This document shows positions 1-64,000 of a stretch of DNA of 64,000 nucleotides, piece after piece. The DNA comes from Hydrogenobacter hydrogenophilus. Lineage in GTDB: Bacteria > Aquificota > Aquificia > Aquificales > Aquificaceae. Within the stretch, counting starts at the first letter, position 1. Each line of letters opens with the position of its first letter. The translations under genes and the position numbers were made by a program. The DNA is taken from positions 62,001 through 126,000 of the forward strand of contig NZ_OBEN01000003.1 of the NCBI RefSeq assembly GCF_900215655.1, given 5' to 3'. Under the pieces are notes generated by a model. It searched no databases, was not told the origin of the DNA, and saw only the letters and a program-made list of their open reading frames with translations.

Positions 1-359
1 TTCTCGCATATGACGGAAAGAATGGATAGGTTCTTGTCTAACAGGTCTTCTCTTGACATACCTGGCCTTCTGGGAAATCCTGCAGTTATAACTACTATAT
101 CAGTACCGTCTAAGGCTTCGTATCCCTCACCCTCCGGACTTACCGTGTAGCCTTCTACTTTGGCATCTATGTCTATGGCTGTGAGCATCTGCTTTATGTC
201 AAGAGCTTTGCCTTTTACTGGTTCTATAAGCTTATCTCCGTCCTTTCTTGGAATGTCAAACATCCTAACATTCACAAGGCCCCTCAGAGCAAGAAGACCT
301 GCGGTGTGCTCACCTACATTACCCGCACCTATAACGGATACTACTTTCCTCATTTTCAT
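1..359 (-). CDS. mdh: Malate dehydrogenase, N-terminal part (cut by window edge)
   Basis: The reverse strand reads MKMRKVVSVIGAGNVGEHTA, an NAD-binding Rossmann fold of the LDH/MDH family with a GxGxxG-type loop (IGAGNVG). It continues to a segment reading VVITAGFPRRPGMSREDLL, which matches the adenine-binding strand and mobile loop; the two arginines after the proline fit malate rather than lactate as substrate. About 119 residues are visible and the C-terminal two thirds lie outside the window. The ATG at 359 overlaps the aconitase stop as ATGA, so the two are probably co-transcribed and translationally coupled; an ATG two codons further in (353) is possible. In Aquificaceae this enzyme would reduce oxaloacetate in the reductive TCA cycle (inference). 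Confidence 0.9.
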   Translation of the reverse strand, partial: MKMRKVVSVIGAGNVGEHTAGLLALRGLVNVRMFDIPRKDGDKLIEPVKGKALDIKQMLTAIDIDAKVEGYTVSPEGEGYEALDGTDIVVITAGFPRRPGMSREDLLDKNLSILSVICE

Positions 360-2338
360 GTTTGTACCTCCACCTTCTGTTTGTTTTTTATCCACCTTAG
401 TAAGCCACCTGCGAGCAATACGGATACTTGCTTTGGCGTAAGGTTATACCTACAGGGGATCTCCTCTCCTGTTGTCTTGTTTATAACCAGCACCTCTTTT
501 CCGCTTTTTAACCTTTCTATAAGCTCAGGAATGTATATTTCGTCTCCCATGGAAAACTTGTTGTAATCCTCTTTATCCACAAACTCAAGGGGAATTATGC
601 CAAAGTTTACAAGGTTTGCATGGTGTATGCGCGCAAAGGATTTGGCTATGACAACCCTAACACCCAAAAATCTGGGCGCAAGAGCAGCGTGCTCTCTTGA
701 GGAGCCTTGTCCGTAGTTTTCTCCACCTATTATTATGTTTGCTTTACCTTTCTCGTCTCTTACCTTCTTGGCTCTTTTTACAAACTCAGGGTCTACATAG
801 TGATAGACATATTCACTTATGGCGTATATGTTGGACCTCAAAGGTAGTATTTTGGCACCTGCGGGCATTATGTGATCCGTAGTTATGTTATCACCTACTA
901 TAAGGGATACCTCTCCTTCTATGACCTCAGGAAGCTCGTCAAATTCAGGTAGTGGCACTATGTTAGGTCCTCTGTATATCTCTACCTTTTTGGCTTCTTC
1001 CTCTGGCAGGGGTTCTATGATGGCTTCATCTCCGTACGGAAACTTTTCCGGCATTTCCACCTTTATCCACTTTATACCTTCTTTTTGAGCAAGCTTTCTG
1101 GGATCTACTATCTCTCCTGCTATAGCACAGGCAACACACACTTCAGGTGATGCCAAATACACTTTTGCATCTGGAGTGCCAGACCTTCCCTCAAAGTTTC
1201 TGTTGAAGCTCCTTATGGATACGCCACCGCTTGGGGGCGCATAACCCATGCCTATACATGGACCGCAAGCGCTTTCTAATATCCTTGCTCCGGCTTTTAA
1301 AAAGTTAAGAAGTATGCCGTTCTGAGTTATGAGCTCAAGGGCCTGTTTGGAACCTGGAGCTACTGCAAATATCACATCGGGATGCACCTTTCTACCTTCT
1401 AACATCTTCCCTGCACGCGTCAGGTCCACAAAGGAAGAGTTGGTACAAGAACCTATAACTACTTGGTCTACTTTTATACCTTCTACTTCTCTGACTGGCA
1501 CCACATTGTCCGGAGAGTGAGGGCACGCTATGAGAGGCTCAAGCTCTGAAAGGTTAATTTCTATGATCTCATCGTACTCTGCGTCGGGATCTGGTAGTAG
1601 CTCTATCCAGTCTTTTTCCCTTCCCTGAGCTCTAAGATAATCCCTTGTTATCTCGTCAGAAGGAAATATGGAGGTGGTTGCTCCAAGTTCCGCACCCATG
1701 TTAGTTATAGTTGACCTTTCAGGAACAGAAAGCTCCTTTATACCTTCACCAAAGTATTCAAATATCTTGCCTACACCACCCTTAACAGTGAGCCTTCTTA
1801 GAAGCTCAAGAATAATATCCTTTGCGGTTACCCACTGAGGAAGCTTTCCTGTAAGCTTTACTCCCACTATCTTGGGCATCTTCATGTAAAAGGGTTCACC
1901 TGCCATAGCGGCCGCTACGTCAAGACCTCCTGCACCAATGGCAAGCATGCCAACTCCTCCAGAAGTAGGAGTATGAGAGTCAGAGCCAAGAAGAGTTTTA
2001 CCGGGTTTTGCAAACCTTTCCAAATGGACCTGATGGCATATACCGTTGCCCGGCTTTGAAAGGTATATACCGTAGCGCTTGGCAACGCTCATGAGATACT
2101 TGTGATCGTCAGGATTCCTAAAGTCTGTCTGAAGCATGTTGTGATCTATATAACTTACAGAAAGTTCTGTTTTTACTCTGTCTACTCCCATGGCTTCAAA
2201 TTGAAGGTAAGCCATAGTTCCTGTTGCATCCTGCGTGAGTGTCTGGTCTATCTTTATAGCGATCTCTTCACCAGGTATAAGCTTTCCACTCACCAAGTGT
2301 CTTTCAATTATTTTGTAAGCTACAGTGCCCTTTGCCAT
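356..2338 (-). CDS. acn: Aconitate hydratase
   Basis: A 660-residue aconitase that interconverts citrate and isocitrate, here most likely in the reductive TCA cycle. The [4Fe-4S] ligands are visible as Cys298 (IGSCTNSS) and Cys358/Cys361 (ACGPCIGMG). Substrate-site signatures include DSHTPTSGG near residue 120, and the swivel domain carries GQGSSREHAALAPRFLG near residue 545. The length matches the single-chain thermophile and mitochondrial type rather than the ~890-residue AcnA type. AGGAGG stands a few bases before the ATG. It is the first gene of a unit that continues into mdh with an ATGA overlap and is divergent from the protease/sigma cassette. Confidence 0.96.
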   Translation of the reverse strand: MAKGTVAYKIIERHLVSGKLIPGEEIAIKIDQTLTQDATGTMAYLQFEAMGVDRVKTELSVSYIDHNMLQTDFRNPDDHKYLMSVAKRYGIYLSKPGNGICHQVHLERFAKPGKTLLGSDSHTPTSGGVGMLAIGAGGLDVAAAMAGEPFYMKMPKIVGVKLTGKLPQWVTAKDIILELLRRLTVKGGVGKIFEYFGEGIKELSVPERSTITNMGAELGATTSIFPSDEITRDYLRAQGREKDWIELLPDPDAEYDEIIEINLSELEPLIACPHSPDNVVPVREVEGIKVDQVVIGSCTNSSFVDLTRAGKMLEGRKVHPDVIFAVAPGSKQALELITQNGILLNFLKAGARILESACGPCIGMGYAPPSGGVSIRSFNRNFEGRSGTPDAKVYLASPEVCVACAIAGEIVDPRKLAQKEGIKWIKVEMPEKFPYGDEAIIEPLPEEEAKKVEIYRGPNIVPLPEFDELPEVIEGEVSLIVGDNITTDHIMPAGAKILPLRSNIYAISEYVYHYVDPEFVKRAKKVRDEKGKANIIIGGENYGQGSSREHAALAPRFLGVRVVIAKSFARIHHANLVNFGIIPLEFVDKEDYNKFSMGDEIYIPELIERLKSGKEVLVINKTTGEEIPCRYNLTPKQVSVLLAGGLLRWIKNKQKVEVQT

Positions 2339-2370
2339 AAGAACCTCCTGTACAAAAAGTGATGATCAAT

Positions 2371-2376
2371 ATTATA
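2371..2376 (-). promoter_or_regulatory. -10 element of the aconitase-mdh unit
   Basis: On the minus strand TATAAT lies 32 bases before the aconitase ATG, predicting a leader of about 25 bases that contains the AGGAGG ribosome-binding site. No convincing -35 is seen. It shares the 62-base divergent region with the promoter at 2389. Confidence 0.5.
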
Positions 2377-2388
2377 GACTTTTTGCGC

Positions 2389-2394
2389 TATAAT
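2389..2394 (+). promoter_or_regulatory. -10 element of the CalpL-like cassette, leaderless
   Basis: TATAAT is followed by six bases and then the ATG at 2401, so transcription would begin at or next to the start codon. There is no ribosome-binding site. The -35 region is not recognisable. This looks like the only promoter for the four cassette genes. Confidence 0.5.
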
Positions 2395-2400
2395 TCTACC

Positions 2401-2829
2401 ATGTCCACAAAGGGGAAGGATTTTTTGTCCTTTTTTACCTCTTTGGCTGTAGAAAAAGGTTTAAAGTTTTTGGGGGTGTTTGACAGGAAAGCCCTTTTAA
2501 GCCTTGAAGAATACCTACAGACAGACCTTGGAACCCACGACCCCACAAAGTCCAAAAGACCCTTTATAGGACAGTTTATTGCAGAAAAAGATAGCTACAG
2601 AATAGTTTTCCTGACTTCTAAGGTGCAGAGGATCTTTATAGACCTTGGCAACTGCCCAAGCTGTAAAAACCTAAAGCCCTTTGCCTTTGCCTTTAGAGAC
2701 AGGAGAAGAAAACGTATCTTAGCTTACCTAATCCCAAAGGAAGTAATAGACCATCTTAAATTCCACAACTGCGGAGTTTGTAAGGATTTTGAATTTTTAG
2801 ACCATCTTCCTGAGGAACATTATGAGTAA
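2401..2829 (+). CDS. Protein of unknown function with two CxxC pairs, first gene of the CalpL-like cassette
   Basis: I do not recognise this 142-residue protein. The start at 2401 is chosen because TATAAT ends six bases before it; an in-frame upstream start would read through the promoter. There is no signal peptide or membrane segment. Two Cys pairs, Cys85-x2-Cys88 (NCPSCK) and Cys124-x2-Cys127 (NCGVCK), could bind one zinc ion or form a redox pair. A basic stretch RDRRRKR lies between them, near residues 99-105. The gene overlaps the sigma-like gene by 8 bases, which argues that it belongs to the same system. As far as I know it has no counterpart in the described CalpL-CalpT-CalpS trio, so it may be an extra regulator or sensor (inference). 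Confidence 0.7.
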   Translation: MSTKGKDFLSFFTSLAVEKGLKFLGVFDRKALLSLEEYLQTDLGTHDPTKSKRPFIGQFIAEKDSYRIVFLTSKVQRIFIDLGNCPSCKNLKPFAFAFRDRRRKRILAYLIPKEVIDHLKFHNCGVCKDFEFLDHLPEEHYE

Positions 2830-3469
2830 AAATTACAAGGAAGAGCTGATTTTGCTATTGGATGGGAAGAACACACCTCTGGAGCGAAAGCTAAAGAGCA
2901 TGATAATCACCATAGCACGCAGGTCTGGGCTTGAAACACCCATTATGGAGAAGTACGGAAGAGACTTTGTAGAGGACATTTATTCAGAGTTCTTCCTTCA
3001 CCTTATGGAAAACAAGCACCTACTTATATCTAAGGAATTCATTAGTATAAATTACATAAGCGTTATGATAAAAAACCTTATGGTGGACAAGCTCAACGGC
3101 TCAAGATACATAAAAACCGTAAGCTATGAGGACCTAAACTATAAAGATGATGAAGGAAGAGAGGTAAGTTTTGAAAGCACCATAAAGGATGAGAGGGAGT
3201 TTTTCTCACAGCACGAGGGGGATCAGCTGTTTGCTCTTGTTCTTGAAAGTCTAGATCAAAAGGACCTTATAGCCCTTTGCTACTATATTACTTACTACAT
3301 AAAAGGTGTAAAACCCAAGGTAAAGAGCATGTCCACAAATAACCTGTATAAGCGTAAGGAAAGGCTCAAGTTAAAGATAAGCAAATACTTAGAAGGGTTG
3401 AGTGAGCAAGAGGCAAGATACTTGTTTGAGAAGTTGCTGTCAGAAGTATGCGAAAAGTTAGATTATTAG
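2822..3469 (+). CDS. Sigma-70-like protein, candidate CalpS-type sigma factor
   Basis: The 215-residue protein is divergent from known sigma factors. Residues ~45-95 (FVEDIYSEFFLHLMENK, then ISVMIKNLMVDKLNGSRY) have the layout of sigma region 2: an acidic helix followed by the I-x-N-L-x-x-D-x-L-x helix that binds core enzyme and the -10 element. Residues ~137-190 are helical and basic, with a possible region 4 (LESLDQKDLIALCYY, then NNLYKRKERLKLKI). The size fits ECF-type sigma factors. It overlaps the preceding gene by 8 bases and is followed 19 bases later by the CalpT-like gene. By analogy with CalpS, it would be held inactive by that protein until the Lon-SAVED protease cleaves it. Family assignment rests on pattern similarity and gene order only. 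Confidence 0.6.
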   Translation: MSKNYKEELILLLDGKNTPLERKLKSMIITIARRSGLETPIMEKYGRDFVEDIYSEFFLHLMENKHLLISKEFISINYISVMIKNLMVDKLNGSRYIKTVSYEDLNYKDDEGREVSFESTIKDEREFFSQHEGDQLFALVLESLDQKDLIALCYYITYYIKGVKPKVKSMSTNNLYKRKERLKLKISKYLEGLSEQEARYLFEKLLSEVCEKLDY

Positions 3470-3488
3470 TATTAATGAGGAAACTGCT

Positions 3489-4235
3489 ATGATCCTAAAC
3501 CTTTTGAAACTCTACGAAGATACAATCAAAGATGGAGACCACACGCCAGTTCCTCTTGAACCAGAGCCAGTACAGGTAGGACAAGTAAGAGCCTTTAGCA
3601 TGATACCAGAAGAGCGTTTTCTTGTGCTTGAAGAACTTGATAACGATCTTTTCCTCGTAGTTCCAGTATCTTCTTACCTTCAGCTTCTTACAACTGATCC
3701 ACTACCCCCACTTTACGAGTGGAGAGGTCTGCGGTTAGCATTAGCGCCTATTTGGTATCATATCCGAAAAGAGATCATAGAAAACTACTCCAGAAAGCTT
3801 TTTATCATAAAGGATCTTACCTCTGCAAAAAACTACATAAAAAGTGTGCAAAGACAAAACTTGCCTTGGTATACAAAAAAATTCCTTCACCTTAACGCAA
3901 AACGCTGGGCTAACCTCGTTTTAGTCAGTCTTCTAAAGGATGTATGGGAAAGAGAGGAAGAGCTGTACATTCAAAGAGTTCAAGGGGATACTTCAAAGCT
4001 TTTAACACCTTTGGCACTTGCAGCACACTCTAAGTACAAAAGAGGCGAAAACTACTTTGCGGTCTTTGAAGAGGACAGGCTCAGGCTATACCTTCCTGTG
4101 GATTATCTTGGGAAGAGGATCTCAGTAAGGATAAAGGATGAGCTCATTTTTGAAGGAACACTTGAGAGTGTGATTTTGGAGATCATGGGGGATTTCAGAG
4201 GTTTTGAGGAGGACCTGCATGTTGTACAGCTTTAG
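3489..4235 (+). CDS. Candidate CalpT-like protease substrate / anti-sigma protein
   Basis: A 248-residue soluble protein without a recognisable active site. Residues ~27-75 (VGQVRAFSM..., then FLVLEELDNDLFLVVPVSS) alternate short beta strands in a way that could form a MazF-like barrel, a fold I recall being proposed for part of CalpT. A basic, aromatic middle section (~95-165) follows, and a strand-rich C-terminal ~80 residues starts near LTPLALAAHSKYKRG. GAGGA precedes the ATG by about ten bases. The gene lies between the sigma-like gene and the Lon-SAVED gene, overlapping the latter by 17 bases, the position expected for the protein the protease cleaves. Assignment is by context; an unrelated adaptor is possible. 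Confidence 0.5.
   Translation: MILNLLKLYEDTIKDGDHTPVPLEPEPVQVGQVRAFSMIPEERFLVLEELDNDLFLVVPVSSYLQLLTTDPLPPLYEWRGLRLALAPIWYHIRKEIIENYSRKLFIIKDLTSAKNYIKSVQRQNLPWYTKKFLHLNAKRWANLVLVSLLKDVWEREEELYIQRVQGDTSKLLTPLALAAHSKYKRGENYFAVFEEDRLRLYLPVDYLGKRISVRIKDELIFEGTLESVILEIMGDFRGFEEDLHVVQL
4206..4212 (+). promoter_or_regulatory. Ribosome-binding site fixing the Lon-SAVED start
   Basis: GAGGAGG six bases before the ATG at 4219, inside the end of the preceding gene. It decides for the ATG over an in-frame TTG at 4204 that would use part of this same site as codons. Confidence 0.75.
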
Positions 4236-5664
4236 CTCTTTTAAAGAGGAGGATCTTTTGGGCTTTTTGCATGCGGGGGAACTGGATGAGCACATAGCGG
4301 ATGTTTTTAAGGAATTCAACGAACTTAGTCCATTTGTTCAGTTTGAGCTTATAAAGTATGTAAAAGAAAAGAGTGTTTATGTGGATGTACATGTCCTAAG
4401 CAAAACCTTAGGGACAAGCCAAAAAACTGCGGAAGAAATCCTCAAAGGTGAGTTTAAAATCTTTACCTTCCCTGCGGTTTCCACTCAAGGCTACTCTCAG
4501 ATGGTCCAGGGTATGGTGATAAAAGATACCTCTCAAAGGATTTGCAACGTGGAGGGTATAAAAAGACACATAAAGTCTGTGGAGGATCTGCTTAAATCAA
4601 GGGGTTTACTGAAAGATTATCTCTCTGTGTTCCTAAACAGCTATATAACAGGGAAGAGTTTTCAGCTTAGTTTAGCTCTATCGCTCCTTACAGAGAAAGT
4701 GCCAGATAGGTTCTGTTTTACGGGGGGTGTGGATGCAAAGGGAAATGTGCAGGCAGTGGATAACATACCACAGAAAGAAAAAGCTTGCAGATCCTCTGGT
4801 AAAAAACTCATAAGCCCTGTAAATGTGCGTAGCGTAGATGACATAATAGACTGGTTTTCTAAACCCTTTGTGGATGTGCCCTTTGTGATCACAAAGGAGA
4901 GAAGCAGACCCAACATAGGGGACTTTTGGGAAGAAGAGCACGTGCTTAAAAACCTAAAGCACTTTCATGAAATAACTGAGGAGGACCTTATACTGGAAAC
5001 GGGACAGCTTGAAGGTCAAAAGTGGCAGGAGGTATGCACTGAGTTTATAAACAGGATAAGGAGAATGGACTATGAGCTATCAAACAGGCTACGGCTAAAC
5101 TTGGTTATAAACGGTCCCACCGCATTGGCTATGGCTCTTGGCATACTTTATAGCCACACAAGACCCTTCAGAGTATTTCACTATAGCAACAGCGAAAAAA
5201 GATACTATACAATAGATGTTTTCAACACAAGGGAATTAAAAGAACGCGTAAAGGAATACACACACACAGAAGCAGAGCTGGATAGCTCAGAGGGTAAAGA
5301 CCTTGCAGTAATTATCAGGGGAGCACATCACGACCCTACCGGAGATGTAAAAGCCTACTTAACAAAAGAGGGCATAAGCGCCGATATTTTGGTGCTAAGT
5401 CCAAAGGAGAAAGAGGGAAACATACCTCCAAACCAGCTAAAAGAGGTAGCAAAGGAGTATGCATCTCACATACAGTCCGCAAGAGCTCAAAAACACTATG
5501 AAAACATTCACTTCTTTCTGTCAACACCAGTAGCTATAGGGTACTTGCTCGGTGTTGCCTTTGGCCATTACACAAAGGGATACATATACAACTACAAAAC
5601 CAATGAGCTTTACGAGAGAGTCCTATCTTTAGAGTTCCTTAGAGACCTAATAGAAAAAGCCTAA
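4219..5664 (+). CDS. Lon protease-SAVED fusion (CalpL-like cyclic-nucleotide-activated protease)
   Basis: 481 residues in three parts. Residues 1-85 are a helical N-terminal domain. Residues ~88-220 form a Lon-type (S16) protease core: ITGKSFQLSLALSLLT places a Ser at 147 where Lon has its nucleophile, FTGGVDAKGNVQAV matches the Lon TGE(I/V)xxxGxVxxV strand pair, and QKEKACRSSGKK supplies Lys186/Lys188 where Lon has its catalytic lysine (39-41 residues after the Ser; 43 in E. coli Lon). There is no AAA+ domain. Residues ~240-481 are a SAVED domain with two CARF-like halves, each with a strand then P-x-A-(L/I) helix: NLVINGPTALAMALGILY and IHFFLSTPVAIGYLLGVAFG. This is the architecture of CalpL, which binds cA4, oligomerises and cuts CalpT to release sigma factor CalpS. 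The gene ends convergent with alr, overlapping by 4 bases. Fold assignment is strong; ligand and substrate are inferred. Confidence 0.85.
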   Translation: MLYSFSSFKEEDLLGFLHAGELDEHIADVFKEFNELSPFVQFELIKYVKEKSVYVDVHVLSKTLGTSQKTAEEILKGEFKIFTFPAVSTQGYSQMVQGMVIKDTSQRICNVEGIKRHIKSVEDLLKSRGLLKDYLSVFLNSYITGKSFQLSLALSLLTEKVPDRFCFTGGVDAKGNVQAVDNIPQKEKACRSSGKKLISPVNVRSVDDIIDWFSKPFVDVPFVITKERSRPNIGDFWEEEHVLKNLKHFHEITEEDLILETGQLEGQKWQEVCTEFINRIRRMDYELSNRLRLNLVINGPTALAMALGILYSHTRPFRVFHYSNSEKRYYTIDVFNTRELKERVKEYTHTEAELDSSEGKDLAVIIRGAHHDPTGDVKAYLTKEGISADILVLSPKEKEGNIPPNQLKEVAKEYASHIQSARAQKHYENIHFFLSTPVAIGYLLGVAFGHYTKGYIYNYKTNELYERVLSLEFLRDLIEKA

Positions 5665-6677
5665 GGCACAAGAAGCCTCTTTACGCGAGAGGACACATTG
5701 CACATAATCTCGTAAGGTATGGTTCCTGCAAGCTTGGCAAGATCACCAAAACTTTGGTGCTCTCCAACAATTTCTACCCAATCACCTACCTGTGCAGATG
5801 TGTTATCCAAATCCACAACAGTCATGTCCATAGTTATGTTTCCCAAAATCTTTATGGGTTTATCCTTCCAGTAAAGGTATCCTATGTTAGAAAGCGCTTT
5901 TGTGAGTCCATCTGCATACCCAAAGGCAACTACACCTACTTTTTTCTTTTTATCCGTTGTGTAAGTTCTTGAATAGGATACTGGATGTCCGCTGGGGAGG
6001 TATTTTACAGATATAATGCGCGCTTTTAACCGCAGAGCTCTTTTTAGGGCTACTGGGTAGTCTGGAGCAGGTTTTTCTCCGTACATGGCAAGGCCTATCC
6101 TAATGTGAGTAGTAAAAGGCACACGGTATATAACACCCGCGGAACTTTCCATGTGTATATCCACACTTGAGTAATCCTTTACTATCTTTTTGAACTCTTC
6201 TATCTGCCTTAAAGAAAAATCTCTGTCCAATGGACTTGAAAGGTGTGTAAGAACGCCTTTTATCCTGCTATCCCTTATCACTTCTTCAAGAAAACCGAGC
6301 CTACCCATACCCGTGTCATACTTTACATGAAAGCCCACATGGAGACCTTCTATCACTTTAAGATGCTCTTTGTGGGAAACAACAGGAGTAAGACGGTATT
6401 CTGTCAGTGCTCTTTCCTCACCCCTTAGTACGCCCCCAAGAACTAGTATATCTTTTTTAAAACCAGCCTTTCTGAGTTCTACACCCTCTTCAACACAAGC
6501 TACAGCGTAAGAGGATACCTCATCCATATGTTCCAACACACTACACACATGGAAAGCAGACATACCATAGGCATCAGCCTTAACTACTGCTATAATCTTT
6601 TTACCGGAAAAATCCTTTAGCGCCTTTATGTTGTGTCTTATAGCGTCCGCACTTATCTCCAAAACAGCTCTTGCCAT
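5661..6677 (-). CDS. alr: Alanine racemase
   Basis: A 338-residue PLP enzyme that makes D-alanine for peptidoglycan. The PLP lysine is Lys33 in IIAVVKADAYG near the N-terminus of the TIM barrel. HVKYDTGMGRLGF is the conserved barrel segment, and the second catalytic residue is the Tyr in VSYSRTYTT. The length is slightly short for the family (360-390). The ATG at 6677 is chosen; a GTG at 6686 would begin only two bases after the -10 element. There is no clear ribosome-binding site, consistent with a very short leader. The gene is monocistronic and faces the cassette tail to tail. Confidence 0.94.
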   Translation of the reverse strand: MARAVLEISADAIRHNIKALKDFSGKKIIAVVKADAYGMSAFHVCSVLEHMDEVSSYAVACVEEGVELRKAGFKKDILVLGGVLRGEERALTEYRLTPVVSHKEHLKVIEGLHVGFHVKYDTGMGRLGFLEEVIRDSRIKGVLTHLSSPLDRDFSLRQIEEFKKIVKDYSSVDIHMESSAGVIYRVPFTTHIRIGLAMYGEKPAPDYPVALKRALRLKARIISVKYLPSGHPVSYSRTYTTDKKKKVGVVAFGYADGLTKALSNIGYLYWKDKPIKILGNITMDMTVVDLDNTSAQVGDWVEIVGEHQSFGDLAKLAGTIPYEIMCNVSSRVKRLLVP

Positions 6678-6688
6678 AGGAAGCACAT

Positions 6689-6694
6689 ATTATA
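6689..6694 (-). promoter_or_regulatory. -10 element of alr
   Basis: TATAAT on the minus strand ends 11 bases before the alr ATG, giving a predicted leader of only about five bases. No clear -35 is seen. Confidence 0.5.
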
Positions 6695-6716
6695 ACGCAG
6701 GCTGACTTGCATCATC

Positions 6717-6746
6717 TTGCAGACCTTGTGCAGATCCCTTTAAAAT
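6717..6746 (+). promoter_or_regulatory. Promoter of tpx
   Basis: TTGCAG (6717-6722), an 18-base spacer and TAAAAT (6741-6746). AAGGAGG (6764-6770) follows, seven bases before the tpx ATG. This is a conventional promoter plus leader, unlike the leaderless type seen at many other genes here. Confidence 0.55.
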
Positions 6747-6777
6747 TCTAATAAAACTAAGAGAAGGAGGTTGTAAG

Positions 6778-7287
6778 ATGGCTCAAACTGTTACTCTAAA
6801 GGGAAATCCTGTTGCTTTATCAGGTCCTACCCTTTCTGTAGGAGACAGGGTACCCGAAGCGGTAGTTGTTACCAAAGACCTTCAGGAAAAGATCATAGGT
6901 GGTGCAAAGGGTGTAGTGCAAGTGATCATAACTGTGCCTTCTTTGGACACCCCAGTTTGCGAGACAGAAACCAAAAAGTTCAACGAGATGCTTGCCGGTA
7001 TAGAAGGTGTAGATGTAACCGTGGTCTCCATGGACCTTCCCTTTGCAGAAAAGAGGTTTTGTGAAAGCTTCAACATAGGCAATATAACTGTAGCCTCTGA
7101 TTTTAGATACAGAGACATGGAAAAGTATGGAGTTCTCATTGTGGAAGGTGCACTCAAGGGTATACTGGCAAGGGCAGTTTTCATTGTAAATAAAGACGGA
7201 AAGCTTGCATACATACAGCTTGTTCCGGAGATCACTCAAGAACCTAATTACGAAGAGGTTGTCAAAAAGATAAAGGAGCTTTTATAA
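6778..7287 (+). CDS. tpx: Thiol peroxidase (Tpx, atypical 2-Cys peroxiredoxin)
   Basis: A 169-residue cytoplasmic peroxidase that reduces hydroperoxides with electrons from thioredoxin. The peroxidatic cysteine is Cys61 in [12 protein letters not shown] and the resolving cysteine is Cys95 in RFCESFNI, the spacing typical of the Tpx subfamily. The N-terminal hairpin ([12 protein letters not shown]) and [13 protein letters not shown] also match. It starts after a strong AAGGAGG. nikR follows after eight bases but appears to have its own promoter embedded in the tpx stop region. Confidence 0.96.
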
Positions 7288-7288
7288 T
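7259..7288 (+). promoter_or_regulatory. nikR promoter embedded in the end of tpx
   Basis: TTGTCA (7259-7264), an 18-base spacer and TATAAT (7283-7288). The tpx stop codon TAA (7285-7287) lies inside the -10 hexamer. The nikR ATG follows after seven bases, so the mRNA would start at or very near the ATG. Confidence 0.6.
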
Positions 7289-7295
7289 CCATTTT

Positions 7296-7703
7296 ATGAA
7301 GGAAAAGATTGTAAGGTTTTGTGTGTCTTTGCCCCAGTATCTGTTAGAGGAACTTGATAGGAAAATAATAAAAAGGGGCTATTCCTCAAGGTCTGAGCTC
7401 GTAAGGGACCTTATAAGAGAACTTATGGTAGAAGATGCGTGGCGGGAGGAGGAGGAGGTTATTGGCGTTTTAACATTAATATATGATCATCACCAGAGAG
7501 AACTTGCTCAAAAGATGCTTGAAATACAGCACAACCAATATGTAAAAGTGCTTTGTAGCACACACATACACTTAGACCACCACAACTGTCTTGAAAACAT
7601 AGTGCTAAAGGGGAAACCCAATGAAATAGAAAGTATATCCATAAACATAGGAGGACTCAGAGGCGTTAAGTTTGCAAAACTCACCAAGGCTTCTAATGTG
7701 TAA
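7296..7703 (+). CDS. nikR: Nickel-responsive regulator NikR
   Basis: 135 residues. An N-terminal ribbon-helix-helix DNA-binding domain ([17 protein letters not shown], then [15 protein letters not shown]) is followed by a C-terminal ACT-like nickel domain. The four high-affinity Ni ligands of E. coli NikR (His76, His87, His89, Cys95) are all present, shifted by three: His79, His90, His92 and Cys98 in [13 protein letters not shown]. It represses nickel uptake genes when nickel is sufficient, plausible for an organism with NiFe hydrogenases. No nik transport genes lie in this window. Confidence 0.95.
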
Positions 7704-7728
7704 AAAACAGGGAGGCGCAGAGCCTCCC
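7702..7728 (-). terminator. Intrinsic terminator of the secreted-protein operon
   Basis: A perfect 7-bp stem, GGGAGGC / GCCTCCC (7710-7716 and 7722-7728), with a 5-base loop. Read on the minus strand it is followed by TTTTTT (7707-7702). It starts eight bases after the stop codon of the 401-residue secreted protein. On the plus strand no T-tract follows, so it is directional. Confidence 0.85.
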
Positions 7729-7735
7729 AAGGATC

Positions 7736-8941
7736 TCACTTCCTGAACCTCCGTAGGATTCCTACCGCAGGCACCAAAAGCCACGCAAGAGCATTTAAGG
7801 GACTTGCACCATAAGACACAGAACATCCACCACCACCTCCACCAGAAGAGGCTGTGCTACCGCCAGAGCTTCCACCAGTGGGTGGCTGAGGCTGTGTGGG
7901 TGGCTGAGGTTGTGTGGGTGGCTGTGTCTGGGTTTGCTGGACGCCTTCTCCCGTTATGTACATCCTCACAGGGTAGGGTGTGTTGTAGTAAACCTCAAGG
8001 TATGCCTCTTTTTTGCCTACGCTCTTGGGCTGGAAGATGATACCCACCGTGCAGTAGCCCGCAAGGTTAAATTGCGTGGTCCCACAGGGCCTTTCTCCCG
8101 CATTCAAATCAAGTATGAAGTTTTGTTCTTGGGTTTGCGTGGGCGTAAGAGAGCTCGCTTGAGCGTTAGATTTAAGAGATGACAAGCCAGTAAGTGTGCT
8201 TCTGAACTCTCTTATCTGTATGCCACTTATGAAGATGAGCGACTGGCTCTCTATCTTTACTATAGCAGGACCCTTTGTGGTGAGCACTGGCACTTGCTTG
8301 AAGTCTATGCCCCTTAGGTCTCCAAACTGGGGTGAGGTGATGTGGGATAAGCTTGGTTGAGGTGGTGGAGCACTGCCTCCTGCAGATGCTGTGCATATAG
8401 CAAACTCTCCTACTGCAAAGCCACCTGCTCCTGGGTCGCAGTTTATGGTTATGGAGTTTATGTTTGGAGAAGCAGATACAAAGGCAAAACCTCTGGCACC
8501 TGAATTTCCGTTAATAGGCACAGGACCAGAATTATCCCCAGCATTGGTGGAAACAGTGCAGTTATAAAACCCAAAAGCGTCTGGTTCTACATACAGCATA
8601 AATCCATAAACCGCCGGCGCTATGTTTAGCGTAAGGCTGGACGCTCCCCTCGTGGAGAAAACTGGACCCGTATAACCATGAGACCAGGTAGCCCAGAATA
8701 CAGGAACAGTGAGTTTTTCAACTGCGGGAGATGTAGTTAGGTTATAGCCAGCTGGTGCACCGGGTATTGTGGATACTAAAGTAAAATCTGGTATGGCGGC
8801 CTGAGCGGATAGGTTAAAGGGTATAAAGGTGCAACCCCCTACACTGGTGGGTGGTGCGGAGGTCCCAAGGTCGTAGTAGGTAGCCCAAGACGCTCCTACC
8901 GCACTCAGAGCAAATGTCAGACCGAGCGCAAGCCTTCTCAT
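7736..8941 (-). CDS. Secreted Ser/Thr/Pro-rich protein with a Gly6-Cys C-terminal sorting-type tail
   Basis: 401 residues. A signal peptide (MRRLALGLTFALSAVGASWA) precedes a beta-rich ectodomain with few charged residues. Near residue 345 there is a spacer of PPTQPQ-type repeats and a GGSSGGS stretch. The end is GGGGGGC, a hydrophobic helix (LNALAWLLVPAVGIL) and RRFRK. A Gly run plus Cys, a membrane helix and a basic end resembles sorting tails of the JDVT-CTERM/GlyGly-CTERM kind, where the tail is processed and the protein anchored at the surface. No matching sorting protease lies nearby. The function of the ectodomain is unknown to me. It overlaps the 120-residue gene as ATGA and ends at a strong terminator. 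Confidence 0.75.
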   Translation of the reverse strand: MRRLALGLTFALSAVGASWATYYDLGTSAPPTSVGGCTFIPFNLSAQAAIPDFTLVSTIPGAPAGYNLTTSPAVEKLTVPVFWATWSHGYTGPVFSTRGASSLTLNIAPAVYGFMLYVEPDAFGFYNCTVSTNAGDNSGPVPINGNSGARGFAFVSASPNINSITINCDPGAGGFAVGEFAICTASAGGSAPPPQPSLSHITSPQFGDLRGIDFKQVPVLTTKGPAIVKIESQSLIFISGIQIREFRSTLTGLSSLKSNAQASSLTPTQTQEQNFILDLNAGERPCGTTQFNLAGYCTVGIIFQPKSVGKKEAYLEVYYNTPYPVRMYITGEGVQQTQTQPPTQPQPPTQPQPPTGGSSGGSTASSGGGGGGCSVSYGASPLNALAWLLVPAVGILRRFRK

Positions 8942-9300
8942 GCTTCCACCTCCTTACATTCTTTTTTAAACATCTCACAAAGAACTTCTACGCCCAAACG
9001 CACAAGAAGAGAGATGATGCCAAACACCACCAAAAGCGGAAGACCCAAGGAAGAACGCAAAAAGCCTACTACTATTCCTAAGGCTTCCTTTAGTTCTTTA
9101 CCTACAGATATCTCTTTGCAGAAAACCTTCAGGATAGGGCATTTGTTTTCTTCCCAGAAACTTTTGCCTTCCTCCTCTTCCTGCGCGCGCATAAGGCGGA
9201 CTTTCCTTTTTGCAGAAAGCCCCATGCCTATGAGCTCAAAGGCTTGTCTCTCATCAAGCCCCATCTCAAGGGCTTCCTCTACGATTTGCTGTGCTTGCAT
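8938..9300 (-). CDS. Small membrane protein of unknown function
   Basis: 120 residues from the ATG at 9300, which is preceded by GGGAGGTAAG. The first ~50 residues are helical and charged (QQIVEEALEMGLDERQAFELIGMG, broken here as two helices) and resemble a short UBA/CUE-like helical hairpin. A basic/acidic linker follows, then one or two hydrophobic helices (GIVVGFLRSSLGLPLLVVFGI region, residues ~77-105) and a Cys-containing charged tail. It is translationally coupled to the secreted protein gene, so it may help export, anchor or regulate that protein (inference). I do not recognise a family. Confidence 0.65.
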   Translation of the reverse strand: MQAQQIVEEALEMGLDERQAFELIGMGLSAKRKVRLMRAQEEEEGKSFWEENKCPILKVFCKEISVGKELKEALGIVVGFLRSSLGLPLLVVFGIISLLVRLGVEVLCEMFKKECKEVEA

Positions 9301-9331
9301 ATTTCTTACCTCCCACAAAGATTTTCCACTT

Positions 9332-9360
9332 ATCCTATTCTTTTCCCTCTTGCCTGTCAA
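9332..9360 (-). promoter_or_regulatory. Promoter of the small-membrane-protein/secreted-protein operon
   Basis: On the minus strand TTGACA (9360-9355), a 17-base spacer and TAGGAT (9337-9332). The predicted start is about 25 bases before the ATG at 9300, leaving room for GGGAGG. It is one of the best consensus matches in the window. Confidence 0.65.
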
Positions 9361-9415
9361 GTCGCACCCTTGTAGTAATTTTGTCGCATTATCTGCGCTA
9401 CAAACTTGACTACAA
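9357..9415. promoter_or_regulatory. Nested inverted and direct repeats, candidate operator
   Basis: TCAAGT (9357-9362) and TTGTAG (9370-9375) are mirrored by CTACAA (9398-9403) and ACTTGA (9404-9409). CTACAA is repeated directly at 9410-9415, and GTCGCA occurs twice (9361-9366, 9383-9388). The array abuts the -35 hexamer of the divergent secreted-protein promoter and lies upstream of the LuxR-tailed membrane protein gene. This is what a binding site of that regulator could look like. Operator function is inferred. Confidence 0.45.
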
Positions 9416-9460
9416 AAATGCTCCAAAGCAAGAATTCAACGCTGTTTTACACAAAAGTGG

Positions 9461-9466
9461 TATGAT
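9461..9466 (+). promoter_or_regulatory. -10 element of the MFS-LuxR gene
   Basis: TATGAT ends 22 bases before the ATG at 9489, with GGGGAAAGGG between. Its internal ATG (9462) is in frame but is taken as promoter, not start. The -35 is weak. Confidence 0.4.
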
Positions 9467-9488
9467 ATTAAAAAGTAGGGGAAAGGGT

Positions 9489-10730
9489 ATGGGTACTTTT
9501 GCTCTGGGAGGCTTTGTGCTTTGGTTGGTGTCTTTTCCTATGGCTGGCTTTCTGCTGGATAGGGTTCAGCTTATGCCATACTTTCTTCTGGCTCACATAG
9601 TAGGATTACTAACCTGCTTTTTGCTTGACAGAAAGATACTCCTTTTTGCTATACCTCTCACTGCGGTGGTTGCTCTCTTTACTGCGGTTTATCCTTATGT
9701 AGGTTCAAAGGAGTACCTCCTTATACTCATTGGCTTTATGTCCGCTTTTACCGCTACCTACACGGGCTTTTTGATAAGCTCGCAGGGTAGTATAAATAGT
9801 TTTTTTGGGCTTGCACTTGGAAATGTAGGCTCACTTTTTATTTCTTTCTTTCCTGTTGAGAAAACCTTTAAGTATCTGCTCTCCGCAGTGTCCTTAGTTG
9901 CAGTCATGTACAGTCCAAAACAGGTTCCTCAGGCGGATAAATCCTTACATTCTCTATACAGGATGCTTCCTTACTTTTTGGTCTTTTATGCCACTGGCGG
10001 GCTCATGTACAAAGGGGTTTTGGAGTTTTACGCACAGGTGTCTTATCTGCATGGTCTGGAAGTAATCTTTTACGCAATGGGGGTTTTGGTATCTTACAAA
10101 TTGCTCAGCCTTTTGGGCGAGAAGGCTCTCGTGGCGGTTTCTGCTTTTTTGAATGCTACCGCATACGCACTTCTTCAGATGGGAGGGGTGCATCTTTTGA
10201 ACCTTTCTATGTTTTTGCTTCAGGCTGGATTTGGCTTTGCGGACTTTTTGCTTCTTTTCACTCTCTATAATATAAAAGATACTATAAGGGCTTTTTCCCT
10301 TGGCTTTGCTACGGTATGTGTGGGTATAGTTCTTGGCTACTATGCGGGCATGCTAAAAGACTACGCCGAGTTTTTCACTGGACTTGGTAGTCTTATGTTA
10401 GTGGCTTCTTTGGTGTATTACTTCTCTACGGAGAAAGTGCCTAAAGAGGTGTCTGAAAGATTGCCTCAAGAACCATCAGATCAAGAGGAGGTTTCTGCAG
10501 AGAAGTTTCTTAACCACCTACAGAACAGTCTCCACAAAAAGCTCAGCCCCAGAGAGTTTGAAGTTTTACTCCATCTTCTGGAAGGTTGCGACTATGAGAA
10601 TATATCCCAGAAAATGGGTCTCTCTACCTCCAGCGTAAGAGAGTACACAAGAAGGGCTCTTCTTAAACTTGAGATGGATAGGGAAAGCCTCATAAGTATG
10701 TATAAAGACTGGATGCATCAGTATGCGTAA
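9489..10730 (+). CDS. Polytopic membrane protein (MFS-like) fused to a LuxR-type HTH domain
   Basis: 413 residues from the ATG at 9489. Residues ~1-315 hold ten to twelve hydrophobic helices with short loops, resembling a major facilitator. After an acidic linker (residues ~318-345, QEPSDQEEVSAE) comes a C-terminal GerE/LuxR HTH: KLSPREFEVLLHLLEG, then ISQKMGLSTSSVREYTRRAL, the layout of the NarL/FixJ helix-turn-helix with its S-x-R-E-x-E/V-V motif. This makes it a membrane-embedded transcription factor that may sense a transported or bound ligand directly. The closest architecture I know is the MFS-LuxR proteins common in some Actinobacteria. The divergent operon and the repeat array between them are the obvious target (inference). 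Confidence 0.75.
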   Translation: MGTFALGGFVLWLVSFPMAGFLLDRVQLMPYFLLAHIVGLLTCFLLDRKILLFAIPLTAVVALFTAVYPYVGSKEYLLILIGFMSAFTATYTGFLISSQGSINSFFGLALGNVGSLFISFFPVEKTFKYLLSAVSLVAVMYSPKQVPQADKSLHSLYRMLPYFLVFYATGGLMYKGVLEFYAQVSYLHGLEVIFYAMGVLVSYKLLSLLGEKALVAVSAFLNATAYALLQMGGVHLLNLSMFLLQAGFGFADFLLLFTLYNIKDTIRAFSLGFATVCVGIVLGYYAGMLKDYAEFFTGLGSLMLVASLVYYFSTEKVPKEVSERLPQEPSDQEEVSAEKFLNHLQNSLHKKLSPREFEVLLHLLEGCDYENISQKMGLSTSSVREYTRRALLKLEMDRESLISMYKDWMHQYA

Positions 10731-10737
10731 TATTACA

Positions 10738-10825
10738 CGGAGGGGGAGGGATTCGAACCCCCGGTGGGCTGTGAACCCACTGGTGATTTCAAATCACCCG
10801 CCTTCGTCCACTCGGCCACCCCTCC
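10738..10825 (-). tRNA. tRNA-Ser (anticodon UGA)
   Basis: 88 bases on the minus strand. The acceptor stem GGAGGGG pairs with CCCCTCC, followed by discriminator G. GGTGA-TTTGAAA-TCACC is the anticodon arm with anticodon TGA, reading UCA codons. A long variable arm (GTGGG...CCCAC) marks a class II tRNA, and the T arm is GGGGG-TTCGAAT-CCCTC. CCA is not encoded. It lies tail to tail with the MFS-LuxR gene, eight bases away. Confidence 0.97.
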
Positions 10826-10870
10826 TAATAATTAAAATTAAAAGATTTAAAAGTGCGCTTCAACGTATGT

Positions 10871-10884
10871 ATGATTTTTATCAT
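10871..10884. promoter_or_regulatory. FNR/CRP-like palindrome upstream of nuoG
   Basis: ATGAT-TTTT-ATCAT is a perfect 5-4-5 inverted repeat. It differs from the FNR consensus TTGAT-N4-ATCAA by one symmetric base. It is centred about 54 bases before the nuoG ATG, where an activator site would lie if transcription starts just before the gene. The remaining 106-base gap to the tRNA is AT-rich with nothing else clear; TTATCT at 10913 may be the -10. Confidence 0.35.
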
Positions 10885-10931
10885 GATAAGCTATCAGAAA
10901 GTGGTAGTTGTGTTATCTTAACCAATAAGTT

Positions 10932-12827
10932 ATGGAGAGGAAAGTAAAGATAGTTGTAGATGGAAGAGAGATAGAAGCTCAAGAGGGTGTGTCCCTGCTT
11001 GAGGTCCTCCTAAAAGAGGGCATAAGTGTTCCCTACTTTTGCTACCATCCTAAGCTCAAGGTAATAGGTGCCTGTAGAATGTGCATAGTGTATAACGAAA
11101 AGACGGGAAGGCTTATAACTTCTTGCAACACAAAGGTTGAAGATGGTATGAGCATATCCACACAGCACGAGCTTGTAAAGAACAATCAAAAGTATCTCCT
11201 TCAGGCTTTTATGACAAGACATCCTCTTGACTGTCCTATTTGCGATAAGGCGGGTGAGTGCGACCTTCAGAATCACGGAGCAATATTTGGACCCCAAAGA
11301 CAGATAGTTCCCGTTTCAGCGCTTGAGAAAGAAAGACACTACATAGATTGGGAAAGTGACTTTCTTGAATACTACACAAACAGGTGTGTAGTTTGTTATA
11401 GATGTACAAGGGTTTGTGATGATGTAAATGGAGCTCGGGCTCTTTATGTGGAAGAGAGAGGCTTTCATGCTAACATAGTCCCTACTGTAAGACCTATAGA
11501 TACATCTTCTTGTGAGATGTGTGGGCTTTGTGTGTATGTGTGTCCTGTGGGTGCCATTATTTCTAAACCTTTTAAGTACTGGAGCAGAAGCTGGCTTCTT
11601 CAAAAAGAGAGAACTGTCTGTAATGTCTGTCCTGTTGGGTGCGAGATTCAGGTGGAGTATGGTATAGGGGACTGGCGATCAAAGCAAAAGGTCTATAGAA
11701 CAAAGCCCACGGATGACCTCAATATCTGTGCAAAAGCTTTCTTTGGCTACGATGCTCATAATACAAACAGGCTCTTAAAACCTTATATTTACGGAAAAGA
11801 AGAAAGTGCGGGAAATGTGGTTAACTTCATAGCCAGCTTGCTCAAAAACTACGGAGAGAACACAGCCATAATCATATCTTCCTACCTCAGCAACGAAATC
11901 CTTGAAAACATAAAGGATGTGGCTATAAGAAGTGGCTCTTATGTGTGTTCTACGCTCACTGAAGATTTCTACGCATTTCTAGAAGGATACGGCGATTATA
12001 CTCCCATTTACATAGATGACATTAAATCTGCGGAGAACTATATACTGTTTGGTGAGGACATAACATCTACCGCACCTGTGCTTTCTTACTATGTGAAAGG
12101 TAAAGTTTATAAATACGGCAGTACTTACAAAGATGCCAAGTTCAAGCCTATAGTCTTTAATAATCTGGAAGAGCTTTATGCAGAAGTGCCAAGTGGAGGT
12201 GTTTTGATAGCAAACACTACGGGCATTGTGGGATCATCAGCCAAGAGCTTGGGAGAGTTTGTAAGAAGACTCTCTGAGGATAAGGCTTACAAGGTGCTTG
12301 TGCTTCATAAAGATGCCAACTACTTAGGAGTATATAAAACCTTCGGAAAAGATACCCTTTCAAACTTTGGTGGTATAGTAAATGGGATTTCCGAAGGTCT
12401 TATCAAGAACCTTATAGTTTTTGGAGAGGAGCTTCTTGATTATTACCATATGCAGGAACTTACGCAAGTTTTTGATAAACTTGAAAAGCTTGTGGTCTTT
12501 TCTCCTTTTGCAGATGGGCTATCAGAGTTGGCGCACGTAAAGGTCCCCATGGAGCTCTATGGCGAAATGGATGGGACCTATCACACCCTTATGGGATTAA
12601 AGAAGGGCAAAAGATTTCTGCCTTGGTCCTTTAACAGTACAGCTTTCTTTTCTGACCTCTTGGAAAACTTACCCAAAGTAAATAAAGGGATAAAGGTTAT
12701 AAAAGGTGAGTGTATTACACCAAAGCGTCTGGTGCATCTTTACAAGAGCAACTGGATAACAGACAGGAGCGAAAACCTAAAAAAACTATACGAAAAGAAC
12801 TCCATATGGATAGAGATACCGTCATAA
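10932..12827 (+). CDS. nuoG: NADH-quinone oxidoreductase subunit G (NuoG)
   Basis: 631 residues. Iron-sulfur sites appear in NuoG order: a plant-type [2Fe-2S] site (Cys37, then GACRMC and TSC), the His-Cys3 site [14 protein letters not shown], two ferredoxin-like sets [11 protein letters not shown] and [15 protein letters not shown], and the N7-type CNVCPVGC near residue 230 with a later NIC. The C-terminal molybdopterin-fold half is short, as in Aquifex-type NuoG. It passes electrons from NuoEF toward the quinone arm. nuoE and nuoF lie 25 kb away and no other nuo genes are present. The ATG has no ribosome-binding site. It overlaps tkt by 22 bases. HoxU-like hydrogenase or formate dehydrogenase subunits are less likely given length and the full cluster set. 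Confidence 0.88.
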
Positions 12828-14785
12828 TAAACACTATACGATTTTTGAGTGTTGATCAGGTAGAGAGGGCAAAGTCTGGCCATCCTGGCATGCCTCTTGG
12901 TGCTTCCCACATAGCTTATCTCATATTTGACAGGTTTCTAAAGTTCAACCCAAAAGACCCAAACTGGATAAACAGGGATAGGTTTGTGCTATCCGCAGGG
13001 CATGCCAGCGCTATGCTCTACTCACTCCTTTTTGTAATGGGGTACGATCTGACCATTGAAGATCTAAAATCTTTCAGACAGCTAAATAGCAAAACACCCG
13101 GTCATCCAGAAAGCCATATAACACCCGGTGTGGAAGCAACCACAGGACCATTGGGGCAGGGTATAGGCAACGCAGTAGGTATGGCCATTGCAGAAAAATA
13201 TCTATCAAGCCTTTTCAACAGGGAGGGATTTCCTATAATTGACCACTACACCTTTGCATTAGTAAGCGACGGAGACTTAATGGAAGGTGTTTCTTGTGAA
13301 GTAGCACAGCTTGCCGGACACTTTAAACTTGGTAAGCTAATAGTTATTTGGGACAACAATAAGATCTCCATAGATGGACCTACATCCCTTGCGTGGTCTG
13401 AGGATGTGCTCGGAAGGTTTTCTGCTTTCGGTTGGCATGTGCAAGCCGTAGAAGACGGCTACAATTTAAAAGAAATAGAGACCGCCATAAGGTCTGCTAT
13501 AGAAGAAAAGGAAAAGCCTTCTTTTATATCCATCAGGACGCACATAGGATACGGAAGCCCAAAGCAAGATGACGCAAGCGTTCACGGTGCTCCCTTAGGC
13601 AAGGAGTTAGTCCTTGAGACCAAGCGCAGATTCGGTTGGCCTGAGGAAGAGTTTTATGTGCCTGATGAGGTGTATGAATACAGAAAAGAGAGGATAGAAA
13701 GAGGAGCAAAAATTCAGGAAGAGTGGAACAAACTCTTTCAAGCCTACAGAGAGTCTTATCCAGAACTTGCAAAAGAGCTTGAAATGGCTTTTAGAGGTGA
13801 ATGGGGAGAGGAGTACAGAAAGCACATACCCATTTTTACAGAACCTATGGCTACACGCCAGGCAAGCGGTAAGGTATTAAACGCTATAGCCAAGTACATA
13901 CCCACCATGATAGGAGGCTCTGCAGACCTTTCTGAGTCCAACAACACCTATCTGCACGGTATGGGAGACTTTCTTGCAGACAACCCAACAGGCAGGAACA
14001 TACATTACGGTGTGAGAGAACACGCAATGGGAACAATACTCAACGGTATGGCATATCACGGCGGAATACTTCCTTACGGTGGGACCTTTTTAATATTTTC
14101 CGATTACATGAGGCCATCTATAAGGCTCGCAGCTATGTCAGGGCTCAAAGTGATATATGTTTTTACCCACGATTCTATCGGTTTGGGGGAGGACGGACCT
14201 ACACACCAACCCATAGAACAACTAAGTTCTTTAAGGCTCATACCAAACCTATGGGTATTAAGACCAGCAGATGCTAACGAAGTAGGTATCGCTTGGGATA
14301 TGGCTTTGCAAAGAAAGGACGGTCCAGTAGCTATAGTTCTAACACGGCAGAAAGTACCCATTATAGACAGGAAAAAGTTTGCTTCCTTTGAAGGCGCAAG
14401 AAAAGGTGCGTATGTTCTTGCCGATACCCAAGGTCAGCCAGATGTAATAATCTTTGCAAGCGGTTCAGAGGTACACCCTTGCTTATCAGCGCTTGAGATA
14501 TTAGAAAAAGAAGGTATAAAGGTAAAGCTTGTAAATATGTTTTCTTTCGAGGTCTTTGAACTTCAAGACGAAGATTACAAGAGGTACGTGCTTACTCCTG
14601 AAGTGAAAAGGAGGGTAGCCGTAGAAGCAGGAAGGGGTTTGTGTTGGCACAAGTATGTGGGAAGTGAGGGATTAATCATAGGTGTTGAGGAGTTTGGTAG
14701 GTCTGCACCAGGTGATGTGCTTATGGAATACTTTGGCTTTACTGGTGAAAAGATAGCCAAAAAGATAAAAGAGTTCTACTTTTGA
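12806..14785 (+). CDS. tkt: Transketolase
   Basis: 659 residues. It transfers two-carbon ketol units in the non-oxidative pentose phosphate pathway, TPP-dependent. The N-terminal [14 protein letters not shown] holds catalytic histidines. The TPP/metal motif is [12 protein letters not shown] followed ~25 residues later by WDNN. The C-terminal half has [17 protein letters not shown] and the central pyrimidine domain. The ATG at 12806 overlaps the end of nuoG by 22 bases; a longer in-frame start would lie over 100 bases inside nuoG and lacks support. The 3' end overlaps lpxC (convergent) by 10 bases. Confidence 0.96.
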
Positions 14786-15609
14786 GATAATTCAAGGGTT
14801 TGGTGAGTTTTTAGGTGATCTCTCAAAGACTTGACAAATAGATAGTTGAGAGTGTGACCACCTCTGTAAGATACTATCCGTCCTTTTATCCTTTTTCCAA
14901 TAAGAGCCAGATCTCCTATAAGGTCCAAAAGCTTGTGTCTAAGAGGTTCATCTTCACAGCGCATACCACCTTTGTTGTACACAAAACCTTTACCTAATAG
15001 CAAGGCGTTCTTCAGACTACCTCCTTTTGCCAAACCTTTTCTGTGTAAGTGTTCAAGTTCGTAATCATAGCAAAAAGTTCTTGCAAAAACTATGTCCTTT
15101 ACATTTCCGTTAAACTCAACAACTCTCTCTTCAAAAAATCCGTTAATACTCCCCACATAAGCTACTGAGAGTTTTTCGTACGGTAGTGCCTTAATGTATC
15201 CTTTAGAGTTCCTAACCTCAAAACTTAAGCTGATCTCTAAAATATCCGCAAGCGTTGGTAAGACAATCACTTTATCTTTTAACACCTTGTAAAAGTAATA
15301 CCCACTTCCGTCAAGAATTGGTACTTCAAAACCTTTCAAAAATTCAACAGTGGCGTTATCTATTCCTAACATAAAAAAGACAGCCATAAGATGCTCTACT
15401 GTTTTTATAACGATGCCGTCTTTGCCCAAATCCGTTGAGTGGTCTGTATTTACCACAAACTCCAACTTTGCTGGTACATAGACACCAGCTTTTAAAAACC
15501 TTATTCCCACATTCTCTCTTTCCGGATGTACCACTATTTTAGAGTACTCACCTGAGTGTATGCCTATACCTTCAAAAGAGACGCTTTCCTTTAAAGTGCG
15601 CTGGTTCAT
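14776..15609 (-). CDS. lpxC: UDP-3-O-acyl-N-acetylglucosamine deacetylase (LpxC)
   Basis: 277 residues. First committed step of lipid A synthesis, so the cell has an LPS outer membrane. Zinc ligands His73 (VEHLMA), His225 and Asp229 ([13 protein letters not shown]) match those of Aquifex aeolicus LpxC, and His252 (RGGHTLN) matches its general catalytic histidine. The TDHST segment near residue 55 and the FARTFCYD loop are also typical. It lies eight bases after hemD in the same unit and is convergent with tkt. Confidence 0.96.
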
Positions 15610-15617
15610 GTACTTTT

Positions 15618-16331
15618 TTAATGCAAGCTTGATACCAATGACTTTATTAAGCTTACCACGCTCTCTACGCTTTGTTTTTCAGGCAAAAAACAGGATAGCC
15701 CAGATAAGGATGTAAGTTCCTCTTTTGTAGTTTTGCCAATACACACTATCTTTTTTTTCTTTAAAAGCTTTGTGCCTTCAGGTTTTGGTAAATTTGCAAA
15801 AAAACTTCTAACCGCGGAAGGGCTCGCAAAAAACACAAACTGCCCCATAGAAAGCCTTTTTAGAAAGTCCTCTCTATCATAAAGCACATACTCTGTTGCA
15901 TAGACATTCAACGGATAAACGGTAAAACCCATATCACTTAACCACTTTATTAGCTCCTCCCTACCTTCTCTTGAGCGTGGCAACAAAACGGTGCCTCGCT
16001 TTTCCTTTTCCATAAGGAGTTTTATCTCCTGAGCATAATACATTTCAGGAATTTGGTAAACACTGTATCCGTAGCTTTCCACAGCCTTTTTTACCGCCTC
16101 TCCTACCACTATTATCTTTTCATTACCTCTTAACTTAGCTCTCTCAAAAAAGTATTTTACCGCCTTTGCACTTTGGAATATAACAAAATCAAAGTTTTCA
16201 TCAATGGGCTCAAAATCAATGGGTAGTGTTTTTATCAACGGTAAGGCAATTACACCCAAACCTTCCCTCTCAAAAAGCTTTCTGTCTCTTTCTATATCTT
16301 CTGGACTTCTGGTAAGTATAACCTTGTGCAT
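15618..16331 (-). CDS. hemD: Uroporphyrinogen-III synthase
   Basis: 237 residues with the weakly conserved two-domain HemD fold. VILTRSPEDIERDRKLFE at the start, FDFVIFQSAKAVKYFF (a Thr/Ser-rich helix near residue 50), and MGQFVFFASPSAVRSFF near residue 165 are the usual recognition points. It cyclises hydroxymethylbilane for haem and sirohaem, needed for the cytochromes of the sox cluster. First gene of the hemD-lpxC unit; a TATAAT lies 12 bases before its ATG. Confidence 0.9.
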   Translation of the reverse strand: MHKVILTRSPEDIERDRKLFEREGLGVIALPLIKTLPIDFEPIDENFDFVIFQSAKAVKYFFERAKLRGNEKIIVVGEAVKKAVESYGYSVYQIPEMYYAQEIKLLMEKEKRGTVLLPRSREGREELIKWLSDMGFTVYPLNVYATEYVLYDREDFLKRLSMGQFVFFASPSAVRSFFANLPKPEGTKLLKKKKIVCIGKTTKEELTSLSGLSCFLPEKQSVESVVSLIKSLVSSLH

Positions 16332-16350
16332 TATGTTAAAAATATTATAG
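16332..16350. promoter_or_regulatory. 19-base divergent promoter region (hemD / nucleotide-sugar dehydrogenase)
   Basis: Only 19 bases separate the two start codons. On the minus strand TATAAT (16349-16344) lies 12 bases before hemD. On the plus strand TAAAAA (16337-16342) lies 8 bases before the ATG at 16351. The two -10 elements nearly touch, so both mRNAs would be leaderless or nearly so, and the polymerases would compete. Confidence 0.45.
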
Positions 16351-17661
16351 ATGATTGACTACAGGGATCTTTTAGAAGGTAAAGAGAAAATATGCGTTGT
16401 GGGACTTGGTTATGTAGGTCTTCCTCTTGCGATTGCCTTGTCCAAACATTTCAAGGTTATAGGTTATGACAAAAAGAGTTCAAGGATAAGCGAGCTAATC
16501 TCTGGCTTGGACATTACAGGGGAGGTATCCAAGGAGGAATTGATCTCTTCTAACATAGACTTTACTGATGACGAAAGGCGTATATCTGAAGCTAAGTTTA
16601 TAGTAGTTGCTGTACCAACGCCAGTGGATAAGATAAAAAACCCAGACCTCTTCTTTTTAAAAGAAGCTTCTATGACGGTAGGAAAGTATTTGAGGAAGGA
16701 TAGTGTAGTAGTTTATGAGTCTACAGTTTATCCGGGTGCTACTGAGGAGGTGTGTGTTCCCATACTTGAAAGTCAAAGTGGTCTTAAGTGGAAAGAAGAC
16801 TTCTTTGTAGGCTATTCACCGGAAAGAGTAAATCCGGGTGATAAGGAACATACAATAGAAAAGGTAGCAAAAGTAGTTGCTGGGGATACAGAAGAAACCC
16901 TTGATCTGATAGCTCGCGTATACGGTAAGGTTATAAAAGCTGGCGTTTACAAAGCACCAGATATAAGAACCGCAGAAACTGCAAAAGTCATAGAGAACAT
17001 CCAAAGAGATATAAACATAGCCCTTATGAACGAACTTGCTATGATATTTAATAAGCTCGGGATAGATACAAAGGAGGTACTCAAAGCTGCCGGCACCAAG
17101 TGGAACTTTTTGAGGTTTGAACCGGGTTTGGTAGGTGGTCACTGCATACCTGTTGACCCTTATTATCTTGCCTACAAATCTTTACAGGTAGGACACATCC
17201 CGGAGCTTATCTTAGCAGGCAGAAGGATAAATGAAAGTGTGCCCTTTTATATTGCTAACCAAACGGTAAAGCAGATTATAAAATCCGGCAAAAGAGTAAA
17301 TTCTGCAAAGGTCCTTCTGATGGGTATCACCTTTAAGGAAAACGTACCAGACATACGAAATAGCAAAGTGTATGACCTTTACAGAGAGTTAGAAGAGTTT
17401 GGCATAAAGGTTTATGTGTATGACCCCATAGCAAACAGGGAAGAGGTCAAGGAAGAGTACGGAATAGAGCTTTTAGAAGATATAAAGGCACAAGCACCTT
17501 ACGATTGTGTGATCTTAGCAGTTAGACATAGAGCTTTTCTGGATATTGACCTATCTTTTTATGCATCTCTTATGACAAAACCTTACATTCTTATTGATGT
17601 TAAAGGTGTCTACGAAAGGTCTAAAGCGCAGAAGGAAGGTTTTATTTACTGGAGCCTATAG
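16351..17661 (+). CDS. UDP-N-acetyl-hexosamine dehydrogenase family (nucleotide-sugar dehydrogenase)
   Basis: 436 residues in the three-domain UDP-sugar dehydrogenase fold. The NAD site is CVVGLGYVGLPLA (residues 15-27). The catalytic Cys265 sits in GLVGGHCIPVDPYYL, and TFKENVPDIRNSK is in the C-terminal domain. The GGHCIPVDP form and the length fit the WbpA/WbpO/TviB group, which oxidises UDP-GlcNAc or UDP-GalNAc to uronic acids for surface polysaccharide, rather than UDP-glucose dehydrogenase proper. The epimerase at 31376 may act on a related sugar (inference). The 3' end overlaps the DUF2227-like gene by six bases. Confidence 0.9.
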   Translation: MIDYRDLLEGKEKICVVGLGYVGLPLAIALSKHFKVIGYDKKSSRISELISGLDITGEVSKEELISSNIDFTDDERRISEAKFIVVAVPTPVDKIKNPDLFFLKEASMTVGKYLRKDSVVVYESTVYPGATEEVCVPILESQSGLKWKEDFFVGYSPERVNPGDKEHTIEKVAKVVAGDTEETLDLIARVYGKVIKAGVYKAPDIRTAETAKVIENIQRDINIALMNELAMIFNKLGIDTKEVLKAAGTKWNFLRFEPGLVGGHCIPVDPYYLAYKSLQVGHIPELILAGRRINESVPFYIANQTVKQIIKSGKRVNSAKVLLMGITFKENVPDIRNSKVYDLYRELEEFGIKVYVYDPIANREEVKEEYGIELLEDIKAQAPYDCVILAVRHRAFLDIDLSFYASLMTKPYILIDVKGVYERSKAQKEGFIYWSL

Positions 17662-18135
17662 CACGCGCCTTAGAGTGGAAACCACATCCAAAAGCACATG
17701 GAACACCTCAGAGAGAAAAAGCCCCAAGAGGAAGTAAAGACTTGCAGGACTGCTTGCTAACTTTTCCAAAAATCCTACAAAGTCAAAAGAAAGAATAGCT
17801 TTATCAAGGTTTATTTGACTCAGCATACCTACAATTACAAAGTACAAGATAAAGATGAGGAAGTTTAAGTAAAACAGTCTGATTATTGTCCCCAAGATGG
17901 GTATATGGCTTATACCCCTGTGTTTGGACTTTTTTTGGTAGGGTAGCCATACGACTTTAAGGTATCCCCATCTTTTGGAAGGTTTTGAGTGTCTAAGGTC
18001 AAGGTCTGGTGATAAAAAGAAAGTACCTATTATGTAGCCTAAAGTGAAAGGCAGGTAAAACTCCTTGGGTATAAAGTAAAGAGGTATAGGCATAAGTAGC
18101 ATGTTTATCATATCGTGGCTTTTACCAAGAGCCAT
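17656..18135 (-). CDS. DUF2227-like putative metal-binding membrane protein
   Basis: 159 residues from the ATG at 18135, which has GGAGG six bases upstream and overlaps the end of recJ by 14 bases. MALGKSHD at the start, FFLSPDLDLRHSKPSKRWG near residue 45 and KHRGISHIPILGT near residue 75 are the conserved His/Asp motifs of the DUF2227 family, whose members are predicted metal-binding membrane proteins. Three or four hydrophobic segments are visible. It is the last gene of the long minus-strand run from dksA. Its biological role is not known. Confidence 0.75.
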   Translation of the reverse strand: MALGKSHDMINMLLMPIPLYFIPKEFYLPFTLGYIIGTFFLSPDLDLRHSKPSKRWGYLKVVWLPYQKKSKHRGISHIPILGTIIRLFYLNFLIFILYFVIVGMLSQINLDKAILSFDFVGFLEKLASSPASLYFLLGLFLSEVFHVLLDVVSTLRRVL

Positions 18136-19774
18136 TTGGTTCCTCCACATCCACAAGGTGGAAAAGCTTACCCTTTCTTGTATCTACGCTGTAGGCAATC
18201 CTTCTTACAGAGCCGGGAAGTTTCTCCCATTTATCTCTTAACATAGTATCATAACTAACAAAGGTTATGTTGTGCTGTGCTTTTAAAATAAATCTTCCGT
18301 TAATGGTTTCTACTTTTTCTATTCTCATGGGCGGTGATACGAACAGGGGTTGAGGAAAACCCTCACCGTAAGGCTCTAAGCTTTTCAAAGCTAATATTAC
18401 CCTTTGGTCTACGCATGCAGGGTCCAAAGTCATATCTATGTACAGTCTTGGCTCTTCTCTTTTTATCTGCGAGAATATCTGTTCCACCAATGTTTCAAAA
18501 GTTTGGACTTGCTCCTTTCTTATGGTGATACCCGCAGCACTTGTGTGCCCTCCCCATTTTATGTACATATGAGCTAACTTTTTGAGACCTTCGTAAACAT
18601 TTATACCTTCTACACCCCTTACAGAAGCCGTTGCCAACTCTTTACCTACGGAAAACACAGCGGAAGGTTTTGAGAGAAGGTTTGAAAGCCTACCTGCCAC
18701 TATTCCAGCTACACCGCTTGCCCACTCACCCATGCGTACCACTAAGAAGTTCCTTTCCTTTTGAGAACTAACTTCACTTATGGCTTTTTCAAAAGCTATG
18801 TTAGAAATGTGCTTTCTCTGTTCGTTAGCCTCTTCTACCTTTTTAAACCACATCCTTGCGGTGTTTATGTCTTTTGAAAGCAGTAAGTTCATGGATATCT
18901 TGGGTCTGGAGACTCTACCCGGTGCGTTGAGTCTTGGTGCTACGGAAAAGGTAATGTCCTTTGAAGTAATCTCACCTTTTATACCTATGCCTTCTAAAAG
19001 AACCTTTATACCGTATGATGTGGTTTCTCCACCTGCCAGTATGTAGTTAAGCATCCTTATGCCGTTGGATACGAGTATGCGGTTCAGAGGATTAAGAGGC
19101 ATCACATCCGCAAGAGTCCCTATGGCGGTCAGATACAGATAATCCCGTACATCAAGTTCCACATTAAGTTCTCTGTTTAATCTTGCGGTGAGGTAAAAGC
19201 AAAGAGCTACAGAAGAGATCTCTTTGAGTTCGTTGGGAGTTCCTTGGTCTATCTTTGGGTTGACTATCAGTGCAGGAGGGAGTTCTTCGTGAGGGTTATG
19301 ATGGTCTATAATAATGGTTTCTATAGGGGATTTTTTGAGCTCTTCTATAGCGGTAGTGCCGTTATCAACTGTTATGAGCAGTTGAGCGTATTTGGCAAAA
19401 GTATCTACGAGATCTTTTCTAAGACCGTATCCTGTCTGTCTTGTAGGAAGCACAGCGTAAACTCTTGCACCTGCCTTTTTTAAAAAATCATAAAGTATGA
19501 CACTTCCAGTTATACCGTCAACATCGTAGTCTCCGTATATGATGATCCTTTCTCCCCTCTTTATACTTTTGATGATTCTTTCTACAGCTTGCTCCATGTT
19601 AGGAATAAGGTGGCAAGGTAATAGGTTTTTCAGTTTGTTGTCAAACACCTTATCGTCTACATTCCTGTTGGCAAGAAGCTGAGCTACCAGGTAGCCATAC
19701 CTCTCTTGCAGTTCCTTATGTGGTTTTATGAACTCGCTTAAAAGAAGCCACTCTCTACCGGATATACCTTTCAT
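18122..19774 (-). CDS. recJ: Single-stranded-DNA-specific exonuclease RecJ
   Basis: About 550 residues of a DHH-family 5'-3' ssDNA exonuclease for recombination and repair. IIIYGDYDVDGITGS holds the Mn-binding Asp cluster, LITVDNGTT and IIIDHHNP give the DHH motif, and the DHHA1 domain carries WGGHTSAAGITI near residue 420. The ATG at 19774 is chosen for its GAGGAG four bases upstream; an earlier in-frame ATG at 19828 would extend deeper into murC without a ribosome-binding site. The start overlaps the murC end by 20 bases. Confidence 0.93.
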   Translation of the reverse strand: MKGISGREWLLLSEFIKPHKELQERYGYLVAQLLANRNVDDKVFDNKLKNLLPCHLIPNMEQAVERIIKSIKRGERIIIYGDYDVDGITGSVILYDFLKKAGARVYAVLPTRQTGYGLRKDLVDTFAKYAQLLITVDNGTTAIEELKKSPIETIIIDHHNPHEELPPALIVNPKIDQGTPNELKEISSVALCFYLTARLNRELNVELDVRDYLYLTAIGTLADVMPLNPLNRILVSNGIRMLNYILAGGETTSYGIKVLLEGIGIKGEITSKDITFSVAPRLNAPGRVSRPKISMNLLLSKDINTARMWFKKVEEANEQRKHISNIAFEKAISEVSSQKERNFLVVRMGEWASGVAGIVAGRLSNLLSKPSAVFSVGKELATASVRGVEGINVYEGLKKLAHMYIKWGGHTSAAGITIRKEQVQTFETLVEQIFSQIKREEPRLYIDMTLDPACVDQRVILALKSLEPYGEGFPQPLFVSPPMRIEKVETINGRFILKAQHNITFVSYDTMLRDKWEKLPGSVRRIAYSVDTRKGKLFHLVDVEEPNGSW

Positions 19775-21113
19775 AAAACTCCTCACACCACTTGGATATA
19801 CTTCCCGCACCCATAAAGAGTATGACATCCGTATCTCTTGCAGTGTCTCTTATAGCAGAAAAAAGCTCTTCTTTGTCTTCAAAAAATCTGCACCCTGTAG
19901 CTTTTGCCAAGTCTATACCAGAAATACCATAAGAGTTCTCCTCGCCTGCTGAGTATATATCTGTCAAAAAGCACACATCAGCAGACTTTAAGACCTTTAC
20001 GAATTGGTCAAAAAGGTAATAAGTCCTTGAGTATCTGTGGGGTTGGAAGATAAGCAGTAGCCTTCTGTGTGGATACATTTCCCTAATAGCCCTTATAACT
20101 GCCGAGATCTCTGTGGGGTGGTGCCCATAATCGTCATATATAGGTGCACCATTGAAGTAGCCTTTGAGTTCAAGCCTTCTTTCCGCGTTTTTAAAGTTTT
20201 GCAACGCTCTCTTTATGGTATCTACGCTTATGTTCATCTGTAGACTTACTGCTATACAGGCAAGTGCATTATAAACATTATGCTTTCCCGCAACAGACAT
20301 TTGAATTCTTCCCATATACTCTTCACGGTAAAAAAGGTCAAAACTGTAGCATCCTGCCTGCAGACTCAAGTTCTTAGCCATAACATCAGCGTTCCTTTCT
20401 ATACCAAAGGTTATAAGTGGCCCTTTCACTTTTTGCATGATCTCCCTTGAGTTTTCATCGTCTGCATTCATCACGCAAAAGCCGTAAAAAGGTATGCTGT
20501 TAGCGAACCTAAGAAAGGCATTCTTTATGTCTTTAATATCTTTATAATATCCAAGATGTTCTTTGTCTATGTTTGTGATCACTGCTACCGTTGGAATGAG
20601 TTTAAGAAAAGAACCGTCGCTTTCGTCCGCTTCTGATATGATAAGGTTATCCTTACCAAGCCTTGCATTGCTACCAAACTTATGAAGTACTCCCCCTATT
20701 ATCACTGTGGGATCATAACCTGCATCGTGCACCACATGAGCTATCATAGATGTTGTGGTAGTCTTACCGTGTGAACCGCAAACCGCTATACCTTCCTTTA
20801 GCCTGAATAACTCTGCCAGCATTTCTCCCCTTGAAATAACAGGAAGTCCCATTCTCTTAGCCTGAACTATTTCTGGATTGTCTTCAGATATAGCAGAAGA
20901 GTAAACTACTACATCTGTATTTTCTACATTTTCTGCTTTATGCCCTATAAAGATTTTTGCACCTTTTTTTCTCAAAAGGTCAACATTTTTGTTCTCTTTA
21001 ATATCTGACCCTGATACCTCATAACCCATCTGTAATAGGATCTGAGCTATGCCACTCATACCAATACCACCTATGCCTACAAAGTGAAACTTTTTTATTC
21101 TTTCTCTGAACAT
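19755..21113 (-). CDS. murC: UDP-N-acetylmuramate-L-alanine ligase
   Basis: 452 residues. It adds L-Ala to UDP-MurNAc in peptidoglycan synthesis. The N-terminal Rossmann domain has FVGIGGIGMSGIAQ, the ATP loop is CGSHGKTTTTSM near residue 112, followed by SEADESDGSF and DDYGHHPTE. All Mur ligase signature blocks are present in order. It starts 18 bases after the adaptor gene and overlaps recJ. No other mur genes are adjacent; ftsW and uppP lie elsewhere in the window. Confidence 0.97.
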   Translation of the reverse strand: MFRERIKKFHFVGIGGIGMSGIAQILLQMGYEVSGSDIKENKNVDLLRKKGAKIFIGHKAENVENTDVVVYSSAISEDNPEIVQAKRMGLPVISRGEMLAELFRLKEGIAVCGSHGKTTTTSMIAHVVHDAGYDPTVIIGGVLHKFGSNARLGKDNLIISEADESDGSFLKLIPTVAVITNIDKEHLGYYKDIKDIKNAFLRFANSIPFYGFCVMNADDENSREIMQKVKGPLITFGIERNADVMAKNLSLQAGCYSFDLFYREEYMGRIQMSVAGKHNVYNALACIAVSLQMNISVDTIKRALQNFKNAERRLELKGYFNGAPIYDDYGHHPTEISAVIRAIREMYPHRRLLLIFQPHRYSRTYYLFDQFVKVLKSADVCFLTDIYSAGEENSYGISGIDLAKATGCRFFEDKEELFSAIRDTARDTDVILFMGAGSISKWCEEFYERYIR

Positions 21114-21131
21114 GAACTAAAATTATAAGAC

Positions 21132-21635
21132 TCACCTCTCCTCTATGGTCAAAAGCACTTGAGGTAGCATGGTACCGTTTACGAAGATGCCTTCCTTAAC
21201 AAACAGCTTCTTTATAACTCCATTTGTTGGTGCTTTTATAGTACAGTACTCAATCAGCTTGTTAAGTTCGTCAATTTGTGCTTTAATAGCTATGTACTTA
21301 TTCTTTTCCTTTTCGTACTTGTTTTTCCAATCTTCGTACTCACTTTTTGAAAGGAGGTCTCTATTGAAAAGCTCTTCGTATCTTTTGAAGTCCTTCTCCA
21401 CCTTTTCTAAGGTGAGTTTTTGGCTTTCTAGCTGAGCGATGAGCATTTCCCTTTGCGCTATGTAAAGCGCTGGGTCTATCTCTACCAAAGTTTGACCTTT
21501 GGAAACTCTCTGTCCTTCACTTACATAAACTTTCTTAACTTGACCCTTCACTATAGCATAGACTCTTACATCTTGAGCAAAGGATACACAAAAGCACACA
21601 AGTAAAAGACTAATTAGCTTTGATAAACTCATCAT
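21132..21635 (-). CDS. Short periplasmic adaptor (HlyD/MFP-like)
   Basis: 167 residues from the double ATG at 21635. A signal peptide (LISLLLVCFCVSFAQ) is followed by a barrel-sandwich (biotinyl-lipoyl) half, VKKVYVSEGQRVSKGQTLVEI. A coiled-coil hairpin rich in Lys and Glu follows (~75-140), then the second lipoyl half CTIKAPTNGVIKKLFVKEG, and the protein ends. Typical efflux adaptors are 300-400 residues with beta-barrel and membrane-proximal domains, which are absent here. The stop is followed 18 bases later by intact murC, so this is a short form rather than an obvious frameshift. It overlaps the TolC gene by 26 bases. No inner-membrane pump gene is near. Confidence 0.8.
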   Translation of the reverse strand: MMSLSKLISLLLVCFCVSFAQDVRVYAIVKGQVKKVYVSEGQRVSKGQTLVEIDPALYIAQREMLIAQLESQKLTLEKVEKDFKRYEELFNRDLLSKSEYEDWKNKYEKEKNKYIAIKAQIDELNKLIEYCTIKAPTNGVIKKLFVKEGIFVNGTMLPQVLLTIEER

Positions 21636-22890
21636 TTTTCTCAAGCACAAGAAAGGGATCAAGTCCTGCAAGATGGTAAAGTCTCGCAAGGAATAGGAGT
21701 ATGTCGTACTTTGCTTGCATGAGCTGTCTTTCTGCTTCGGACTTTTCTGCCATGGCGTATCCCAGGTCAAAGGCGAGTTCCAGTTCATACTCAGACCTCC
21801 TAAGGGTTAAATTTTCTTCTGCGAATCTGCTTCTTGCAAGGGCAAAGTCCCACTGAGCCAATAGGTAAGAATACCTGTAATCCGCTGAGTTGGAAAGGAG
21901 TTTAAACTCGTTTATAGTGTCCTCAAGCTCCACCTGAGCTATTTTTCTGTATGATGTGAGACTTTCCATCTTATAAAGAGAGGTAGGATCAAAAAGAGGC
22001 ATGAAAATCTCTATACCAGCTCTCCAACCATTTTGATTGAATGCTCTTGTTTGGGGTGTTCCCGCCCTGATGGAATTGCCAAGCTCTCCTCTAAACTGCA
22101 CTCTTGGTGCCATAATGTTATTGGCTTCTTCTATCATCTCTTCGTAAAGTTTCACTTCAAGGGTCTTTATCTTCACAATGGGATTGTTTTTTATAGCTTG
22201 TTCCAAAAGCTTATCTTTATCTATCTCTCCCACCTTAGGTTTAAAGTCTAAATCTTCTACATCTATAAGAGCGTTCATATCTAAGCCTGTTAGTTTCTTT
22301 ATATCAAGGAGTGCCTTATTATATTCGTACTGAGCGTTCAAAAGATCCTTTCTTTTTTCTCTGTATATGCTTTCAAGTTGATACACTTCCAAGTTTGTAG
22401 AGACACCCAAATCTTTTTTCTGTCTTGCCCTGTCGTAGCGCACGTAAGCTATTGCCATCTCTTCCCTCTTTACTTCTGTGAGTTTTTTATACAAGCTTGC
22501 CTTTGTGAAGAGCTCCAGTATCCTAAGCTTTATATCCCTCTCTAACTGTTTTAAAGCTTCCTGTTTTATCTCATGTCTTAGCTCTGCACTTTTAATCCTT
22601 GATGCGGTTTTCCTATACTCGTAAAGAACATTTACGAAACTAACGCCAAAAGACTTCTCCCAGTCTTGAGTTTTTGAATTGTACAAGATGCCAGCTCCCA
22701 AGGTTATGTAAGGTAAGAAGTAATTTTTTGCCTCCTGCCATTGGGAGTTTATGGATTCTATTTCGTATCTGAGTTTTTTGAGCTCTGCGTTGTTTTTTAG
22801 TGCAAGCTCGTAAGCTTTCTGGGGTGTTAGTTTTATAACCTCCTGCCCAAAGGTGAAAGAAAGTAAAAGTAGTGTGATCAGGAGTATCAT
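21610..22890 (-). CDS. TolC-family outer-membrane efflux protein
   Basis: 426 residues. A signal peptide (LLITLLLLSFTFGQE) precedes an outer-membrane efflux protein fold: two structural repeats of long amphipathic helices with LTPQKAYELALKNNAELKKL as the opening helix and YRDIKLRILE/LYEE-type helices further on. LGVSTNLEVYQLES near residue 155 corresponds to the typical strand-helix turn. It would form a trimeric channel across the outer membrane and pair with the adjacent short adaptor. The ATG overlaps the upstream thioredoxin gene by four bases. Confidence 0.88.
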   Translation of the reverse strand: MILLITLLLLSFTFGQEVIKLTPQKAYELALKNNAELKKLRYEIESINSQWQEAKNYFLPYITLGAGILYNSKTQDWEKSFGVSFVNVLYEYRKTASRIKSAELRHEIKQEALKQLERDIKLRILELFTKASLYKKLTEVKREEMAIAYVRYDRARQKKDLGVSTNLEVYQLESIYREKRKDLLNAQYEYNKALLDIKKLTGLDMNALIDVEDLDFKPKVGEIDKDKLLEQAIKNNPIVKIKTLEVKLYEEMIEEANNIMAPRVQFRGELGNSIRAGTPQTRAFNQNGWRAGIEIFMPLFDPTSLYKMESLTSYRKIAQVELEDTINEFKLLSNSADYRYSYLLAQWDFALARSRFAEENLTLRRSEYELELAFDLGYAMAEKSEAERQLMQAKYDILLFLARLYHLAGLDPFLVLEKNDEFIKAN

Positions 22891-23387
22891 TTACTATTTT
22901 CTCTGATGAACTTGATAAGGTTCATGTTCTTATAATGGCCTTCTACTATATACCTTCCTATTAGTATGAACTCTTTGGGTTCTATGTAGCCCGGGACCTT
23001 TGCTACCACATTGCCCTGCTGATCAAAGAACATGAATACGGGTGTTAGCCTTACTCCATACTTGTGGGCAAACTCCCTTTCAGTCATCTTTTTACCATCT
23101 AAGTCAACCACTTCGTTAGATCCCCTTATGTCAATCTCCACCATGTAGAAGTGTTTCGTAAAGTAATCTTGCACGTTCTTATCCTGAAAAGTGACCTTTC
23201 TCATCTTGTCGCAGAAGGGACAGCCCTCTTGATGAAACATTATGAAAAGATACTTCCTTTCCTTTTTGGCATCCTCAAGGTCCTCCTTTAGGTTCAGCAT
23301 GGAAGGCTTTAGAAAGGGAATGCTTAATACTGCGGACATACAAACAAGAGGCAAAAGTAAAATGAGAGTAAAAATGTACTTTCTCAT
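22887..23387 (-). CDS. Exported thioredoxin-fold protein (SoxW-like)
   Basis: 166 residues. A signal peptide (YIFTLILLLPLVCMS) is followed by a thioredoxin fold whose redox motif is CPFC in HQEGCPFCDKM and whose cis-proline loop is VRLTPVFMFFD. The subfamily is that of SoxW and related periplasmic thioredoxins. Likely roles are thiol reduction in the periplasm, for example in cytochrome maturation or of sulfur-loaded SoxY. It is not next to the sox genes; a second, similar protein at 62373 is. It lies between mtnB and tolC with four-base overlaps on both sides. Confidence 0.82.
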   Translation of the reverse strand: MRKYIFTLILLLPLVCMSAVLSIPFLKPSMLNLKEDLEDAKKERKYLFIMFHQEGCPFCDKMRKVTFQDKNVQDYFTKHFYMVEIDIRGSNEVVDLDGKKMTEREFAHKYGVRLTPVFMFFDQQGNVVAKVPGYIEPKEFILIGRYIVEGHYKNMNLIKFIRENSK

Positions 23388-23998
23388 TGCATACCCCCCG
23401 AAATTATGGCAAGTTTAAGCTCGCACTCAAGAATAAAATCTAATGCCTCAAGTTTCATAAGGGCAGTGTGTATGTCCTTACCCCAGACATACACGCCGTG
23501 TGACCTTAGTAAAAAGCCAGCAAGTCCAGATGCGCTCCTTAGCTCTTCTTCTACCTTCTTTGCAAGCTTGGGCATGTCCTGTGAATTTTCAAAGATGGGA
23601 AGGATAAGTTCTGCCTCATGCGTGTCTATACCTTCAAAGGCTTTTAAAAGCTCATACCCTTGCAGGTATATCTTACTGTCCTTTACTATTCTTGAGATGA
23701 CTGTGGAGTTGGGAGAGTGAACATGCATAACACAACTTGCGGAAGGTATGCACTTATATATAACCGCATGCAACAGAGTTTCTGCGGAAGGCTTGCCCTC
23801 ACCAGCTAAAAGGTTTCCTTCCATATCAACAAGAACAAAGTCTTTTGGGCTAATCTTTCCTTTGTGCTTTCCTGAGGATGTTATGAAGAAGCTTTTGTCA
23901 TCCACTTTTAAGGAAAAGTTTCCACTGGTTGCAGGAAGCCACCCCTTTAAATAGAGGTCTTTTATAATCTTTGCAAATTCTTTAAGTCTTTCTTTCAT
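23384..23998 (-). CDS. mtnB: Methylthioribulose-1-phosphate dehydratase (class II aldolase family)
   Basis: 204 residues of the class II aldolase/adducin fold. GWLPATSGNFSLKV, FITSSGKHKG, a KPSAETLLH segment, the zinc histidines in VMHVHSPNS, and LLRSHGVYVWG near residue 165 match MtnB, which dehydrates methylthioribulose-1-phosphate in the methionine salvage pathway. A related sugar-phosphate aldolase cannot be fully excluded, since no other mtn gene is in the window. The neighbouring aminotransferase could serve the last salvage step, but is of the alanine type. Confidence 0.8.
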   Translation of the reverse strand: MKERLKEFAKIIKDLYLKGWLPATSGNFSLKVDDKSFFITSSGKHKGKISPKDFVLVDMEGNLLAGEGKPSAETLLHAVIYKCIPSASCVMHVHSPNSTVISRIVKDSKIYLQGYELLKAFEGIDTHEAELILPIFENSQDMPKLAKKVEEELRSASGLAGFLLRSHGVYVWGKDIHTALMKLEALDFILECELKLAIISGGMQ

Positions 23999-24006
23999 GG
24001 CTTTTC

Positions 24007-25224
24007 TTAGGTACTTGAACCGCTTTTAGTCTTAAATTTTTCTAAAGCTCTTTTTATGCCCCTTACCGCCTGCCTTATACGGTGCTCATTTTCTACTAAG
24101 GCAAACCTCACATAACCCTCTCCATACTCACCAAAACCTATGCCCGGTGAGACTGCTACCTTTGCCTCTTGGAGCAAAAACAGGGAAAAGCTCAATGAGT
24201 CCATATCTACCCATTGGGGTATCTTTGCCCATACGAACATGCTTCCTCTTGGTTTTTTAACTTCCCAGCCGATCCTGTTTAACCCTTCTACGAGCACATC
24301 TCTCCTACTTCTGTATATCTCTCTGTTTTTCTCCACTATCTCATAGGTGCTTTCAAGAGCTATGATGGACGCTACTTGTATAGGTGTAAAAACTCCGTAG
24401 TCTAAGTAGCTCTTTAGGTGAGCTAAATTCTTTATGAGAGTCTCGTTGCCAACTACAAAAGCTACCCTCCAACCTGCCATAGAAAAACCTTTGGACATGG
24501 AATAGAGCTCTACCGCTACATCTATAGCACCATCTACCTGAAGGATACTGGGTGGAGTATAACCATCAAAACCAATGTCCGCATAAGCAAAATCATGCAC
24601 TATCCATACACCTTCTTGCTTGGCAAGTTTTACTATTTGCCTAAAGAAATCCAAGTCCACGCATAGGGTAGTAGGATTGTGGGGAAAGCTAAGAACTATG
24701 GCTTTCGGTTTCCTAAAGGATGTTTTTATAAGGTCGTGAAGTCTCTTTATAAAGTCTTCCGTAAGGTCTTCCTCTGGTAGTAGCGGAACAGAGATAGCAT
24801 CTGCGTTGCATATTATAGGAGCATAATAATGTATAGGATAAGTGGGGTTTGGAACTATGACTGTATCTCCGGGTTCAAGCATAGCAAGCATAAGGTGAGA
24901 GTAGCCTTCTTTTGCACCTATGGTCATTATGGCGTTCTTCTCTGGGTCTAACTCTACGCCGTACCGTCTTTTGTAAAAATCGCAAATGGCTTTTCTGAGT
25001 CTTGGTATTCCTTTCGATGCAGAATAACCGTGTACATTGGGTTTCCTCGCAACTTCGCACAGCTTATCTATTATGTGCTCAGATGGAGGAATGTCCGGAT
25101 TTCCCATACCTAAGTCTACTATATCCTCACCTTCTCTTCTGAGCTTATACTTTAGCTCGTTTACCATCGCAAACACATACTTAGGTAGTTTTTTAACCTT
25201 TGGAAACATCCACTCTTCACTCAT
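24007..25224 (-). CDS. Class I/II aminotransferase, alanine transaminase type (AlaC-like)
   Basis: 405 residues from the ATG at 25224, which overlaps the end of dksA as ATGAGTGA. Fold type I PLP enzyme: [14 protein letters not shown] at the N-terminus, FPHNPTTLC, and the PLP lysine in [15 protein letters not shown] near residue 240. The sequence resembles AlaC/YfdZ-type glutamate-pyruvate aminotransferases, including the YSMSKxFxMAGWR form. In an autotroph this would make alanine from pyruvate. Other substrates (for example in lysine or methionine pathways) are possible. Confidence 0.82.
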
Positions 25225-25582
25225 TTTCCGTTTCCTCTTCAAGTTCTTTGCAATTTATACACATGGTGGTTACGGGTCTTGCTTTTAGTCTCTCAAAAGG
25301 TATCTCTCTTCCGCAGTTCTCACAGATTCCATAAGTCATATTTTCCATCTTAAGAAGAGCGTAATCTATTTTTCTGAGAAGTTTAAGTTCTCTGGTCTTT
25401 ACCCTCTGGAGTTGTAGGTAGCGCTCCGTTTCTATGTTAGCCCTGTCTATCTCGTCTCCACCCTCAAAGGTTATGTTGGAAGGATCTTTTATCTGCTCAT
25501 CCGCAGACTTAATGATCTTCTCCCTTATGGATAGAAGCAGGTCTCTTAGCTCTTTTATTTGTTCCTCTGTAAGATGGCGCAT
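25217..25582 (-). CDS. dksA: DksA/TraR family zinc-finger regulator
   Basis: 121 residues. A coiled-coil N-terminal part carries the tip motif DEIDRA (Asp43, Asp46), as in DksA, followed by a C4 zinc finger Cys87-x2-Cys90-x17-Cys108-x2-Cys111 ([11 protein letters not shown]...CINC). It binds in the RNA polymerase secondary channel and modulates initiation with ppGpp. It heads the long minus-strand run that includes cell-wall and DNA-repair genes. TATAAT ends six bases before the ATG. Confidence 0.9.
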
Positions 25583-25588
25583 ATTTAA

Positions 25589-25594
25589 ATTATA
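25589..25594 (-). promoter_or_regulatory. -10 element of dksA, leaderless
   Basis: TATAAT on the minus strand, then six bases (TTAAAT) and the dksA ATG. There is no ribosome-binding site and no good -35 hexamer. It serves the head of a run of nine genes. Confidence 0.5.
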
Positions 25595-25650
25595 CGCTGG
25601 GTGAAGATCTAAGGTATAAATTTAATACTTTTGCTATAAGATAGTAAAAC

Positions 25651-28600
25651 ATGATAAAAAGTATTCTGCTTAGACTTTGTCCCAACTGTGGAGGAGATAT
25701 TAGTGCAGACAGACTGCTAAAGGGTTTGCCTTGTAATGTTTGTATGCCAGATGAGGAAAAACCACTATGTTCCGTGCTTAAGCAAGGAGAGCTTAAAAAA
25801 CTCTGTTATGTGGAAGAGCAATTAAAAGAGTGGGAAGAAGTCTTTGAGATGTACATAAGGTCAAAGCCGTGGAGTTTGCAGTTTGCGTGGGCTAAAAGGG
25901 TTTTTCTGGGAAGTTCCTTTGCTCTTTTAGCTCCAACAGGCGTTGGTAAAACTTCCTTCGGTTTGTCTTTGGCTTTCTATCTTGCCAAAAAAGGAAAAAA
26001 GTCTTACATAATCCTGCCTACCAGACTGCTGGTAAATCAGGTAAGCAAGCGCCTAAAGAAGATGGGGATTAAAGATTCAGACCTTCTTACCTTTGGTGAT
26101 GAAGAAAGAAAAAAGAAGGAGGAAAAAAAGGAAAGATTAGTAAAAGGAGACTTTCTCATACTTGTTTCCACCTCCATGTTCCTTTATAGGAACTATCAAC
26201 TTATCCCCAAGGATATGTCTTTTGTGTTTGTAGATGATGTAGACTCTTTTTTGAAAACTGCTAAAAATGTAGATAAAGCTCTTTATCTTTTAGGCTTTAG
26301 TGAGGAAGATATAGAAAAAGCTATGAACCTCATAAGGTTAAAGGAGAAGTTCAAAAAAACAGATCAAGACTGGGAGAGGATAAGGGAGCTTTCAAACCAA
26401 CTTAGAGAGCTGTCTCAAAAGGTAAAGGGTGTGCTCGTAGTATCTTCTGCTACATCAAACCCGCGCTCCAACAGGATAAAACTCTTTAGAGAGCTGTTGG
26501 GTTTTGAGGTGGGAACTCCTACTTTTTACCTTAGAAACATAGTAGATGCTTACGCACATTACCAAGAGCAGGACCTTTCTGAATGGATAAAAAAGCTGGG
26601 TAAAGGTGGGCTTGTGTTTTTGCCCTCTGACAAAGGAAAAGAAGAGGTATCAAATCTTGTAAAAAGCCTTGAAGAAAAGGGTATAAGAGCGGTCTCTTAT
26701 GAGGACTTAGATGAGAAGCATCTTCATGACTACGAGAAGGGCAAAATAGATGTGATAGTGGGTATAGCTTCCTACAGAAATCCTCTGGCAAGAGGCTTAG
26801 ATATGCCTCATGTGGTCAGATACGCTCTTTTCTACGGTGTTCCCAAAATAGTGATATCTCTGAGTTTTGAAAAGAGCCTTTCTCATTTGCTTTGGGCTCT
26901 CTCTTCTGTTAGGCATCACATAGCAAAGCACCTGAGCCATCACATACAAAAAGTGGATAACTGGATATCCAAGCTAAAAAGGTATCAGTACATAAACGAA
27001 GAGTATCTGGAAGAGAAGAAGGATCTCAAAGATAAGATAGACCAGCTCAGAGAGGAGATAAGGCAGTTTTTGATGAGCCAAGAGGTCATCAGTATCATTG
27101 AAACATCAGAGGACCTAACGCTAAGACTCGTAAATGGGGATTATCAGATGGTGGTCTCTGACGCTACAGGATACCTTCAGGCAAGCGGAAGGACCTCCAG
27201 AATGTTTGCAGGTGGCATAACAAAGGGACTTAGTCTCCTTTTAGTTGATGACCCAAGAGCTTTCAATCATCTCAAGAAAAGGGTAAGATGGTTTAGTGAA
27301 GACATAGACTTTGTTCCCATCTCTTCCGTAGACTTGGAAAAGGTGCTTTTGGAGATAGACAATGACAGAGCTAAGGTAAAGGAGTTCCTAAAGGGGGAGA
27401 AAGCTCCACAGCAGACAGACCTTCTAAAACCTGTACTCATAGTGGTTGAATCACCAAACAAAGCAAAAACAATAGCTAACTTCTTTGGAAAAGTAGTAAG
27501 AAGAAGAATAGGACAACACGAAGTCCTTGAGACATCTCTTGAAGACAGATATCTTATGATCACCTCTTCTTTGGGTCATGTGTTGGACCTTAACAAGGAA
27601 GAGGGATTCTACGGTGTTTATGTAAATGAAGAGATAGTGCCTGTTTATGAAAGCATTGAAGGAAAGGAAGAGCTCATAAAAAGCATTAGGAGAATGTCCC
27701 TTGAGGCTATGCAGGTGCTTATAGCAACAGACCCAGACACAGAAGGAGAAAAAATAGGCTGGGATCTTATGGAGTTGCTAAAACCATATGTGAAGGACAT
27801 AAAGAGAATGGAATTCCACGAGGTGACCAAAAAAGCCATAATTAAAGCCATAAAAGAGCCAAGGGACTTTAACGTTAACTTGGTAAAGGCTCAGGTGGTG
27901 CGAAGGGTTGCAGACAGATGGGTAGGTTTTGAGTTTTCTAGATTTTTACAACAGGCGTTTGGAAAAAGCTGGCTTTCTGCTGGAAGGGTTCAAACACCTG
28001 TGCTTGGTTGGATCATAGAAAGGGAAAAAGAATACAGAAAAAGGATATACAAGGTCTTTGTGAGGATAGAAAGGGACGGAAAAGTCTTTAAAACGGAGTT
28101 CAGTTTTGAGAACAAAGATTCCGCAAAGGAGTTCTACGATAAGCTAAAGTATCTTGAATTTCAAGTGCTTGAAAGCAAAGAAGAATACAGAAATCCACCT
28201 CCTCCTTACACTACAGACAGTCTCTTGAAAGATGCCAGCGATAGGTACAAGTTTTCACTGCCAAAGACTATGGACTTGGCTCAGACGCTCTTTGAACTTG
28301 GTTTCATAACATACCACAGAACGGATTCTACGAGGGTTTCTGATTACGGTATAAACGTAGCCAGAGAGTACATAAAGGAAGAGCTTGGAGAAGAGTATTT
28401 TAGACCCCACCGCTTTGCAGAAGGTGGAGCGCACGAGTGTATAAGACCAACAAAGCCTATGGATACGGAAGAGTTAAGAGCTTTAGTCCTGAGCGGTCAG
28501 GTGGAAAACATCACAAGGGAACACATAATGCTCTATGACCTTATTTTTAGGCGATTCATGGCAAGCCAGACAAGACCCGTAAAAGTAAAAACCCTTGAAG

Positions 28601-29091
28601 TACTTGTAAAAGCAGGTGAGTTGGAGCAGAAACACACGCTCACAGTACAAATCCTTGAAGACGGTTGGAACAGGTTTTTGTACTTAGAGATGCACCCGCA
28701 CATAGAGGGTAAAGTTCCAGTAGAGGGCATAAAAGAGCTGAAAGAACTTCCTAAGGCATTTCTCTACACTCAGGGTGAGCTCGTTCAGGAAATGAAGAGA
28801 AGGGGTATAGGCAGGCCATCTACTTACGCTACCATAGTGGAGAAGCTCTTGGAGAGAGGCTATGTGATAGAAAGGAAAGGCTTTTTGATACCTACAAAGT
28901 TGGGCAAATCCGCTTACGAATACCTGAGCAAAAGGGAGGGCATAAGAGAGTTTGTCTCGGAAGAATTCACAAGAAAGCTTGAAAGCCTTATGGACTTGGT
29001 GGAAGAGGGTAATGTGGATTACCAGGATATACTTAAGGACTTATACAGGGTTATAATGTCCTTAGAACCCCTTTTGGAGGTAGGAAGATGA
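25651..29091 (+). CDS. rgy: Reverse gyrase
   Basis: 1146 residues. It introduces positive supercoils into DNA using ATP and is the one protein specific to extreme and hyper-thermophiles. An N-terminal zinc finger (Cys10, Cys13, Cys28, Cys31) precedes a helicase-like domain with P-loop Lys100 (APTGVGKTSFG) and VFVDDVDS as the DEAD-type box. A latch insertion follows, and ATGYLQASGRTSRM is helicase motif VI. From about residue 590 comes a topoisomerase IA domain: VVESPNKAKTIANFFG (Toprim), ATDPDTEGEKIGWD, and the catalytic Tyr888 in FITYHRTDSTR. All key residues are intact. The next gene overlaps as ATGA. Confidence 0.98.
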   Translation: MIKSILLRLCPNCGGDISADRLLKGLPCNVCMPDEEKPLCSVLKQGELKKLCYVEEQLKEWEEVFEMYIRSKPWSLQFAWAKRVFLGSSFALLAPTGVGKTSFGLSLAFYLAKKGKKSYIILPTRLLVNQVSKRLKKMGIKDSDLLTFGDEERKKKEEKKERLVKGDFLILVSTSMFLYRNYQLIPKDMSFVFVDDVDSFLKTAKNVDKALYLLGFSEEDIEKAMNLIRLKEKFKKTDQDWERIRELSNQLRELSQKVKGVLVVSSATSNPRSNRIKLFRELLGFEVGTPTFYLRNIVDAYAHYQEQDLSEWIKKLGKGGLVFLPSDKGKEEVSNLVKSLEEKGIRAVSYEDLDEKHLHDYEKGKIDVIVGIASYRNPLARGLDMPHVVRYALFYGVPKIVISLSFEKSLSHLLWALSSVRHHIAKHLSHHIQKVDNWISKLKRYQYINEEYLEEKKDLKDKIDQLREEIRQFLMSQEVISIIETSEDLTLRLVNGDYQMVVSDATGYLQASGRTSRMFAGGITKGLSLLLVDDPRAFNHLKKRVRWFSEDIDFVPISSVDLEKVLLEIDNDRAKVKEFLKGEKAPQQTDLLKPVLIVVESPNKAKTIANFFGKVVRRRIGQHEVLETSLEDRYLMITSSLGHVLDLNKEEGFYGVYVNEEIVPVYESIEGKEELIKSIRRMSLEAMQVLIATDPDTEGEKIGWDLMELLKPYVKDIKRMEFHEVTKKAIIKAIKEPRDFNVNLVKAQVVRRVADRWVGFEFSRFLQQAFGKSWLSAGRVQTPVLGWIIEREKEYRKRIYKVFVRIERDGKVFKTEFSFENKDSAKEFYDKLKYLEFQVLESKEEYRNPPPPYTTDSLLKDASDRYKFSLPKTMDLAQTLFELGFITYHRTDSTRVSDYGINVAREYIKEELGEEYFRPHRFAEGGAHECIRPTKPMDTEELRALVLSGQVENITREHIMLYDLIFRRFMASQTRPVKVKTLEVLVKAGELEQKHTLTVQILEDGWNRFLYLEMHPHIEGKVPVEGIKELKELPKAFLYTQGELVQEMKRRGIGRPSTYATIVEKLLERGYVIERKGFLIPTKLGKSAYEYLSKREGIREFVSEEFTRKLESLMDLVEEGNVDYQDILKDLYRVIMSLEPLLEVGR

Positions 29092-29489
29092 TCCTTCACC
29101 CGCTTTTTGCTTACGCTACTGTACTGTTAGCCCTTGTAGTTTTTGTGCTTTATACTCTCAGTTTAAGTCTGCTAAAAAACAGCCAAGCTTTTAGGTACGC
29201 ACTTGTTTTACATGGTTTTCTTATAGTGGTAGCGTTGCTGTCGGTGCTTGCAGGATTTTCGGTCTCTGCTGTGCCATTGGTGCAGTCCAAAGCACCCTTT
29301 GTCTGGATGTTTCCTCACAAGTGGAACGGCATACTTCTTTTACTTTACACACTTTTTTCCTTCCTGTTTTTATGGTTTAAGGGAGAGAGTGCAGGCAATA
29401 AAGGGCTATTGGTGAGTGTAGTTGGGATCCTTATAGTGCTCTTTCAGCTCTTTACCGGGTGGATGTTAAGGCTTGTATTTTTCTCGTAA
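29088..29489 (+). CDS. Four-helix membrane protein of unknown function
   Basis: 133 residues with four hydrophobic helices (residues ~5-30, 38-62, 80-97, 106-130). HPLFAYATVLLALVVF at the start recalls the HPLxxH opening of DUF2231-type membrane proteins, but the match is weak. Conserved-looking His residues (HPLF, LHGF, PHKW) could bind a metal or haem. The ATGA overlap with reverse gyrase indicates translational coupling, and dxs follows 38 bases later. Confidence 0.65.
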   Translation: MILHPLFAYATVLLALVVFVLYTLSLSLLKNSQAFRYALVLHGFLIVVALLSVLAGFSVSAVPLVQSKAPFVWMFPHKWNGILLLLYTLFSFLFLWFKGESAGNKGLLVSVVGILIVLFQLFTGWMLRLVFFS

Positions 29490-29527
29490 AAGTCCTATAT
29501 TCATAGGCTATGTTGGAGAGGTACCGC

Positions 29528-31396
29528 ATGCTAAAAGAATACACAGGTCCCATAGACTTAAAATACATGTCTTATCAAGAGCTGACCGAGCTTGGACAAG
29601 AGGTAAGAGATTACATTCTTGAGGTGACAGCAAAGAACGGCGGACATGTGGGTCCTGGTCTTGGAGTTGTGGAGCTCACCATAGCTCTTTTGAGAGCCTT
29701 TAATCCTCCTTCTGATGTGATAGTTTGGGATATTGGACATCAGGCATATCCTTGGAAAATACTCACGGACAGAAAGGAGATCTTTCCTACCTTAAGACAG
29801 TACGGTGGTATATCGGGTTTTCTCAGAAGAGAGGAGAGTTTATATGACGCTTTTGGTGCAGGGCATAGTTCCACATCCATTTCTGCTGCGCTTGGTTTTA
29901 GAAAAGCGATGGATTTGCTGGGTCAAGAAGGTTATGTAGTTGCAGTTATAGGCGATGGTGCTATGACCGCAGGTATGGCTTACGAAGCTTTAAACAATGC
30001 GGGGCATCTGAGACCTAACCGCTTTATAGTGATACTCAACGACAACGAGATGTCCATATCTCCTAATGTAGGTGCCATATCCACTTATCTCAGTAAGATT
30101 CTTAGTGGAAGATTTGTACAAGAGACAAGACAGAAAGTAAAGCATCTGCTTGAACACATAAGCGGTGCAGGCAGGATAGTAAAGCTCACTGAAGAGTTCC
30201 TTAAAGGGCTCATATCCCCCGGAATAATATTTGAAGAACTGGGTTTTAATTACATAGGACCAGTAAATGGGCATGATCTTCCCGCTCTTGAAAAAACTCT
30301 TGAGAATGTGAAGCTCATAGAGGGTCCTGTACTTCTCCACATATACACTAAAAAGGGCAAAGGCTACAAACCAGCAGAGAACGATCCCGTCACTTGGCAC
30401 GGTGTAGCTCCTTACAAGAGAGAGTCAGGAGAGTTTATCAAAAAACCTTCACCTCCTACATGGACCTCTGTTTTTGGCAGGGCGGTAGTGGAGCTTGCAG
30501 AAGTGTTTCCCGAACTTGTGGTTATAACACCTGCCATGAGGGAAGGCTCTGGACTTGTAGAATTTAGTCAGAAGTATCCCAACAGGTTTTTTGATGTAGG
30601 TATTGCGGAACAGCACGCTTGCACCTTTGCAGGAGGACTTGCCGCTCAAGGGTTAAAACCCATTGCTTCTTACTACTCCACTTTCCTACAGAGAGCCTAC
30701 GACCAGGTGATTCACGACATAGCCCTTCAAAACCTTCATGTGGTATTTGCCATAGACAGAGCTGGACTGGTAGGAGATGATGGACCAACACATCACGGAG
30801 TTTTTGACCTTTCTTATCTTAGGTGCATTCCCAACATGGTAGTTTCTGCTCCCAAAGATGAGCAAGAGCTCAGGGACCTTCTTTATACCGCTCTTGAGTG
30901 GAACGGACCCTTTGCAGTAAGGTATCCAAGGGGACCAGCTTACGGAGTGCCAACGGAAGGCTTTAAGAAGATACCCGTAGGTAGCTGGGAAGTTCTTTTG
31001 GAAGGAGAAGATGTGGTCATTCTTGCAGTCGGCTATACTGTATATCAGGCACTAAAATCTGCGGAACTCCTCAGGAAAGAAGGTATAAAGGCGGGTGTGG
31101 TAAATGCTCGCTTTGTAAAGCCTATGGATGATGTGCTTCTTACACATCTGTGTGAAAGGTATCCCCTTTTTGTAACGGTAGAGGACAACACTGTAGTTGG
31201 TGGTTTTGGCTCTGGAGTTCTTGAGTGGCTCTCCCAAAAGGGTATACTAAAGAAGACACTGCTCATAGGCATTCCAGATAAGTTTATAGAACACGGAAAC
31301 CAAAACTTGCTCAGGAGCTTGGTAGGTATAGACGCAGAAGGCATAGCCAAAAGGGTAAGAGAGTTTGTGAAAAAGTCAGAGCTTCACATGCTTTAA
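29528..31396 (+). CDS. dxs: 1-deoxy-D-xylulose-5-phosphate synthase
   Basis: 622 residues, TPP-dependent. It condenses pyruvate and glyceraldehyde-3-phosphate, the first step of the MEP isoprenoid pathway. GGHVGPGLGVVELT and VWDIGHQAYPWKIL near the N-terminus, AVIGDGAMTAGMAYEALNN (TPP motif) and GIAEQHACTFAGGLA in the second half are DXS signatures. The ATG at 29528 is chosen because GGAGAGG lies six bases upstream; the ATG at 29510 would use that site as codons. The 3' end overlaps the epimerase gene (convergent) by 21 bases. Confidence 0.96.
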   Translation: MLKEYTGPIDLKYMSYQELTELGQEVRDYILEVTAKNGGHVGPGLGVVELTIALLRAFNPPSDVIVWDIGHQAYPWKILTDRKEIFPTLRQYGGISGFLRREESLYDAFGAGHSSTSISAALGFRKAMDLLGQEGYVVAVIGDGAMTAGMAYEALNNAGHLRPNRFIVILNDNEMSISPNVGAISTYLSKILSGRFVQETRQKVKHLLEHISGAGRIVKLTEEFLKGLISPGIIFEELGFNYIGPVNGHDLPALEKTLENVKLIEGPVLLHIYTKKGKGYKPAENDPVTWHGVAPYKRESGEFIKKPSPPTWTSVFGRAVVELAEVFPELVVITPAMREGSGLVEFSQKYPNRFFDVGIAEQHACTFAGGLAAQGLKPIASYYSTFLQRAYDQVIHDIALQNLHVVFAIDRAGLVGDDGPTHHGVFDLSYLRCIPNMVVSAPKDEQELRDLLYTALEWNGPFAVRYPRGPAYGVPTEGFKKIPVGSWEVLLEGEDVVILAVGYTVYQALKSAELLRKEGIKAGVVNARFVKPMDDVLLTHLCERYPLFVTVEDNTVVGGFGSGVLEWLSQKGILKKTLLIGIPDKFIEHGNQNLLRSLVGIDAEGIAKRVREFVKKSELHML

Positions 31397-32344
31397 CCAG
31401 CCCCAGTTATCGAGGGTCCACTCAACGGTTCTCTTTATACCCTCCTCTAAGCTCACCTTTGGCTCCCAACCCAAAACTCTCTTAGCTTTTTCTATATCAG
31501 CCCAGGTGGCTTTCATGTCCGCTTTGTGAAACTCTTTATATTCCAAAAGAGCCTTTTTACCCGTGTATCTTTCTATGAGCTCAATGACATAAGAGAGACT
31601 GTGAGGTTTATTGCTTCCAAGATTGAATATCTCATAGCCTACTGTGTTAAGAGCAAGGATAGTGCCTTCTGCTATATCATCTATGTAAGTGAAGTCTCTG
31701 CTCTGGCTACCATCACCGAAGATCTGCAAAGGCACACCCTCAAGAATCCACTTGATAAACCTAAAGATGCTCATATCTGGTCTTCCCGCAGGTCCATAAA
31801 CGGTAAAGTAGCGCACCACAGCCACATCTATTTGGTAGAGGTAATGGTAAGTATAAGCCATAACTTCTGCGGACTTTTTAGAAGCTGCGTAAGGAGATAT
31901 AGGTGTATTCACAGGAAGGTCTTCTTTGAAAGGCATGGGTTGTCCTGCGTATAAGGAGGAAGTAGAGGCAAGGACAAACTTTTTTACCCCATGCTCCTTG
32001 CACATCTCAAGGAGGTTAAGCGTCCCAAGAGCGTTGGTAGTCATATAAACAAAAGGATTTTCTATAGAATACCTAACACCTGCTCTTGCTGCCTCATTTA
32101 TTACCGCATCAAATGAATGTCTTTTAAAAATTTCCCTAAGAGAGGAGAGGTCTTCTATGTCTGTTTGATAAAAGGTAAAGTTTTCGTAATTTTTAAGAAG
32201 GTTCAGTCTGTAATCTTTTAGCCGGACATCGTAGTAATCGTTAAGGTTATCTATACCTACAACTTGGTGTCCTTTCTGAAGGAGCTTCTCACAGACCTTC
32301 CAGCCTATGAACCCTGTGCACCCAGCAACAAGAAAAACACTCAT
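31376..32344 (-). CDS. Nucleotide-sugar epimerase (UDP-glucuronate 4-epimerase-like, SDR family)
   Basis: 322 residues from the ATG at 32344. An extended short-chain dehydrogenase: NAD loop VAGCTGFIGWKV (a Cys replaces the usual Ala/Gly in GATGFIG), YDVRLKDYRLNLL typical of UDP-glucuronate epimerases, catalytic STSSLYAGQ and PYAASKKSAE (Y-x3-K), and SRDFTYIDDI. It likely interconverts UDP-glucuronate and UDP-galacturonate or a related sugar for surface polysaccharide. It is divergent from the P-type ATPase gene with only 15 bases between the start codons. Confidence 0.87.
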   Translation of the reverse strand: MSVFLVAGCTGFIGWKVCEKLLQKGHQVVGIDNLNDYYDVRLKDYRLNLLKNYENFTFYQTDIEDLSSLREIFKRHSFDAVINEAARAGVRYSIENPFVYMTTNALGTLNLLEMCKEHGVKKFVLASTSSLYAGQPMPFKEDLPVNTPISPYAASKKSAEVMAYTYHYLYQIDVAVVRYFTVYGPAGRPDMSIFRFIKWILEGVPLQIFGDGSQSRDFTYIDDIAEGTILALNTVGYEIFNLGSNKPHSLSYVIELIERYTGKKALLEYKEFHKADMKATWADIEKAKRVLGWEPKVSLEEGIKRTVEWTLDNWGWLKHVKL

Positions 32345-32359
32345 TATAATGATTTTAAC
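32345..32359. promoter_or_regulatory. 15-base divergent promoter (epimerase / P-type ATPase)
   Basis: The complete gap is TATAATGATTTTAAC. TATAAT (32345-32350) lies nine bases before the plus-strand ATG. On the minus strand TAAAAT (32357-32352) lies seven bases before the epimerase ATG. The -10 elements are adjacent and back to back, so each -35 region must lie inside the opposite gene, and both mRNAs would begin at the start codon or within a base or two of it. Confidence 0.5.
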
Positions 32360-34888
32360 ATGCATCAACTAAGCCCTCAAGAAGCCCTTTTTAAACTTAA
32401 CGCAAGTTTACAAGGTCTCAGCGAAAGAGAGGCACAAGAAAGGTACAAGCAATACGGACCCAATGAACTTATCCACGAAGAGGAAAGCAAGTGGAGGCTT
32501 TTCTTAAAACAATTTACAAGCTCTTTCAACTTGATACTTATGATAGCAGGGCTTTTGGCTTTCTTCTTGGGAGACATGAAAGATGGCGTGGTCGTTTATG
32601 GGATCGTAGTGATAAATGGTCTTATTGGCTTTTATCATGAACTTAAAGCTCAGGCATCCGTCAGAGCTTTAAAGGAGATGACCTCACCTAAGGTTAAAGT
32701 GATAAGAGAAGGCAGAGAGAAAGAGGTAGACATAAAAGAGCTCGTCCCCGGCGACATGGTACTCTTATCAGAAGGTGATGTAGTTCCTGCGGATATAAGG
32801 CTTGTGGATGCAAGCGGTCTGCTCGTCGATGAGGTAGTACTGACGGGAGAATCCTTTCCTATAGAAAAATCCGCAGATGTAGTTCTTCCTGAAGACACAC
32901 CCATTTACCAAAGGTCTAACTGCCTTTACAGAGGAACGACCATATTAAGGGGTAAGGCTTTGGGAGTGGTTTTTGCAACAGGCAATAACACTCAAATAGG
33001 TCAGATAGCCAAGAAGATGCAAGAAAAGACACCTCCAAGCCCCCTCACTAAGGCTCTGGAAAATTTTGGGAAAAAGTGGATAGTGGTACTTCTGATTATT
33101 TTATCTTTCTTAGTGCTCATAGGTGTGCTTCAAGGAAGAGAGCCTAAGAATCTTATGTTTTTTGCTGTTGCTCAGCTGGTTTCTGCGGTCCCAGAAGGGC
33201 TTCCAGTGGTGGTTACCATAGCTCTTGTGGTGGGTGCGTTGAGATTAGCAAGGGAAAAGGTTTTGGTAAAGCACCTTCCTGCTGTTGAAACATTGGGAAG
33301 TGCCACCTACATCTGTTCTGATAAAACGGGCACCATAACCTTAGGAAAGCTAAGGGTTGAAGAATACGTTAGCTATGACAGGTTGAGGCTCTTTTTAGCA
33401 TCAGCCTTATGCAACGATGCCACGGAAAAAGGAGGCGATCCGTTGGAGGTTGCTCTGCTTGAGTGGTTAGAAAGAGAGAGGGTAAACTGGAAGTTCTTGA
33501 GAAAGGTCCATACACGCCTTTGGGAGCACCCCTTTGATACCAAAAGGAGACTAATGGCGGTTATAGTCTCTTCAGGTGAAGGCTTGCATCTTTACATAAA
33601 GGGTGCGCTGGAAAGCTTGGCTCTTCTGTGCGATAAAGAATTACCGGAAGATGTATGGAAACACCACGATATGATGGCAGAAAAAGGTTTGAGGGTGTTG
33701 GCTTTTGGATATGCAAGGCTTGAAGAAATTCCGAAAAGTATAGAAGATGCAAAGGCAAAGATAGTGGGACTTGTAGGGTTTTTAGATCCGCCAAAGGAAG
33801 GAGTAAAGTCTGCAGTTGAAACTGCCAGAGAGGCTGGCATAAGGATCATAATGATAACGGGAGACAATGTGCTTACAGCAAAGACAGTTGCAAAGATGGT
33901 TGGTATTCACTGGGAAGGAAGCTTATGTATAGAAGGTAAAGACATGGAAAAGCTCTCTGATGAAGAGCTCTACCACCTGCTAAAAAGGGTTTCTGTTGTA
34001 GCTCGCGCCACACCCGAGGACAAATACCGTATAGTTAAGGTGCTTCAATCAAAAGGGGAAATAGTGGCTGTTAGTGGAGATGGCGTCAACGACGTACCAG
34101 CCTTGAGGGTAGCAGACCTTGGAATAGCCATGGCTTCTGGTTCTCAAGCAGCAAAAGATGCATCAAAGATGGTTATATTGGATAATAACCTTGCCATTAT
34201 AGTGAACGCTATAAGAAGAGGCAGGCTCATAACCAAAAACATATCTAAGGTAATAGTCTATCTCCTCTCCACCAATGCCTTTGAGATAACTTATAACTCC
34301 CTTGCATTGATAAATGGCTTGCCTCTGCCTCTCTACGCTACACAAATACTGTGGATAAACCTGGTGACTGATAGCGTGCAGGATAAAACTTACCCATTTA
34401 CCCATTACGAGGGAAACCCTATGAAGGAAAAACCACGCCATCCAGAAAAAGCTTTTACAGGAAAGGAGGTGTTTTTGAAAGTACTATACAACGGACTTAT
34501 TATGGGTGTTGCCCACTACTTTCTGTTTAAGTACCTGCTTGCCATCTACCCTTATGAGACAGCTCTGAGCATAAGCTTTACTTCGGCGGTAATAAGCCAG
34601 TGGGCTGTAGGCATTCAGGAGATTGGAGAAAGCCCCTTCTTCAAAAATCCCTTTCAGTACTTAAAGCTCAATCCTTACATATATTTGGGAATATCTATAG
34701 GTTTACTACTGCAATCTTTGGTGGTTTTTGTCGTACCTCAATACCTTCACGCGGTTCACCTTTCTGTTGAGGAGCTCTACTACGCAGTCCTTGTGCCTGT
34801 ACTCACCTTCTTAGCCATAGAAGTGAGGAAGTGGATGCTCTATATTTATAAAGCATGTCCGACAGAGAGGATATTCTTAAAAAGATAG
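32360..34888 (+). CDS. P-type cation ATPase (P2, calcium-pump-like)
   Basis: 842 residues, inner membrane. The N-terminal cation-ATPase segment (LSPQEALFKLNASLQGLSEREA) leads into the actuator motif VVLTGESFPIEKS. PEGLP in helix M4 (SAVPEGLPVVVTIALVVG) is typical of P2A/P2B pumps. The phosphorylated Asp321 lies in CSDKTGTITLG, then KGALESL and VSGDGVNDVPALR. The DKTGTIT form (Ile for Leu) and the M6 stretch NLVTDSVQDKTYPF (D-S-V-Q-D instead of the usual D-G-x-P-A) depart from calcium pumps, so the transported ion (Ca2+, Mn2+ or a monovalent ion) is uncertain. Overlaps dnaG by 34 bases. Confidence 0.88.
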   Translation: MHQLSPQEALFKLNASLQGLSEREAQERYKQYGPNELIHEEESKWRLFLKQFTSSFNLILMIAGLLAFFLGDMKDGVVVYGIVVINGLIGFYHELKAQASVRALKEMTSPKVKVIREGREKEVDIKELVPGDMVLLSEGDVVPADIRLVDASGLLVDEVVLTGESFPIEKSADVVLPEDTPIYQRSNCLYRGTTILRGKALGVVFATGNNTQIGQIAKKMQEKTPPSPLTKALENFGKKWIVVLLIILSFLVLIGVLQGREPKNLMFFAVAQLVSAVPEGLPVVVTIALVVGALRLAREKVLVKHLPAVETLGSATYICSDKTGTITLGKLRVEEYVSYDRLRLFLASALCNDATEKGGDPLEVALLEWLERERVNWKFLRKVHTRLWEHPFDTKRRLMAVIVSSGEGLHLYIKGALESLALLCDKELPEDVWKHHDMMAEKGLRVLAFGYARLEEIPKSIEDAKAKIVGLVGFLDPPKEGVKSAVETAREAGIRIIMITGDNVLTAKTVAKMVGIHWEGSLCIEGKDMEKLSDEELYHLLKRVSVVARATPEDKYRIVKVLQSKGEIVAVSGDGVNDVPALRVADLGIAMASGSQAAKDASKMVILDNNLAIIVNAIRRGRLITKNISKVIVYLLSTNAFEITYNSLALINGLPLPLYATQILWINLVTDSVQDKTYPFTHYEGNPMKEKPRHPEKAFTGKEVFLKVLYNGLIMGVAHYFLFKYLLAIYPYETALSISFTSAVISQWAVGIQEIGESPFFKNPFQYLKLNPYIYLGISIGLLLQSLVVFVVPQYLHAVHLSVEELYYAVLVPVLTFLAIEVRKWMLYIYKACPTERIFLKR

Positions 34889-36399
34889 ACATTGTGGATG
34901 TCATATCCTCTTACATAGACCTCAAAAGGGTAGGAAGTAATTACAGCGCAAGATGCCCTTTCCACCCAGATGATACACCTTCCTTTTTCGTATCTCCTTC
35001 AAAAGGTATATTCAAGTGCTTTGGGTGTGGTGTAGGTGGTGATGCCATAAAGTTCGTCTCCTTGTACGAAAACATAAGCTATTCAGAAGCTCTTATAAAG
35101 CTTGCAAAGAGATACAACATTCCCATCAAGGTGAAAGAAAGTAAGAGATCCACCAAGGTGCTTCAGATCCTTGAGCTGGTAGCAAGCTATTATCATAACG
35201 CTCTTGAGAATGCACCTAAGGTTATAGATTATCTCAAAAGCAGGGGTGTATCTTCAAAGAGCGTCCAAAATTTTATGCTGGGATACTCCCCTTCATCCGA
35301 AGACTTGGTAAGCTTTCTTAAAAAAGAGGGCGTTCTTGATGCTTACGAAAAGACAGGGAACTTGATCAAGCTTGACGAAGGGGTATACAGGGATCTGTTT
35401 GCGGGGAGAATCATAATACCTATAAGAGACGAAAAAGGAAACTGTATAGCCTTTGGTGGAAGACTTCTTCAGGAAGGGCATCCCAAGTACATAAACTCAC
35501 CAGAGAGTGAGTTTTTTAAAAAAAGGTCTGTTGTATTTGGTCTGCACCAAGCAAGAGAGTACATAAAGGAGATGGGCTTTGTGGTAGTGGTTGAAGGTTA
35601 TTTTGATGTAATCAGTATGCACCAAGAGGGCTACAAAAACACCGTAGCACCTTTAGGCACAGCCTTTAGCCAAGATCACGCCAAAGTCCTCTCCAAATAC
35701 ACAAAAAACGCGGTGCTACTCTTTGATGGTGATAACGCGGGGAAAAAAGCGGTAAAACTTGCAACACCCTATTTACTTTTCCAAGGTGTTAATGTAAAGG
35801 TGGCATACCTTCCAGAAGGTGAGGACCCAGACACCATGGCAAGAAAGGACAAAGAAGGCCTGCGCACCCTCATTCAAAATGCACAAGACATTTTCCAGAT
35901 TTTGATAGAAGAGATTAAAGAAGGCAAAAGCTCCTCGCTGAAGGACTTTCTTTATTACGCAAGCTTTGTAAAGGACAAGGTTTATCAACACGAGCTTATA
36001 AAGTTAGCAAGCTCTGCATCAGGCCTTCCTGTGAGCCTTCTTTATGAGCAGATGCCCAAGGTTCAAAAAGTGGAAGAACAAGAGGAAACCTTAGGTTTAA
36101 CCTATAACGAAAAAGTGTTTCTGTTAGGTCTTATGAGGTTGGGAAGGGAAGAATATCTGAAAGAAGTTTTGCTTTCACCTAAAGCCATGCAGATAGCGGA
36201 GTACATCTTAGCAGGAGATTACCACATGGTGCCAGAAGACATAAAAAACACAAAGGTTTATGATCTAGAGTCTGCTTTTGAGACTAGCTATCATCTTCTA
36301 AAAATAGATAAGTCCCACTTTAGCCAAAGTACAAAGGACATAAAAAAGATGCGAGAGGAAAAAGACAGATACATAGTCCGGTTTAGAAGGAGGAAATAA
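34855..36399 (+). CDS. dnaG: DNA primase
   Basis: 514 residues. It makes RNA primers at the replication fork. An N-terminal CHC2 zinc domain (ARCPFHPDDTPSF...KCFGCGVGG), the catalytic core with RIIIPIRDEKGNCIAFGGR, and the Toprim motifs VVVEGYFDVISM and LLFDGDNAGKKA are all in place. The C-terminal part past residue ~420 is short and the DnaB-interacting domain is divergent. The start at 34855 is inside the end of the ATPase gene. The usual rpsU-dnaG-rpoD grouping is absent. Confidence 0.95.
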   Translation: MSDREDILKKIDIVDVISSYIDLKRVGSNYSARCPFHPDDTPSFFVSPSKGIFKCFGCGVGGDAIKFVSLYENISYSEALIKLAKRYNIPIKVKESKRSTKVLQILELVASYYHNALENAPKVIDYLKSRGVSSKSVQNFMLGYSPSSEDLVSFLKKEGVLDAYEKTGNLIKLDEGVYRDLFAGRIIIPIRDEKGNCIAFGGRLLQEGHPKYINSPESEFFKKRSVVFGLHQAREYIKEMGFVVVVEGYFDVISMHQEGYKNTVAPLGTAFSQDHAKVLSKYTKNAVLLFDGDNAGKKAVKLATPYLLFQGVNVKVAYLPEGEDPDTMARKDKEGLRTLIQNAQDIFQILIEEIKEGKSSSLKDFLYYASFVKDKVYQHELIKLASSASGLPVSLLYEQMPKVQKVEEQEETLGLTYNEKVFLLGLMRLGREEYLKEVLLSPKAMQIAEYILAGDYHMVPEDIKNTKVYDLESAFETSYHLLKIDKSHFSQSTKDIKKMREEKDRYIVRFRRRK

Positions 36400-36401
36400 T
36401 T

Positions 36402-36407
36402 TATAAT
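36402..36407 (+). promoter_or_regulatory. -10 element of nuoEF, possibly leaderless
   Basis: TATAAT three bases after the dnaG stop and nine bases before the nuoE ATG. No ribosome-binding site lies in the remaining gap and no clear -35 is seen, so co-transcription with dnaG is also possible. Confidence 0.4.
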
Positions 36408-36416
36408 TTTAATACC

Positions 36417-36881
36417 ATGCTGGAAGAAGGTCTTCTGAGCAAGCTCAAAGAGCATGCGGAGTACTTTCCTAAGAAGGAACAGGCTATACTTATGTGCCTG
36501 CACGAAGTACAAAATCACTACGGACACATACCTTCCTTTGCCCTTGAGGAGGTTGCCAAGCTTCTTGACCTGCCACTGAACCATGTGGAGAATGTGGTGT
36601 CTTTTTATGACATGTTTGATAGAGGAGAGCCTGCAAGGCACAGGATAAGAGTGTGTGTAAGCATAGTGTGTGAGCTTATGAACAAGGACAAGCTAATTAA
36701 GGCTCTTAAAGAGCTTTTGGGTATAGATTTTGGTCAAACTACCAAAGATGGGCGTTTTAAACTAATAGCGGTTCAATGCTTGGGTGCGTGTAGCGAAGCA
36801 CCCTTTTTTATGATAGACGAAGATTCTTACAAATTTGAGAGTAAGGAGAAACTCCATGAGATCCTATCCCGTTATGCCTAA
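36417..36881 (+). CDS. nuoE: NADH-quinone oxidoreductase subunit E (NuoE)
   Basis: 154 residues of thioredoxin-like [2Fe-2S] subunit. The four cluster N1a ligands are Cys80 and Cys85 (RVCVSIVCEL, C-x4-C) and Cys121 and Cys125 (CLGACSEAP, C-x3-C), the standard pattern. The N-terminal helical bundle with LHEVQNHYGHIP and VENVVSFYDMF matches. Together with NuoF it forms the NADH-oxidising module of complex I. nuoF starts inside its end. Confidence 0.95.
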   Translation: MLEEGLLSKLKEHAEYFPKKEQAILMCLHEVQNHYGHIPSFALEEVAKLLDLPLNHVENVVSFYDMFDRGEPARHRIRVCVSIVCELMNKDKLIKALKELLGIDFGQTTKDGRFKLIAVQCLGACSEAPFFMIDEDSYKFESKEKLHEILSRYA

Positions 36882-38142
36882 CATATACACGGAAACCACC
36901 TTGGATATGCTCTTAAGAAGAGCAAAAAAACCAAGGGTGCACACTATAGAAGACTATCTGCGGGGCGGAGGTTATCAAGCTCTTGAGAAGGCGCTTAATA
37001 TGGATCCTCAGGAAATAATAGAATGGGTGGACAAAAGTCAGCTCAGAGGTCGTGGTGGTGCGGGTTTTCCCACCGGCAAAAAGTGGAAGTTTGCAGTCCA
37101 AAACCCTGCTCCCAGATATCTTATATGCAACGCAGACGAATCTGAGCCGGGCACTTTCAAAGACAGGGTGCTCATAGAGAGAGACCCCCACCTTCTGATA
37201 GAGGGCATGATCATATCCGCTTACGCCATTGGTGCTAATGAGGCTTTTATATACATAAGAGGAGAGTACACCGCAGGGTATTACATACTAAGAGACGCTA
37301 TAGAAGAAGCAAAAAAGAAGGGTTTTTTAGGGAAAAACATACTGGGAAGCGGTTTTGACCTGGAGATATATGTGGCAAGGGGTGCAGGCGCTTACATATG
37401 CGGTGAGGAGAGCGCTCTGATAGAATCCCTTGAGGGCAAAAGAGGTTTTCCACGCATAAAGCCTCCCTTCCCTGTGCAGTACGGACTTTTTGGAAGGCCC
37501 ACAGTGGTCAATAATGTAGAAACTCTCTGCAACATACCTTTTATCGTAAAGCTCGGTTGGGAAGATTACAGATACATAGGACCCAGTGATTATCCGGGAC
37601 CAAAGCTCTTTCCAGTAAGCGGTAAGGTTAAAAAACCCGGTGTTTATGAGCTTCCCATGAACACCACCTTAAGAGAGGTGGTTTACAAGTACGCAGGGGG
37701 AACTATAAACAACAAGAAGGTTAAGGCGGTATTTTCTGGTGCGCTTGACTGCTTTTCTGCAGAAGAACTAGACACACCTATGGACTACTCACCCTTTGGT
37801 TTTGGAGGAACGGGAACGGTAATAGTGTTAACAGAAGAGGACGATATAGTCAAGATGTGTTTAAAGGTGGCAGAGTTTTATGCTCACGAGAGTTGTGGGC
37901 AGTGCACTCCCTGTAGGGTAGGCACATACGAGCAGGCAAATCTTCTACATAGGATAATTCAAGGTATCGCAACAGAGAGGGATTGGGAGGGCTTTGATTT
38001 TGTAAACCAGTTCATACAGCCTACTTCTATATGTGGTCTTGGTGCGGTGGCAGGAAGGCTCATAAGACAAGCCATGAAAAAGTTTCCAGAAGAATGGGAA
38101 AGATACAGAAAGTTCTCTACCGAGCGTACCCTTAGCGTTTAA
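36856..38142 (+). CDS. nuoF: NADH-quinone oxidoreductase subunit F (NuoF)
   Basis: 428 residues. The FMN/NADH fold has RGRGGAGFPTGKKW near residue 60, NADESEPGTFKDR, ARGAGAYICGEESAL, and the C-terminal N3 [4Fe-4S] site ESCGQCTPCRVG with a later SICGLGA Cys. The ATG at 36856 has AAGGAG just upstream and overlaps nuoE by 26 bases. The remaining complex I subunits are not nearby; nuoG is 25 kb upstream. As a soluble NuoEFG-type module it could also serve a non-quinone acceptor (inference). Confidence 0.95.
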   Translation: MRSYPVMPNIYTETTLDMLLRRAKKPRVHTIEDYLRGGGYQALEKALNMDPQEIIEWVDKSQLRGRGGAGFPTGKKWKFAVQNPAPRYLICNADESEPGTFKDRVLIERDPHLLIEGMIISAYAIGANEAFIYIRGEYTAGYYILRDAIEEAKKKGFLGKNILGSGFDLEIYVARGAGAYICGEESALIESLEGKRGFPRIKPPFPVQYGLFGRPTVVNNVETLCNIPFIVKLGWEDYRYIGPSDYPGPKLFPVSGKVKKPGVYELPMNTTLREVVYKYAGGTINNKKVKAVFSGALDCFSAEELDTPMDYSPFGFGGTGTVIVLTEEDDIVKMCLKVAEFYAHESCGQCTPCRVGTYEQANLLHRIIQGIATERDWEGFDFVNQFIQPTSICGLGAVAGRLIRQAMKKFPEEWERYRKFSTERTLSV

Positions 38143-38153
38143 ATTTATAATCT

Positions 38154-38576
38154 ATGACTAAGGTTTGGGGATTTGAAGATATAGAGTCCGCAAGAGAATA
38201 CTTAGCTAAATACCTGCTTAACTACATACACATGGAGTTGGAGACCTTACCAAAAGAAGAGTGGGAAAAAACCCTTACAACATGGGCTAAAATATGCATG
38301 TTTGCGAGCACCCTTTTGAATAAGAAGGATCAAGAAAGAGAAGAGCTATATAAAAAGCACAACTTTGATCAAGTGATGATAGGCATAGCGGAAGATGTAA
38401 GACACACCCTTTTGGGTGCATACTCATTGGGCATACTAAAGGATGGAGAAAAACCTTATCAAGTAATACCTAAGGGTGTGGATTTGGTACTGCAAAAGGA
38501 AGAGCTTCTAACTTCTTACAGTTTAAGAAAGGAAGTCCTTGATTATATTAGAGATTTTTTTAGGAGAAAAAGGTAA
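38154..38576 (+). CDS. Conserved-looking hypothetical protein
   Basis: 140 residues, soluble, predicted largely helical, with no signal or motif I recognise. Notable is a Trp-rich central helix (EEWEKTLTTWAKICMFAS) and a basic C-terminus (FFRRKR). It sits between nuoF and mnmA and its stop overlaps the mnmA start by one base (TAATG). Its position suggests it is expressed with these genes, not that it shares their function. Confidence 0.6.
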   Translation: MTKVWGFEDIESAREYLAKYLLNYIHMELETLPKEEWEKTLTTWAKICMFASTLLNKKDQEREELYKKHNFDQVMIGIAEDVRHTLLGAYSLGILKDGEKPYQVIPKGVDLVLQKEELLTSYSLRKEVLDYIRDFFRRKR

Positions 38577-39640
38577 TGAGAGTAGCGGTAGGTATGAGTG
38601 GAGGAGTGGACAGTAGTGTGTCCGCTCTTCTTATGAAACTTGCAGGGCACGAAGTTATAGGGGTGACTCTGAGATTTCATACTCTTCCAGAGAGCTGTAG
38701 TGCAGACGATCTAAGAGTTTGCTGTTCACCACAAGATGTTAAGGACGCAGTCAGAGTATCTGAAAAACTTGGCATACCTCATATAACCTTAGATTGGGAA
38801 AGAATATTTAAAAGCAGGGTCATTGACTACTTTGTAAGGGAATACTTGGAGGGGAAAACTCCAAACCCTTGCGCAGTGTGCAACAGAGACGTAAAGACGG
38901 GCTTTTTGGCAAAGTATCTCAGAGATGTAGCTCAGATAGACAAGCTTGCCACAGGTCATTACGCAAGGATTTTAGAATACAAAGGCAGAAAGCTCATAGC
39001 AAAAGCTGAAGATAAAAGCAAGGATCAATCTTACTTTCTTGCTCTTTTAGAAAGTGATGCTATTGAGCTCCTTGAGTTCCCTCTTGGGTCTTTAACAAAG
39101 GAGGAAGTAAGACGCATAGCCAAAGAGTACCATCTGCCAGTAGCCCAAAAGAGAGACTCTCAGGAGGTTTGCTTTCTGATGGGAAAAAAGCCCGGTGAGT
39201 TTCTCAGAGACTTGGTTGGTCCAAAAGAGGGTATCATAACAGACACTGAAGGCAGGGTGTTAGGGAAACACACAGGTATATACAACTTCACTATAGGACA
39301 AAGGCGTGGACTTAGAGTGTCTGCGGGTAAGCCCCTTTATGTAATAGATGTGGACTGGCAAAACAACAGGCTAATCGTAGGAGAAGAAGATAAGCTTTAC
39401 AGAGACAGCTTAAAGCTTTTATACTTGAACGCACACTTACCTATAGAGGAGTGGGAAGATGTCTATGCAGTAGTGCGCTACAGATCAAAACCTGTAAAGG
39501 TAAAGGACATAAGGGAGGCTGAAGATAACACCTATGTTGTGGAGTTTGAGGAAAAGGTCTGGGGCATAACCCCCGGACAAGTGTGTGCTTTCTACGAAGG
39601 GGATGTGCTTTTAGGTGGAGGTGTGATCGCCAAAGAATGA
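38576..39640 (+). CDS. mnmA: tRNA-specific 2-thiouridylase
   Basis: 354 residues. It thiolates U34 of tRNA-Lys, -Glu and -Gln. The PP-loop is VGMSGGVDSSVSA, the catalytic cysteines are in NPCAVCNRDVK (~residue 103) and SQEVCFLMG (~residue 199), and TGHYARI and FTIGQRRGLRV complete the family blocks. The length is normal. It overlaps the preceding gene by one base and rlmB as ATGA. Confidence 0.96.
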   Translation: MRVAVGMSGGVDSSVSALLMKLAGHEVIGVTLRFHTLPESCSADDLRVCCSPQDVKDAVRVSEKLGIPHITLDWERIFKSRVIDYFVREYLEGKTPNPCAVCNRDVKTGFLAKYLRDVAQIDKLATGHYARILEYKGRKLIAKAEDKSKDQSYFLALLESDAIELLEFPLGSLTKEEVRRIAKEYHLPVAQKRDSQEVCFLMGKKPGEFLRDLVGPKEGIITDTEGRVLGKHTGIYNFTIGQRRGLRVSAGKPLYVIDVDWQNNRLIVGEEDKLYRDSLKLLYLNAHLPIEEWEDVYAVVRYRSKPVKVKDIREAEDNTYVVEFEEKVWGITPGQVCAFYEGDVLLGGGVIAKE

Positions 39641-40362
39641 TAGTTTATGGTAAAAATCCCGTTATAGAGGCTCTAAGGTCTGACAAGGACATAGAGAAAG
39701 TGCTTGTGGCTCATGACTCTCATCCACCTTATCAGGTGGTAAAGCTCTGCAAACAGAAAGGTATAAAGATCCAAAAAGTTCCAAGGGAAAAGATAGAGGA
39801 GCTTGCAGGTACAAAGAAAACCCAAGGCATTCTTGCCATCATAAGCCCTATAAAGTATGTACCACCCGAGGAACTTTTCAAAACTACAATAGAAAAAAAC
39901 TCTTTTTTTCTGGTTCTTGACCACATTACAGACCCACAAAACGTAGGAAATCTTTTACGGACCTGTGAAGTGTTTGGCGGAGTGGGAGCTCTTTTACCTA
40001 CTTACAGGTCAAGCCCTATAAACGAAACAGTGGTAAAGGCTTCTTCTGGTGCAGTGTTTTACCTTAAGCTTTCAAAGGTTTCTAGTCTCTCAAACTCTTT
40101 GAGGGAATTTAAAAAGCAAGGTGGTTGGGTAATAGCTGTAGAAAGAGGAGGAAAGGACATAAGAAGCTTTTCCATGCCCCTGCCCTGTGCCTTAGTTTTA
40201 GGGTCCGAAGGAGAAGGGGTTTCCAAAAATATTTTGGATATATCTGACACTGTTTTATCCATACCTATGGTGGGGAAGATAAACTCTTTGAATGTGTCTT
40301 CCGCAGGAGCTATAGCCATGTGGGAGTGTGTAAGGAATGTTATAATGTATAACAAAGAATGA
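39637..40362 (+). CDS. rlmB: 23S rRNA 2'-O-ribose methyltransferase (TrmH/SpoU family, RlmB-like)
   Basis: 241 residues from the ATG at 39637, which overlaps the mnmA stop as ATGA. An N-terminal substrate-binding domain opens with IVYGKNPVIEALRS. The SPOUT knot holds LDHITDPQNVGNLLRTCEVFG, VLGSEGEGVS and SIPMVGKINSLNVSSAGAI, motifs 1-3 of SpoU methylases. The size and N-terminal domain fit RlmB (G2251 of 23S rRNA) better than TrmH of tRNA. Confidence 0.9.
   Translation: MIVYGKNPVIEALRSDKDIEKVLVAHDSHPPYQVVKLCKQKGIKIQKVPREKIEELAGTKKTQGILAIISPIKYVPPEELFKTTIEKNSFFLVLDHITDPQNVGNLLRTCEVFGGVGALLPTYRSSPINETVVKASSGAVFYLKLSKVSSLSNSLREFKKQGGWVIAVERGGKDIRSFSMPLPCALVLGSEGEGVSKNILDISDTVLSIPMVGKINSLNVSSAGAIAMWECVRNVIMYNKE
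40341..40346 (+). promoter_or_regulatory. -10 element before the metal-uptake genes
   Basis: TATAAT inside the last codons of rlmB, 12 bases before the ATG at 40359. It would give a leader of about five bases and allow the metal-uptake genes to be expressed apart from mnmA-rlmB. Confidence 0.4.
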
Positions 40363-40622
40363 GAAGAGTTCTCTTAGCTCTGCTTTTATTACTGCTTGGC
40401 TTAGAGGGCGGAACGGTACTTATCCACGAGCACAAGGACGGAAAGCTCCACCTTGACTGTTCTGTATGCGTGCTCAAATCCAGCCAGCAGATAGAAGAGA
40501 ATCCAAAGATAGAGCCAAAGAAGTTAAGCTTTTTAAGTTTCCACATAGAGACCCAAAACCCTCAAGCAAAACCCATCTCAAAAGCTTACACCCACAAACA
40601 TCCAAGGGCACCTCCTGTGTAA
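40359..40622 (+). CDS. Small exported His/Cys-containing protein ahead of the metal-uptake genes
   Basis: 87 residues. A signal sequence (VLLALLLLLLGLEGGTVL) is followed by HEHKDGKLHLDCSVCVL and a Pro/Lys-rich tail ending YTHKHPRAP. Several histidines and a CxxC pair suggest metal binding in the periplasm. The arrangement recalls small DUF2946-type proteins found before metal transport genes, but I cannot assign it to that family with confidence. It overlaps rlmB as ATGA and is followed by a porin, ZnuA- and ZnuB-like genes, so a zinc (or copper) handling role is a reasonable inference. Confidence 0.6.
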   Translation: MRRVLLALLLLLLGLEGGTVLIHEHKDGKLHLDCSVCVLKSSQQIEENPKIEPKKLSFLSFHIETQNPQAKPISKAYTHKHPRAPPV

Positions 40623-40673
40623 AGTCTTTTATCTAAATTTTCTGATTAAAAAAAAACGTAGGAGGTGCTAACT

Positions 40674-42089
40674 ATGAAAAAGGTACTCTTGAGCCTTGTT
40701 ATATTCAGCACCACCTTTGCTCAAGAAAGTTTGGAAGAGCTAAAAAGACAGCTTGAAGAACAAAAGAGGCTCATAGAAGAGCTTCAAAGGAAGATAGAAG
40801 CACTTGAAAAGGCTCAAAAAGAGGTCCCAAAACCCACCACTCAGGTCAAAGAAGAAGCACAAAAACCAGCACCCGCTGACCGCACGCTACAGCTAAGGCT
40901 AAAGTATGATGACAGACTAAAAGCTTATCAGGTGTCTCCCTTCAGACAGACCGCCTTTCTGCCAGATATCTCTTTTATAATTGACACCTCTTTTGTAAGC
41001 AGAAATAGAAACGATCAGGTCTACAAAGAGCTTGAAATTCCGGGGCTTTATGACAAACACGCACACGGAGAGTTAAACGAAAAGAGAGGGTTTAACCTCA
41101 ATTACGGTGAGCTCTACCTGTATGCACCTGTAGACCCTTACTTTGACCTTTATGCTACCATTCCTTTCTCAGAGGAAGGTTCAGAGCTTGAAGAGGCATA
41201 TGCGGTCACGCGCGGGCTTCCCTTTGGCTTTCAGTTTAAGGTGGGTAAGTTTAGGAGTTCTTTTGGAAGGCTAAACGCTCAGCATCCTCACGTGTGGGAC
41301 TTTGCCAACCAGCCATTGGTGTATAAGGTATTTCTGGGAGATGACGGTCTGAAAGAAAAGGGTGTTCAGATAAACTGGCTTGCACCTACACCCTTTTATC
41401 TGGTTTTTGGTGCAGAGGTCCTTCAAGGGGAAAATGAGCAGAGCTTTGGTACAGATGGTTTTAAAGTAGGGGATATTTCCATTGGGGATGCGCGCAAACC
41501 CAACCTTTATGTGGGCTTTGTGAAAACTTCCTTTGATGTGGGCAACCTTTCGGTGCTTACGGGTCTGTCCTTTGCTACGGGTAAAAGCAGGATAAATCAC
41601 CTTGAAACTGAAGAGCCTCACGCTTTTGCAGGAAAGACTAAACTCTACGGCTTTGACCTGACCGCTAGGTATTCCATAGACTCTTACAGGTATGTGTCCT
41701 TTCAAGGTGAGTATCTTTATAGGGACCAGAAGGGCACACGCTACGCTTATGACAGCAACGGAAACCTAATAACTCCATACTTATCTAAAAAGCAAGGGGG
41801 CTTCTACGCTCAGCTTGTTTGGAGGTTTGCTCCAAGATGGAGAGCTGGCATTCAGTATAACCTGATAAACAAAAACGACGTGAAAGTTATGGGAGTAAAG
41901 CAAGACCTTTCTTCACACCTTCCTGCCTACTACGCTATGCTTGAATACGATCCTACTGAGTTTTCACGCATAAGGTTGCAGGTGGGACAAAACAGAGCCT
42001 TCTTTTACGAAGGACAACGTAAAACAGTTAATGAAGTTATTTTGCAGTTTAACTTTGCCATAGGTGCTCACGGAGCACATCCGTTCTAA
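40674..42089 (+). CDS. Outer-membrane porin-like protein with N-terminal coiled coil
   Basis: 471 residues from the ATG at 40674, which has GGAGGTG six bases upstream. A signal peptide (VLLSLVIFSTTFAQ) is followed by a coiled coil rich in Glu, Lys and Leu (residues ~20-50) and a Pro-rich linker. The large C-terminal part has alternating amphipathic strands with aromatic girdles (for example GGFYAQLVWRFAPRWRAGI) and ends in Phe, the usual end of outer-membrane beta-barrels. Gene order suggests passage of zinc or chelated metal across the outer membrane. The barrel assignment is from composition and pattern only. Confidence 0.75.
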   Translation: MKKVLLSLVIFSTTFAQESLEELKRQLEEQKRLIEELQRKIEALEKAQKEVPKPTTQVKEEAQKPAPADRTLQLRLKYDDRLKAYQVSPFRQTAFLPDISFIIDTSFVSRNRNDQVYKELEIPGLYDKHAHGELNEKRGFNLNYGELYLYAPVDPYFDLYATIPFSEEGSELEEAYAVTRGLPFGFQFKVGKFRSSFGRLNAQHPHVWDFANQPLVYKVFLGDDGLKEKGVQINWLAPTPFYLVFGAEVLQGENEQSFGTDGFKVGDISIGDARKPNLYVGFVKTSFDVGNLSVLTGLSFATGKSRINHLETEEPHAFAGKTKLYGFDLTARYSIDSYRYVSFQGEYLYRDQKGTRYAYDSNGNLITPYLSKKQGGFYAQLVWRFAPRWRAGIQYNLINKNDVKVMGVKQDLSSHLPAYYAMLEYDPTEFSRIRLQVGQNRAFFYEGQRKTVNEVILQFNFAIGAHGAHPF

Positions 42090-42100
42090 GGAGGTAAGCG

Positions 42101-42991
42101 ATGAAAAAGGTATTTTTTGCCGTTTTATCTTTTATAGCTCTTAGTTTTGCACAGATCAAAGTTGTAGCCACATACCCTTGGATAGGTGAGCTTGTAAGGG
42201 AGATAGGAAAAGACAGAGTGAGCCTGTATGTCATAGCTAAAGGTTCAGAGGACCCGCACTTTGTGGTTCCCAAACCTTCCCACATAGCAAAGTTAAGAAA
42301 TGCAGACCTTTTGGTAATTCAAGGGGCAAGCCTTGAGATAGGTTTTTTACCCCCGCTCATACAGCAGTCTAACAATCCCAAGATACAACCCGGAAGGGAG
42401 GGCTTTTTGGACTTATCCGCTTTTGTCCAGATCATAGAAAAACCAGTTAGCGTCTCAAGGGCTATGGGAGATGTGCATCCCGAGGGCAATCCTCACTACC
42501 AGCTTGATCCCCACAACATACCAATACTTGCTAAAGTACTAAAGGAAAAGTTATGCCAGCTTGATGAGAAAAACTGCACTTACTATGATCAGAACCTTAG
42601 GGACTTTACTAAACGCTGGGATGAGAGAGTAAAAGTTTGGGACAAGGAACTTTCCGCACTGCGTGGCACTAAAGTGGTTTCTTACCACAAACTTTACAAC
42701 TACCTTCTTTACAGATATGGAATAGAGCTCATAGGCACCTTGGAGCCCCTTCCGGGCATCCCACCCACCGCAAAACACACGGAGGAAATCATAAAAGCTA
42801 TACAGACAGCAGGTACTAAGGTGTGCATACTTCAGGACGTATATCACGAAAATAGGACCGCTCAGTATGTGAGTTCCAAGACAAATGCCAAGGTGGTTAT
42901 CCTTCCTCACGATGTGGGTGCCATAAAGGAAGCCAGAGACCTCTTTAGCCTCTTTGAGCAGGTGGTAAGGAGGCTTAGCGAATGCAAATAA
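42101..42991 (+). CDS. znuA: Zinc/manganese ABC transporter substrate-binding protein (ZnuA-like)
   Basis: 296 residues. The signal peptide ends near FAQIKVVATYPW. Metal ligands typical of the cluster A-I family are visible: a His in GSEDPHFVVPKPSH (~residue 53), HPEGNPHYQLDPHN (~residue 130), YHKLYNYL (~residue 195), and an acidic residue near HDVGA at the C-terminus. The long His-rich loop of many ZnuA proteins is missing, so zinc versus manganese is uncertain. GGAGG lies before the ATG. It overlaps the permease gene by 10 bases. Confidence 0.87.
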   Translation: MKKVFFAVLSFIALSFAQIKVVATYPWIGELVREIGKDRVSLYVIAKGSEDPHFVVPKPSHIAKLRNADLLVIQGASLEIGFLPPLIQQSNNPKIQPGREGFLDLSAFVQIIEKPVSVSRAMGDVHPEGNPHYQLDPHNIPILAKVLKEKLCQLDEKNCTYYDQNLRDFTKRWDERVKVWDKELSALRGTKVVSYHKLYNYLLYRYGIELIGTLEPLPGIPPTAKHTEEIIKAIQTAGTKVCILQDVYHENRTAQYVSSKTNAKVVILPHDVGAIKEARDLFSLFEQVVRRLSECK

Positions 42992-43725
42992 TGGATGTCC
43001 TCCTTACCGCTTTTTTACTGTCTGTTGTCCTGGTGGGTATTCACGCCTACTTTGGAAGGGTGATCATTCAAAAGGGAATAGTCTTTACTGACCTTGCGGT
43101 AGGGCAGATGGCTGGGACAGGCCTTGCCCTATCCCTCTTGCTTTCTCAAGAATCCTATACATACTCTCTTACCTTGCTTTTTGCTCTGCTTGGTGCCCTT
43201 TTTGTGTATCTCTCAGAAAGACTAAAAGCCTTCCAAGAAGCCTTTATAGGTCTTCTTTATGCCTTTGGTATTTCTTCCACCTACCTGCTCCTTTCCAAAA
43301 ATCCACACGGAGCGGAGGAGTTTTTGAAGCTCTCTGCTAGCGACATACTCTTTACTCCAAAAGCAGAAGTCCTAAAGGCGGGAATACTTTACGCTTTTAT
43401 AGGTTTTTTGCTCTACCTTTCTCAGAAGAAACTAAGAGAACCTTATAAATCCATAACCTTTTACTTTCTTTTTGCCCTTACTCTTACAAGCTCAGTAAGG
43501 TTGGCTGGTGTTTTGGTGGTCTTTGCTCTTTTGCTTGCTCCTGCTCTGGTGAGTCTTTTGTTTGAAAGGAAGCTTTTGTTTGCGTGGCTTTACGGCTCTA
43601 TCCTTAACGCATGGGCAGTGATCTTCTCTTACCTTTGGGACTTTCCCACAGGTTTTAGCGTGGTCTTCTGGCAGGCTTTAGGGGCTATGCTGTCCTTCTT
43701 TTTTAAAATTCTCGTAAAGCCTTAA
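42982..43725 (+). CDS. znuB: Metal ABC transporter permease (ZnuB-like)
   Basis: 247 residues with about seven transmembrane helices. HAYFGRVIIQKGIVFTDLAVGQMAGTGLAL is the conserved ABC-3 permease opening (split here by helices), and RLAGVLVVFALLLAPALVSLL near residue 175 is the second family block. It is shorter than ZnuB of enterics by ~15 residues. No ATP-binding subunit gene follows; the next gene is a convergent glycosyltransferase overlapping by 48 bases. Confidence 0.86.
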   Translation: MQIMDVLLTAFLLSVVLVGIHAYFGRVIIQKGIVFTDLAVGQMAGTGLALSLLLSQESYTYSLTLLFALLGALFVYLSERLKAFQEAFIGLLYAFGISSTYLLLSKNPHGAEEFLKLSASDILFTPKAEVLKAGILYAFIGFLLYLSQKKLREPYKSITFYFLFALTLTSSVRLAGVLVVFALLLAPALVSLLFERKLLFAWLYGSILNAWAVIFSYLWDFPTGFSVVFWQALGAMLSFFFKILVKP

Positions 43726-44715
43726 ACCCTCCTCTACCGCATAATGTATGTCTTTTTCGGAACGCAAAACCACGCAAGAGACCCAGGGATGTCTATGGTA
43801 AGAGATGGGAAAGTCTTTGACAAAAAGGGCAAGAGTGGGCACCTTTAGAGCTACCGCCATGTGATAAGGTCCGCTGTCTGTAGACACAAAAAGCCTGCAA
43901 GACCTTATAAGTCCCGGAAGTTCTAAAATATCTGTTTGTCCTGCAAGATCAAAAGCAGGCAGGGAGTAGTTTTTGAGAAACTCTTGGTTTATGTCCTTTT
44001 CAAAACTGGCACCCGTCAAAACTAACAGTGTGTTGGTTTTTTCTTGCAACCGCTTTATAACTTCCCTCAAAAGGTCCAAGTTAGGCCTTTTCCAAAGGGC
44101 ATCTGGTGTTCCACATCCTATGTTAAGACCAATAAGCTCCCTGTCTTCAGGAATGTAAAATCTTTTTCTAAAGCTCTTTCTAAACCTTAACGCCTCTGGT
44201 GTTTCTTCAAGCTCTATAGGAATGCCCCTTCTTTCTATACCCAAAGCCTTCAAAACTACAAAGTATCTGTCTGTATAATCCTGTATGTTTAGTTTTCTTG
44301 ATGACTCTGAGGAGATACTGTAAAAGTATCCTCTAAAGGGTATTTCTGCAACTCCTAAGGACACTATACCGTACTTTAACCTTGCATAAAGGCAGAGCAA
44401 CGAAGACTTAAGACCGTGAGGCTCAAAGTCAATAATAAAGTCAGGATTTACCTTTTTCACAACACGGTCAAACTCCCTAAAAAATCTCACCCAATCCCTT
44501 ATACCTTTGATGTTTTTGTCAATAACGTAGAAGGAAGAGAGTAGGTGGTGTCTTGATATGAGTCTTTCTGACACCGCTCCTTTGTCTTTTGTAAGAAACA
44601 GAAGGTGAAGTTCTGCATCGGGAAAATGGTTTTTTAGGGCTCTCCAGCTTGCGCTACCTCTGAGCATGTCCCCAATACCTGCAGAATGTCCCATAAGCAT
44701 GAGAATTTTACGCAT
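43678..44715 (-). CDS. Family 9 glycosyltransferase (heptosyltransferase type)
   Basis: 345 residues. GHSAGIGDMLRGSASWRAL at the N-terminus is the ADP-heptose:LPS heptosyltransferase opening (G-x-GDxL), and the second Rossmann domain has LIGLNIGCGTPDALWKRP and LFVSTDSGPYHMAVAL (the SxDSGPxH nucleotide-sugar site). It probably adds a sugar to the LPS core. It is the last gene of the gspE unit, one base after the GspL/PilM-like gene, and runs 48 bases into the end of the ZnuB-like gene on the other strand. Confidence 0.87.
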   Translation of the reverse strand: MRKILMLMGHSAGIGDMLRGSASWRALKNHFPDAELHLLFLTKDKGAVSERLISRHHLLSSFYVIDKNIKGIRDWVRFFREFDRVVKKVNPDFIIDFEPHGLKSSLLCLYARLKYGIVSLGVAEIPFRGYFYSISSESSRKLNIQDYTDRYFVVLKALGIERRGIPIELEETPEALRFRKSFRKRFYIPEDRELIGLNIGCGTPDALWKRPNLDLLREVIKRLQEKTNTLLVLTGASFEKDINQEFLKNYSLPAFDLAGQTDILELPGLIRSCRLFVSTDSGPYHMAVALKVPTLALFVKDFPISYHRHPWVSCVVLRSEKDIHYAVEEGLRLYENFKKEGQHSP

Positions 44716-44716
44716 C

Positions 44717-45871
44717 CTACTTTATCTCAAGCTCAAACTCTACGCTTCCAGTAGGTGTTTTCTTTATCTTCTGAGGATTTATCTGGCTTATTACCTCCTC
44801 TTTGCCCTCACCCCTAATAGTTAGCTTACCATCCAAAAACTCTATGGAATAGACTTTAATATCCGGCTTTAGTTTTTGGGAAAGTTCGGAAAGCTTCTTT
44901 GTAAGTTCGTATGGCTCTTCCGCAGAAACTTTTGATCTTACCTGATCGTAAAGAGAAACAATGGGGGTACCTGGGAAGGTTTTTTTAAACTCTTCCCTTT
45001 CCAAACTTCTCAGATTATCCCAAGACCAAAGCATGCCCGTTAAAACGTAAGACCCCAGGAAAAGCAAAATGCTTGACCCTGTCAGCAGAGATACCGTCTT
45101 TAACTGTTCCTTTGGAAGTTCTTTTTCCACAAAGTCTGGGTATGGTTTTTTGACCAAAAACTTTAGACTTGCACCAAAAGCTGTGTTAAGAGTAGGATCA
45201 CAGTAATGATTGTTAAGAGCTTTTTGGAAAAGCTCTTCTATTCCTTTTATCTTGGAACCACCACCGCTTAAGAGCACATGCTCATCAGTTAGGTTAAAAC
45301 CTAAAGAGCTTAGTATATCTTGCATGCCCCTTTTGACTTCTTCAAGGTTAAAACCCTTTTCTTTCTTTAGCTCTTCTGCGCTTTGAAAGTCCAAGCTTCT
45401 TTCCTGTGCGATAAGTTCAGTAAGGTAGTCCCCGCCCTTCATCAAAACACGGTAGGCACTTAGCAAACCGTCCTTCAGGCTTATTAGAGTGGTTTTTCTT
45501 CTTCCTATGTCCAAAAGGTATGCATTTTCATAACCCAACACTTGCAACACCCTTGCAAGAGCAAACACCTCAAGCTCCACATTAAAGCAGTCTTCAGGCT
45601 GATAATCTCTATACACTCCTAAGAAGACCTTATCTTGGTAAAGGGAGAAGTCCCAACTTACCTTTCCATACCTTTGCTCCACATCAAGAGCGTAGAAACT
45701 TCTTAACTGGCTTATCTTTCTTGAAAAGGCTTGTTCTATTCTTACCAAGCAGAGGTCTGAGGGTATTACGCATATTTTTCTGCCTGTTTTTTGCGTAGGC
45801 CTCCATGTATTTTTCAGAAGGTGCTTTTCAACACTGAATAGCTTTTTTCCATCTACACCCGTGTATATCAT
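44717..45871 (-). CDS. GspL/PilM-like protein with actin-type domain and one membrane helix
   Basis: 384 residues. Residues ~1-240 have an actin/PilM-like fold: ENAYLLDIGRRKTTLISLKDG (broken into the phosphate-1 strand pair) and VLLSGGGSKIKGIEELF, the PilM/FtsA-like adenosine motif. One hydrophobic helix follows near residue 270 (VSLLTGSSILLFLGSYVL), then a periplasmic coiled coil and a small alpha-beta domain. This bitopic layout matches GspL of type II secretion, or a natural PilM-PilN fusion. It overlaps gspE by four bases, which fits an inner-membrane recruiter for that ATPase. Confidence 0.75.
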   Translation of the reverse strand: MIYTGVDGKKLFSVEKHLLKNTWRPTQKTGRKICVIPSDLCLVRIEQAFSRKISQLRSFYALDVEQRYGKVSWDFSLYQDKVFLGVYRDYQPEDCFNVELEVFALARVLQVLGYENAYLLDIGRRKTTLISLKDGLLSAYRVLMKGGDYLTELIAQERSLDFQSAEELKKEKGFNLEEVKRGMQDILSSLGFNLTDEHVLLSGGGSKIKGIEELFQKALNNHYCDPTLNTAFGASLKFLVKKPYPDFVEKELPKEQLKTVSLLTGSSILLFLGSYVLTGMLWSWDNLRSLEREEFKKTFPGTPIVSLYDQVRSKVSAEEPYELTKKLSELSQKLKPDIKVYSIEFLDGKLTIRGEGKEEVISQINPQKIKKTPTGSVEFELEIK

Positions 45872-47280
45872 TCTTCTACCTTTACCGCTCTCATGAGCTC
45901 TTCAGGCGTAGTTATACCCTTTATGACCTTTTCAAGTCCATCTTCGTACATGGTTCTAAAACCTAACTCTTTTGCTTTCTTTCTTATCTCGTTAGCATCT
46001 TGGGTTTTTATGATGAGTTGTTTTAGCTCATCGCTGAGCTCCAAAACTTCGTAAATGCCTGTCCTTCCCCTATAACCCGTTCCCATACACATATCGCACC
46101 CTCTACCTCTATAGAAGGTATAGCTCCCCTCAAGTCCCAGTTGGGACAGCTCTTCCTTTGTGGGCTTATAAGGCTCCTTGCAGTGCTCACACACTTTCCT
46201 AACAAGTCTTTGAGCAAGCACACCCTCCAAAGAAGAAGCTATAAGGAAGGGTTCTATACCCAGATCAGAAAGCCGGGTAATAGCAGAGGGCGCATCGTTA
46301 GTGTGCAGGGTGGAAAGCACCAAATGTCCTGTGAGTGCTGCATGAACCGCTATTTGAGCAGTTTCGCTGTCTCTTACCTCTCCTACCATTATGATGTCTG
46401 GGTCCTGTCTTAGGATGGCTCTTAGTCCGCTGGCAAAGGTTAGTCCCACCTTTGGATTTACCTGTATCTGGCTAACTCCCTTTACTTGGTACTCAGGTGG
46501 GTCTTCTATGGTTATTATGTTCTTCTCAGGGCTTTTTACATGGAGGATCATGGCATATAAGGTCGTGCTTTTCCCTGCGCCTGTGGGACCTGTGGCTAAC
46601 ACTATGCCGTATGGTTTTTTGGCAAGCCTCTTAACCTTTTCAAGGTCTTGCAGAGAAAGTCCCAGTTCCTCAAGGGTGAGCATACTTCCTGACCTGTCAA
46701 GGAGTCTAAGGACCACCCTCTCTCCAAAAGTGGTAGGAACTATGGATACCCTTATGTCCAAGTCCCTTCTACCTATCCTGACTCTTATCTTTCCATCCTG
46801 AGGAACTCTCCTTTCCGCAACATCTAAGTTGGCAAGCACTTTTATACGTGAAATGACAGATTCATGTAGAGAGAGTGGTATACTCATGTAGTCGTGAAGT
46901 CTTCCGTCAAGCCTAAACCTAACAAAAGACACATCTTCGTAAGGCTCTATGTGTATGTCAGAAGCAGAAAGGGTGGTGGCTTTTATAAGGGTGGAGTTTA
47001 CAAAGCTCACCGCAGGGCTCTTTTCTTCTTCAAGAAGTATATCCTTTTGCTCTCTGTCTTCTTCTACAGCAGTTTCTATGAAAACCTCTTCCTGTGCGAG
47101 CCTCTTTTGTAGCTCTTTGGAAAACTCCTCTTCTTCTACCTCCAACACCTCAACGCTTTTGCCAGTGATAAACCTTATTTCTTCCACAGAGAAGACATCA
47201 TAACCTTTGGGAACGAGCAGTTTTATATAGTGCTTACCCTCCTCAATGGGTATAAGTCTGTAGGTTTTTATTATGTCCAT
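45868..47280 (-). CDS. gspE: Type II secretion / type IV pilus assembly ATPase (GspE/PilB)
   Basis: 470 residues, hexameric cytoplasmic ATPase. It has a short N-terminal domain, then SASDIHIEP and the Walker A LATGPTGAGKSTTLYA, the Asp box TIEDPPEYQ, Walker B ILRQDPDIIMVGEVRD, the His box GHLVLSTLHTNDA, and the zinc tetracysteine CEHCKEPYK...CDMCMGTGY. All functional boxes are intact. The short N-terminus favours GspE over PilB. Only the GspL/PilM-like partner is adjacent; pseudopilins, secretin and GspF are elsewhere or outside the window. Confidence 0.92.
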   Translation of the reverse strand: MDIIKTYRLIPIEEGKHYIKLLVPKGYDVFSVEEIRFITGKSVEVLEVEEEEFSKELQKRLAQEEVFIETAVEEDREQKDILLEEEKSPAVSFVNSTLIKATTLSASDIHIEPYEDVSFVRFRLDGRLHDYMSIPLSLHESVISRIKVLANLDVAERRVPQDGKIRVRIGRRDLDIRVSIVPTTFGERVVLRLLDRSGSMLTLEELGLSLQDLEKVKRLAKKPYGIVLATGPTGAGKSTTLYAMILHVKSPEKNIITIEDPPEYQVKGVSQIQVNPKVGLTFASGLRAILRQDPDIIMVGEVRDSETAQIAVHAALTGHLVLSTLHTNDAPSAITRLSDLGIEPFLIASSLEGVLAQRLVRKVCEHCKEPYKPTKEELSQLGLEGSYTFYRGRGCDMCMGTGYRGRTGIYEVLELSDELKQLIIKTQDANEIRKKAKELGFRTMYEDGLEKVIKGITTPEELMRAVKVEE

Positions 47281-47297
47281 GTGTTAAATTTTAAAAC
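47281..47297. promoter_or_regulatory. 17-base divergent promoter region (gspE / 99-residue gene)
   Basis: The gap is GTGTTAAATTTTAAAAC. On the minus strand TAAAAT (47293-47288) lies seven bases before the gspE ATG; on the plus strand TAAATT (47285-47290) lies seven bases before the ATG at 47298. The layout is the same as at 32345-32359. Confidence 0.4.
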
Positions 47298-47597
47298 ATG
47301 GGTGATTTTACGAAAGCAGGTCTTGATAAAGGTGATATAGAGAAGGAGCTTCTTCATACTCTCACCTCCGCTAAGGTGCTCTATAGAACATACATGATAA
47401 ACATAGATGACTATACATCAGAAGAGCTTTCTGCAGACATCAAAGAGTACCAGTATCAGCTTGAGAACATCGTGATCCCTTTAGTCAAAAGGGCAGAAGC
47501 TACCAAAAACTCAAAGCTCATAGATATGGCGTACGAGATAAGATACATTTACGAAAAGCTCATTTCCGCTATAAAATTAAAGCTTGAGCATCCTTAA
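47298..47597 (+). CDS. Small helical protein of unknown function
   Basis: 99 residues, charged and predicted fully helical, without a signal or Cys. I do not recognise it. The pattern (ELLHTLTSAKVLYRTYM..., YQLENIVIPLVKRAE, AYEIRYIYEKLISAIK) suggests a helical bundle. It starts 17 bases from divergent gspE, apparently leaderless, and is followed 12 bases later by the DJ-1 family gene. Confidence 0.6.
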   Translation: MGDFTKAGLDKGDIEKELLHTLTSAKVLYRTYMINIDDYTSEELSADIKEYQYQLENIVIPLVKRAEATKNSKLIDMAYEIRYIYEKLISAIKLKLEHP

Positions 47598-47609
47598 GGA
47601 GGTTAAAGC

Positions 47610-48161
47610 ATGCCAAAAGTAGCTATAATACTTGCAGATGGCTTTGAAGAAGTAGAAGCTGTAGCTCCTATCGATGCTCTAAGAAGGGCAGGTGTGGAAG
47701 TTATTATAGCGGGGCTTTCAAAAGAACCTGTTGCAAGCGCAAGGAATGTAAGGATAGTGCCAGATGTATCTGTAGATGAGCTGAACCCTCAAGAACTTGA
47801 CATGATCATTCTTCCGGGTGGTGCAGGTGGGGTAGAAAAGTTAAAGCAAGACAAAAGGGTCGAAGATCTTGTAAAAGCGGTTGAAAGTAAGGGTAAGTAC
47901 ATATCTGCCATATGCGCAGCTCCTACCGCTCTTGCCAAGTTTGGTCTGTTGGAAGGTAAGAGAGCCACAGCGTATCCCACACTCAAAGAAGACATAAAGC
48001 CTGCGCTCTATGTAGAAGATAAAGTGGTTGAAGATGACAGGGTGATCACCAGTCAAGGTCCTGGCACAGCACTGCTCTTTGGGATAAAGCTTGTGGAAAA
48101 GCTCGTAGGTAAAGAGAAGGCTCGCGAGGTAGCCCAGAAAATGCTCGTAGAATGGGAATGA
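47610..48161 (+). CDS. DJ-1/PfpI family protein
   Basis: 183 residues. Class I glutamine amidotransferase-like fold: ADGFEEVEAVAPIDALRRAG with the conserved Glu, ILPGGAGGVEKL, and the reactive cysteine in YISAICAAPTALAKFG near residue 105. The sequence is closer to DJ-1/YajL (oxidative and carbonyl stress, protein deglycase activity proposed) than to PfpI proteases. GGAGG lies before the ATG. It is coupled to rlmI by an overlap. Confidence 0.88.
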   Translation: MPKVAIILADGFEEVEAVAPIDALRRAGVEVIIAGLSKEPVASARNVRIVPDVSVDELNPQELDMIILPGGAGGVEKLKQDKRVEDLVKAVESKGKYISAICAAPTALAKFGLLEGKRATAYPTLKEDIKPALYVEDKVVEDDRVITSQGPGTALLFGIKLVEKLVGKEKAREVAQKMLVEWE

Positions 48162-49333
48162 TCCAAGTGAGGGTAAAGCCCGGCGTAGAAGAGAAACTCA
48201 GAGCTTACTTTCCGTGGGTTTACAGACCTGAAATAGCAAGCTATTCCAGAAAACCCCAAAAGGGTGAACATGTGGTAGTCAGAGATGCGGGAGGGCACTT
48301 CCTCGGATATGGATACATAAACCCCCAAGTGAGTATAAGCATAAGACTTCTCTCTTTCAGCAAGGACAAAAAGATATCCAAAGAACTCATAGAGGAGAGA
48401 ATACAGCAAGCCTACAACTACAGGAAAAGCCTTTCTTTGGATACAGACTCTTACAGGTTAGTGCATTCAGAAGGAGACTTTCTACCAGGGCTTATAGCGG
48501 ATGTCTATAAAGACTACGTAGTGCTTGAGTTTACCACATTTGGCATGAACTTGATGAGAGATTGGGTGATTTCAGCCATAGTGGATACTTTAAAACCCAA
48601 AGGTATTTACGAAAAAAGAAACGAATACGCACAGAGCATAGAAGGATTTGAAACCCAAGGAGGAGTCATATACGGAGAAGTACCAGAAGAGATCATAATA
48701 CGCGAGGGAGACCTCAGATACTACGTTAACATTCCCCAAGGACAAAAAACTGGCTTTTACTTAGACCAAAGATACGCAAGAAGGTTAATTAGACAGCTGG
48801 TAAAGCCGGGATACGTCTGTCTTGACATCTTCTGCCATACGGGTGGTTTTGCTCTCAACATGAGAAAGGCTGGCGCCCAAAGGGTAATAGCGGTTGATAT
48901 ATCTCCTCAGGTTTTAGAAGTTGGCAGAAGGAATGCAGAGCTCAACGGTCTTGATGGTATAGATTGGGTGGAAGCTAATGCCTTTGACTTTATGAGAAAG
49001 CTACATGCAGAGGGTCAAACCTTTGACTTGGTTCTTATGGATCCCCCTTCCTTTGCCAAGAATAAAGCCAGCCTACCCAACGCTCTCAGAGGCTACAAAG
49101 AGCTATTAGTTAGAGGCCTTCACATTACAAAAAAAGGTGGCATATTGGTCATCTACTCCTGTTCCTTTCACATCACCTTGGATCATCTTATTCAGGTACT
49201 CCTTGATGCAGCAAAAGATGTAAAAAGACACATAAGGGTTTTAAAGGTCAGTTTTCAGGATCTTGACCACCCTTGGATACTTCAAGTACCAAACAGCCTA
49301 TACCTAAAAGGTATATATGTGGAGGTGCTTTGA
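48158..49333 (+). CDS. rlmI: 23S rRNA cytosine-5 methyltransferase (RlmI-like, PUA domain)
   Basis: About 391 residues. An N-terminal PUA domain (IQVRVKPGVEEKL, then PQKGEHVVVRDAGGHFLGYG) precedes a class I SAM methyltransferase: CLDIFCHTGGFALNMRKAG (motif I), AVDISPQVLEVGRRN, LVLMDPPSFAKNK (motif IV) and VIYSCSFHI. This is the RlmI (m5C1962) layout. The ATG at 48158 overlaps the DJ-1 stop as ATGA; an in-frame ATG six bases earlier (48152) is equally possible. Confidence 0.88.
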   Translation: MIQVRVKPGVEEKLRAYFPWVYRPEIASYSRKPQKGEHVVVRDAGGHFLGYGYINPQVSISIRLLSFSKDKKISKELIEERIQQAYNYRKSLSLDTDSYRLVHSEGDFLPGLIADVYKDYVVLEFTTFGMNLMRDWVISAIVDTLKPKGIYEKRNEYAQSIEGFETQGGVIYGEVPEEIIIREGDLRYYVNIPQGQKTGFYLDQRYARRLIRQLVKPGYVCLDIFCHTGGFALNMRKAGAQRVIAVDISPQVLEVGRRNAELNGLDGIDWVEANAFDFMRKLHAEGQTFDLVLMDPPSFAKNKASLPNALRGYKELLVRGLHITKKGGILVIYSCSFHITLDHLIQVLLDAAKDVKRHIRVLKVSFQDLDHPWILQVPNSLYLKGIYVEVL

Positions 49334-50100
49334 TGAACATTTACCAAGCTGTGCTTTTGGGAATAGTAGAAGGACTTACAGAGTTCCTACCTGTGTCTTC
49401 CACAGGACACCTAATACTTACTGCACACATATTAGGCGTAGATAACAGTGGTTTTACAAAAAGCTTTGAGATAGCCATTCAGATGGGTGCCATAATGTCT
49501 GTTATCTTATTGTATGCCAAAAGACTTTCTACGGACTACGAAATGTGGAAGAGAATCTTAGTAGCCTTTTTACCTACAGGCATTTTGGGTTTTTTACTAT
49601 ACAAACTCATAAAAACCTACCTTATAGGCAACGACAAGGTTGTTGTGCTTTCTCTTATAGTAGGTGGTGTTTTCCTTCTCTTTGCGGATAGGGTTTGCGA
49701 ACGCTTCTGCTATATAGGAGACATAAGGGCCATGAGCCTAAAACGAGCCTTTCTCATAGGCTTATTCCAATCCTTAGCCATGATACCCGGAGTTTCAAGA
49801 TCTGCGTCTACTATAATAGGCGGTATGTTGGTTGGACTTCACAGAAAAGCCAGTGCAGAGTTTTCTTTCTTGTTGGCAGTGCCTACCATGATTATAGCAA
49901 CTTCTTACGATGTTTATAAGTCTCATAGTACCTTTACACAAAGCGAATGGCATCTGCTTCTTATAGGTTTCTTATCAGCTTTTTTTACCGCTCTTTTGAC
50001 GGTAAAAGTTTTTCTAAAATTTATATCTAAGCACTCCTTTTTTCCCTTTGGTATATACAGAATAGCCCTCGGTTTTTCGTACGCTCTCTTTTTCCTATAA
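49333..50100 (+). CDS. uppP: Undecaprenyl-diphosphatase
   Basis: 255 residues, integral membrane (BacA/UppP family). It recycles undecaprenyl pyrophosphate for cell-wall and O-antigen carriers. Signature blocks are GIVEGLTEFLPVSSTGHLIL at the start and AMIPGVSRSASTI near residue 155, with eight hydrophobic helices. The ATG overlaps the last base of the rlmI stop (TGATG) and GGAGG stands upstream. Confidence 0.95.
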   Translation: MNIYQAVLLGIVEGLTEFLPVSSTGHLILTAHILGVDNSGFTKSFEIAIQMGAIMSVILLYAKRLSTDYEMWKRILVAFLPTGILGFLLYKLIKTYLIGNDKVVVLSLIVGGVFLLFADRVCERFCYIGDIRAMSLKRAFLIGLFQSLAMIPGVSRSASTIIGGMLVGLHRKASAEFSFLLAVPTMIIATSYDVYKSHSTFTQSEWHLLLIGFLSAFFTALLTVKVFLKFISKHSFFPFGIYRIALGFSYALFFL

Positions 50101-50101
50101 C

Positions 50102-51190
50102 ATGGACAGGTGGATACTTTACGCAGTCATTTTGCTCTTCATTATAGGTGAGACAGTTATAATAAGCTCAAACCTTTTACCTTATGTTTTTGAGAACTAT
50201 CGGGACCTTAGTATATACAAAAAGCCTATTTACCAACTTCTCACTTTTCTATTGGGTATGTTTCTTATAAGCAAAAAGTTTGATTATCTACTTCTCAAAA
50301 AAAAGTCTGTGGTTTACTCATTTGTGTCCGCATCTACACTTATGCTTATGATAGTGCTTGTGAAGAAGTATATAACACATAGGCATGTGGATAGATGGCT
50401 TATAGGTACAAGCTTGCAACCTTTGGAGTTTACAAAGGTCGCTCTTGTGATCTTTATAGCTTACTACTTGGTGGAAAAAGGGTCTATAAAGGAATGGAGA
50501 TACATACTTTGGGCTTCTTTTTTGGTACTTATAAACGCTTTTCTCATTTCCCTTCAACCTGATAAAGGTGGAGCTGTGTTTCTTTTACTGCTCTGCGGAA
50601 CCCTACTGTACGTTGGTGGTATTCCAAAAAAAGTTTACATACCTATACTAATGCTTTTTGTGCTGTTCACTCTATACATACTGACTTCCAAGTCTGGATA
50701 TGTTGCGGAGAGATTTTCCGCATGGAAAGACCCCTTTGCAGACCCAGAAGAATCAGGATACCAAATTATTCAGTCTCTTTTTGCCTTCGCTCACGGCGGG
50801 CTGTGGGGAGTAGGTATAGGTAAAGGCTTACAAAAAATGGGAGCTTTGCCAGCTGCAGATACAGACTATGTGATATCACTCATAGGGGAAGAGTTTGGAT
50901 TCATAGGTATTTTATTAGTTTTCTGTCTTTACTCTATACTTGTAGGCAGACTTCTTTACTTTACATACAAGATTAATGAACCCTTTGGTAAGCTACTGCT
51001 TTTTGGTATAGCCATGAACTTTGCTATCGCCTTTCTTTGGAATGTAGGTATGGCAGTAAACCTTCTTCCACCAAAAGGTATAGCCCTTCCGTTACTCAGT
51101 TATGGTCCTTCAAACCTTTTGTTTTCACTAATAGCTATATGGCTTGCTAAGTCCGTAATAAGCAGAGGCTCATTTCTTCCAAGGCTTTGA
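50102..51190 (+). CDS. ftsW: Peptidoglycan polymerase of the SEDS family (FtsW)
   Basis: 362 residues with ten transmembrane helices. It polymerises lipid II during septation. SEDS blocks include LQPLEFTKVALVIFIAYYL, LQPDKGGAVFLL, and GLWGVGIGKGLQKMGALPAADTD followed by SLIGEEFGFIG, which is the FtsW rather than RodA form (P-A-A-x-T-D-Y/F). LLSYGPSNLLF near the C-terminus corresponds to the usual GGS-rich block. It begins one base after uppP. Confidence 0.9.
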   Translation: MDRWILYAVILLFIIGETVIISSNLLPYVFENYRDLSIYKKPIYQLLTFLLGMFLISKKFDYLLLKKKSVVYSFVSASTLMLMIVLVKKYITHRHVDRWLIGTSLQPLEFTKVALVIFIAYYLVEKGSIKEWRYILWASFLVLINAFLISLQPDKGGAVFLLLLCGTLLYVGGIPKKVYIPILMLFVLFTLYILTSKSGYVAERFSAWKDPFADPEESGYQIIQSLFAFAHGGLWGVGIGKGLQKMGALPAADTDYVISLIGEEFGFIGILLVFCLYSILVGRLLYFTYKINEPFGKLLLFGIAMNFAIAFLWNVGMAVNLLPPKGIALPLLSYGPSNLLFSLIAIWLAKSVISRGSFLPRL

Positions 51191-51208
51191 GCATCCTTCC
51201 TTAATTGC

Positions 51209-51237
51209 TTGACATTTGAAAATCTTTTGCATATAAT
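51209..51237 (+). promoter_or_regulatory. Consensus sigma-70 promoter of the Fe-S oxidoreductase gene
   Basis: TTGACA (51209-51214), a 17-base spacer and TATAAT (51232-51237): a perfect match in both hexamers. AAGGAG at about 51260 precedes the ATG at 51272. This is the strongest promoter by sequence in the window. Confidence 0.85.
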
Positions 51238-51271
51238 AAAAAAATGTAATTACTTTAAGAAGGAGTGAATT

Positions 51272-52564
51272 ATGCAAGATGTGTCCTTGGGTGGAGTAAA
51301 GGATTTTAACTTTGATATTAAAGACCCAAAGTTTCTTGACGAGGATGCTCTATGGGAAGAGGCAAAAAGAGTGTTTTCTAAGTGTAAAGACTGTAGAATG
51401 TGCATCTCTTACTGCCCATCTTTTCCGGCACTCTTTGATGCGGTAGACAGGCATGACGATGACATAAACGCCCTTAGCAAAGAAGAGCTGGCAAAACCTT
51501 TGGAGCTTTGTTTTCACTGTAAGCAGTGCTACTTTAAGTGTCCTTACACGCCTCCTCACGAGTGGAGGATAGACTTTCCGCACCTGTCTCTGAGATACAA
51601 AATATGGAAGTTCAAAAAGGAGGGTGCTAAACTCACAGACAAACTTATGCTCAACACAGACCTTGTGGGTAAGCTCTCTGTTGGTATGTCTTCCCTTGTA
51701 AATTCCGTAAAGGATGTAAAACCCGTAAGGGTTATTATGGAGAACTTTATGGGTGTGGATAGAAGAGCAAAGCTCCCACCCTTTAACTCCGAAACCTTTG
51801 TAGATTGGTTTGAAAAAAACAGAAAAAAGGTAAGAGGTGAAAATGGGAAAGTTGCCCTTTTTTATACTTGCCTTTTGAACTATAACTATCTTGAAAAGGG
51901 AAAAGCCCTCGTAAGAGTTTTTGAGAAAAACGACATACTCATAGAACTACCTCAGCAAGAGTGCTGTGGCATACCCTTCTTTGACATAGGCGATGTGGAT
52001 GCAGTTATAAAAAAAGCAAAAGCTAATATAAAGTCTCTGAAAGCTTATGTGGATAAAGGATACGATATAGTAGTTCCCATACCTACCTGTGCCTTACAGA
52101 TAAAGTACGAGTATCCGCTACTCCTTCCTGACGATCCGAATGCAAAGGCGGTAGCGGAAAAGGTTTACGATGTGCACCAATATCTCTGGAAACTTTACGA
52201 AGAAGGTAAATTAAACAAGGAGTTTAAAGTATCTATGGGGAACATAGCCTATCACATTCCGTGTCATCTTAAGTCCTTAAATGTAGGCTACAAAGCTGCA
52301 AACCTTATGAGGCTCATACCCAACACAAAGGTAAGGATTGTGGAAAGATGTTCAGGACATGATGGAACTTTTGGCGTAAGAAAGGAGACTTTTGACATGG
52401 CGTACAAGGTAGGCTCTAAGCTCTTTGAGGAACTAAAAGGTGCTCAAGCAGACCTTTATGTATCAGACTGTCCTTTGGCAAGCAATCAGATAGAACTCGG
52501 TACAGGTAGAAGACCACTGCACCCTATAGAGGTTCTTTGGAAAGCTTACGGCGAAGAAGCGTAG
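51272..52564 (+). CDS. Fe-S oxidoreductase with two [4Fe-4S] and CCG domains (GlpC/HdrD-like)
   Basis: 430 residues, soluble. Two ferredoxin motifs lie near residues 38-85 (CKDCRMCISYCPS and CFHCKQCYFKCPY). Cysteine-rich CCG-type domains follow: QQECCGIPFFDIGD near residue 230, IPTCALQIKYEY, IPCHLKSLN, and RCSGHDGTFG near residue 365, where the second CCG reads CSG. The same domain order occurs in GlpC, HdrD/HdrB-like and related electron carriers. The partner is not adjacent. In this metabolism it could belong to a fumarate reductase or heterodisulfide-like complex (speculative). Strong consensus promoter. Confidence 0.8.
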   Translation: MQDVSLGGVKDFNFDIKDPKFLDEDALWEEAKRVFSKCKDCRMCISYCPSFPALFDAVDRHDDDINALSKEELAKPLELCFHCKQCYFKCPYTPPHEWRIDFPHLSLRYKIWKFKKEGAKLTDKLMLNTDLVGKLSVGMSSLVNSVKDVKPVRVIMENFMGVDRRAKLPPFNSETFVDWFEKNRKKVRGENGKVALFYTCLLNYNYLEKGKALVRVFEKNDILIELPQQECCGIPFFDIGDVDAVIKKAKANIKSLKAYVDKGYDIVVPIPTCALQIKYEYPLLLPDDPNAKAVAEKVYDVHQYLWKLYEEGKLNKEFKVSMGNIAYHIPCHLKSLNVGYKAANLMRLIPNTKVRIVERCSGHDGTFGVRKETFDMAYKVGSKLFEELKGAQADLYVSDCPLASNQIELGTGRRPLHPIEVLWKAYGEEA

Positions 52565-52570
52565 TATAAT
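52565..52570 (+). promoter_or_regulatory. -10-like element before leuB
   Basis: TATAAT overlapping the stop codon of the previous gene, six bases before the leuB ATG. The six bases AAAGGA could also act as a weak ribosome-binding site, so read-through from the strong promoter at 51209 remains possible. Confidence 0.4.
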
Positions 52571-52576
52571 AAAGGA

Positions 52577-53668
52577 ATGCCTTCCTTTAAGATAGCCGTT
52601 TTGAAAGGTGATGGTATAGGTCCAGAGATAGTCCAAAGTGCGCTACAGGTTCTTGAAAAAGTAGGAGAGCTTTTTGGTTATAGCTTCACCTTTGAAGAGG
52701 GGCTGATCGGAGGCGTAGCTATAGACCAAAAGGGTGATCCCCTTCCTCAGGAAACTCTTGAGCTCTGTTTGAAATCTGACGCTGTACTTTTGGGAGCGGT
52801 AGGTGGTCCCAAGTGGGATGATCTTCCTACCCATAAGAGGCCAGAAAAGGGTCTTCTTGGCATTAGAAAAGCCCTTGACCTATATGCAAACCTCAGACCC
52901 GCAAAAGTTTATGAACCTCTCATAAGCTCCTCACCTTTAAAAGATGATATAGTAAGAGGCACTGATTTTATAGTGGTAAGAGAGCTAACTGGTGATGTTT
53001 ATTACGGTGAGCCCAGAGGGGTATTTAGGGAAAATGGTAAAAGGGTAGGTATAAACACAATGAGATATACAGAGGACGAGATAAGAAGGGTAGTTAGAAA
53101 ATCCTTTGAGATAGCAAGGGGAAGGGAGAAAAAGCTCACCAGTGTGGATAAGTCCAACGTGCTTGAGGTAAGCGCTCTTTGGAGGGAGATAGTACAAGAG
53201 GAAAGCAAGAACTTTCCTGATGTTGAGGTAGAGCATCTTTATGTGGATAACTGTGCCATGCAGATAGTGAGGCGTCCCAGTTCCTTTGATGTGATAGTTA
53301 CAGGCAATATTTTTGGTGATATACTCTCTGACGAGGCTGCAGTGATCACAGGAAGCCTTGGCATGTTGCCTTCAGCCAGTATTGGAGACAAACATGCCCT
53401 TTACGAACCTGTGCACGGCTCTGCACCAGACATTGCAGGTAAAGGAATAGCCAATCCCATAGCAACCATACTATCTGCAAGTATGATGCTAAGGTATTCC
53501 TTTGGACTAACACAGGTCGCTGATACTATTGAAAAGGCAGTAGAGATAGCTCTGCAGAGAGGCTATAGAACTCCAGACATATACACAGAAGGAACTAAAA
53601 AAGTAGGCACAAAAGAGATGACAGAAGCTATAATATCTGCTCTGGAGGATCTATGCGAAAGCTCTTAG
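52577..53668 (+). CDS. leuB: 3-isopropylmalate dehydrogenase
   Basis: 363 residues. NAD-dependent oxidative decarboxylation in leucine biosynthesis. [19 protein letters not shown] at the start, [27 protein letters not shown], and [25 protein letters not shown] match LeuB rather than isocitrate dehydrogenase, and [18 protein letters not shown] binds NAD. Length is standard. It overlaps the following gene by 16 bases. Confidence 0.95.
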
Positions 53669-55170
53669 TAGTACTCTTGATAGCTATCACATCAAGCGTT
53701 TTTGCACAGGATCCTATGGAAAACATTAAGAAGTTTTTCTCTCGGGAAGGCTATGTGATAAAGGTAGAAAAAGGACAGGTACTTATTGATATGGGCAGGG
53801 ATCAGGTAAAGGTGGGAGAAGAATTTTCCGTTTTTGAAGAGGGTAAAGAACTTTTCCATCCCATTACAGGCAAACCCTTAGGAAAAGAGCGCAAAAAGGT
53901 GGGAGAAATAAAGATAGACCAGGTAGAGGACAACTTTTCCCGTGCAAAAGTGATCAAGGAAGAAGGTAGGATAAAAGTGGGCGATAAGGTAGTTCTTTCT
54001 GCAAAGGATGTGTGCTACGAGGGTTCAGAGGAGGGCTTTTTTAAAATAAGCTCTGTGGTAGAAGGTATAAAAAAGGGTAGTGGCTGTGCCTATACTGTGA
54101 AGGAGTTCAAAGATGGCTACGGTGTGGAGTTTCTCGGATCACCAGTAGCCTTTTACTCCATACCACAGGTAGTTAAACAGCAAATAGAGAGAGCAAGCCT
54201 TAGAGATCTCAGACTCCTCGCAAGAAGTAGGCTTATAAAGGCTCTTCCGTCCATACCCATCTCCGCAGATGTAGGGGACCTTATGGGCAACGGCAAAGAG
54301 TACCTTGCCATTCTCTATTCTGGAAGGGTAGAAGTTTACGAGCTTTTAAAAAATGACATAATCAAGAGATCCACTTACTCCTTACCTGCCGGAAGTGCGG
54401 TTAACCTTGTGGTGGCAAGGGTAGGCAAAGAAGATAAGGACTACATAATAGTGAACATGATATCCGGGGATAAAGCAAGCTCCCTTATACTCAAGATGGT
54501 AGGAGATAGCTTAGTTCCTGTAAAAACAGACATACCTTACATAATGGGCGTACTAGACAAGAGCAAACCAAAGGAAACCTTTGTAGGTCAAAGCTTTGAT
54601 TTTGACAACAAATTCGGTAAAGTGGTAAGGCTCTCTTTTGAAGGGGATAACTTAAAAGAGGTAGGCATTTATTCCGTTCCAAGGGGCTTCAGAATTGACA
54701 GTGCTTTTTACTACAAAAACTATCTGGTGTTTACAGATGGTTCTGGAAGGGTAAGGGTGTTTGACGGTTCTAACGAAGTGTTCTCTTCTGACGAAAGCTT
54801 TGGTGGCTCTTACTCTTATGTGGAAGTAGCGGTTGGATCTGCAGGTAAGATAAATTACATTTTTAATCCAAGGGGTGCTGTAGGAGATATCTTGGGTTTT
54901 AAGGTAGCTTATGTGGTAAAAAACTCTGCAGGAATAGTCCAGAGATTTCTTGACATAGTCAAATACTCAAGGGGTGATATATTCATTCTTGACGAGGAGA
55001 GAAAGGATATCATTAACTTCAAACAGCTTGTAGGTGGTAATTTGGAGGAAGCTATACAGTCAGTGATATTTACAAAGGATGGAAGGCTTCTTGTGCTTAC
55101 TGGAAGGACAGGAACTATTCCCATACAGAACAAAGGAGAGCTTTACGAGATTGAGATAAGGGCTTTATGA
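53653..55170 (+). CDS. Secreted beta-rich protein, FG-GAP/propeller-like
   Basis: 505 residues. A signal peptide ([16 protein letters not shown]) is followed by a small domain with two FlgT/SH3-like strand sets ([19 protein letters not shown] and [12 protein letters not shown], residues ~30-120). The larger C-terminal part repeats blocks such as [27 protein letters not shown] that resemble the integrin-type beta-propeller with Asp-rich loops. The role is unknown. It is a periplasmic or surface protein by its signal. The start lies inside the end of leuB. The gene ends convergent with the MidA-like gene, overlapping by six bases. Confidence 0.65.
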
Positions 55171-56121
55171 CGAAACTTTTTCCTGCACAAGAACTTTAAA
55201 CCTGTCTCCCATACTCACAAGCATAGTTTTAAGTCTGGAAAGCCTCTCTATGTCTTCTGAATCTTGGGATAAGCTTAACCTTTCAAGCTCTTCAAGAAAA
55301 GAAGGAGAGGATATGAGAAAATCTCTTAGGTTATTAAGGTATACGGTTTTGAGTCCTACCTCTTTACCGTATTCCACTACCGCTGAGAAGTTAACCATGA
55401 CTGTGATATCAAAGGGAGGTGCTTCTTTCACAATGTCCTTTACCACCTTGTGGGACTTATAACCTACTACTGTACCTTCCACATACCTGTGCATCTCATT
55501 AGATGTATAACCGTAATCTATGAGTAGATGATAACCCTTAAGAAGGTGTTGGGAGATAGCTTTTAAAAAATCCAAACACTCAAGACAAACCTCAATCACA
55601 TGATTTTTGTCTTTGTAGTTCATGCGTTCCAAAAAAAGGCTTATTCTCTCATCACTTATTGGTCCCCACAGCTCTTTACCATTATCTACATATAGCTCTT
55701 TACCATCTTTTACTACATGAACGGGAAGGCAATCAAAGAACTCGTTGGAAAATATAACCCCTTCCAGAGGTATAAGCTCGCATGTCCAAAAGACTTTACC
55801 TTCAAATTCTTTGAGTCTCTCTTTTTGAAGAGCCAGAAGGTAAGGGCTACTTTCGTATATGTAGTAGGTAAGATGAGGATAAATGTTTGGGTACTTACTT
55901 TTGAAGGTGCTAAGAATGTCGTAAGCCAAGCTTCCATTCCCTCCACCTAACTCTAAGAGCGCGGGAGAGCTCATGTCATGTATAAGTTGATAAAGATGGT
56001 CAGAGAGTGCCATGCCAAAAGCCCTATCCAATTCGGGTGCGGTGAAGAAATCCCTCCCTATTTTTGTGCTTGAATAGTATTCTTTGACACGCTCTTTCAT
56101 AAAGTCTTTAAAGCTTTTCAT
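55165..56121 (-). CDS. SAM-dependent methyltransferase of the MidA/NDUFAF7 (DUF185) family
   Basis: 318 residues. KIGRDFFTAPELDRAFGMAL is the DUF185 opening, LLELGGGNGSLAYDIL is the SAM-binding loop, and VIFSNEFFDCLPVHVV and LLIDYGYTSNEMHR are family-specific blocks. The mitochondrial homologue methylates an arginine of complex I during assembly; a similar role on bacterial complex I is possible, since nuo genes are present. It overlaps the HIT gene by four bases at the end of the sox-linked run. Confidence 0.82.
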   Translation of the reverse strand: MKSFKDFMKERVKEYYSSTKIGRDFFTAPELDRAFGMALSDHLYQLIHDMSSPALLELGGGNGSLAYDILSTFKSKYPNIYPHLTYYIYESSPYLLALQKERLKEFEGKVFWTCELIPLEGVIFSNEFFDCLPVHVVKDGKELYVDNGKELWGPISDERISLFLERMNYKDKNHVIEVCLECLDFLKAISQHLLKGYHLLIDYGYTSNEMHRYVEGTVVGYKSHKVVKDIVKEAPPFDITVMVNFSAVVEYGKEVGLKTVYLNNLRDFLISSPSFLEELERLSLSQDSEDIERLSRLKTMLVSMGDRFKVLVQEKVSS

Positions 56122-56477
56122 CCGGGTGGCCAGCTCATCTGTCTTCCACCTATGAGGTGAAGGTGAAGGTGAAAGACACTCTGCCCTGCATCTTTTCCTA
56201 CATTAAAGACAAGCCTGTAGCCTCTATTTAGGTTTTCATCTGGTGCAATTCCGAGCTTTTCAGCTATAATCCTAGCAGTGTATAACATGTGTCCTACAAC
56301 TTTCTCATCTTCTTCTTGCATTTCTTGAATGCCAAGTATGTGCTTTTTGGGAACTATAAGTATGTGAATAGGAGCTACGGGGTTTATGTCGTGAAAAGCA
56401 TATACCATGTCATCCTCATAAACACCCTTTGAAGGAACTTCCTTGGAAACGATCTTACAAAATATGCAGTCCTTCAT
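56118..56477 (-). CDS. HIT family nucleotide hydrolase (HinT-like)
   Basis: 119 residues from the ATG at 56477. CIFCKIVSKEVPSKGVYED at the start and the histidine triad HLHLHLIGG near residue 108 define the HinT branch of purine nucleoside phosphoramidases. A zinc-type Cys pair (CIFC) is present. In sulfur-oxidising Aquificaceae, HIT proteins could handle adenylyl-sulfate-type compounds, but nothing here shows that. Overlaps the MidA-like gene by four bases. Confidence 0.9.
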   Translation of the reverse strand: MKDCIFCKIVSKEVPSKGVYEDDMVYAFHDINPVAPIHILIVPKKHILGIQEMQEEDEKVVGHMLYTARIIAEKLGIAPDENLNRGYRLVFNVGKDAGQSVFHLHLHLIGGRQMSWPPG

Positions 56478-56493
56478 AACTATAATGATACAA

Positions 56494-57465
56494 CTAATTT
56501 TGAGGTGCTTCAAGCATTTCCCTTTCTATCTCAAAGTAAATGTAATATGCATTAACAGGGTTCACATCAAAAAACGCGCCCACCTGTGCATACTCCGGGT
56601 TTAGCTTTAGCATCTCCTCGTTGGCCTTATCTCTGACTTCTTGTATATTAAGTCCTTGCTCATATAATTTTTTCACCACACTCCTTATGTCTTGTATGTA
56701 TCGCATAGTCCATAAAACTTGTTTTTGTATGGCTTCTTCACCCTTTAAGTAAGGTCCATGTCCCGGAAGAAGCAAGAGAGGCTTTATTTGCAGTATCCTG
56801 TCAAGGCAGTCCAGCCATGTTTTTGAGTTTCCAGAACCCAAAAAAGGCACTCTTCCACCAAAAACCAGATCCCCAGCAAAAAGTATTCTTCTTGAAGGCA
56901 TGTACATAACTATGTCTCCGTTAGTGTGAGCTTTGCACCAGTGATGTATTTCAAAACTCTCATCACCTAGGTGTATAGTTAAGGATTCAGAAGTGGTTAT
57001 GTCTGGTTTTATTAGCTTAGTTCCTTCCATGTGTTTTCCAAGCAACTGCTTTCTTGCTTTGAGCATGTTTTGACTTTCTTCACTAGACAGATACTGATAA
57101 GACCAAGGGTGTGCTATAACTGTAGCTCCTACCTCTTTAAAAGCACCAAGTCCGTAAAAATGGTCTGTGTGATAGTGGGATATCACTACATACTTTATGG
57201 GCTTTTTGGTAATACTCCTTATGGTTTCCAAAAGCTCTTTTCCAAGTTTATAAGTGCTTAGAGCATCAAAGACAATTACAGCATCTTTTGTTATCACAAA
57301 GTAAGCGTTGGATATAAAACCTCTGTTTTTATTATTCACCTGCTCGTAAGTGCCAAAAACACCATAGATATCTCTATCTATTTCTTGGATAGTTTCCTTT
57401 ACATGCTTTGGGTAATATGGGAAAGCAGGATAGAGAAACAAAAGCAATAAGAGAAGGAGGTGCAT
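56494..57465 (-). CDS. Exported metallo-beta-lactamase-fold hydrolase (SoxH-like)
   Basis: 323 residues with a signal peptide (LLLLLLLFLYPAFPY). The MBL motif is VVISHYHTDHFYGLGAF (H-x-H-x-D-H) near residue 97, with further metal ligands in WCKAHTNGD (~residue 180), FAGDLVFGG and LLPGHGPYL. All metal ligands are present. The subgroup is that of SoxH and similar periplasmic hydrolases near sox or methanol genes; the substrate is unknown. It starts one base after the DUF302 gene, within the sox run. Confidence 0.82.
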   Translation of the reverse strand: MHLLLLLLLFLYPAFPYYPKHVKETIQEIDRDIYGVFGTYEQVNNKNRGFISNAYFVITKDAVIVFDALSTYKLGKELLETIRSITKKPIKYVVISHYHTDHFYGLGAFKEVGATVIAHPWSYQYLSSEESQNMLKARKQLLGKHMEGTKLIKPDITTSESLTIHLGDESFEIHHWCKAHTNGDIVMYMPSRRILFAGDLVFGGRVPFLGSGNSKTWLDCLDRILQIKPLLLLPGHGPYLKGEEAIQKQVLWTMRYIQDIRSVVKKLYEQGLNIQEVRDKANEEMLKLNPEYAQVGAFFDVNPVNAYYIYFEIEREMLEAPQN

Positions 57466-57466
57466 A

Positions 57467-58375
57467 TCACTCTCCTTTCACTTCTTTTATTGCGGATTTT
57501 ATGTCCCTGTCAGCTTTTTCAAATACTTCTACTGCATCTTTATGCAGATGTTTTCTGTACAGTTCTATCAAGGTTTGTATGTTTATATATCCTATACCAA
57601 CACTTCCATCGGGCTTTTCGTAGAGATAGATCCTGCACGGTGCTAAAGTTCCAAAATGAGGAAACTCTCTTAGGATCTTCTCGCCATAGGTTAAGTTGCA
57701 CGCAAGCATAAAAGAGTATTTGGGGCTTTCTTTTCTTACATCTTCTACCGCAAGTATGTTCATATTAACTCCGTCCAAAGAACTTTTAAGAAGCGTTTTC
57801 ACATCGTCAAAATTCATACCTTTTATACTGTATGAGGTTTCAAAGGAAGCGTTTTTTAACTCTCTCATCATCTTTTTCAAATAACCCTTGCTGAACTTTC
57901 TTCTCTCTGGTTTTGCTATGCTTGAAATAACACGTCTGAGTTCTGAGTAAGTTCTGCTTATGAACTTTTTGTCCTCTTTTGAGATCTCCTTAGAGAAGGC
58001 TAAAAGGTAAGGCTTTTCGTTCACTATGGTTATGGACACGCTACCATCTTTGTTTTCGTATATGGCAACAGAGCAAGGGATAAGGTTGCTCATAAAGGGT
58101 GATCTCAAAAGTAGGTCTTCTTTTTCTTTTTTATCACAGGCAAGCAGGACTGTGTAGTTTGGAAAATCCTTTACACCTCTTGCCTTTATAGCTTCAGATA
58201 TGGTAAGGGTGCGCAGAAGCTTAAGGTCTTTACCGTTTAACTCCTGCTTTAGCTCCTCCACAACCTCATTAAAGTTTGCATCTCTTACTTTGTAGGTGTA
58301 GAACATTAGACTGGTTATGTCTGCACCTAAGGATAAAAGGGGGAAAAGGAAAAGAATAAAGAGAAGCTTTTTCAT
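57467..58375 (-). CDS. Exported protein with two DUF302 domains
   Basis: 302 residues: a signal peptide (LLFILFLFPLLSLGA) and two copies of the DUF302 fold. Each copy has a strand-helix unit of the F-x-E-V-x-E-x-L type, then a VLLACDKK/FMLACNLT Cys strand, an L-(I/A)-PC-(S/R) loop (NLIPCSVAIYENKDGSV and TLAPCRIYLYEKPDGSV), and a final strand; residues ~25-125 and ~180-285. The mirrored Cys pairs in both repeats are notable. DUF302 proteins occur beside sox genes in many sulfur oxidisers; function unknown. Overlaps soxB by four bases. Confidence 0.85.
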   Translation of the reverse strand: MKKLLFILFLFPLLSLGADITSLMFYTYKVRDANFNEVVEELKQELNGKDLKLLRTLTISEAIKARGVKDFPNYTVLLACDKKEKEDLLLRSPFMSNLIPCSVAIYENKDGSVSITIVNEKPYLLAFSKEISKEDKKFISRTYSELRRVISSIAKPERRKFSKGYLKKMMRELKNASFETSYSIKGMNFDDVKTLLKSSLDGVNMNILAVEDVRKESPKYSFMLACNLTYGEKILREFPHFGTLAPCRIYLYEKPDGSVGIGYINIQTLIELYRKHLHKDAVEVFEKADRDIKSAIKEVKGE

Positions 58376-60132
58376 GCTCTTGTCCTCCTGACCATACCTT
58401 TTCCGAAGGCTTCCAATGGGGGTGTGTACTTGGCATCAAGCACCTTCACATTTGGTGTTGGGTCTACATATATGTGCTTTTTCTTTCTTACATAGTCTAT
58501 TACTATATCATAAACGGGCACAGGTTTGGCATCTGGCACTAAGCTTTCTGGTGGTGGTGTGGGTCCTCCGTAAACAGCTACAAGATACTCTTTCTTGGGA
58601 TCAAGTTCCTTACCTTTTACCCAAGCTCTTTTGATCCTCTGCCCCTGCTTTGCTCCTATTTCTATCTCGTATTCCACATTGTAGAGCCTTGACATATCAC
58701 CACCTTGCTGATAGAAGGGATCAGGATTGAACACGTTGTCCGCTACATCTTCCCAAACAGCTTTTAGTTGCTCACCCGTTCTCTTCATAACGTAAACATT
58801 GGGATATGTTATGGCGGTAAAGTCATAAATGTGATCCACTGTTATTTTTTGTCCTGGCAGGATAGTTGTTCCCCATCTGTAGCCTGGTGATGTTACTATA
58901 TCCACACCGTGATAGTAGTCCGCTATAGCCATACCTGCAAGTCTGTCAAAGGTGCTAAAGAAGGTATCCCTTTTGTATATTAAAACTTCAGCAACACCTA
59001 TCTCCTCTTTGAGCTTATCTTCGTAGGGCTTGTACCATTTGTCTATGAGCTCTTTGGCTCCTTTGTCCGCAGGTATGAGGTTGCTTGCCACAGGTATGAG
59101 TTTGAACCTGTAGTCTCTTATCTTTCCGTTCTTTATGTCAAGGTCCAGTCTTCCCACATACTTACCGTGAGAGCCAGCAATTACTATCATGGTGTTTCCA
59201 ACAAAATAGGGCTTGGGGGTCACATCGTGAGTGTGTCCTGAGATGATGATGTCTATACCCTTTACTCTTTTTGCTAAGGCTATGTCCAAGGGTAAGCCGT
59301 CGTGAGAGAGTAAAATAACCGCATCTACTTTGTGCTTGTTTCTTAGCTCATCTACGAACTTTTGCATCTGCTCTTCTCTTACGCCAAAGCTCCATCCTTC
59401 AACAAACTCTCTTGGATTGGCTATGGGTGTAAAGGGGAAGGAGTTTCCAATGATTCCGAGTTTTACACCACCAACTTCTCTTATGGAGTAAGGTTTAAAT
59501 ATGAGGTCTCCAAAATCAGCATCTACTACATTTTGTGATATGAACTCTGCTTTGAGCTCCTTTAGTCTCTGAAGGAACTTCTCCTTTCCAAGGGTAAAGT
59601 CCCAGTGAGCTACCATAAGGTCATATCCCGTATAGTTCATCCAGTCCACCACCGCTTTACCTTCCGTGAAGAGTCCTATGGCTGTAGTGACCCATGTATC
59701 TCCACCATCAAGGACGAGCACTTTGTCCTTTCCTCTTTCATTCACTATGGATTTTATGATCCAAGTTATGTGCTCTCCTCCTCCCATCTTACCAAACTTT
59801 TCTGCGAGCTTTGGGAAGTTTACACAGCTTGCAAAGTATGCCTCAAGGGTGTCAGGTTTTATCCTATACATTTTCAAAAAGTCTTTGCCTGCAACGTATC
59901 CTGGAATGCCTTCAAGTCCCTTTGGTGGAACAAGATTCACAGGTTCAGAGAAGTAAAGGGGTCTAAGATGAGCATGAAGGTCCGTGGTAAATACTAAGGT
60001 CACATTACCAAGACTCTTAAAGGACATAAGGTCCTCAGCTTTCATCTTGGCAAGCGCAGACACTGGGTCTGCGCTCAGGTATGCTCCAGTTATTATGGCA
60101 AGTTCTAAAAAGTCCCTTCTTGTGAGTTGCAT
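58372..60132 (-). CDS. soxB: Thiosulfohydrolase SoxB
   Basis: 586 residues, periplasmic, di-manganese. It hydrolyses the sulfonate group from the SoxY-bound cysteine S-thiosulfonate, releasing sulfate. The start LTRRDFLELAIITGAYLS is a twin-arginine signal. The 5'-nucleotidase-like fold shows FTTDLHAHL (metal 1), VLDGGDTWVTTAIG, AHWDFTLGKEKF, LLSHDGLPLD and ISGHTHDV. The C-terminal domain carries GDMSRLYNVEYEI. It follows soxX by 10 bases. Confidence 0.96.
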   Translation of the reverse strand: MQLTRRDFLELAIITGAYLSADPVSALAKMKAEDLMSFKSLGNVTLVFTTDLHAHLRPLYFSEPVNLVPPKGLEGIPGYVAGKDFLKMYRIKPDTLEAYFASCVNFPKLAEKFGKMGGGEHITWIIKSIVNERGKDKVLVLDGGDTWVTTAIGLFTEGKAVVDWMNYTGYDLMVAHWDFTLGKEKFLQRLKELKAEFISQNVVDADFGDLIFKPYSIREVGGVKLGIIGNSFPFTPIANPREFVEGWSFGVREEQMQKFVDELRNKHKVDAVILLSHDGLPLDIALAKRVKGIDIIISGHTHDVTPKPYFVGNTMIVIAGSHGKYVGRLDLDIKNGKIRDYRFKLIPVASNLIPADKGAKELIDKWYKPYEDKLKEEIGVAEVLIYKRDTFFSTFDRLAGMAIADYYHGVDIVTSPGYRWGTTILPGQKITVDHIYDFTAITYPNVYVMKRTGEQLKAVWEDVADNVFNPDPFYQQGGDMSRLYNVEYEIEIGAKQGQRIKRAWVKGKELDPKKEYLVAVYGGPTPPPESLVPDAKPVPVYDIVIDYVRKKKHIYVDPTPNVKVLDAKYTPPLEAFGKGMVRRTRA

Positions 60133-60142
60133 CAGTCTCCTC

Positions 60143-60706
60143 CTACTTGTTCACTGGGGATTCAGGGCTGTGAAGGTATGCTACTATATCCGCTATTTCC
60201 TCTGGGGTTAGTATACCGTGCACTCCCGCTCTGTACATTATACTGCAAGGTACATAAGCCCACGAGTTGTATATCTTTTCGTAGGTATATTTCACATCAT
60301 TTTGACGCTTACCATAGTGCCTAAGTATGGGTCCTATGTTCCCACAGGCGAGTTCTTTGGGGTCCGCACAGTGGCAGGCATAACAGTTGCCCTTTCTTGG
60401 GTTTGCAAAGAGTTGTTCTCCCTTTTTCCAGTCCCCCACCAGCTTACCGTTTGGAGGATATTTGATAAGCTTCTTTTGTTCTTCAAGAAACTTGGCAACC
60501 ATATCTGCAGGAACAGTTCCTTCTGGGTTAGAACAGAGCTTTTGAGCAGTGTCTTGCTTTGTATCCTCTTCAAAGGTAGGCTTTTTTTCCTCAGCCTTTG
60601 CTTGAGGGGGAGGTTTTGGCGCTTCCACAGGCTTGGGTTTTTCTTGCTGTGTTGGTGCGCAGGCAAAGAGAACCACACTTGACAGAAGAATAAAATGTCT
60701 CTTCAT
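60143..60706 (-). CDS. soxX: Cytochrome c subunit SoxX
   Basis: 187 residues. The signal SSVVLFAC contains a lipobox, so it may be a lipoprotein. A Pro/Lys-rich linker (~20-55) follows, then a monohaem c domain with CYACH at ~residue 108 and a Met ligand region near the C-terminus (SIMYRAGVHGILTPEEI). The extra Cys residues (CHCADP, ACGN, PCSIM) are unusual and could form disulfides. Pairs with SoxA to load thiosulfate onto SoxY. Confidence 0.92.
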   Translation of the reverse strand: MKRHFILLSSVVLFACAPTQQEKPKPVEAPKPPPQAKAEEKKPTFEEDTKQDTAQKLCSNPEGTVPADMVAKFLEEQKKLIKYPPNGKLVGDWKKGEQLFANPRKGNCYACHCADPKELACGNIGPILRHYGKRQNDVKYTYEKIYNSWAYVPCSIMYRAGVHGILTPEEIADIVAYLHSPESPVNK

Positions 60707-60719
60707 ATCCTTTCCCTCC

Positions 60720-61499
60720 TCACCTTACAAATCCTGGTGTTTCTATGACACCACCGTTGGACTCATAAGCCATATAAAGGCTAAGGGCTATGTTAGTCCA
60801 ATGGAAGTGGGGTGGTGGGGTCACTCTGATCTGACTATAGCACCCTCTTATCCTATCCTCCATAGTCCAAAGCTGGTCGTTGGAAAATCTGTAGGCAGGC
60901 CAGTGTGTTGCTACTTTGTCTTGCTTGACTCTTGCGAGGGTTTGGAGTCTTATCCTCTGACCTCCGTAGGTATCATGACAGATGGCGCAGGAGAAGTCCA
61001 TTTTGCCAACTCGTGCATACCATAACTCTTTACCTTTTTGGTACATTTCCTTTTCCTTGGGATGTTCAAGCTTTACATCCATCTTCATGCCGTTGGAGAG
61101 GGTTGCTACAAAGGTGGCAATGCTCTTGAAGTTAATGTCGTGCTTTACATCTTTGACACCCATATACTTTTCCATACAGTACTTTATCCTTGTGTCAAGG
61201 TCTGCAACCGCATCCATGTCTTTGTAATACCTTGGCATGTGTGCGTATGCTCCCTTTAGGTATCTACCATCCTGACCGTGACAGCTTGAACACGACTTAC
61301 CAGCAGAACCCATGGGCTTGTTAAATAGGTCTCTTCCTTGCTCTGCATAAACATCTCCGGGGAGTATACCCGTTTCCCTAAGAAGCATCTCCTTCTGCTT
61401 TTTGACTTCTTGTGCGGGGTCTTCCTGTTGTGCAAGAGCGTAAAAAACAACGCCTCCCGCTGTCCCTATCAATAGGGGTAATAACCACAACCTCCTCAT
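60720..61499 (-). CDS. soxA: Dihaem cytochrome c subunit SoxA
   Basis: 259 residues, periplasmic. Two haem c sites, CSSCH (70-74) and CAICH (171-175), and the active-site cysteine Cys220 in DRIRGCYSQIR, which ligates the catalytic haem as a persulfide. This is the dihaem form of SoxA. The signal anchor is LLPLLIGTAGGVVFYALA. With SoxX it oxidatively joins thiosulfate to the cysteine of SoxY. Confidence 0.95.
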   Translation of the reverse strand: MRRLWLLPLLIGTAGGVVFYALAQQEDPAQEVKKQKEMLLRETGILPGDVYAEQGRDLFNKPMGSAGKSCSSCHGQDGRYLKGAYAHMPRYYKDMDAVADLDTRIKYCMEKYMGVKDVKHDINFKSIATFVATLSNGMKMDVKLEHPKEKEMYQKGKELWYARVGKMDFSCAICHDTYGGQRIRLQTLARVKQDKVATHWPAYRFSNDQLWTMEDRIRGCYSQIRVTPPPHFHWTNIALSLYMAYESNGGVIETPGFVR

Positions 61500-61514
61500 A
61501 CCTTTTCCTCCTTA

Positions 61515-61844
61515 TTAAACCACGCTTATCTCTGCTGTCTTTTCCCATTTTCCTCCTTTGTTGTCCTCGTAGGAGATTTTGACTATACCACTCTCTTCTA
61601 CCTTCAGAGTAATTCCTATAAAGGGATTGGCACTTACACCACCGCCCATATCGATAACCGACACTAACTTGTTGTTAAAGAACAATTCAAGCTTGGTAAG
61701 GTGGTGAGCAGGTATTAACTGTCCCGTTTGTGGATCCTTTCTGGTGCCTGGCTCCATAGGGTGCGTTATCACCATCTGCACCTTTACTATTTCTCCTTTC
61801 TTAGCTTCCTTTGGAACTCTTAGTATTCCAGCTCCTATAGCCAT
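61515..61844 (-). CDS. soxZ: Sulfur carrier subunit SoxZ
   Basis: 109 residues without a signal peptide, as usual: it is exported with SoxY. An immunoglobulin-like fold with KEAKKGEIVKVQMVITHPME, KLELFFNNKLV and ANPFIGITLKVEESG. GGAGG precedes the ATG. Forms the SoxYZ carrier. Confidence 0.95.
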   Translation of the reverse strand: MAIGAGILRVPKEAKKGEIVKVQMVITHPMEPGTRKDPQTGQLIPAHHLTKLELFFNNKLVSVIDMGGGVSANPFIGITLKVEESGIVKISYEDNKGGKWEKTAEISVV

Positions 61845-61866
61845 GCTTAACCTCCTTTTAGAGTTT

Positions 61867-62313
61867 TTATCCGCAACCGCCTACGGTTACTTTGACCTCC
61901 TTGGTTGCCATAAGGTACGAACCATCCTTTAGCTTAAGTATGGCTCTCACATTGGAAGTCTGACCCATTTTGATCCTTGTAGCAAAGTAAACCTTACCGT
62001 TCATAGGTGTGAGTTTTACATCTGCTATCCATGGACTTGGATTGTTATCAACAAATATCCATATACTATCTACTTTTTCTACAGGAATGTCTGACTCTAC
62101 GGAAACAGGCACATTAGCACCGGATTCTGCAATGGTGGGTGCCTGAAGCTTCACATCTGCTGACTCCTTGATCTGAGAGAGAGACACTCCAAGCCTTTTT
62201 TGGATGTCTTCTTCAAGCTTGGACGCAGCTAAGGAAGGTCCAAAAAGACCCGGCACAAAGGTTAGGCCAGCAACTCCTACCGCTGATAGCACCAAGAACC
62301 GCCTTCTGTCCAT
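61867..62313 (-). CDS. soxY: Sulfur carrier subunit SoxY
   Basis: 148 residues. A twin-arginine signal (MDRRRFLVLSAVGVAGL) precedes an Ig-like domain and the C-terminal swinging arm with the substrate cysteine. The arm ends VGGCG: one Gly follows the Cys instead of the two in the usual GGCGG end. The reading was checked at the DNA level (TAA directly after the Gly codon). AAGGAGG stands before the ATG. It starts 59 bases after the thioredoxin gene and may share its promoter. Confidence 0.94.
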   Translation of the reverse strand: MDRRRFLVLSAVGVAGLTFVPGLFGPSLAASKLEEDIQKRLGVSLSQIKESADVKLQAPTIAESGANVPVSVESDIPVEKVDSIWIFVDNNPSPWIADVKLTPMNGKVYFATRIKMGQTSNVRAILKLKDGSYLMATKEVKVTVGGCG

Positions 62314-62372
62314 GTTTACACCTCCTTAAAAGTTTATTTGCTGACAAGCCCTTACTCTTTCTCCCTGAATGA

Positions 62373-62783
62373 TTAACACTTTTTTGTGCTTGACATTTCA
62401 CAAGCCATCAGAAGTAATTTTATAAAATCCTCTTTGCTCCTACTTCCAAAGACCACGCTCATAACGGTGTCTTTTTTAGGATCGTAAAAAACAAAAGTGG
62501 GTGTGCCAAAAATGTTAAAGCGCCTTGCCCAGGCTCTACCTACCTGTGAGTCCATGCTTAAGGATACAACCACAAACTTGTCTAAATATTTGGAAACCTT
62601 TTCATCACTAAAAACAAAGGTCTCCATCTGAAGGCAGTAAGGACAATGCTCCGAATGGAAGTAAAACATCACAGGTTTTTGTTCTTTTTTTGCATACTCT
62701 ATACCGCGGATAGGATCACTGAACCAATCACCTGCTCCTGCAAAACCAAGCAAAAAAAACAATACAAAAAGCAGTTTCCTCAT
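62373..62783 (-). CDS. Exported thioredoxin-fold protein at the head of the sox run (SoxW-like)
   Basis: 136 residues. A signal peptide (LLFVLFFLLGFAGAGD) and a thioredoxin fold with CPYC in SEHCPYCLQM and the cis-proline loop IFGTPTFVFYD. A Cys pair at the C-terminus (ACEMSSTKKC) is additional. A likely periplasmic reductant for SoxY-bound sulfur or SoxA, similar to SoxW. It resembles the protein at 22887 but is shorter. Confidence 0.83.
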   Translation of the reverse strand: MRKLLFVLFFLLGFAGAGDWFSDPIRGIEYAKKEQKPVMFYFHSEHCPYCLQMETFVFSDEKVSKYLDKFVVVSLSMDSQVGRAWARRFNIFGTPTFVFYDPKKDTVMSVVFGSRSKEDFIKLLLMACEMSSTKKC

Positions 62784-62795
62784 ATGTATTGCTAT

Positions 62796-62801
62796 ATTAT
62801 A
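62796..62801 (-). promoter_or_regulatory. -10 element of the sox run
   Basis: TATAAT on the minus strand, 12 bases before the thioredoxin ATG at 62783, giving a leader of about five bases. No clear -35 is seen. A further soxY-proximal promoter in the 59-base gap (TTGTCA upstream of AAGGAGG) is possible but weak. Confidence 0.4.
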
Positions 62802-62888
62802 TTAATGTCTGTGATATGAGTAGTGCTATAAATTTTACTTATGCGGGCATAAGAAATAAAAATAATGTGCTTGAAAAGGAGGTAAACC

Positions 62889-63758
62889 ATGTCTTACATA
62901 AAGGCAAAATTTCAGGATACGGGTAAGATTCTTCAAGTTGAAGGTGTATGGGACGATGACATAAACAGGGATGACTTTATAGTTGTCAATTCTGAAAAGG
63001 GTGAAGAGGTGGTCAGAGTGTTGGGAATATCCAAAGAGCCTTCTCCTATAAAAGCCACCTTTTTAAGAAAGGCAAAGGACGAAGATATAAGGAGGATGGA
63101 GGAGAATTTAGAAAAAGCTAAAGACCTATACAACCTGTGTAAGGAAAAAATATCACAGCATGGGCTTGATATGAAACTTATAAAGGCATACGTTCCCTTG
63201 GATGAGAGAAAGGTGTTTTTTTACTACACTGCTGAGCAGAGGGTGGACTTTAGGAATCTCGTAAGAGACTTGGCAAAGGTTATAAAGAAAAGGATAGAGA
63301 TGAGACAGGTAGGCGTAAGGGATGCGGTGCAGATGATGGGTTGGATAGGTGCGTGCGGTGAAGTACCTTGTTGCGTAAGGTTTGCTGAGAATTTTGAATC
63401 CATATCCCTAAAAGACATAGAAGAGCAAAATCTTCCCCTTTCACCAGCAAAGTTTACTGGTCCTTGTGGAAGACTCATATGCTGTCTTGCTTACGAAAGA
63501 GATAACTATATAGTCAAAAACATCCTTCCGGAAACAGGTACAGAACTGTGTTTTAACGGCAAAGTCATTCAGATACTCTACATAGACCCACCAAGGGGTA
63601 AGGTGCTTGTCCAAACGGAAGGCAGGAAAGAAGAAATAGACCTTTACAAGCTTTTACCCTATGACTACGAAAAGGCTCTTAGACACTGCAAAAGCTGTGG
63701 GCTCTGTTGTAGAAGAACCTATAAAGAAGATGAGGCTTATATCAGCGCTCAGGAGTGA
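62889..63758 (+). CDS. PSP1-domain protein, YaaT/RicT-like
   Basis: 289 residues. The PSP1 core has VSYIKAKF-type strands, then EMRQVGVRDAVQMMGWIGACG and the Cys-rich stretch VPCCVRF, TGPCGRLICCLAYE near residue 200, which in RicT binds iron-sulfur clusters. The C-terminus adds CKSCGLCCRR. In Bacillus this family acts with RicA/RicF on RNase Y; here the partners are not visible. AAGGAGGT precedes the ATG. The next gene starts inside its last codons. Confidence 0.88.
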   Translation: MSYIKAKFQDTGKILQVEGVWDDDINRDDFIVVNSEKGEEVVRVLGISKEPSPIKATFLRKAKDEDIRRMEENLEKAKDLYNLCKEKISQHGLDMKLIKAYVPLDERKVFFYYTAEQRVDFRNLVRDLAKVIKKRIEMRQVGVRDAVQMMGWIGACGEVPCCVRFAENFESISLKDIEEQNLPLSPAKFTGPCGRLICCLAYERDNYIVKNILPETGTELCFNGKVIQILYIDPPRGKVLVQTEGRKEEIDLYKLLPYDYEKALRHCKSCGLCCRRTYKEDEAYISAQE

Positions 63759-64000
63759 GCTTAACGAGCTTTTTATTTTTGAATTGGAAGATGGCAACAG
63801 GGTGGAAGCGGTGTTTTACCGTGGGGACACTTTGTGTGTTTCTACTCAGGTGGGCTGTGCCATTAGGTGTCCCTTTTGTCTTTCAGGAAGCAATGGACTT
63901 GTGAGAAATTTAACCTCCGAGGAAATATATAAGCAGTATGACCTTCTCAAAGATAGCTTTCCTATAAAGAGAATAGCTATTGCAGGCATAGGAGAACCTT
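63730..64000 (+). CDS. RlmN-like radical SAM methyltransferase, N-terminal part (cut by window edge)
   Basis: About 90 codons from the ATG at 63730 to the window end, open throughout. TLCVSTQVGCAIRCPFCLSG holds the C-x3-C-x2-C radical SAM cluster in the RlmN/Cfr form, followed by RNLTSEEIYKQYDLL and IAGIGEP, where RlmN has GxGEP. RlmN normally has ~90 residues more before the cluster, so this is a shortened relative. It overlaps the YaaT-like gene by 29 bases. Confidence 0.8.
   Translation, partial: MRLISALRSELNELFIFELEDGNRVEAVFYRGDTLCVSTQVGCAIRCPFCLSGSNGLVRNLTSEEIYKQYDLLKDSFPIKRIAIAGIGEP

Follow-up and report, generated by a model that had tools for sequence, protein, structure and literature searches.

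The stretch analysed here (the window) is 64 kb long and corresponds to C3:62001-126000 in a genome of 1.6 Mb and 20 contigs, from a heat-loving, Hydrogenobacter-type host. At 2401-5664 it holds a cassette of four plus-strand genes, called A, B, C and D below, between acn and alr, both of which lie on the minus strand. The features of the cassette are as follows:

2388-2395, plus strand: promoter-like -10 element GCTATAAT, a few bases 5' of the gene A start codon
2401-2829, plus strand: gene A, 142 aa, with the pairs C85/C88 and C124/C127; a conserved gene that opens the Calp cassettes of Aquificota
2822-3469, plus strand: gene B, 215 aa, CalpS homologue, putative ECF-like sigma factor
3489-4235, plus strand: gene C, 248 aa, CalpT homologue, putative anti-sigma factor and protease substrate
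4023-4028, plus strand: predicted CalpL cut in CalpT, Ala179/His180, aligned with A195/S196 of the L071 CalpT
4219-5664, plus strand: gene D, by homology CalpL, with a Lon protease domain (Ser147/Lys186) followed by a SAVED cA4 sensor/ring nuclease

Because A overlaps B by 8 bp and C overlaps D by 17 bp, and the gap between B and C is only 19 bp, the layout is operon-like. Gene D has 481 aa from its ATG; a TTG start at 4204 would give 486 aa. The original prediction had described four overlapping or closely spaced plus-strand genes at 2401-5664, between acn and alr, and its coordinates, overlaps, gene order and flanking genes agree with what we find. The octamer GCTATAAT or a similar one is found ahead of gene A in many relatives. 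A promoter scan gave no consensus -35/-10 pair at this site, and across the operon the number of sites was no higher than in shuffled sequence.

Gene D matches the PADLOC CRISPR-Lon model (4e-108) and, over residues 40-471, the PDB CalpL structures 7qda/8b0r (E~6e-30). Its C-terminal SAVED domain, already proposed for the last gene of the cassette, is recovered by Pfam (E=1.6e-20, residues 287-470) and NCBIfam (2e-26). For comparison, locus L071 was taken as the prototype of the YO3AOP1 type; its CalpL agrees at 11 of 11 positions checked (K234, S325, R338, H345, R361, K364, K366, S391, H392, S451 and H474) with the wild-type letters named in PMC11417357. Ser147 and Lys186 of gene D, the Lon-type Ser/Lys dyad, are invariant in an alignment of 17 CalpL homologues and align with the catalytic Ser152/Lys193 of the YO3AOP1-type CalpL; by this alignment with solved CalpL, they would make the catalytic contact. 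Ser147 had been offered together with Lys186 or Lys188: the serine stands, and Lys186 is the aligned choice of the two lysines.

In alignment with the L071 CalpL, gene D keeps the cA4-face/ring-nuclease positions H321, R338, K341, R343, H371 and S435, whose equivalents in SsCalpL (H345, R361, K364, K366, H392 and S451) have been studied; the positions equivalent to the first five matter for the ring nuclease (PMC11417357). R343 is a Lys-to-Arg change relative to L071, and gene D also departs from that protein at T314, H370 and N458. The last of these stands where SsCalpL has H474, mutation of which left the nuclease unaffected (PMC11417357). From the kept residues and the studied homologues, gene D is predicted to bind cA4, form filaments and act as a ring nuclease.

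Gene C matches PADLOC Unk_02 (2.7e-33) and CRISPR-T (1.8e-17). A profile built from 17 CalpT sequences matches the CalpT10 chain of 8b0u (E=3.8e-18) from residue 1 of its 76. The AlphaFold model (pLDDT 84, pTM 0.59) consists of a first domain to about residue 156, a disordered stretch at 156-180 and a beta domain at 182-248, and only one PDB chain matches it at E<=0.001, namely 8b0u_C, CalpT10 bound to CalpL (Foldseek E=6e-5). Gene C thus has a CalpT10-like C-terminal domain after a linker, which upholds the earlier view of a protein in the CalpT position. In the L071 CalpT, residues 196-271 make up 76 aa, the length of crystallised CalpT10, and residues 1-195 come to 23.1 kDa, in agreement with the published CalpT23; because of this fit in length and mass, the cut in that protein was placed at A195/S196. 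The aligned pair in gene C, Ala179/His180, falls at the end of the modelled disordered linker, and cleavage there would yield fragments of 21.0 and 8.2 kDa.

Gene B belongs to PADLOC family PDLC01153 (4.7e-40), which also matches the CalpS of L071 (3.7e-13). A weak sigma-70 match comes from NCBIfam (TIGR02985, 9.4e-5), and an orthologue matches sigma70-ECF TIGR02937 at 2.9e-6; a Pfam search of gene B gave nothing useful. The common PADLOC family and the sigma-70 matches, weak by sequence, point to a divergent ECF-like sigma factor encoded 5' of calpT, in line with the sigma-70-like protein first proposed. With sequence, profiles, structure model and gene order taken together, the cassette is a genuine member of the CalpL/CalpT/CalpS kind, the Aquificaceae version named in the original prediction. 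We hold this identification to be firm; the biochemistry would be that of the homologues.

Gene A precedes calpS across Aquificota, the YO3AOP1-type locus included. The earlier reading had left it unrecognised as a conserved component of the system. A profile search of 136 Aquificota genomes gave 57 matches in 47 genomes, 48 of them 1.4-2.1 kb upstream of a CalpL; among the nine remaining matches, four (in G026, G056 and G105) are on contigs ending inside the cassette, and one, in G028, is a pseudogene. R53, P54, C85, C124 and C127 are invariant in 20 homologues, with C88 and G125 nearly so. The AlphaFold model (pLDDT 90.9, pTM 0.84) has no match at E<=0.001 among PDB and viral folds, and neither relatives in IMG/VR nor a fold match in BFVD were found. 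Searches of Pfam, PADLOC and NCBIfam with the gene A of the window were without match, as was the PADLOC C3a162 model at E<=1. The homologue in L071 does belong to C3a162 (E=2e-60), a family listed among type III accessories with no function assigned, and so the gene A family is already catalogued under that heading; common motif, place and profile suggest that the gene A of the window goes with it. No tie between gene A and Calp was found in the literature covered, the founding Nature 2023 CalpL paper lying outside it. Judging from its fixed place before calpS, gene A would most likely be a metal-binding partner or modulator of the CalpS/CalpT side.

A relationship of gene A to MazF was considered from a sequence hint (RP..FLTT) and set aside, with no match by Pfam, PDB profile or Foldseek; a relationship to CalpT was likewise dropped, with no alignment by profile. 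The first domain of gene C does resemble the MazF fold (1ub4, Foldseek E=0.03, probability 1.0). This likeness, together with the nearly constant presence of a gene A that has no assigned role, could be taken to mean that the main output of a CalpL-type cascade is toxic, the effector being either gene A or the half of CalpT that resembles MazF. However, CalpT acts as an anti-sigma factor where it has been studied (PMC11417357) and gene A matches no toxin fold or family, and we consider a toxic output improbable.

Seven cassettes (L096-L099 and L101-L103), a single clade on the CalpL tree, have the order S-T-L with a longer Lon-SAVED protein. It has about 565-590 aa and ends in a DUF1874 ring nuclease (AcrIII-1/Crn2 family; STIV B116, E=1.8e-13), which takes up the final 110 residues. 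A relative of gene A stands ahead of calpS in four of the seven (L096, L097, L098 and, weakly, L102). The Lon dyad and the Crn2 motif SYISHxSTAQVL are kept; in the alignment used, most of the ring-nuclease residues of SAVED are substituted. Our reading is that a built-in off-switch has been replaced by a fused one. Fusion of Crn2 to Csx1 has been described (PMC12409355); no CalpL-Crn2 fusion was found in the literature covered that names both CalpL and Crn2.

The signal for such a cassette would have to come from elsewhere in the genome. The original statement that the 64 kb hold no cas10, array or CD-NTase is, for cas10 and arrays, correct for the window only: there is no CRISPR array in it, and whole-genome scans place no Cas10, RAMP, Csx1-CARF or SMODS cyclase inside it. 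Arrays and cas loci beyond the window were out of sight of that reading. An array of 22 repeats of CTTTCAACTCCACACGGTACATTAGAAAC occupies C3:57720-59150, which is 2.85 kb beyond the left end of the window and leaves 5.2 kb to gene A downstream; other arrays are on C4 and C10. A search for Cas10 with an intact GGDD, as first proposed, found it twice: a type III-A locus at C4:64001-70493 has a complete csm set, in which Csm1 carries both HD and GGDD; a second locus, at C10:34590-48568, combines III-B with I-B and has a complete cmr set, a Cmr2 with GGDD, cas3, cas1 and cas2. Both loci are corroborated by NCBIfam. A 'Cas10' match on C9 was not counted; at 30 bits it is at a level common at non-Cas10 ORFs, and the ORF starts like a PAS protein. 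The genome thus holds type III CRISPR systems with predicted cOA output, and the cas genes nearest to the cassette are on other contigs. We regard this distance as a matter of layout rather than of kind. On C1, a Csx1-type CARF-HEPN protein with the RxxxxH motif is a further cOA effector, and a TM-CARF gene appears frameshifted. This genome thus has its type III loci, arrays and effectors in scattered places, with at least one cOA effector besides CalpL, in agreement with the report that CalpL is very rarely the sole effector (PMC12751052).

Two alternatives had been left open by the original prediction: service by a distant type III locus, or a stand-alone sensor of cyclic oligonucleotides. 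Under the second, the cassette would answer a cyclic oligonucleotide from a non-CRISPR source such as a CD-NTase or unknown cyclase. The surroundings of the cassette, free of cas genes, would suit the second, as would SAVED-Lon relatives in genomes with no Cas10 match (G024, G040, G041 and others). Against this, the genome has its two GGDD Cas10 loci, and a whole-genome search with the SMODS model gave no match to a CD-NTase, near the cassette or elsewhere, of the kind expected for a CBASS SAVED effector; moreover, gene D keeps the cA4-site residues of CRISPR-linked CalpL. Co-occurrence is also strong: with Cas10 counted as true above 80 bits, the 136 Aquificota genomes divide into 48 with both SAVED-Lon and Cas10, 8 with SAVED-Lon only, 26 with Cas10 only and 54 with neither (Fisher p=3e-10, kinship ignored). 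Fragments of csm and cmr operons stand at contig ends in G042, so that some orphan CalpL, at least this one, are explained by assembly gaps. We did not keep such orphans as a real class, since they are partly an assembly effect. The nearest relative, the MAG Hydrogenobacter sp. KUB_Bin01 (CalpL 91% identical to gene D), has calpL and a csm operon on one contig, 25 kb apart. The named genome-wide search (third alignment) gave eight Aquificota loci only, and no SAVED relatives were found in the phage collection. A stand-alone sensor is therefore very unlikely, and the distant type III locus is the alternative that we adopt.

How the cassette came to stand apart can be seen in G028, presumably H. 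thermophilus TK-6, where alr and acn lie 65 bp apart on one strand with no cassette between them. The sequence upstream of acn and the end of alr match the window on both flanks of the cassette. Because this site is empty, the cassette must have entered or cleanly left as A-S-T-L without a cas gene; the mobile unit is exactly these four genes, inserted or removed together. On the CalpL tree, the window CalpL falls in a clade of nine (support 100/99), none of them beside a cmr operon. For eight of the nine, the stretch examined is free of cas loci; in the ninth, L036, there are csm genes within 10 kb. In the sister clade of 14, a cmr operon mostly follows directly. Several relatives of genus g6 carry a TM-CARF gene just 5' of gene A, which suggests small effector islands.

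A cassette stranded on leaving its cas locus might also be a defunct remnant, and signs of decay do exist: gene A is a pseudogene in G028, which is without Cas10, and there is the apparently frameshifted TM-CARF effector gene on C1. In the window, however, all four frames are open with all catalytic residues kept, the CalpL identity to the sister MAG is high, and the clade of detached cassettes is old and has diversified. We give decay very little probability.

CalpL/T/S is treated in the literature covered as a tripartite complex encoded at type III CRISPR loci; the fourth gene, A, and the mobile four-gene unit are the new points. It is likely that gene A is a fourth core Calp component, cysteine-rich and probably metal-binding, with a fold that has no detectable PDB match, kept before calpS in Aquificota (the YO3AOP1-type locus and the Lon-SAVED-Crn2 variant included) and moved with the cassette without a cas gene. 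For the system as a whole, we consider it highly probable that this is a CRISPR-associated CalpL/T/S cassette, separated from cas genes and driven in trans by a distant Cas10.

By analogy with the studied homologues, which supply the cA4 specificity, filament, cleavage and sigma release assumed here, the response would run as follows. Invader RNA would be recognised by the type III-A complex, the III-B complex or both, encoded at their distant loci, and the Cas10 of the complex would make cA4. This would diffuse to CalpL (gene D), bind the SAVED domain and stack CalpL into filaments, a state expected to activate the Lon domain so that CalpT (gene C) is cut in the linker near Ala179/His180. The N-terminal CalpT fragment holding CalpS (gene B) would then be removed by a house protease, and the freed CalpS could redirect RNA polymerase. 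Degradation of cA4 by the SAVED domain would make the response self-limiting.

Natural relocation marks the moving unit as A-S-T-L only, and reconstitutions with L, T and S may be missing a part. The arrangement also suggests that one cA4 pool can serve effectors spread over the genome. Effectors of this kind would be missed by searches within a few kb of cas10 (6 kb in PMC12409355).

Compared with CalpL/T/S of Sulfurihydrogenibium sp. YO3AOP1 (type III-B; 7qda, 8b0r, 8b0u), the window has the same S-T-L order, and the two have in common the Lon Ser/Lys pair, the SAVED domain and a two-part CalpT with a cut site in the linker. The CalpL proteins are 22% identical (17-homologue alignment), and CalpT has 248 aa in the window and 271 aa in YO3AOP1. 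The YO3AOP1-type locus L071 also has gene A ahead of calpS, with cmr genes directly downstream, whereas the window cassette is not beside cmr genes. The CalpL of Ca. Cloacimonas acidaminovorans (9eyi-9eyk) has the same Lon-SAVED architecture (E=1e-24). Three cassettes (L044, L045 and L052), which we take to be from Thermocrinis, are beside cmr genes, unlike that of the window. The PDB SAVED domain nearest to gene D is 9r8s (E=1.4e-31), presumably the viral SAVED anti-CRISPR AcrIII-2 of the PDB. AcrIII-2 (PMC12751052) is a SAVED domain alone, in contrast to the Lon-SAVED fusion of the window CalpL; both it and the Thermocrinis CalpL cassettes belong with the same family of bacteria as the window host.

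Besides the Calp cassette, the window's own genome (G000) has the following features:

G000:C3:57720-59150 (locus L061, 15719-17152), 22-repeat CRISPR array a short way outside the window's left end
Window 2388-2395, GCTATAAT-like element a few bases 5' of the start codon of gene A, the cysteine-pair protein gene ahead of calpS
G000:C1:311511-314410 (locus L084, 8512-11411), second group of cyclic oligoadenylate (cOA) effectors

The array, in which one spacer is present twice, has no cas genes and is separated from the cassette by 5.2 kb. The GCTATAAT-like element is kept upstream of gene A in many other loci, and may be a leaderless promoter. The second effector group consists of Csx1 (CARF-HEPN), a protein resembling CARF nucleases, and a TM-CARF gene, apparently interrupted by a frameshift. 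In three other loci, a TM-CARF gene lies immediately 5' of a Calp cassette detached from cas genes, suggesting cOA effector islands distant from cas genes:

L038, 8567-9313
L041, 6370-7116
L042, 10082-10828

Some cassettes of the Thermocrinis type carry two tandem copies of gene A, and in genome G028 the gene survives as a pseudogene remnant:

L044, 7403-8337, tandem duplicate
L053, 5159-6093, tandem duplicate
L094, 7331-8268, tandem duplicate
L093, 6604-6831 (G028:C1:1078603-1078830), remnant

The remnant most resembles the G009 copy. The G028 genome has neither Cas10 nor CalpL, and the remnant is a sign that a Calp cassette was once gained there and later lost.

In further Calp cassettes, CalpL carries a C-terminal fusion to a ring nuclease of the AcrIII-1/Crn2 type (DUF1874):

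L096, 7952-9643
L097, 7729-9426
L098, 336-2018
L099, 7752-9461
L101, 7342-9054
L102, 3885-5600
L103, 5393-7174

In these fusions, the ring-nuclease residues of the SAVED domain have apparently been lost.

Follow-up and report, generated by a model that had tools for sequence, protein, structure and literature searches.

The 64,000-nucleotide stretch analysed here from the genome of the hot-spring bacterium Hydrogenobacter hydrogenophilus (the window; contig NZ_OBEN01000003.1, positions 62,001–126,000 of the forward strand) encodes a regulator in which a transporter-like membrane domain is fused to a GerE/LuxR DNA-binding domain. We consider it fairly likely that this protein is a membrane-embedded one-component receptor-activator, gated by a ligand, which would act through a single dedicated operator to switch on a divergently transcribed surface-protein unit. 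Sequence comparison indicates that a candidate operator array and the divergent gene for a surface protein travel with the regulator gene in several bacterial phyla. What we infer is that the protein binds DNA, that it activates and does not repress, that it dimerises and senses a ligand, and that transport has been lost.

Table 1. Features of the regulator locus and its divergent unit (positions within the window).
Feature	Position	Strand	Basis
Receptor gene, MFS-fold domain plus GerE/LuxR DNA-binding domain, 413 aa	9489–10730	+	ORF, Pfam, AlphaFold, Foldseek, VIA-align
Twelve-helix MFS-fold domain, aa 1–315	9489–10433	+	AlphaFold model; VIA-align Z 30.2 to MelB 9oli_A, 318 residues
Disordered acidic linker, aa 316–336	10434–10496	+	pLDDT <50 at 316–333
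Helical DNA-binding domain, aa 337–413; GerE match aa 351–396	10497–10727	+	Pfam, AlphaFold
Candidate operator, tandem 11-bp steps: AAGTCGCA (9359), TGTAG (9371), TGTCGCA (9382)	9359–9388	+	sole three-element match in the window's genome
Two inverted half-sites: GCTACAA 9397–9403, ACTACAA 9409–9415	9397–9415	−	read from sequence; weaker
Divergent sigma70 promoter: −35 TTGACA (9360–9355), 17-bp spacer, −10 TAGGAT (9337–9332)	9332–9360	−	read from sequence
First divergent gene, 120 aa, C-terminal hydrophobic segment, ATG 9300 chosen by eye	8938–9300	−	ORF; no Pfam family
Presumed target, 401-aa exported protein, Gly/Cys, hydrophobic and Arg-rich C-terminal sorting tail	7736–8941	−	ORF, tail, partner in G004

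The preliminary description, made from the sequence, had proposed a transporter-like membrane protein of about ten MFS-type helices that carries an acidic linker and a complete NarL-type HTH of its own, and had named failure of the C-terminal segment to match GerE profiles as the refuting outcome. The frame opens with the ATG at 9489, its stop ends at 10730, and the C-terminus matches GerE (PF00196) at 29.9 bits, above the cut-off of 23.5; Sigma70_r4_2, a helix-turn-helix family related to GerE, scores slightly higher there (35.5 bits). GerE was also matched in all 14 aligned relatives (E ≤ 0.01). The AlphaFold model, built with these 14 relatives in the alignment, has a mean pLDDT of 87.1 and a pTM of 0.72. 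It contains 12 membrane helices up to residue 314, counting H26–70 as two, so that the helix number is corrected from about ten to twelve; its only stretch below pLDDT 50, residues 316–333, is the acidic linker. MelB and other MFS-type transporters were the top matches among those listed by Foldseek against the PDB, and VIA-align placed the model on MelB with an rmsd of 3.0 (Table 1), while a Pfam search of the membrane part gave no MFS family at E ≤ 1. Based on the model, we are confident that the membrane part belongs to the MFS fold. The entire architecture is kept in homologues of about 23–47% identity; the fusion is therefore not a chance event, and an annotation artefact is ruled out in the same way.

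By architecture, the nearest described kind is that of the 10–12-TM LuxR regulators of Coriobacteriia, which include DadR, CadR, and HcdR of Eggerthella lenta and are defined by 10–12 N-terminal TM helices and a C-terminal pfam00196 domain (PMC9734109). In Eggerthella lenta, DadR activates its neighbour gene, a form without the TM part did not activate, and DadR may regulate itself (PMC9734109). The protein described here falls within this definition, having 12 N-terminal helices in the model and a C-terminal GerE domain. It would share with the DadR type one-protein sensing and an adjacent controlled gene, here assigned from adjacency and promoter geometry. It differs from what is described there in that one gene per genome is usual, as opposed to dozens in Coriobacteriia; the partners are surface proteins instead of metabolic enzymes; and the operator array and conserved membrane residues are shared across phyla. 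An MFS-type receptor also governs GerE-type regulation in the UhpC-UhpB-UhpA system, but there the task is divided among three proteins, including a kinase, whereas here it is fused into one. CadC and ToxR are likewise membrane-tethered transcription factors without a phosphorelay, in which a single membrane helix is combined with a periplasmic sensor and a winged HTH at the N-terminus (PMC5936718); with 12 helices and a C-terminal GerE domain, a ToxR-type regulator is ruled out.

The region suggested earlier for binding of the HTH, 9357–9415, coincides with the footprint of the putative half-sites found here, which follow one another at 11–12 bp or at whole numbers of helical turns in the divergent intergenic region. 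A comparison of upstream regions across phyla revealed an AAGTC element followed by half-sites with a GTC core, which take the form TGTCRCA in most Aquificota; Nitrospirota and many of the Desulfobacterota have TGTCAAC or TGTAAAC instead. A match to AAGT[CT][AG] N5-8 [TC]GT[CA][AG] occurs in the 300 bases before the regulator gene in 26 of 32 loci, as compared with 14 matches in 722,788 nt elsewhere in the same loci (about 0.006 per 300 bases), counts that are post hoc, since the pattern was chosen after viewing the loci, and that come from loci sharing ancestry. Among the six loci without a match (L045, L046, L070, L105, L099, L111), L070 and L105 carry variants recognised by eye; L046 and L111 have no array or no clear one. 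No array was found in the 205 bases available upstream of L099 before the contig end. This homologue, from genome G374, stops before the HTH, and the next 250 bases contain no visible HTH remnant. A preset rule applied to eight held-out loci matched three, or four with the corrected start of L132, in a small set whose matched loci are related to those already viewed, none being phylogenetically independent; the misses were L136, whose array looked partial by eye, L137 and L138, with other half-sites, and L139, a broken gene. In a tally made without a shuffled control, the 68 half-site steps below 40 bp in 21 loci comprised 46 of 10–12 bp, 12 of 19–24 bp, and 3 of 32–33 bp, and this clustering suggests that the half-sites face one side of the helix.

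In the window, the divergent −35 box is fused to the first half-site, with AAGTC on the opposite strand running into it. Similar promoters recur in the 24 loci left when two near copies are removed from the 26 array-positive ones: a divergent −35 with at least four of the six TTGACA letters was present in 15 of 24, against 5% at random positions, or about 26% on our own estimate once the fixed TT is taken into account (p = 2 × 10−4), and a −10 box at 15–19 bp in 12 of 24, against 9.5% at random (p = 5 × 10−7). A good −35 is missing in most Desulfobacterota loci. In genome G046, a 771-aa surface gene precedes the regulator, and it is this gene's promoter that keeps the array with GCGACTTGACA; the arrangement suggests the surface gene as the target.

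On this basis, we propose that the MFS-fold domain no longer transports, or does not only transport, and that its central cavity would bind a ligand. The flexible linker would relay the resulting change to the GerE domain in the cytoplasm, probably via altered pairing of two or more proteins; the GerE domains would then align on the helically phased half-sites at 9359–9415, contact RNA polymerase at the fused −35 box, and activate the divergent surface-protein unit (7736–9300, minus strand). The array precedes the start of the regulator as well, and self-control is probable. The alternative of a repressor, which would bind the array and mainly block both promoters until the ligand releases it, seems unlikely to us. 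It would agree with the overlap of half-sites and the divergent −35 box and with the Nitrospirota loci, where the array extends to within a few bases of the regulator start; on the other hand, an activator would be needed at the Desulfobacterota promoters whose −35 is poor, and tandem sites that lie upstream and abut the −35 box are a usual arrangement of activators. DadR, of the same architecture, activates its neighbour and needs its TM part to do so (PMC9734109), which also speaks for a ligand-gated activator.

Across 35 aligned rows, W12, N112, Y174, Y181, E191, Y195, Q245, and D252, all polar or aromatic and located in or beside membrane helices, are at least 89% conserved, as are the HTH residues E356, S379, S381, V383, R389, and K393. 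In the recognition helix, S381, V383, R389, and K393 are present in 94–97% of the rows, a conservation matching that of the GTC core. That a putative pocket and the recognition helix are both shared would agree with a ligand common to the family and with the common GTC core. The complete 12-helix MFS fold and the conserved polar residues in its helices would also suit an active MFS transporter whose own flux is signalled to the HTH. We regard such a bifunctional protein as improbable, in view of the lack of a Pfam MFS match mentioned above and of neighbours that are mostly surface proteins and rarely metabolic. An exception is a genus (g3; L009–L011, L047) in which the regulator immediately precedes, on the same strand, aconitase and malate-dehydrogenase-like genes, this aconitase being a homologue of the one encoded in the window.

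As judged from the sequences, what the array presumably controls is in most cases a gene for a surface or secreted protein and, in one clade, a curli operon. A home-made signal predictor called 16 of 27 divergent neighbours exported, as against 82 of the loci's 300 other genes (p = 0.0015); the 27 derive from 35 loci, two of which have no left gene and six a left gene on the same strand. Non-surface divergent neighbours (L010 of g3, L043, L044, and L058) were fabD-like, uracil-DNA-glycosylase-like, or other by eye. Neither the 120-aa nor the 401-aa neighbour in the window matched a Pfam family. A 399-aa protein beside the regulator in G004 is 68% identical to the 401-aa protein, and both end in a tail of the form GGGGCS..ASPxNxLxWLL..RRxRR, which also occurs in an 891-aa lipoprotein (G070) and, more loosely, in G046. 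Against the MYXO-CTERM model TIGR03901 (cut-off 20 bits), the window's protein scored 14.6 bits and its relatives 18.1 and 19.4 bits, all below the cut-off; the tail of the G046 partner matched nothing. The window's genome apparently contains three proteins with MYXO-CTERM-like tails (7736–8941; G000:C11:18444-18695; G000:C1:320296-320538), just below the cut-off where scored.

In Nitrospirota and others, the partners are Cys-poly-Gly lipoproteins, and additional partners include proteins with PKD, Ig-like, carboxypeptidase-regulatory, or BNR domains and a trypsin-FHA protein. In L137 (G947) and L138 (G945), the divergent unit begins with a CsgD-like gene followed by curlin, CsgE, CsgF, and CsgG genes; this curli operon is complete, with two curlin-repeat genes (identified by a Pfam run on L137 and read from the locus in L138). 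CsgD itself is a soluble protein of the GerE type, in contrast to the membrane-embedded regulator described here, next to which L137 has its separate CsgD-like gene. The likeness lies in the tie to surface fibres in this one clade, CsgD being the curli regulator (PMC3521004).

At the genome scale, the three-element form of the array is specific to the regulator locus. The form AAGTCGCA N2-6 TGTMR N4-8 TGTMR gave five matches in 136 Aquificota genomes, all directly before the regulator (G000, G003, G004, G070, and G071), and none in the 124 genomes without the full-length gene; the exact form is missing in 7 of the 12 carriers, and the reversed pattern, used as a control, gave one match in the 136 genomes. 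For the pair TGTCRCA N3-7 TGTCRCA, a search of 16 genomes found 10 matches, spread over four carriers and each located on the contig that bears the regulator; two of these lie at a contig edge some 5 kb away from the gene. A narrower three-repeat pattern with the wrong spacing matched no array and hit five other places in two genomes. That the array consists of mobile or minisatellite-like repeats, or is the operator of another regulator, and stands there by chance is very improbable: related tandem heptamers do lie at the G003 contig edge about 5 kb away and the held-out test succeeded only in part, but the same GTC core and phasing recur across phyla at about 23–47% protein identity, the three-element form occurs nowhere else in the 136 genomes, and L099, which lacks the HTH, has no array in its 205 upstream bases. 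The G003 copies (G003:C36:1-32) comprise more tandem TGTCACA and are situated past a PP2C-like and kinase-like gene cluster.

Full-length relatives occur sporadically across Aquificota, Nitrospirota, and Desulfobacterota. They were found in 12 of 136 Aquificota genomes, the window's own included (a tally of 48 also counts HTH-only matches); in 6 of 395 genomes from the phylum to which a Thermodesulfovibrio MAG belongs, the relative in G374 lacking the HTH, and in 14 of 395 from the phylum of Desulfatitalea, two of which are weak or partial; in one sampled class, 10 of 41 genomes had relatives. In Chloroflexota, to which an Anaerolineaceae MAG is assigned, the genome of the query itself was the sole positive one of 301, and a plasmid search gave no match. 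The preliminary description had also called a one-protein membrane sensor unexpected in this lineage, and the data agree: among 64 genomes of the window's family, GerE was matched at E ≤ 0.001 in 18 and above the cut-off in 13, and 11 of these 13 owe the match to this protein, so that such a regulator is foreign to the family's usual repertoire.

In a tree of 39 rows, with long branches for L111, L046, and L107, the window groups with G004 and L058 beside other Aquificaceae; its clade also includes the two curli-linked Desulfobacterota rows, and the g3 Aquificaceae are placed apart. A single clade of nine Aquificota rows and L058, with the outlier L046 left out, was rejected (AU test, p = 0.006), and with it the making of the fusion within Aquificota. 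This indicates that the fusion was probably transferred ready-made between lineages. Overall, the architecture noted at first has held up, and of the two origins then considered possible, transfer is favoured by the Nitrospirota and Desulfobacterota relatives and the AU test, independent fusion inside Aquificota finding no support. Tentatively, and with more doubt than for the mechanism in the window, the whole could be a module for surface programmes that moves horizontally, in which an MFS-fold receptor would sense one common small molecule in all three phyla by means of a conserved pocket (N112, Y174, Y181, Y195, Q245, and D252). Via one dedicated, helically phased operator, it would switch on the adjacent surface layer, be it sorted surface proteins, poly-Gly lipoproteins, or curli, much as a CsgD would if it detected its own signal within the membrane.

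When a transporter fold itself acts as the sensor of a transcription factor, the route from an outside signal to a gene becomes very short, and among the literature found such a sensor design has been worked out only in gut Coriobacteriia. The open literature that we searched held no description of regulators of this design outside that class. Thus, the design is known from Coriobacteriia, while the occurrence of the family in deep-branching thermophiles and their relatives appears to be new, together with its one dedicated operator and its link with surface proteins. With an operator visible in the sequence, apparently one target, and conserved membrane residues, sensing, signalling through the linker, and promoter activation are testable in one small system, which also hints at how biofilm and surface proteins may be controlled in bacteria without a known regulator of this kind.

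Several individual loci deserve a remark. L058 is a 4.5-kb contig in a 'Bathyarchaeota' MAG, with a relative of the window's gene at 47% identity and the array present, and is probably a stray, mis-binned Aquificaceae contig. L062, from an 'Anaerolineaceae' MAG, is almost identical to L072 of Desulfatitalea, and one of the two may be mis-binned. The curli-bearing genome G947 contains a second copy of the regulator (L139; G947:C7), which is split into two frames.
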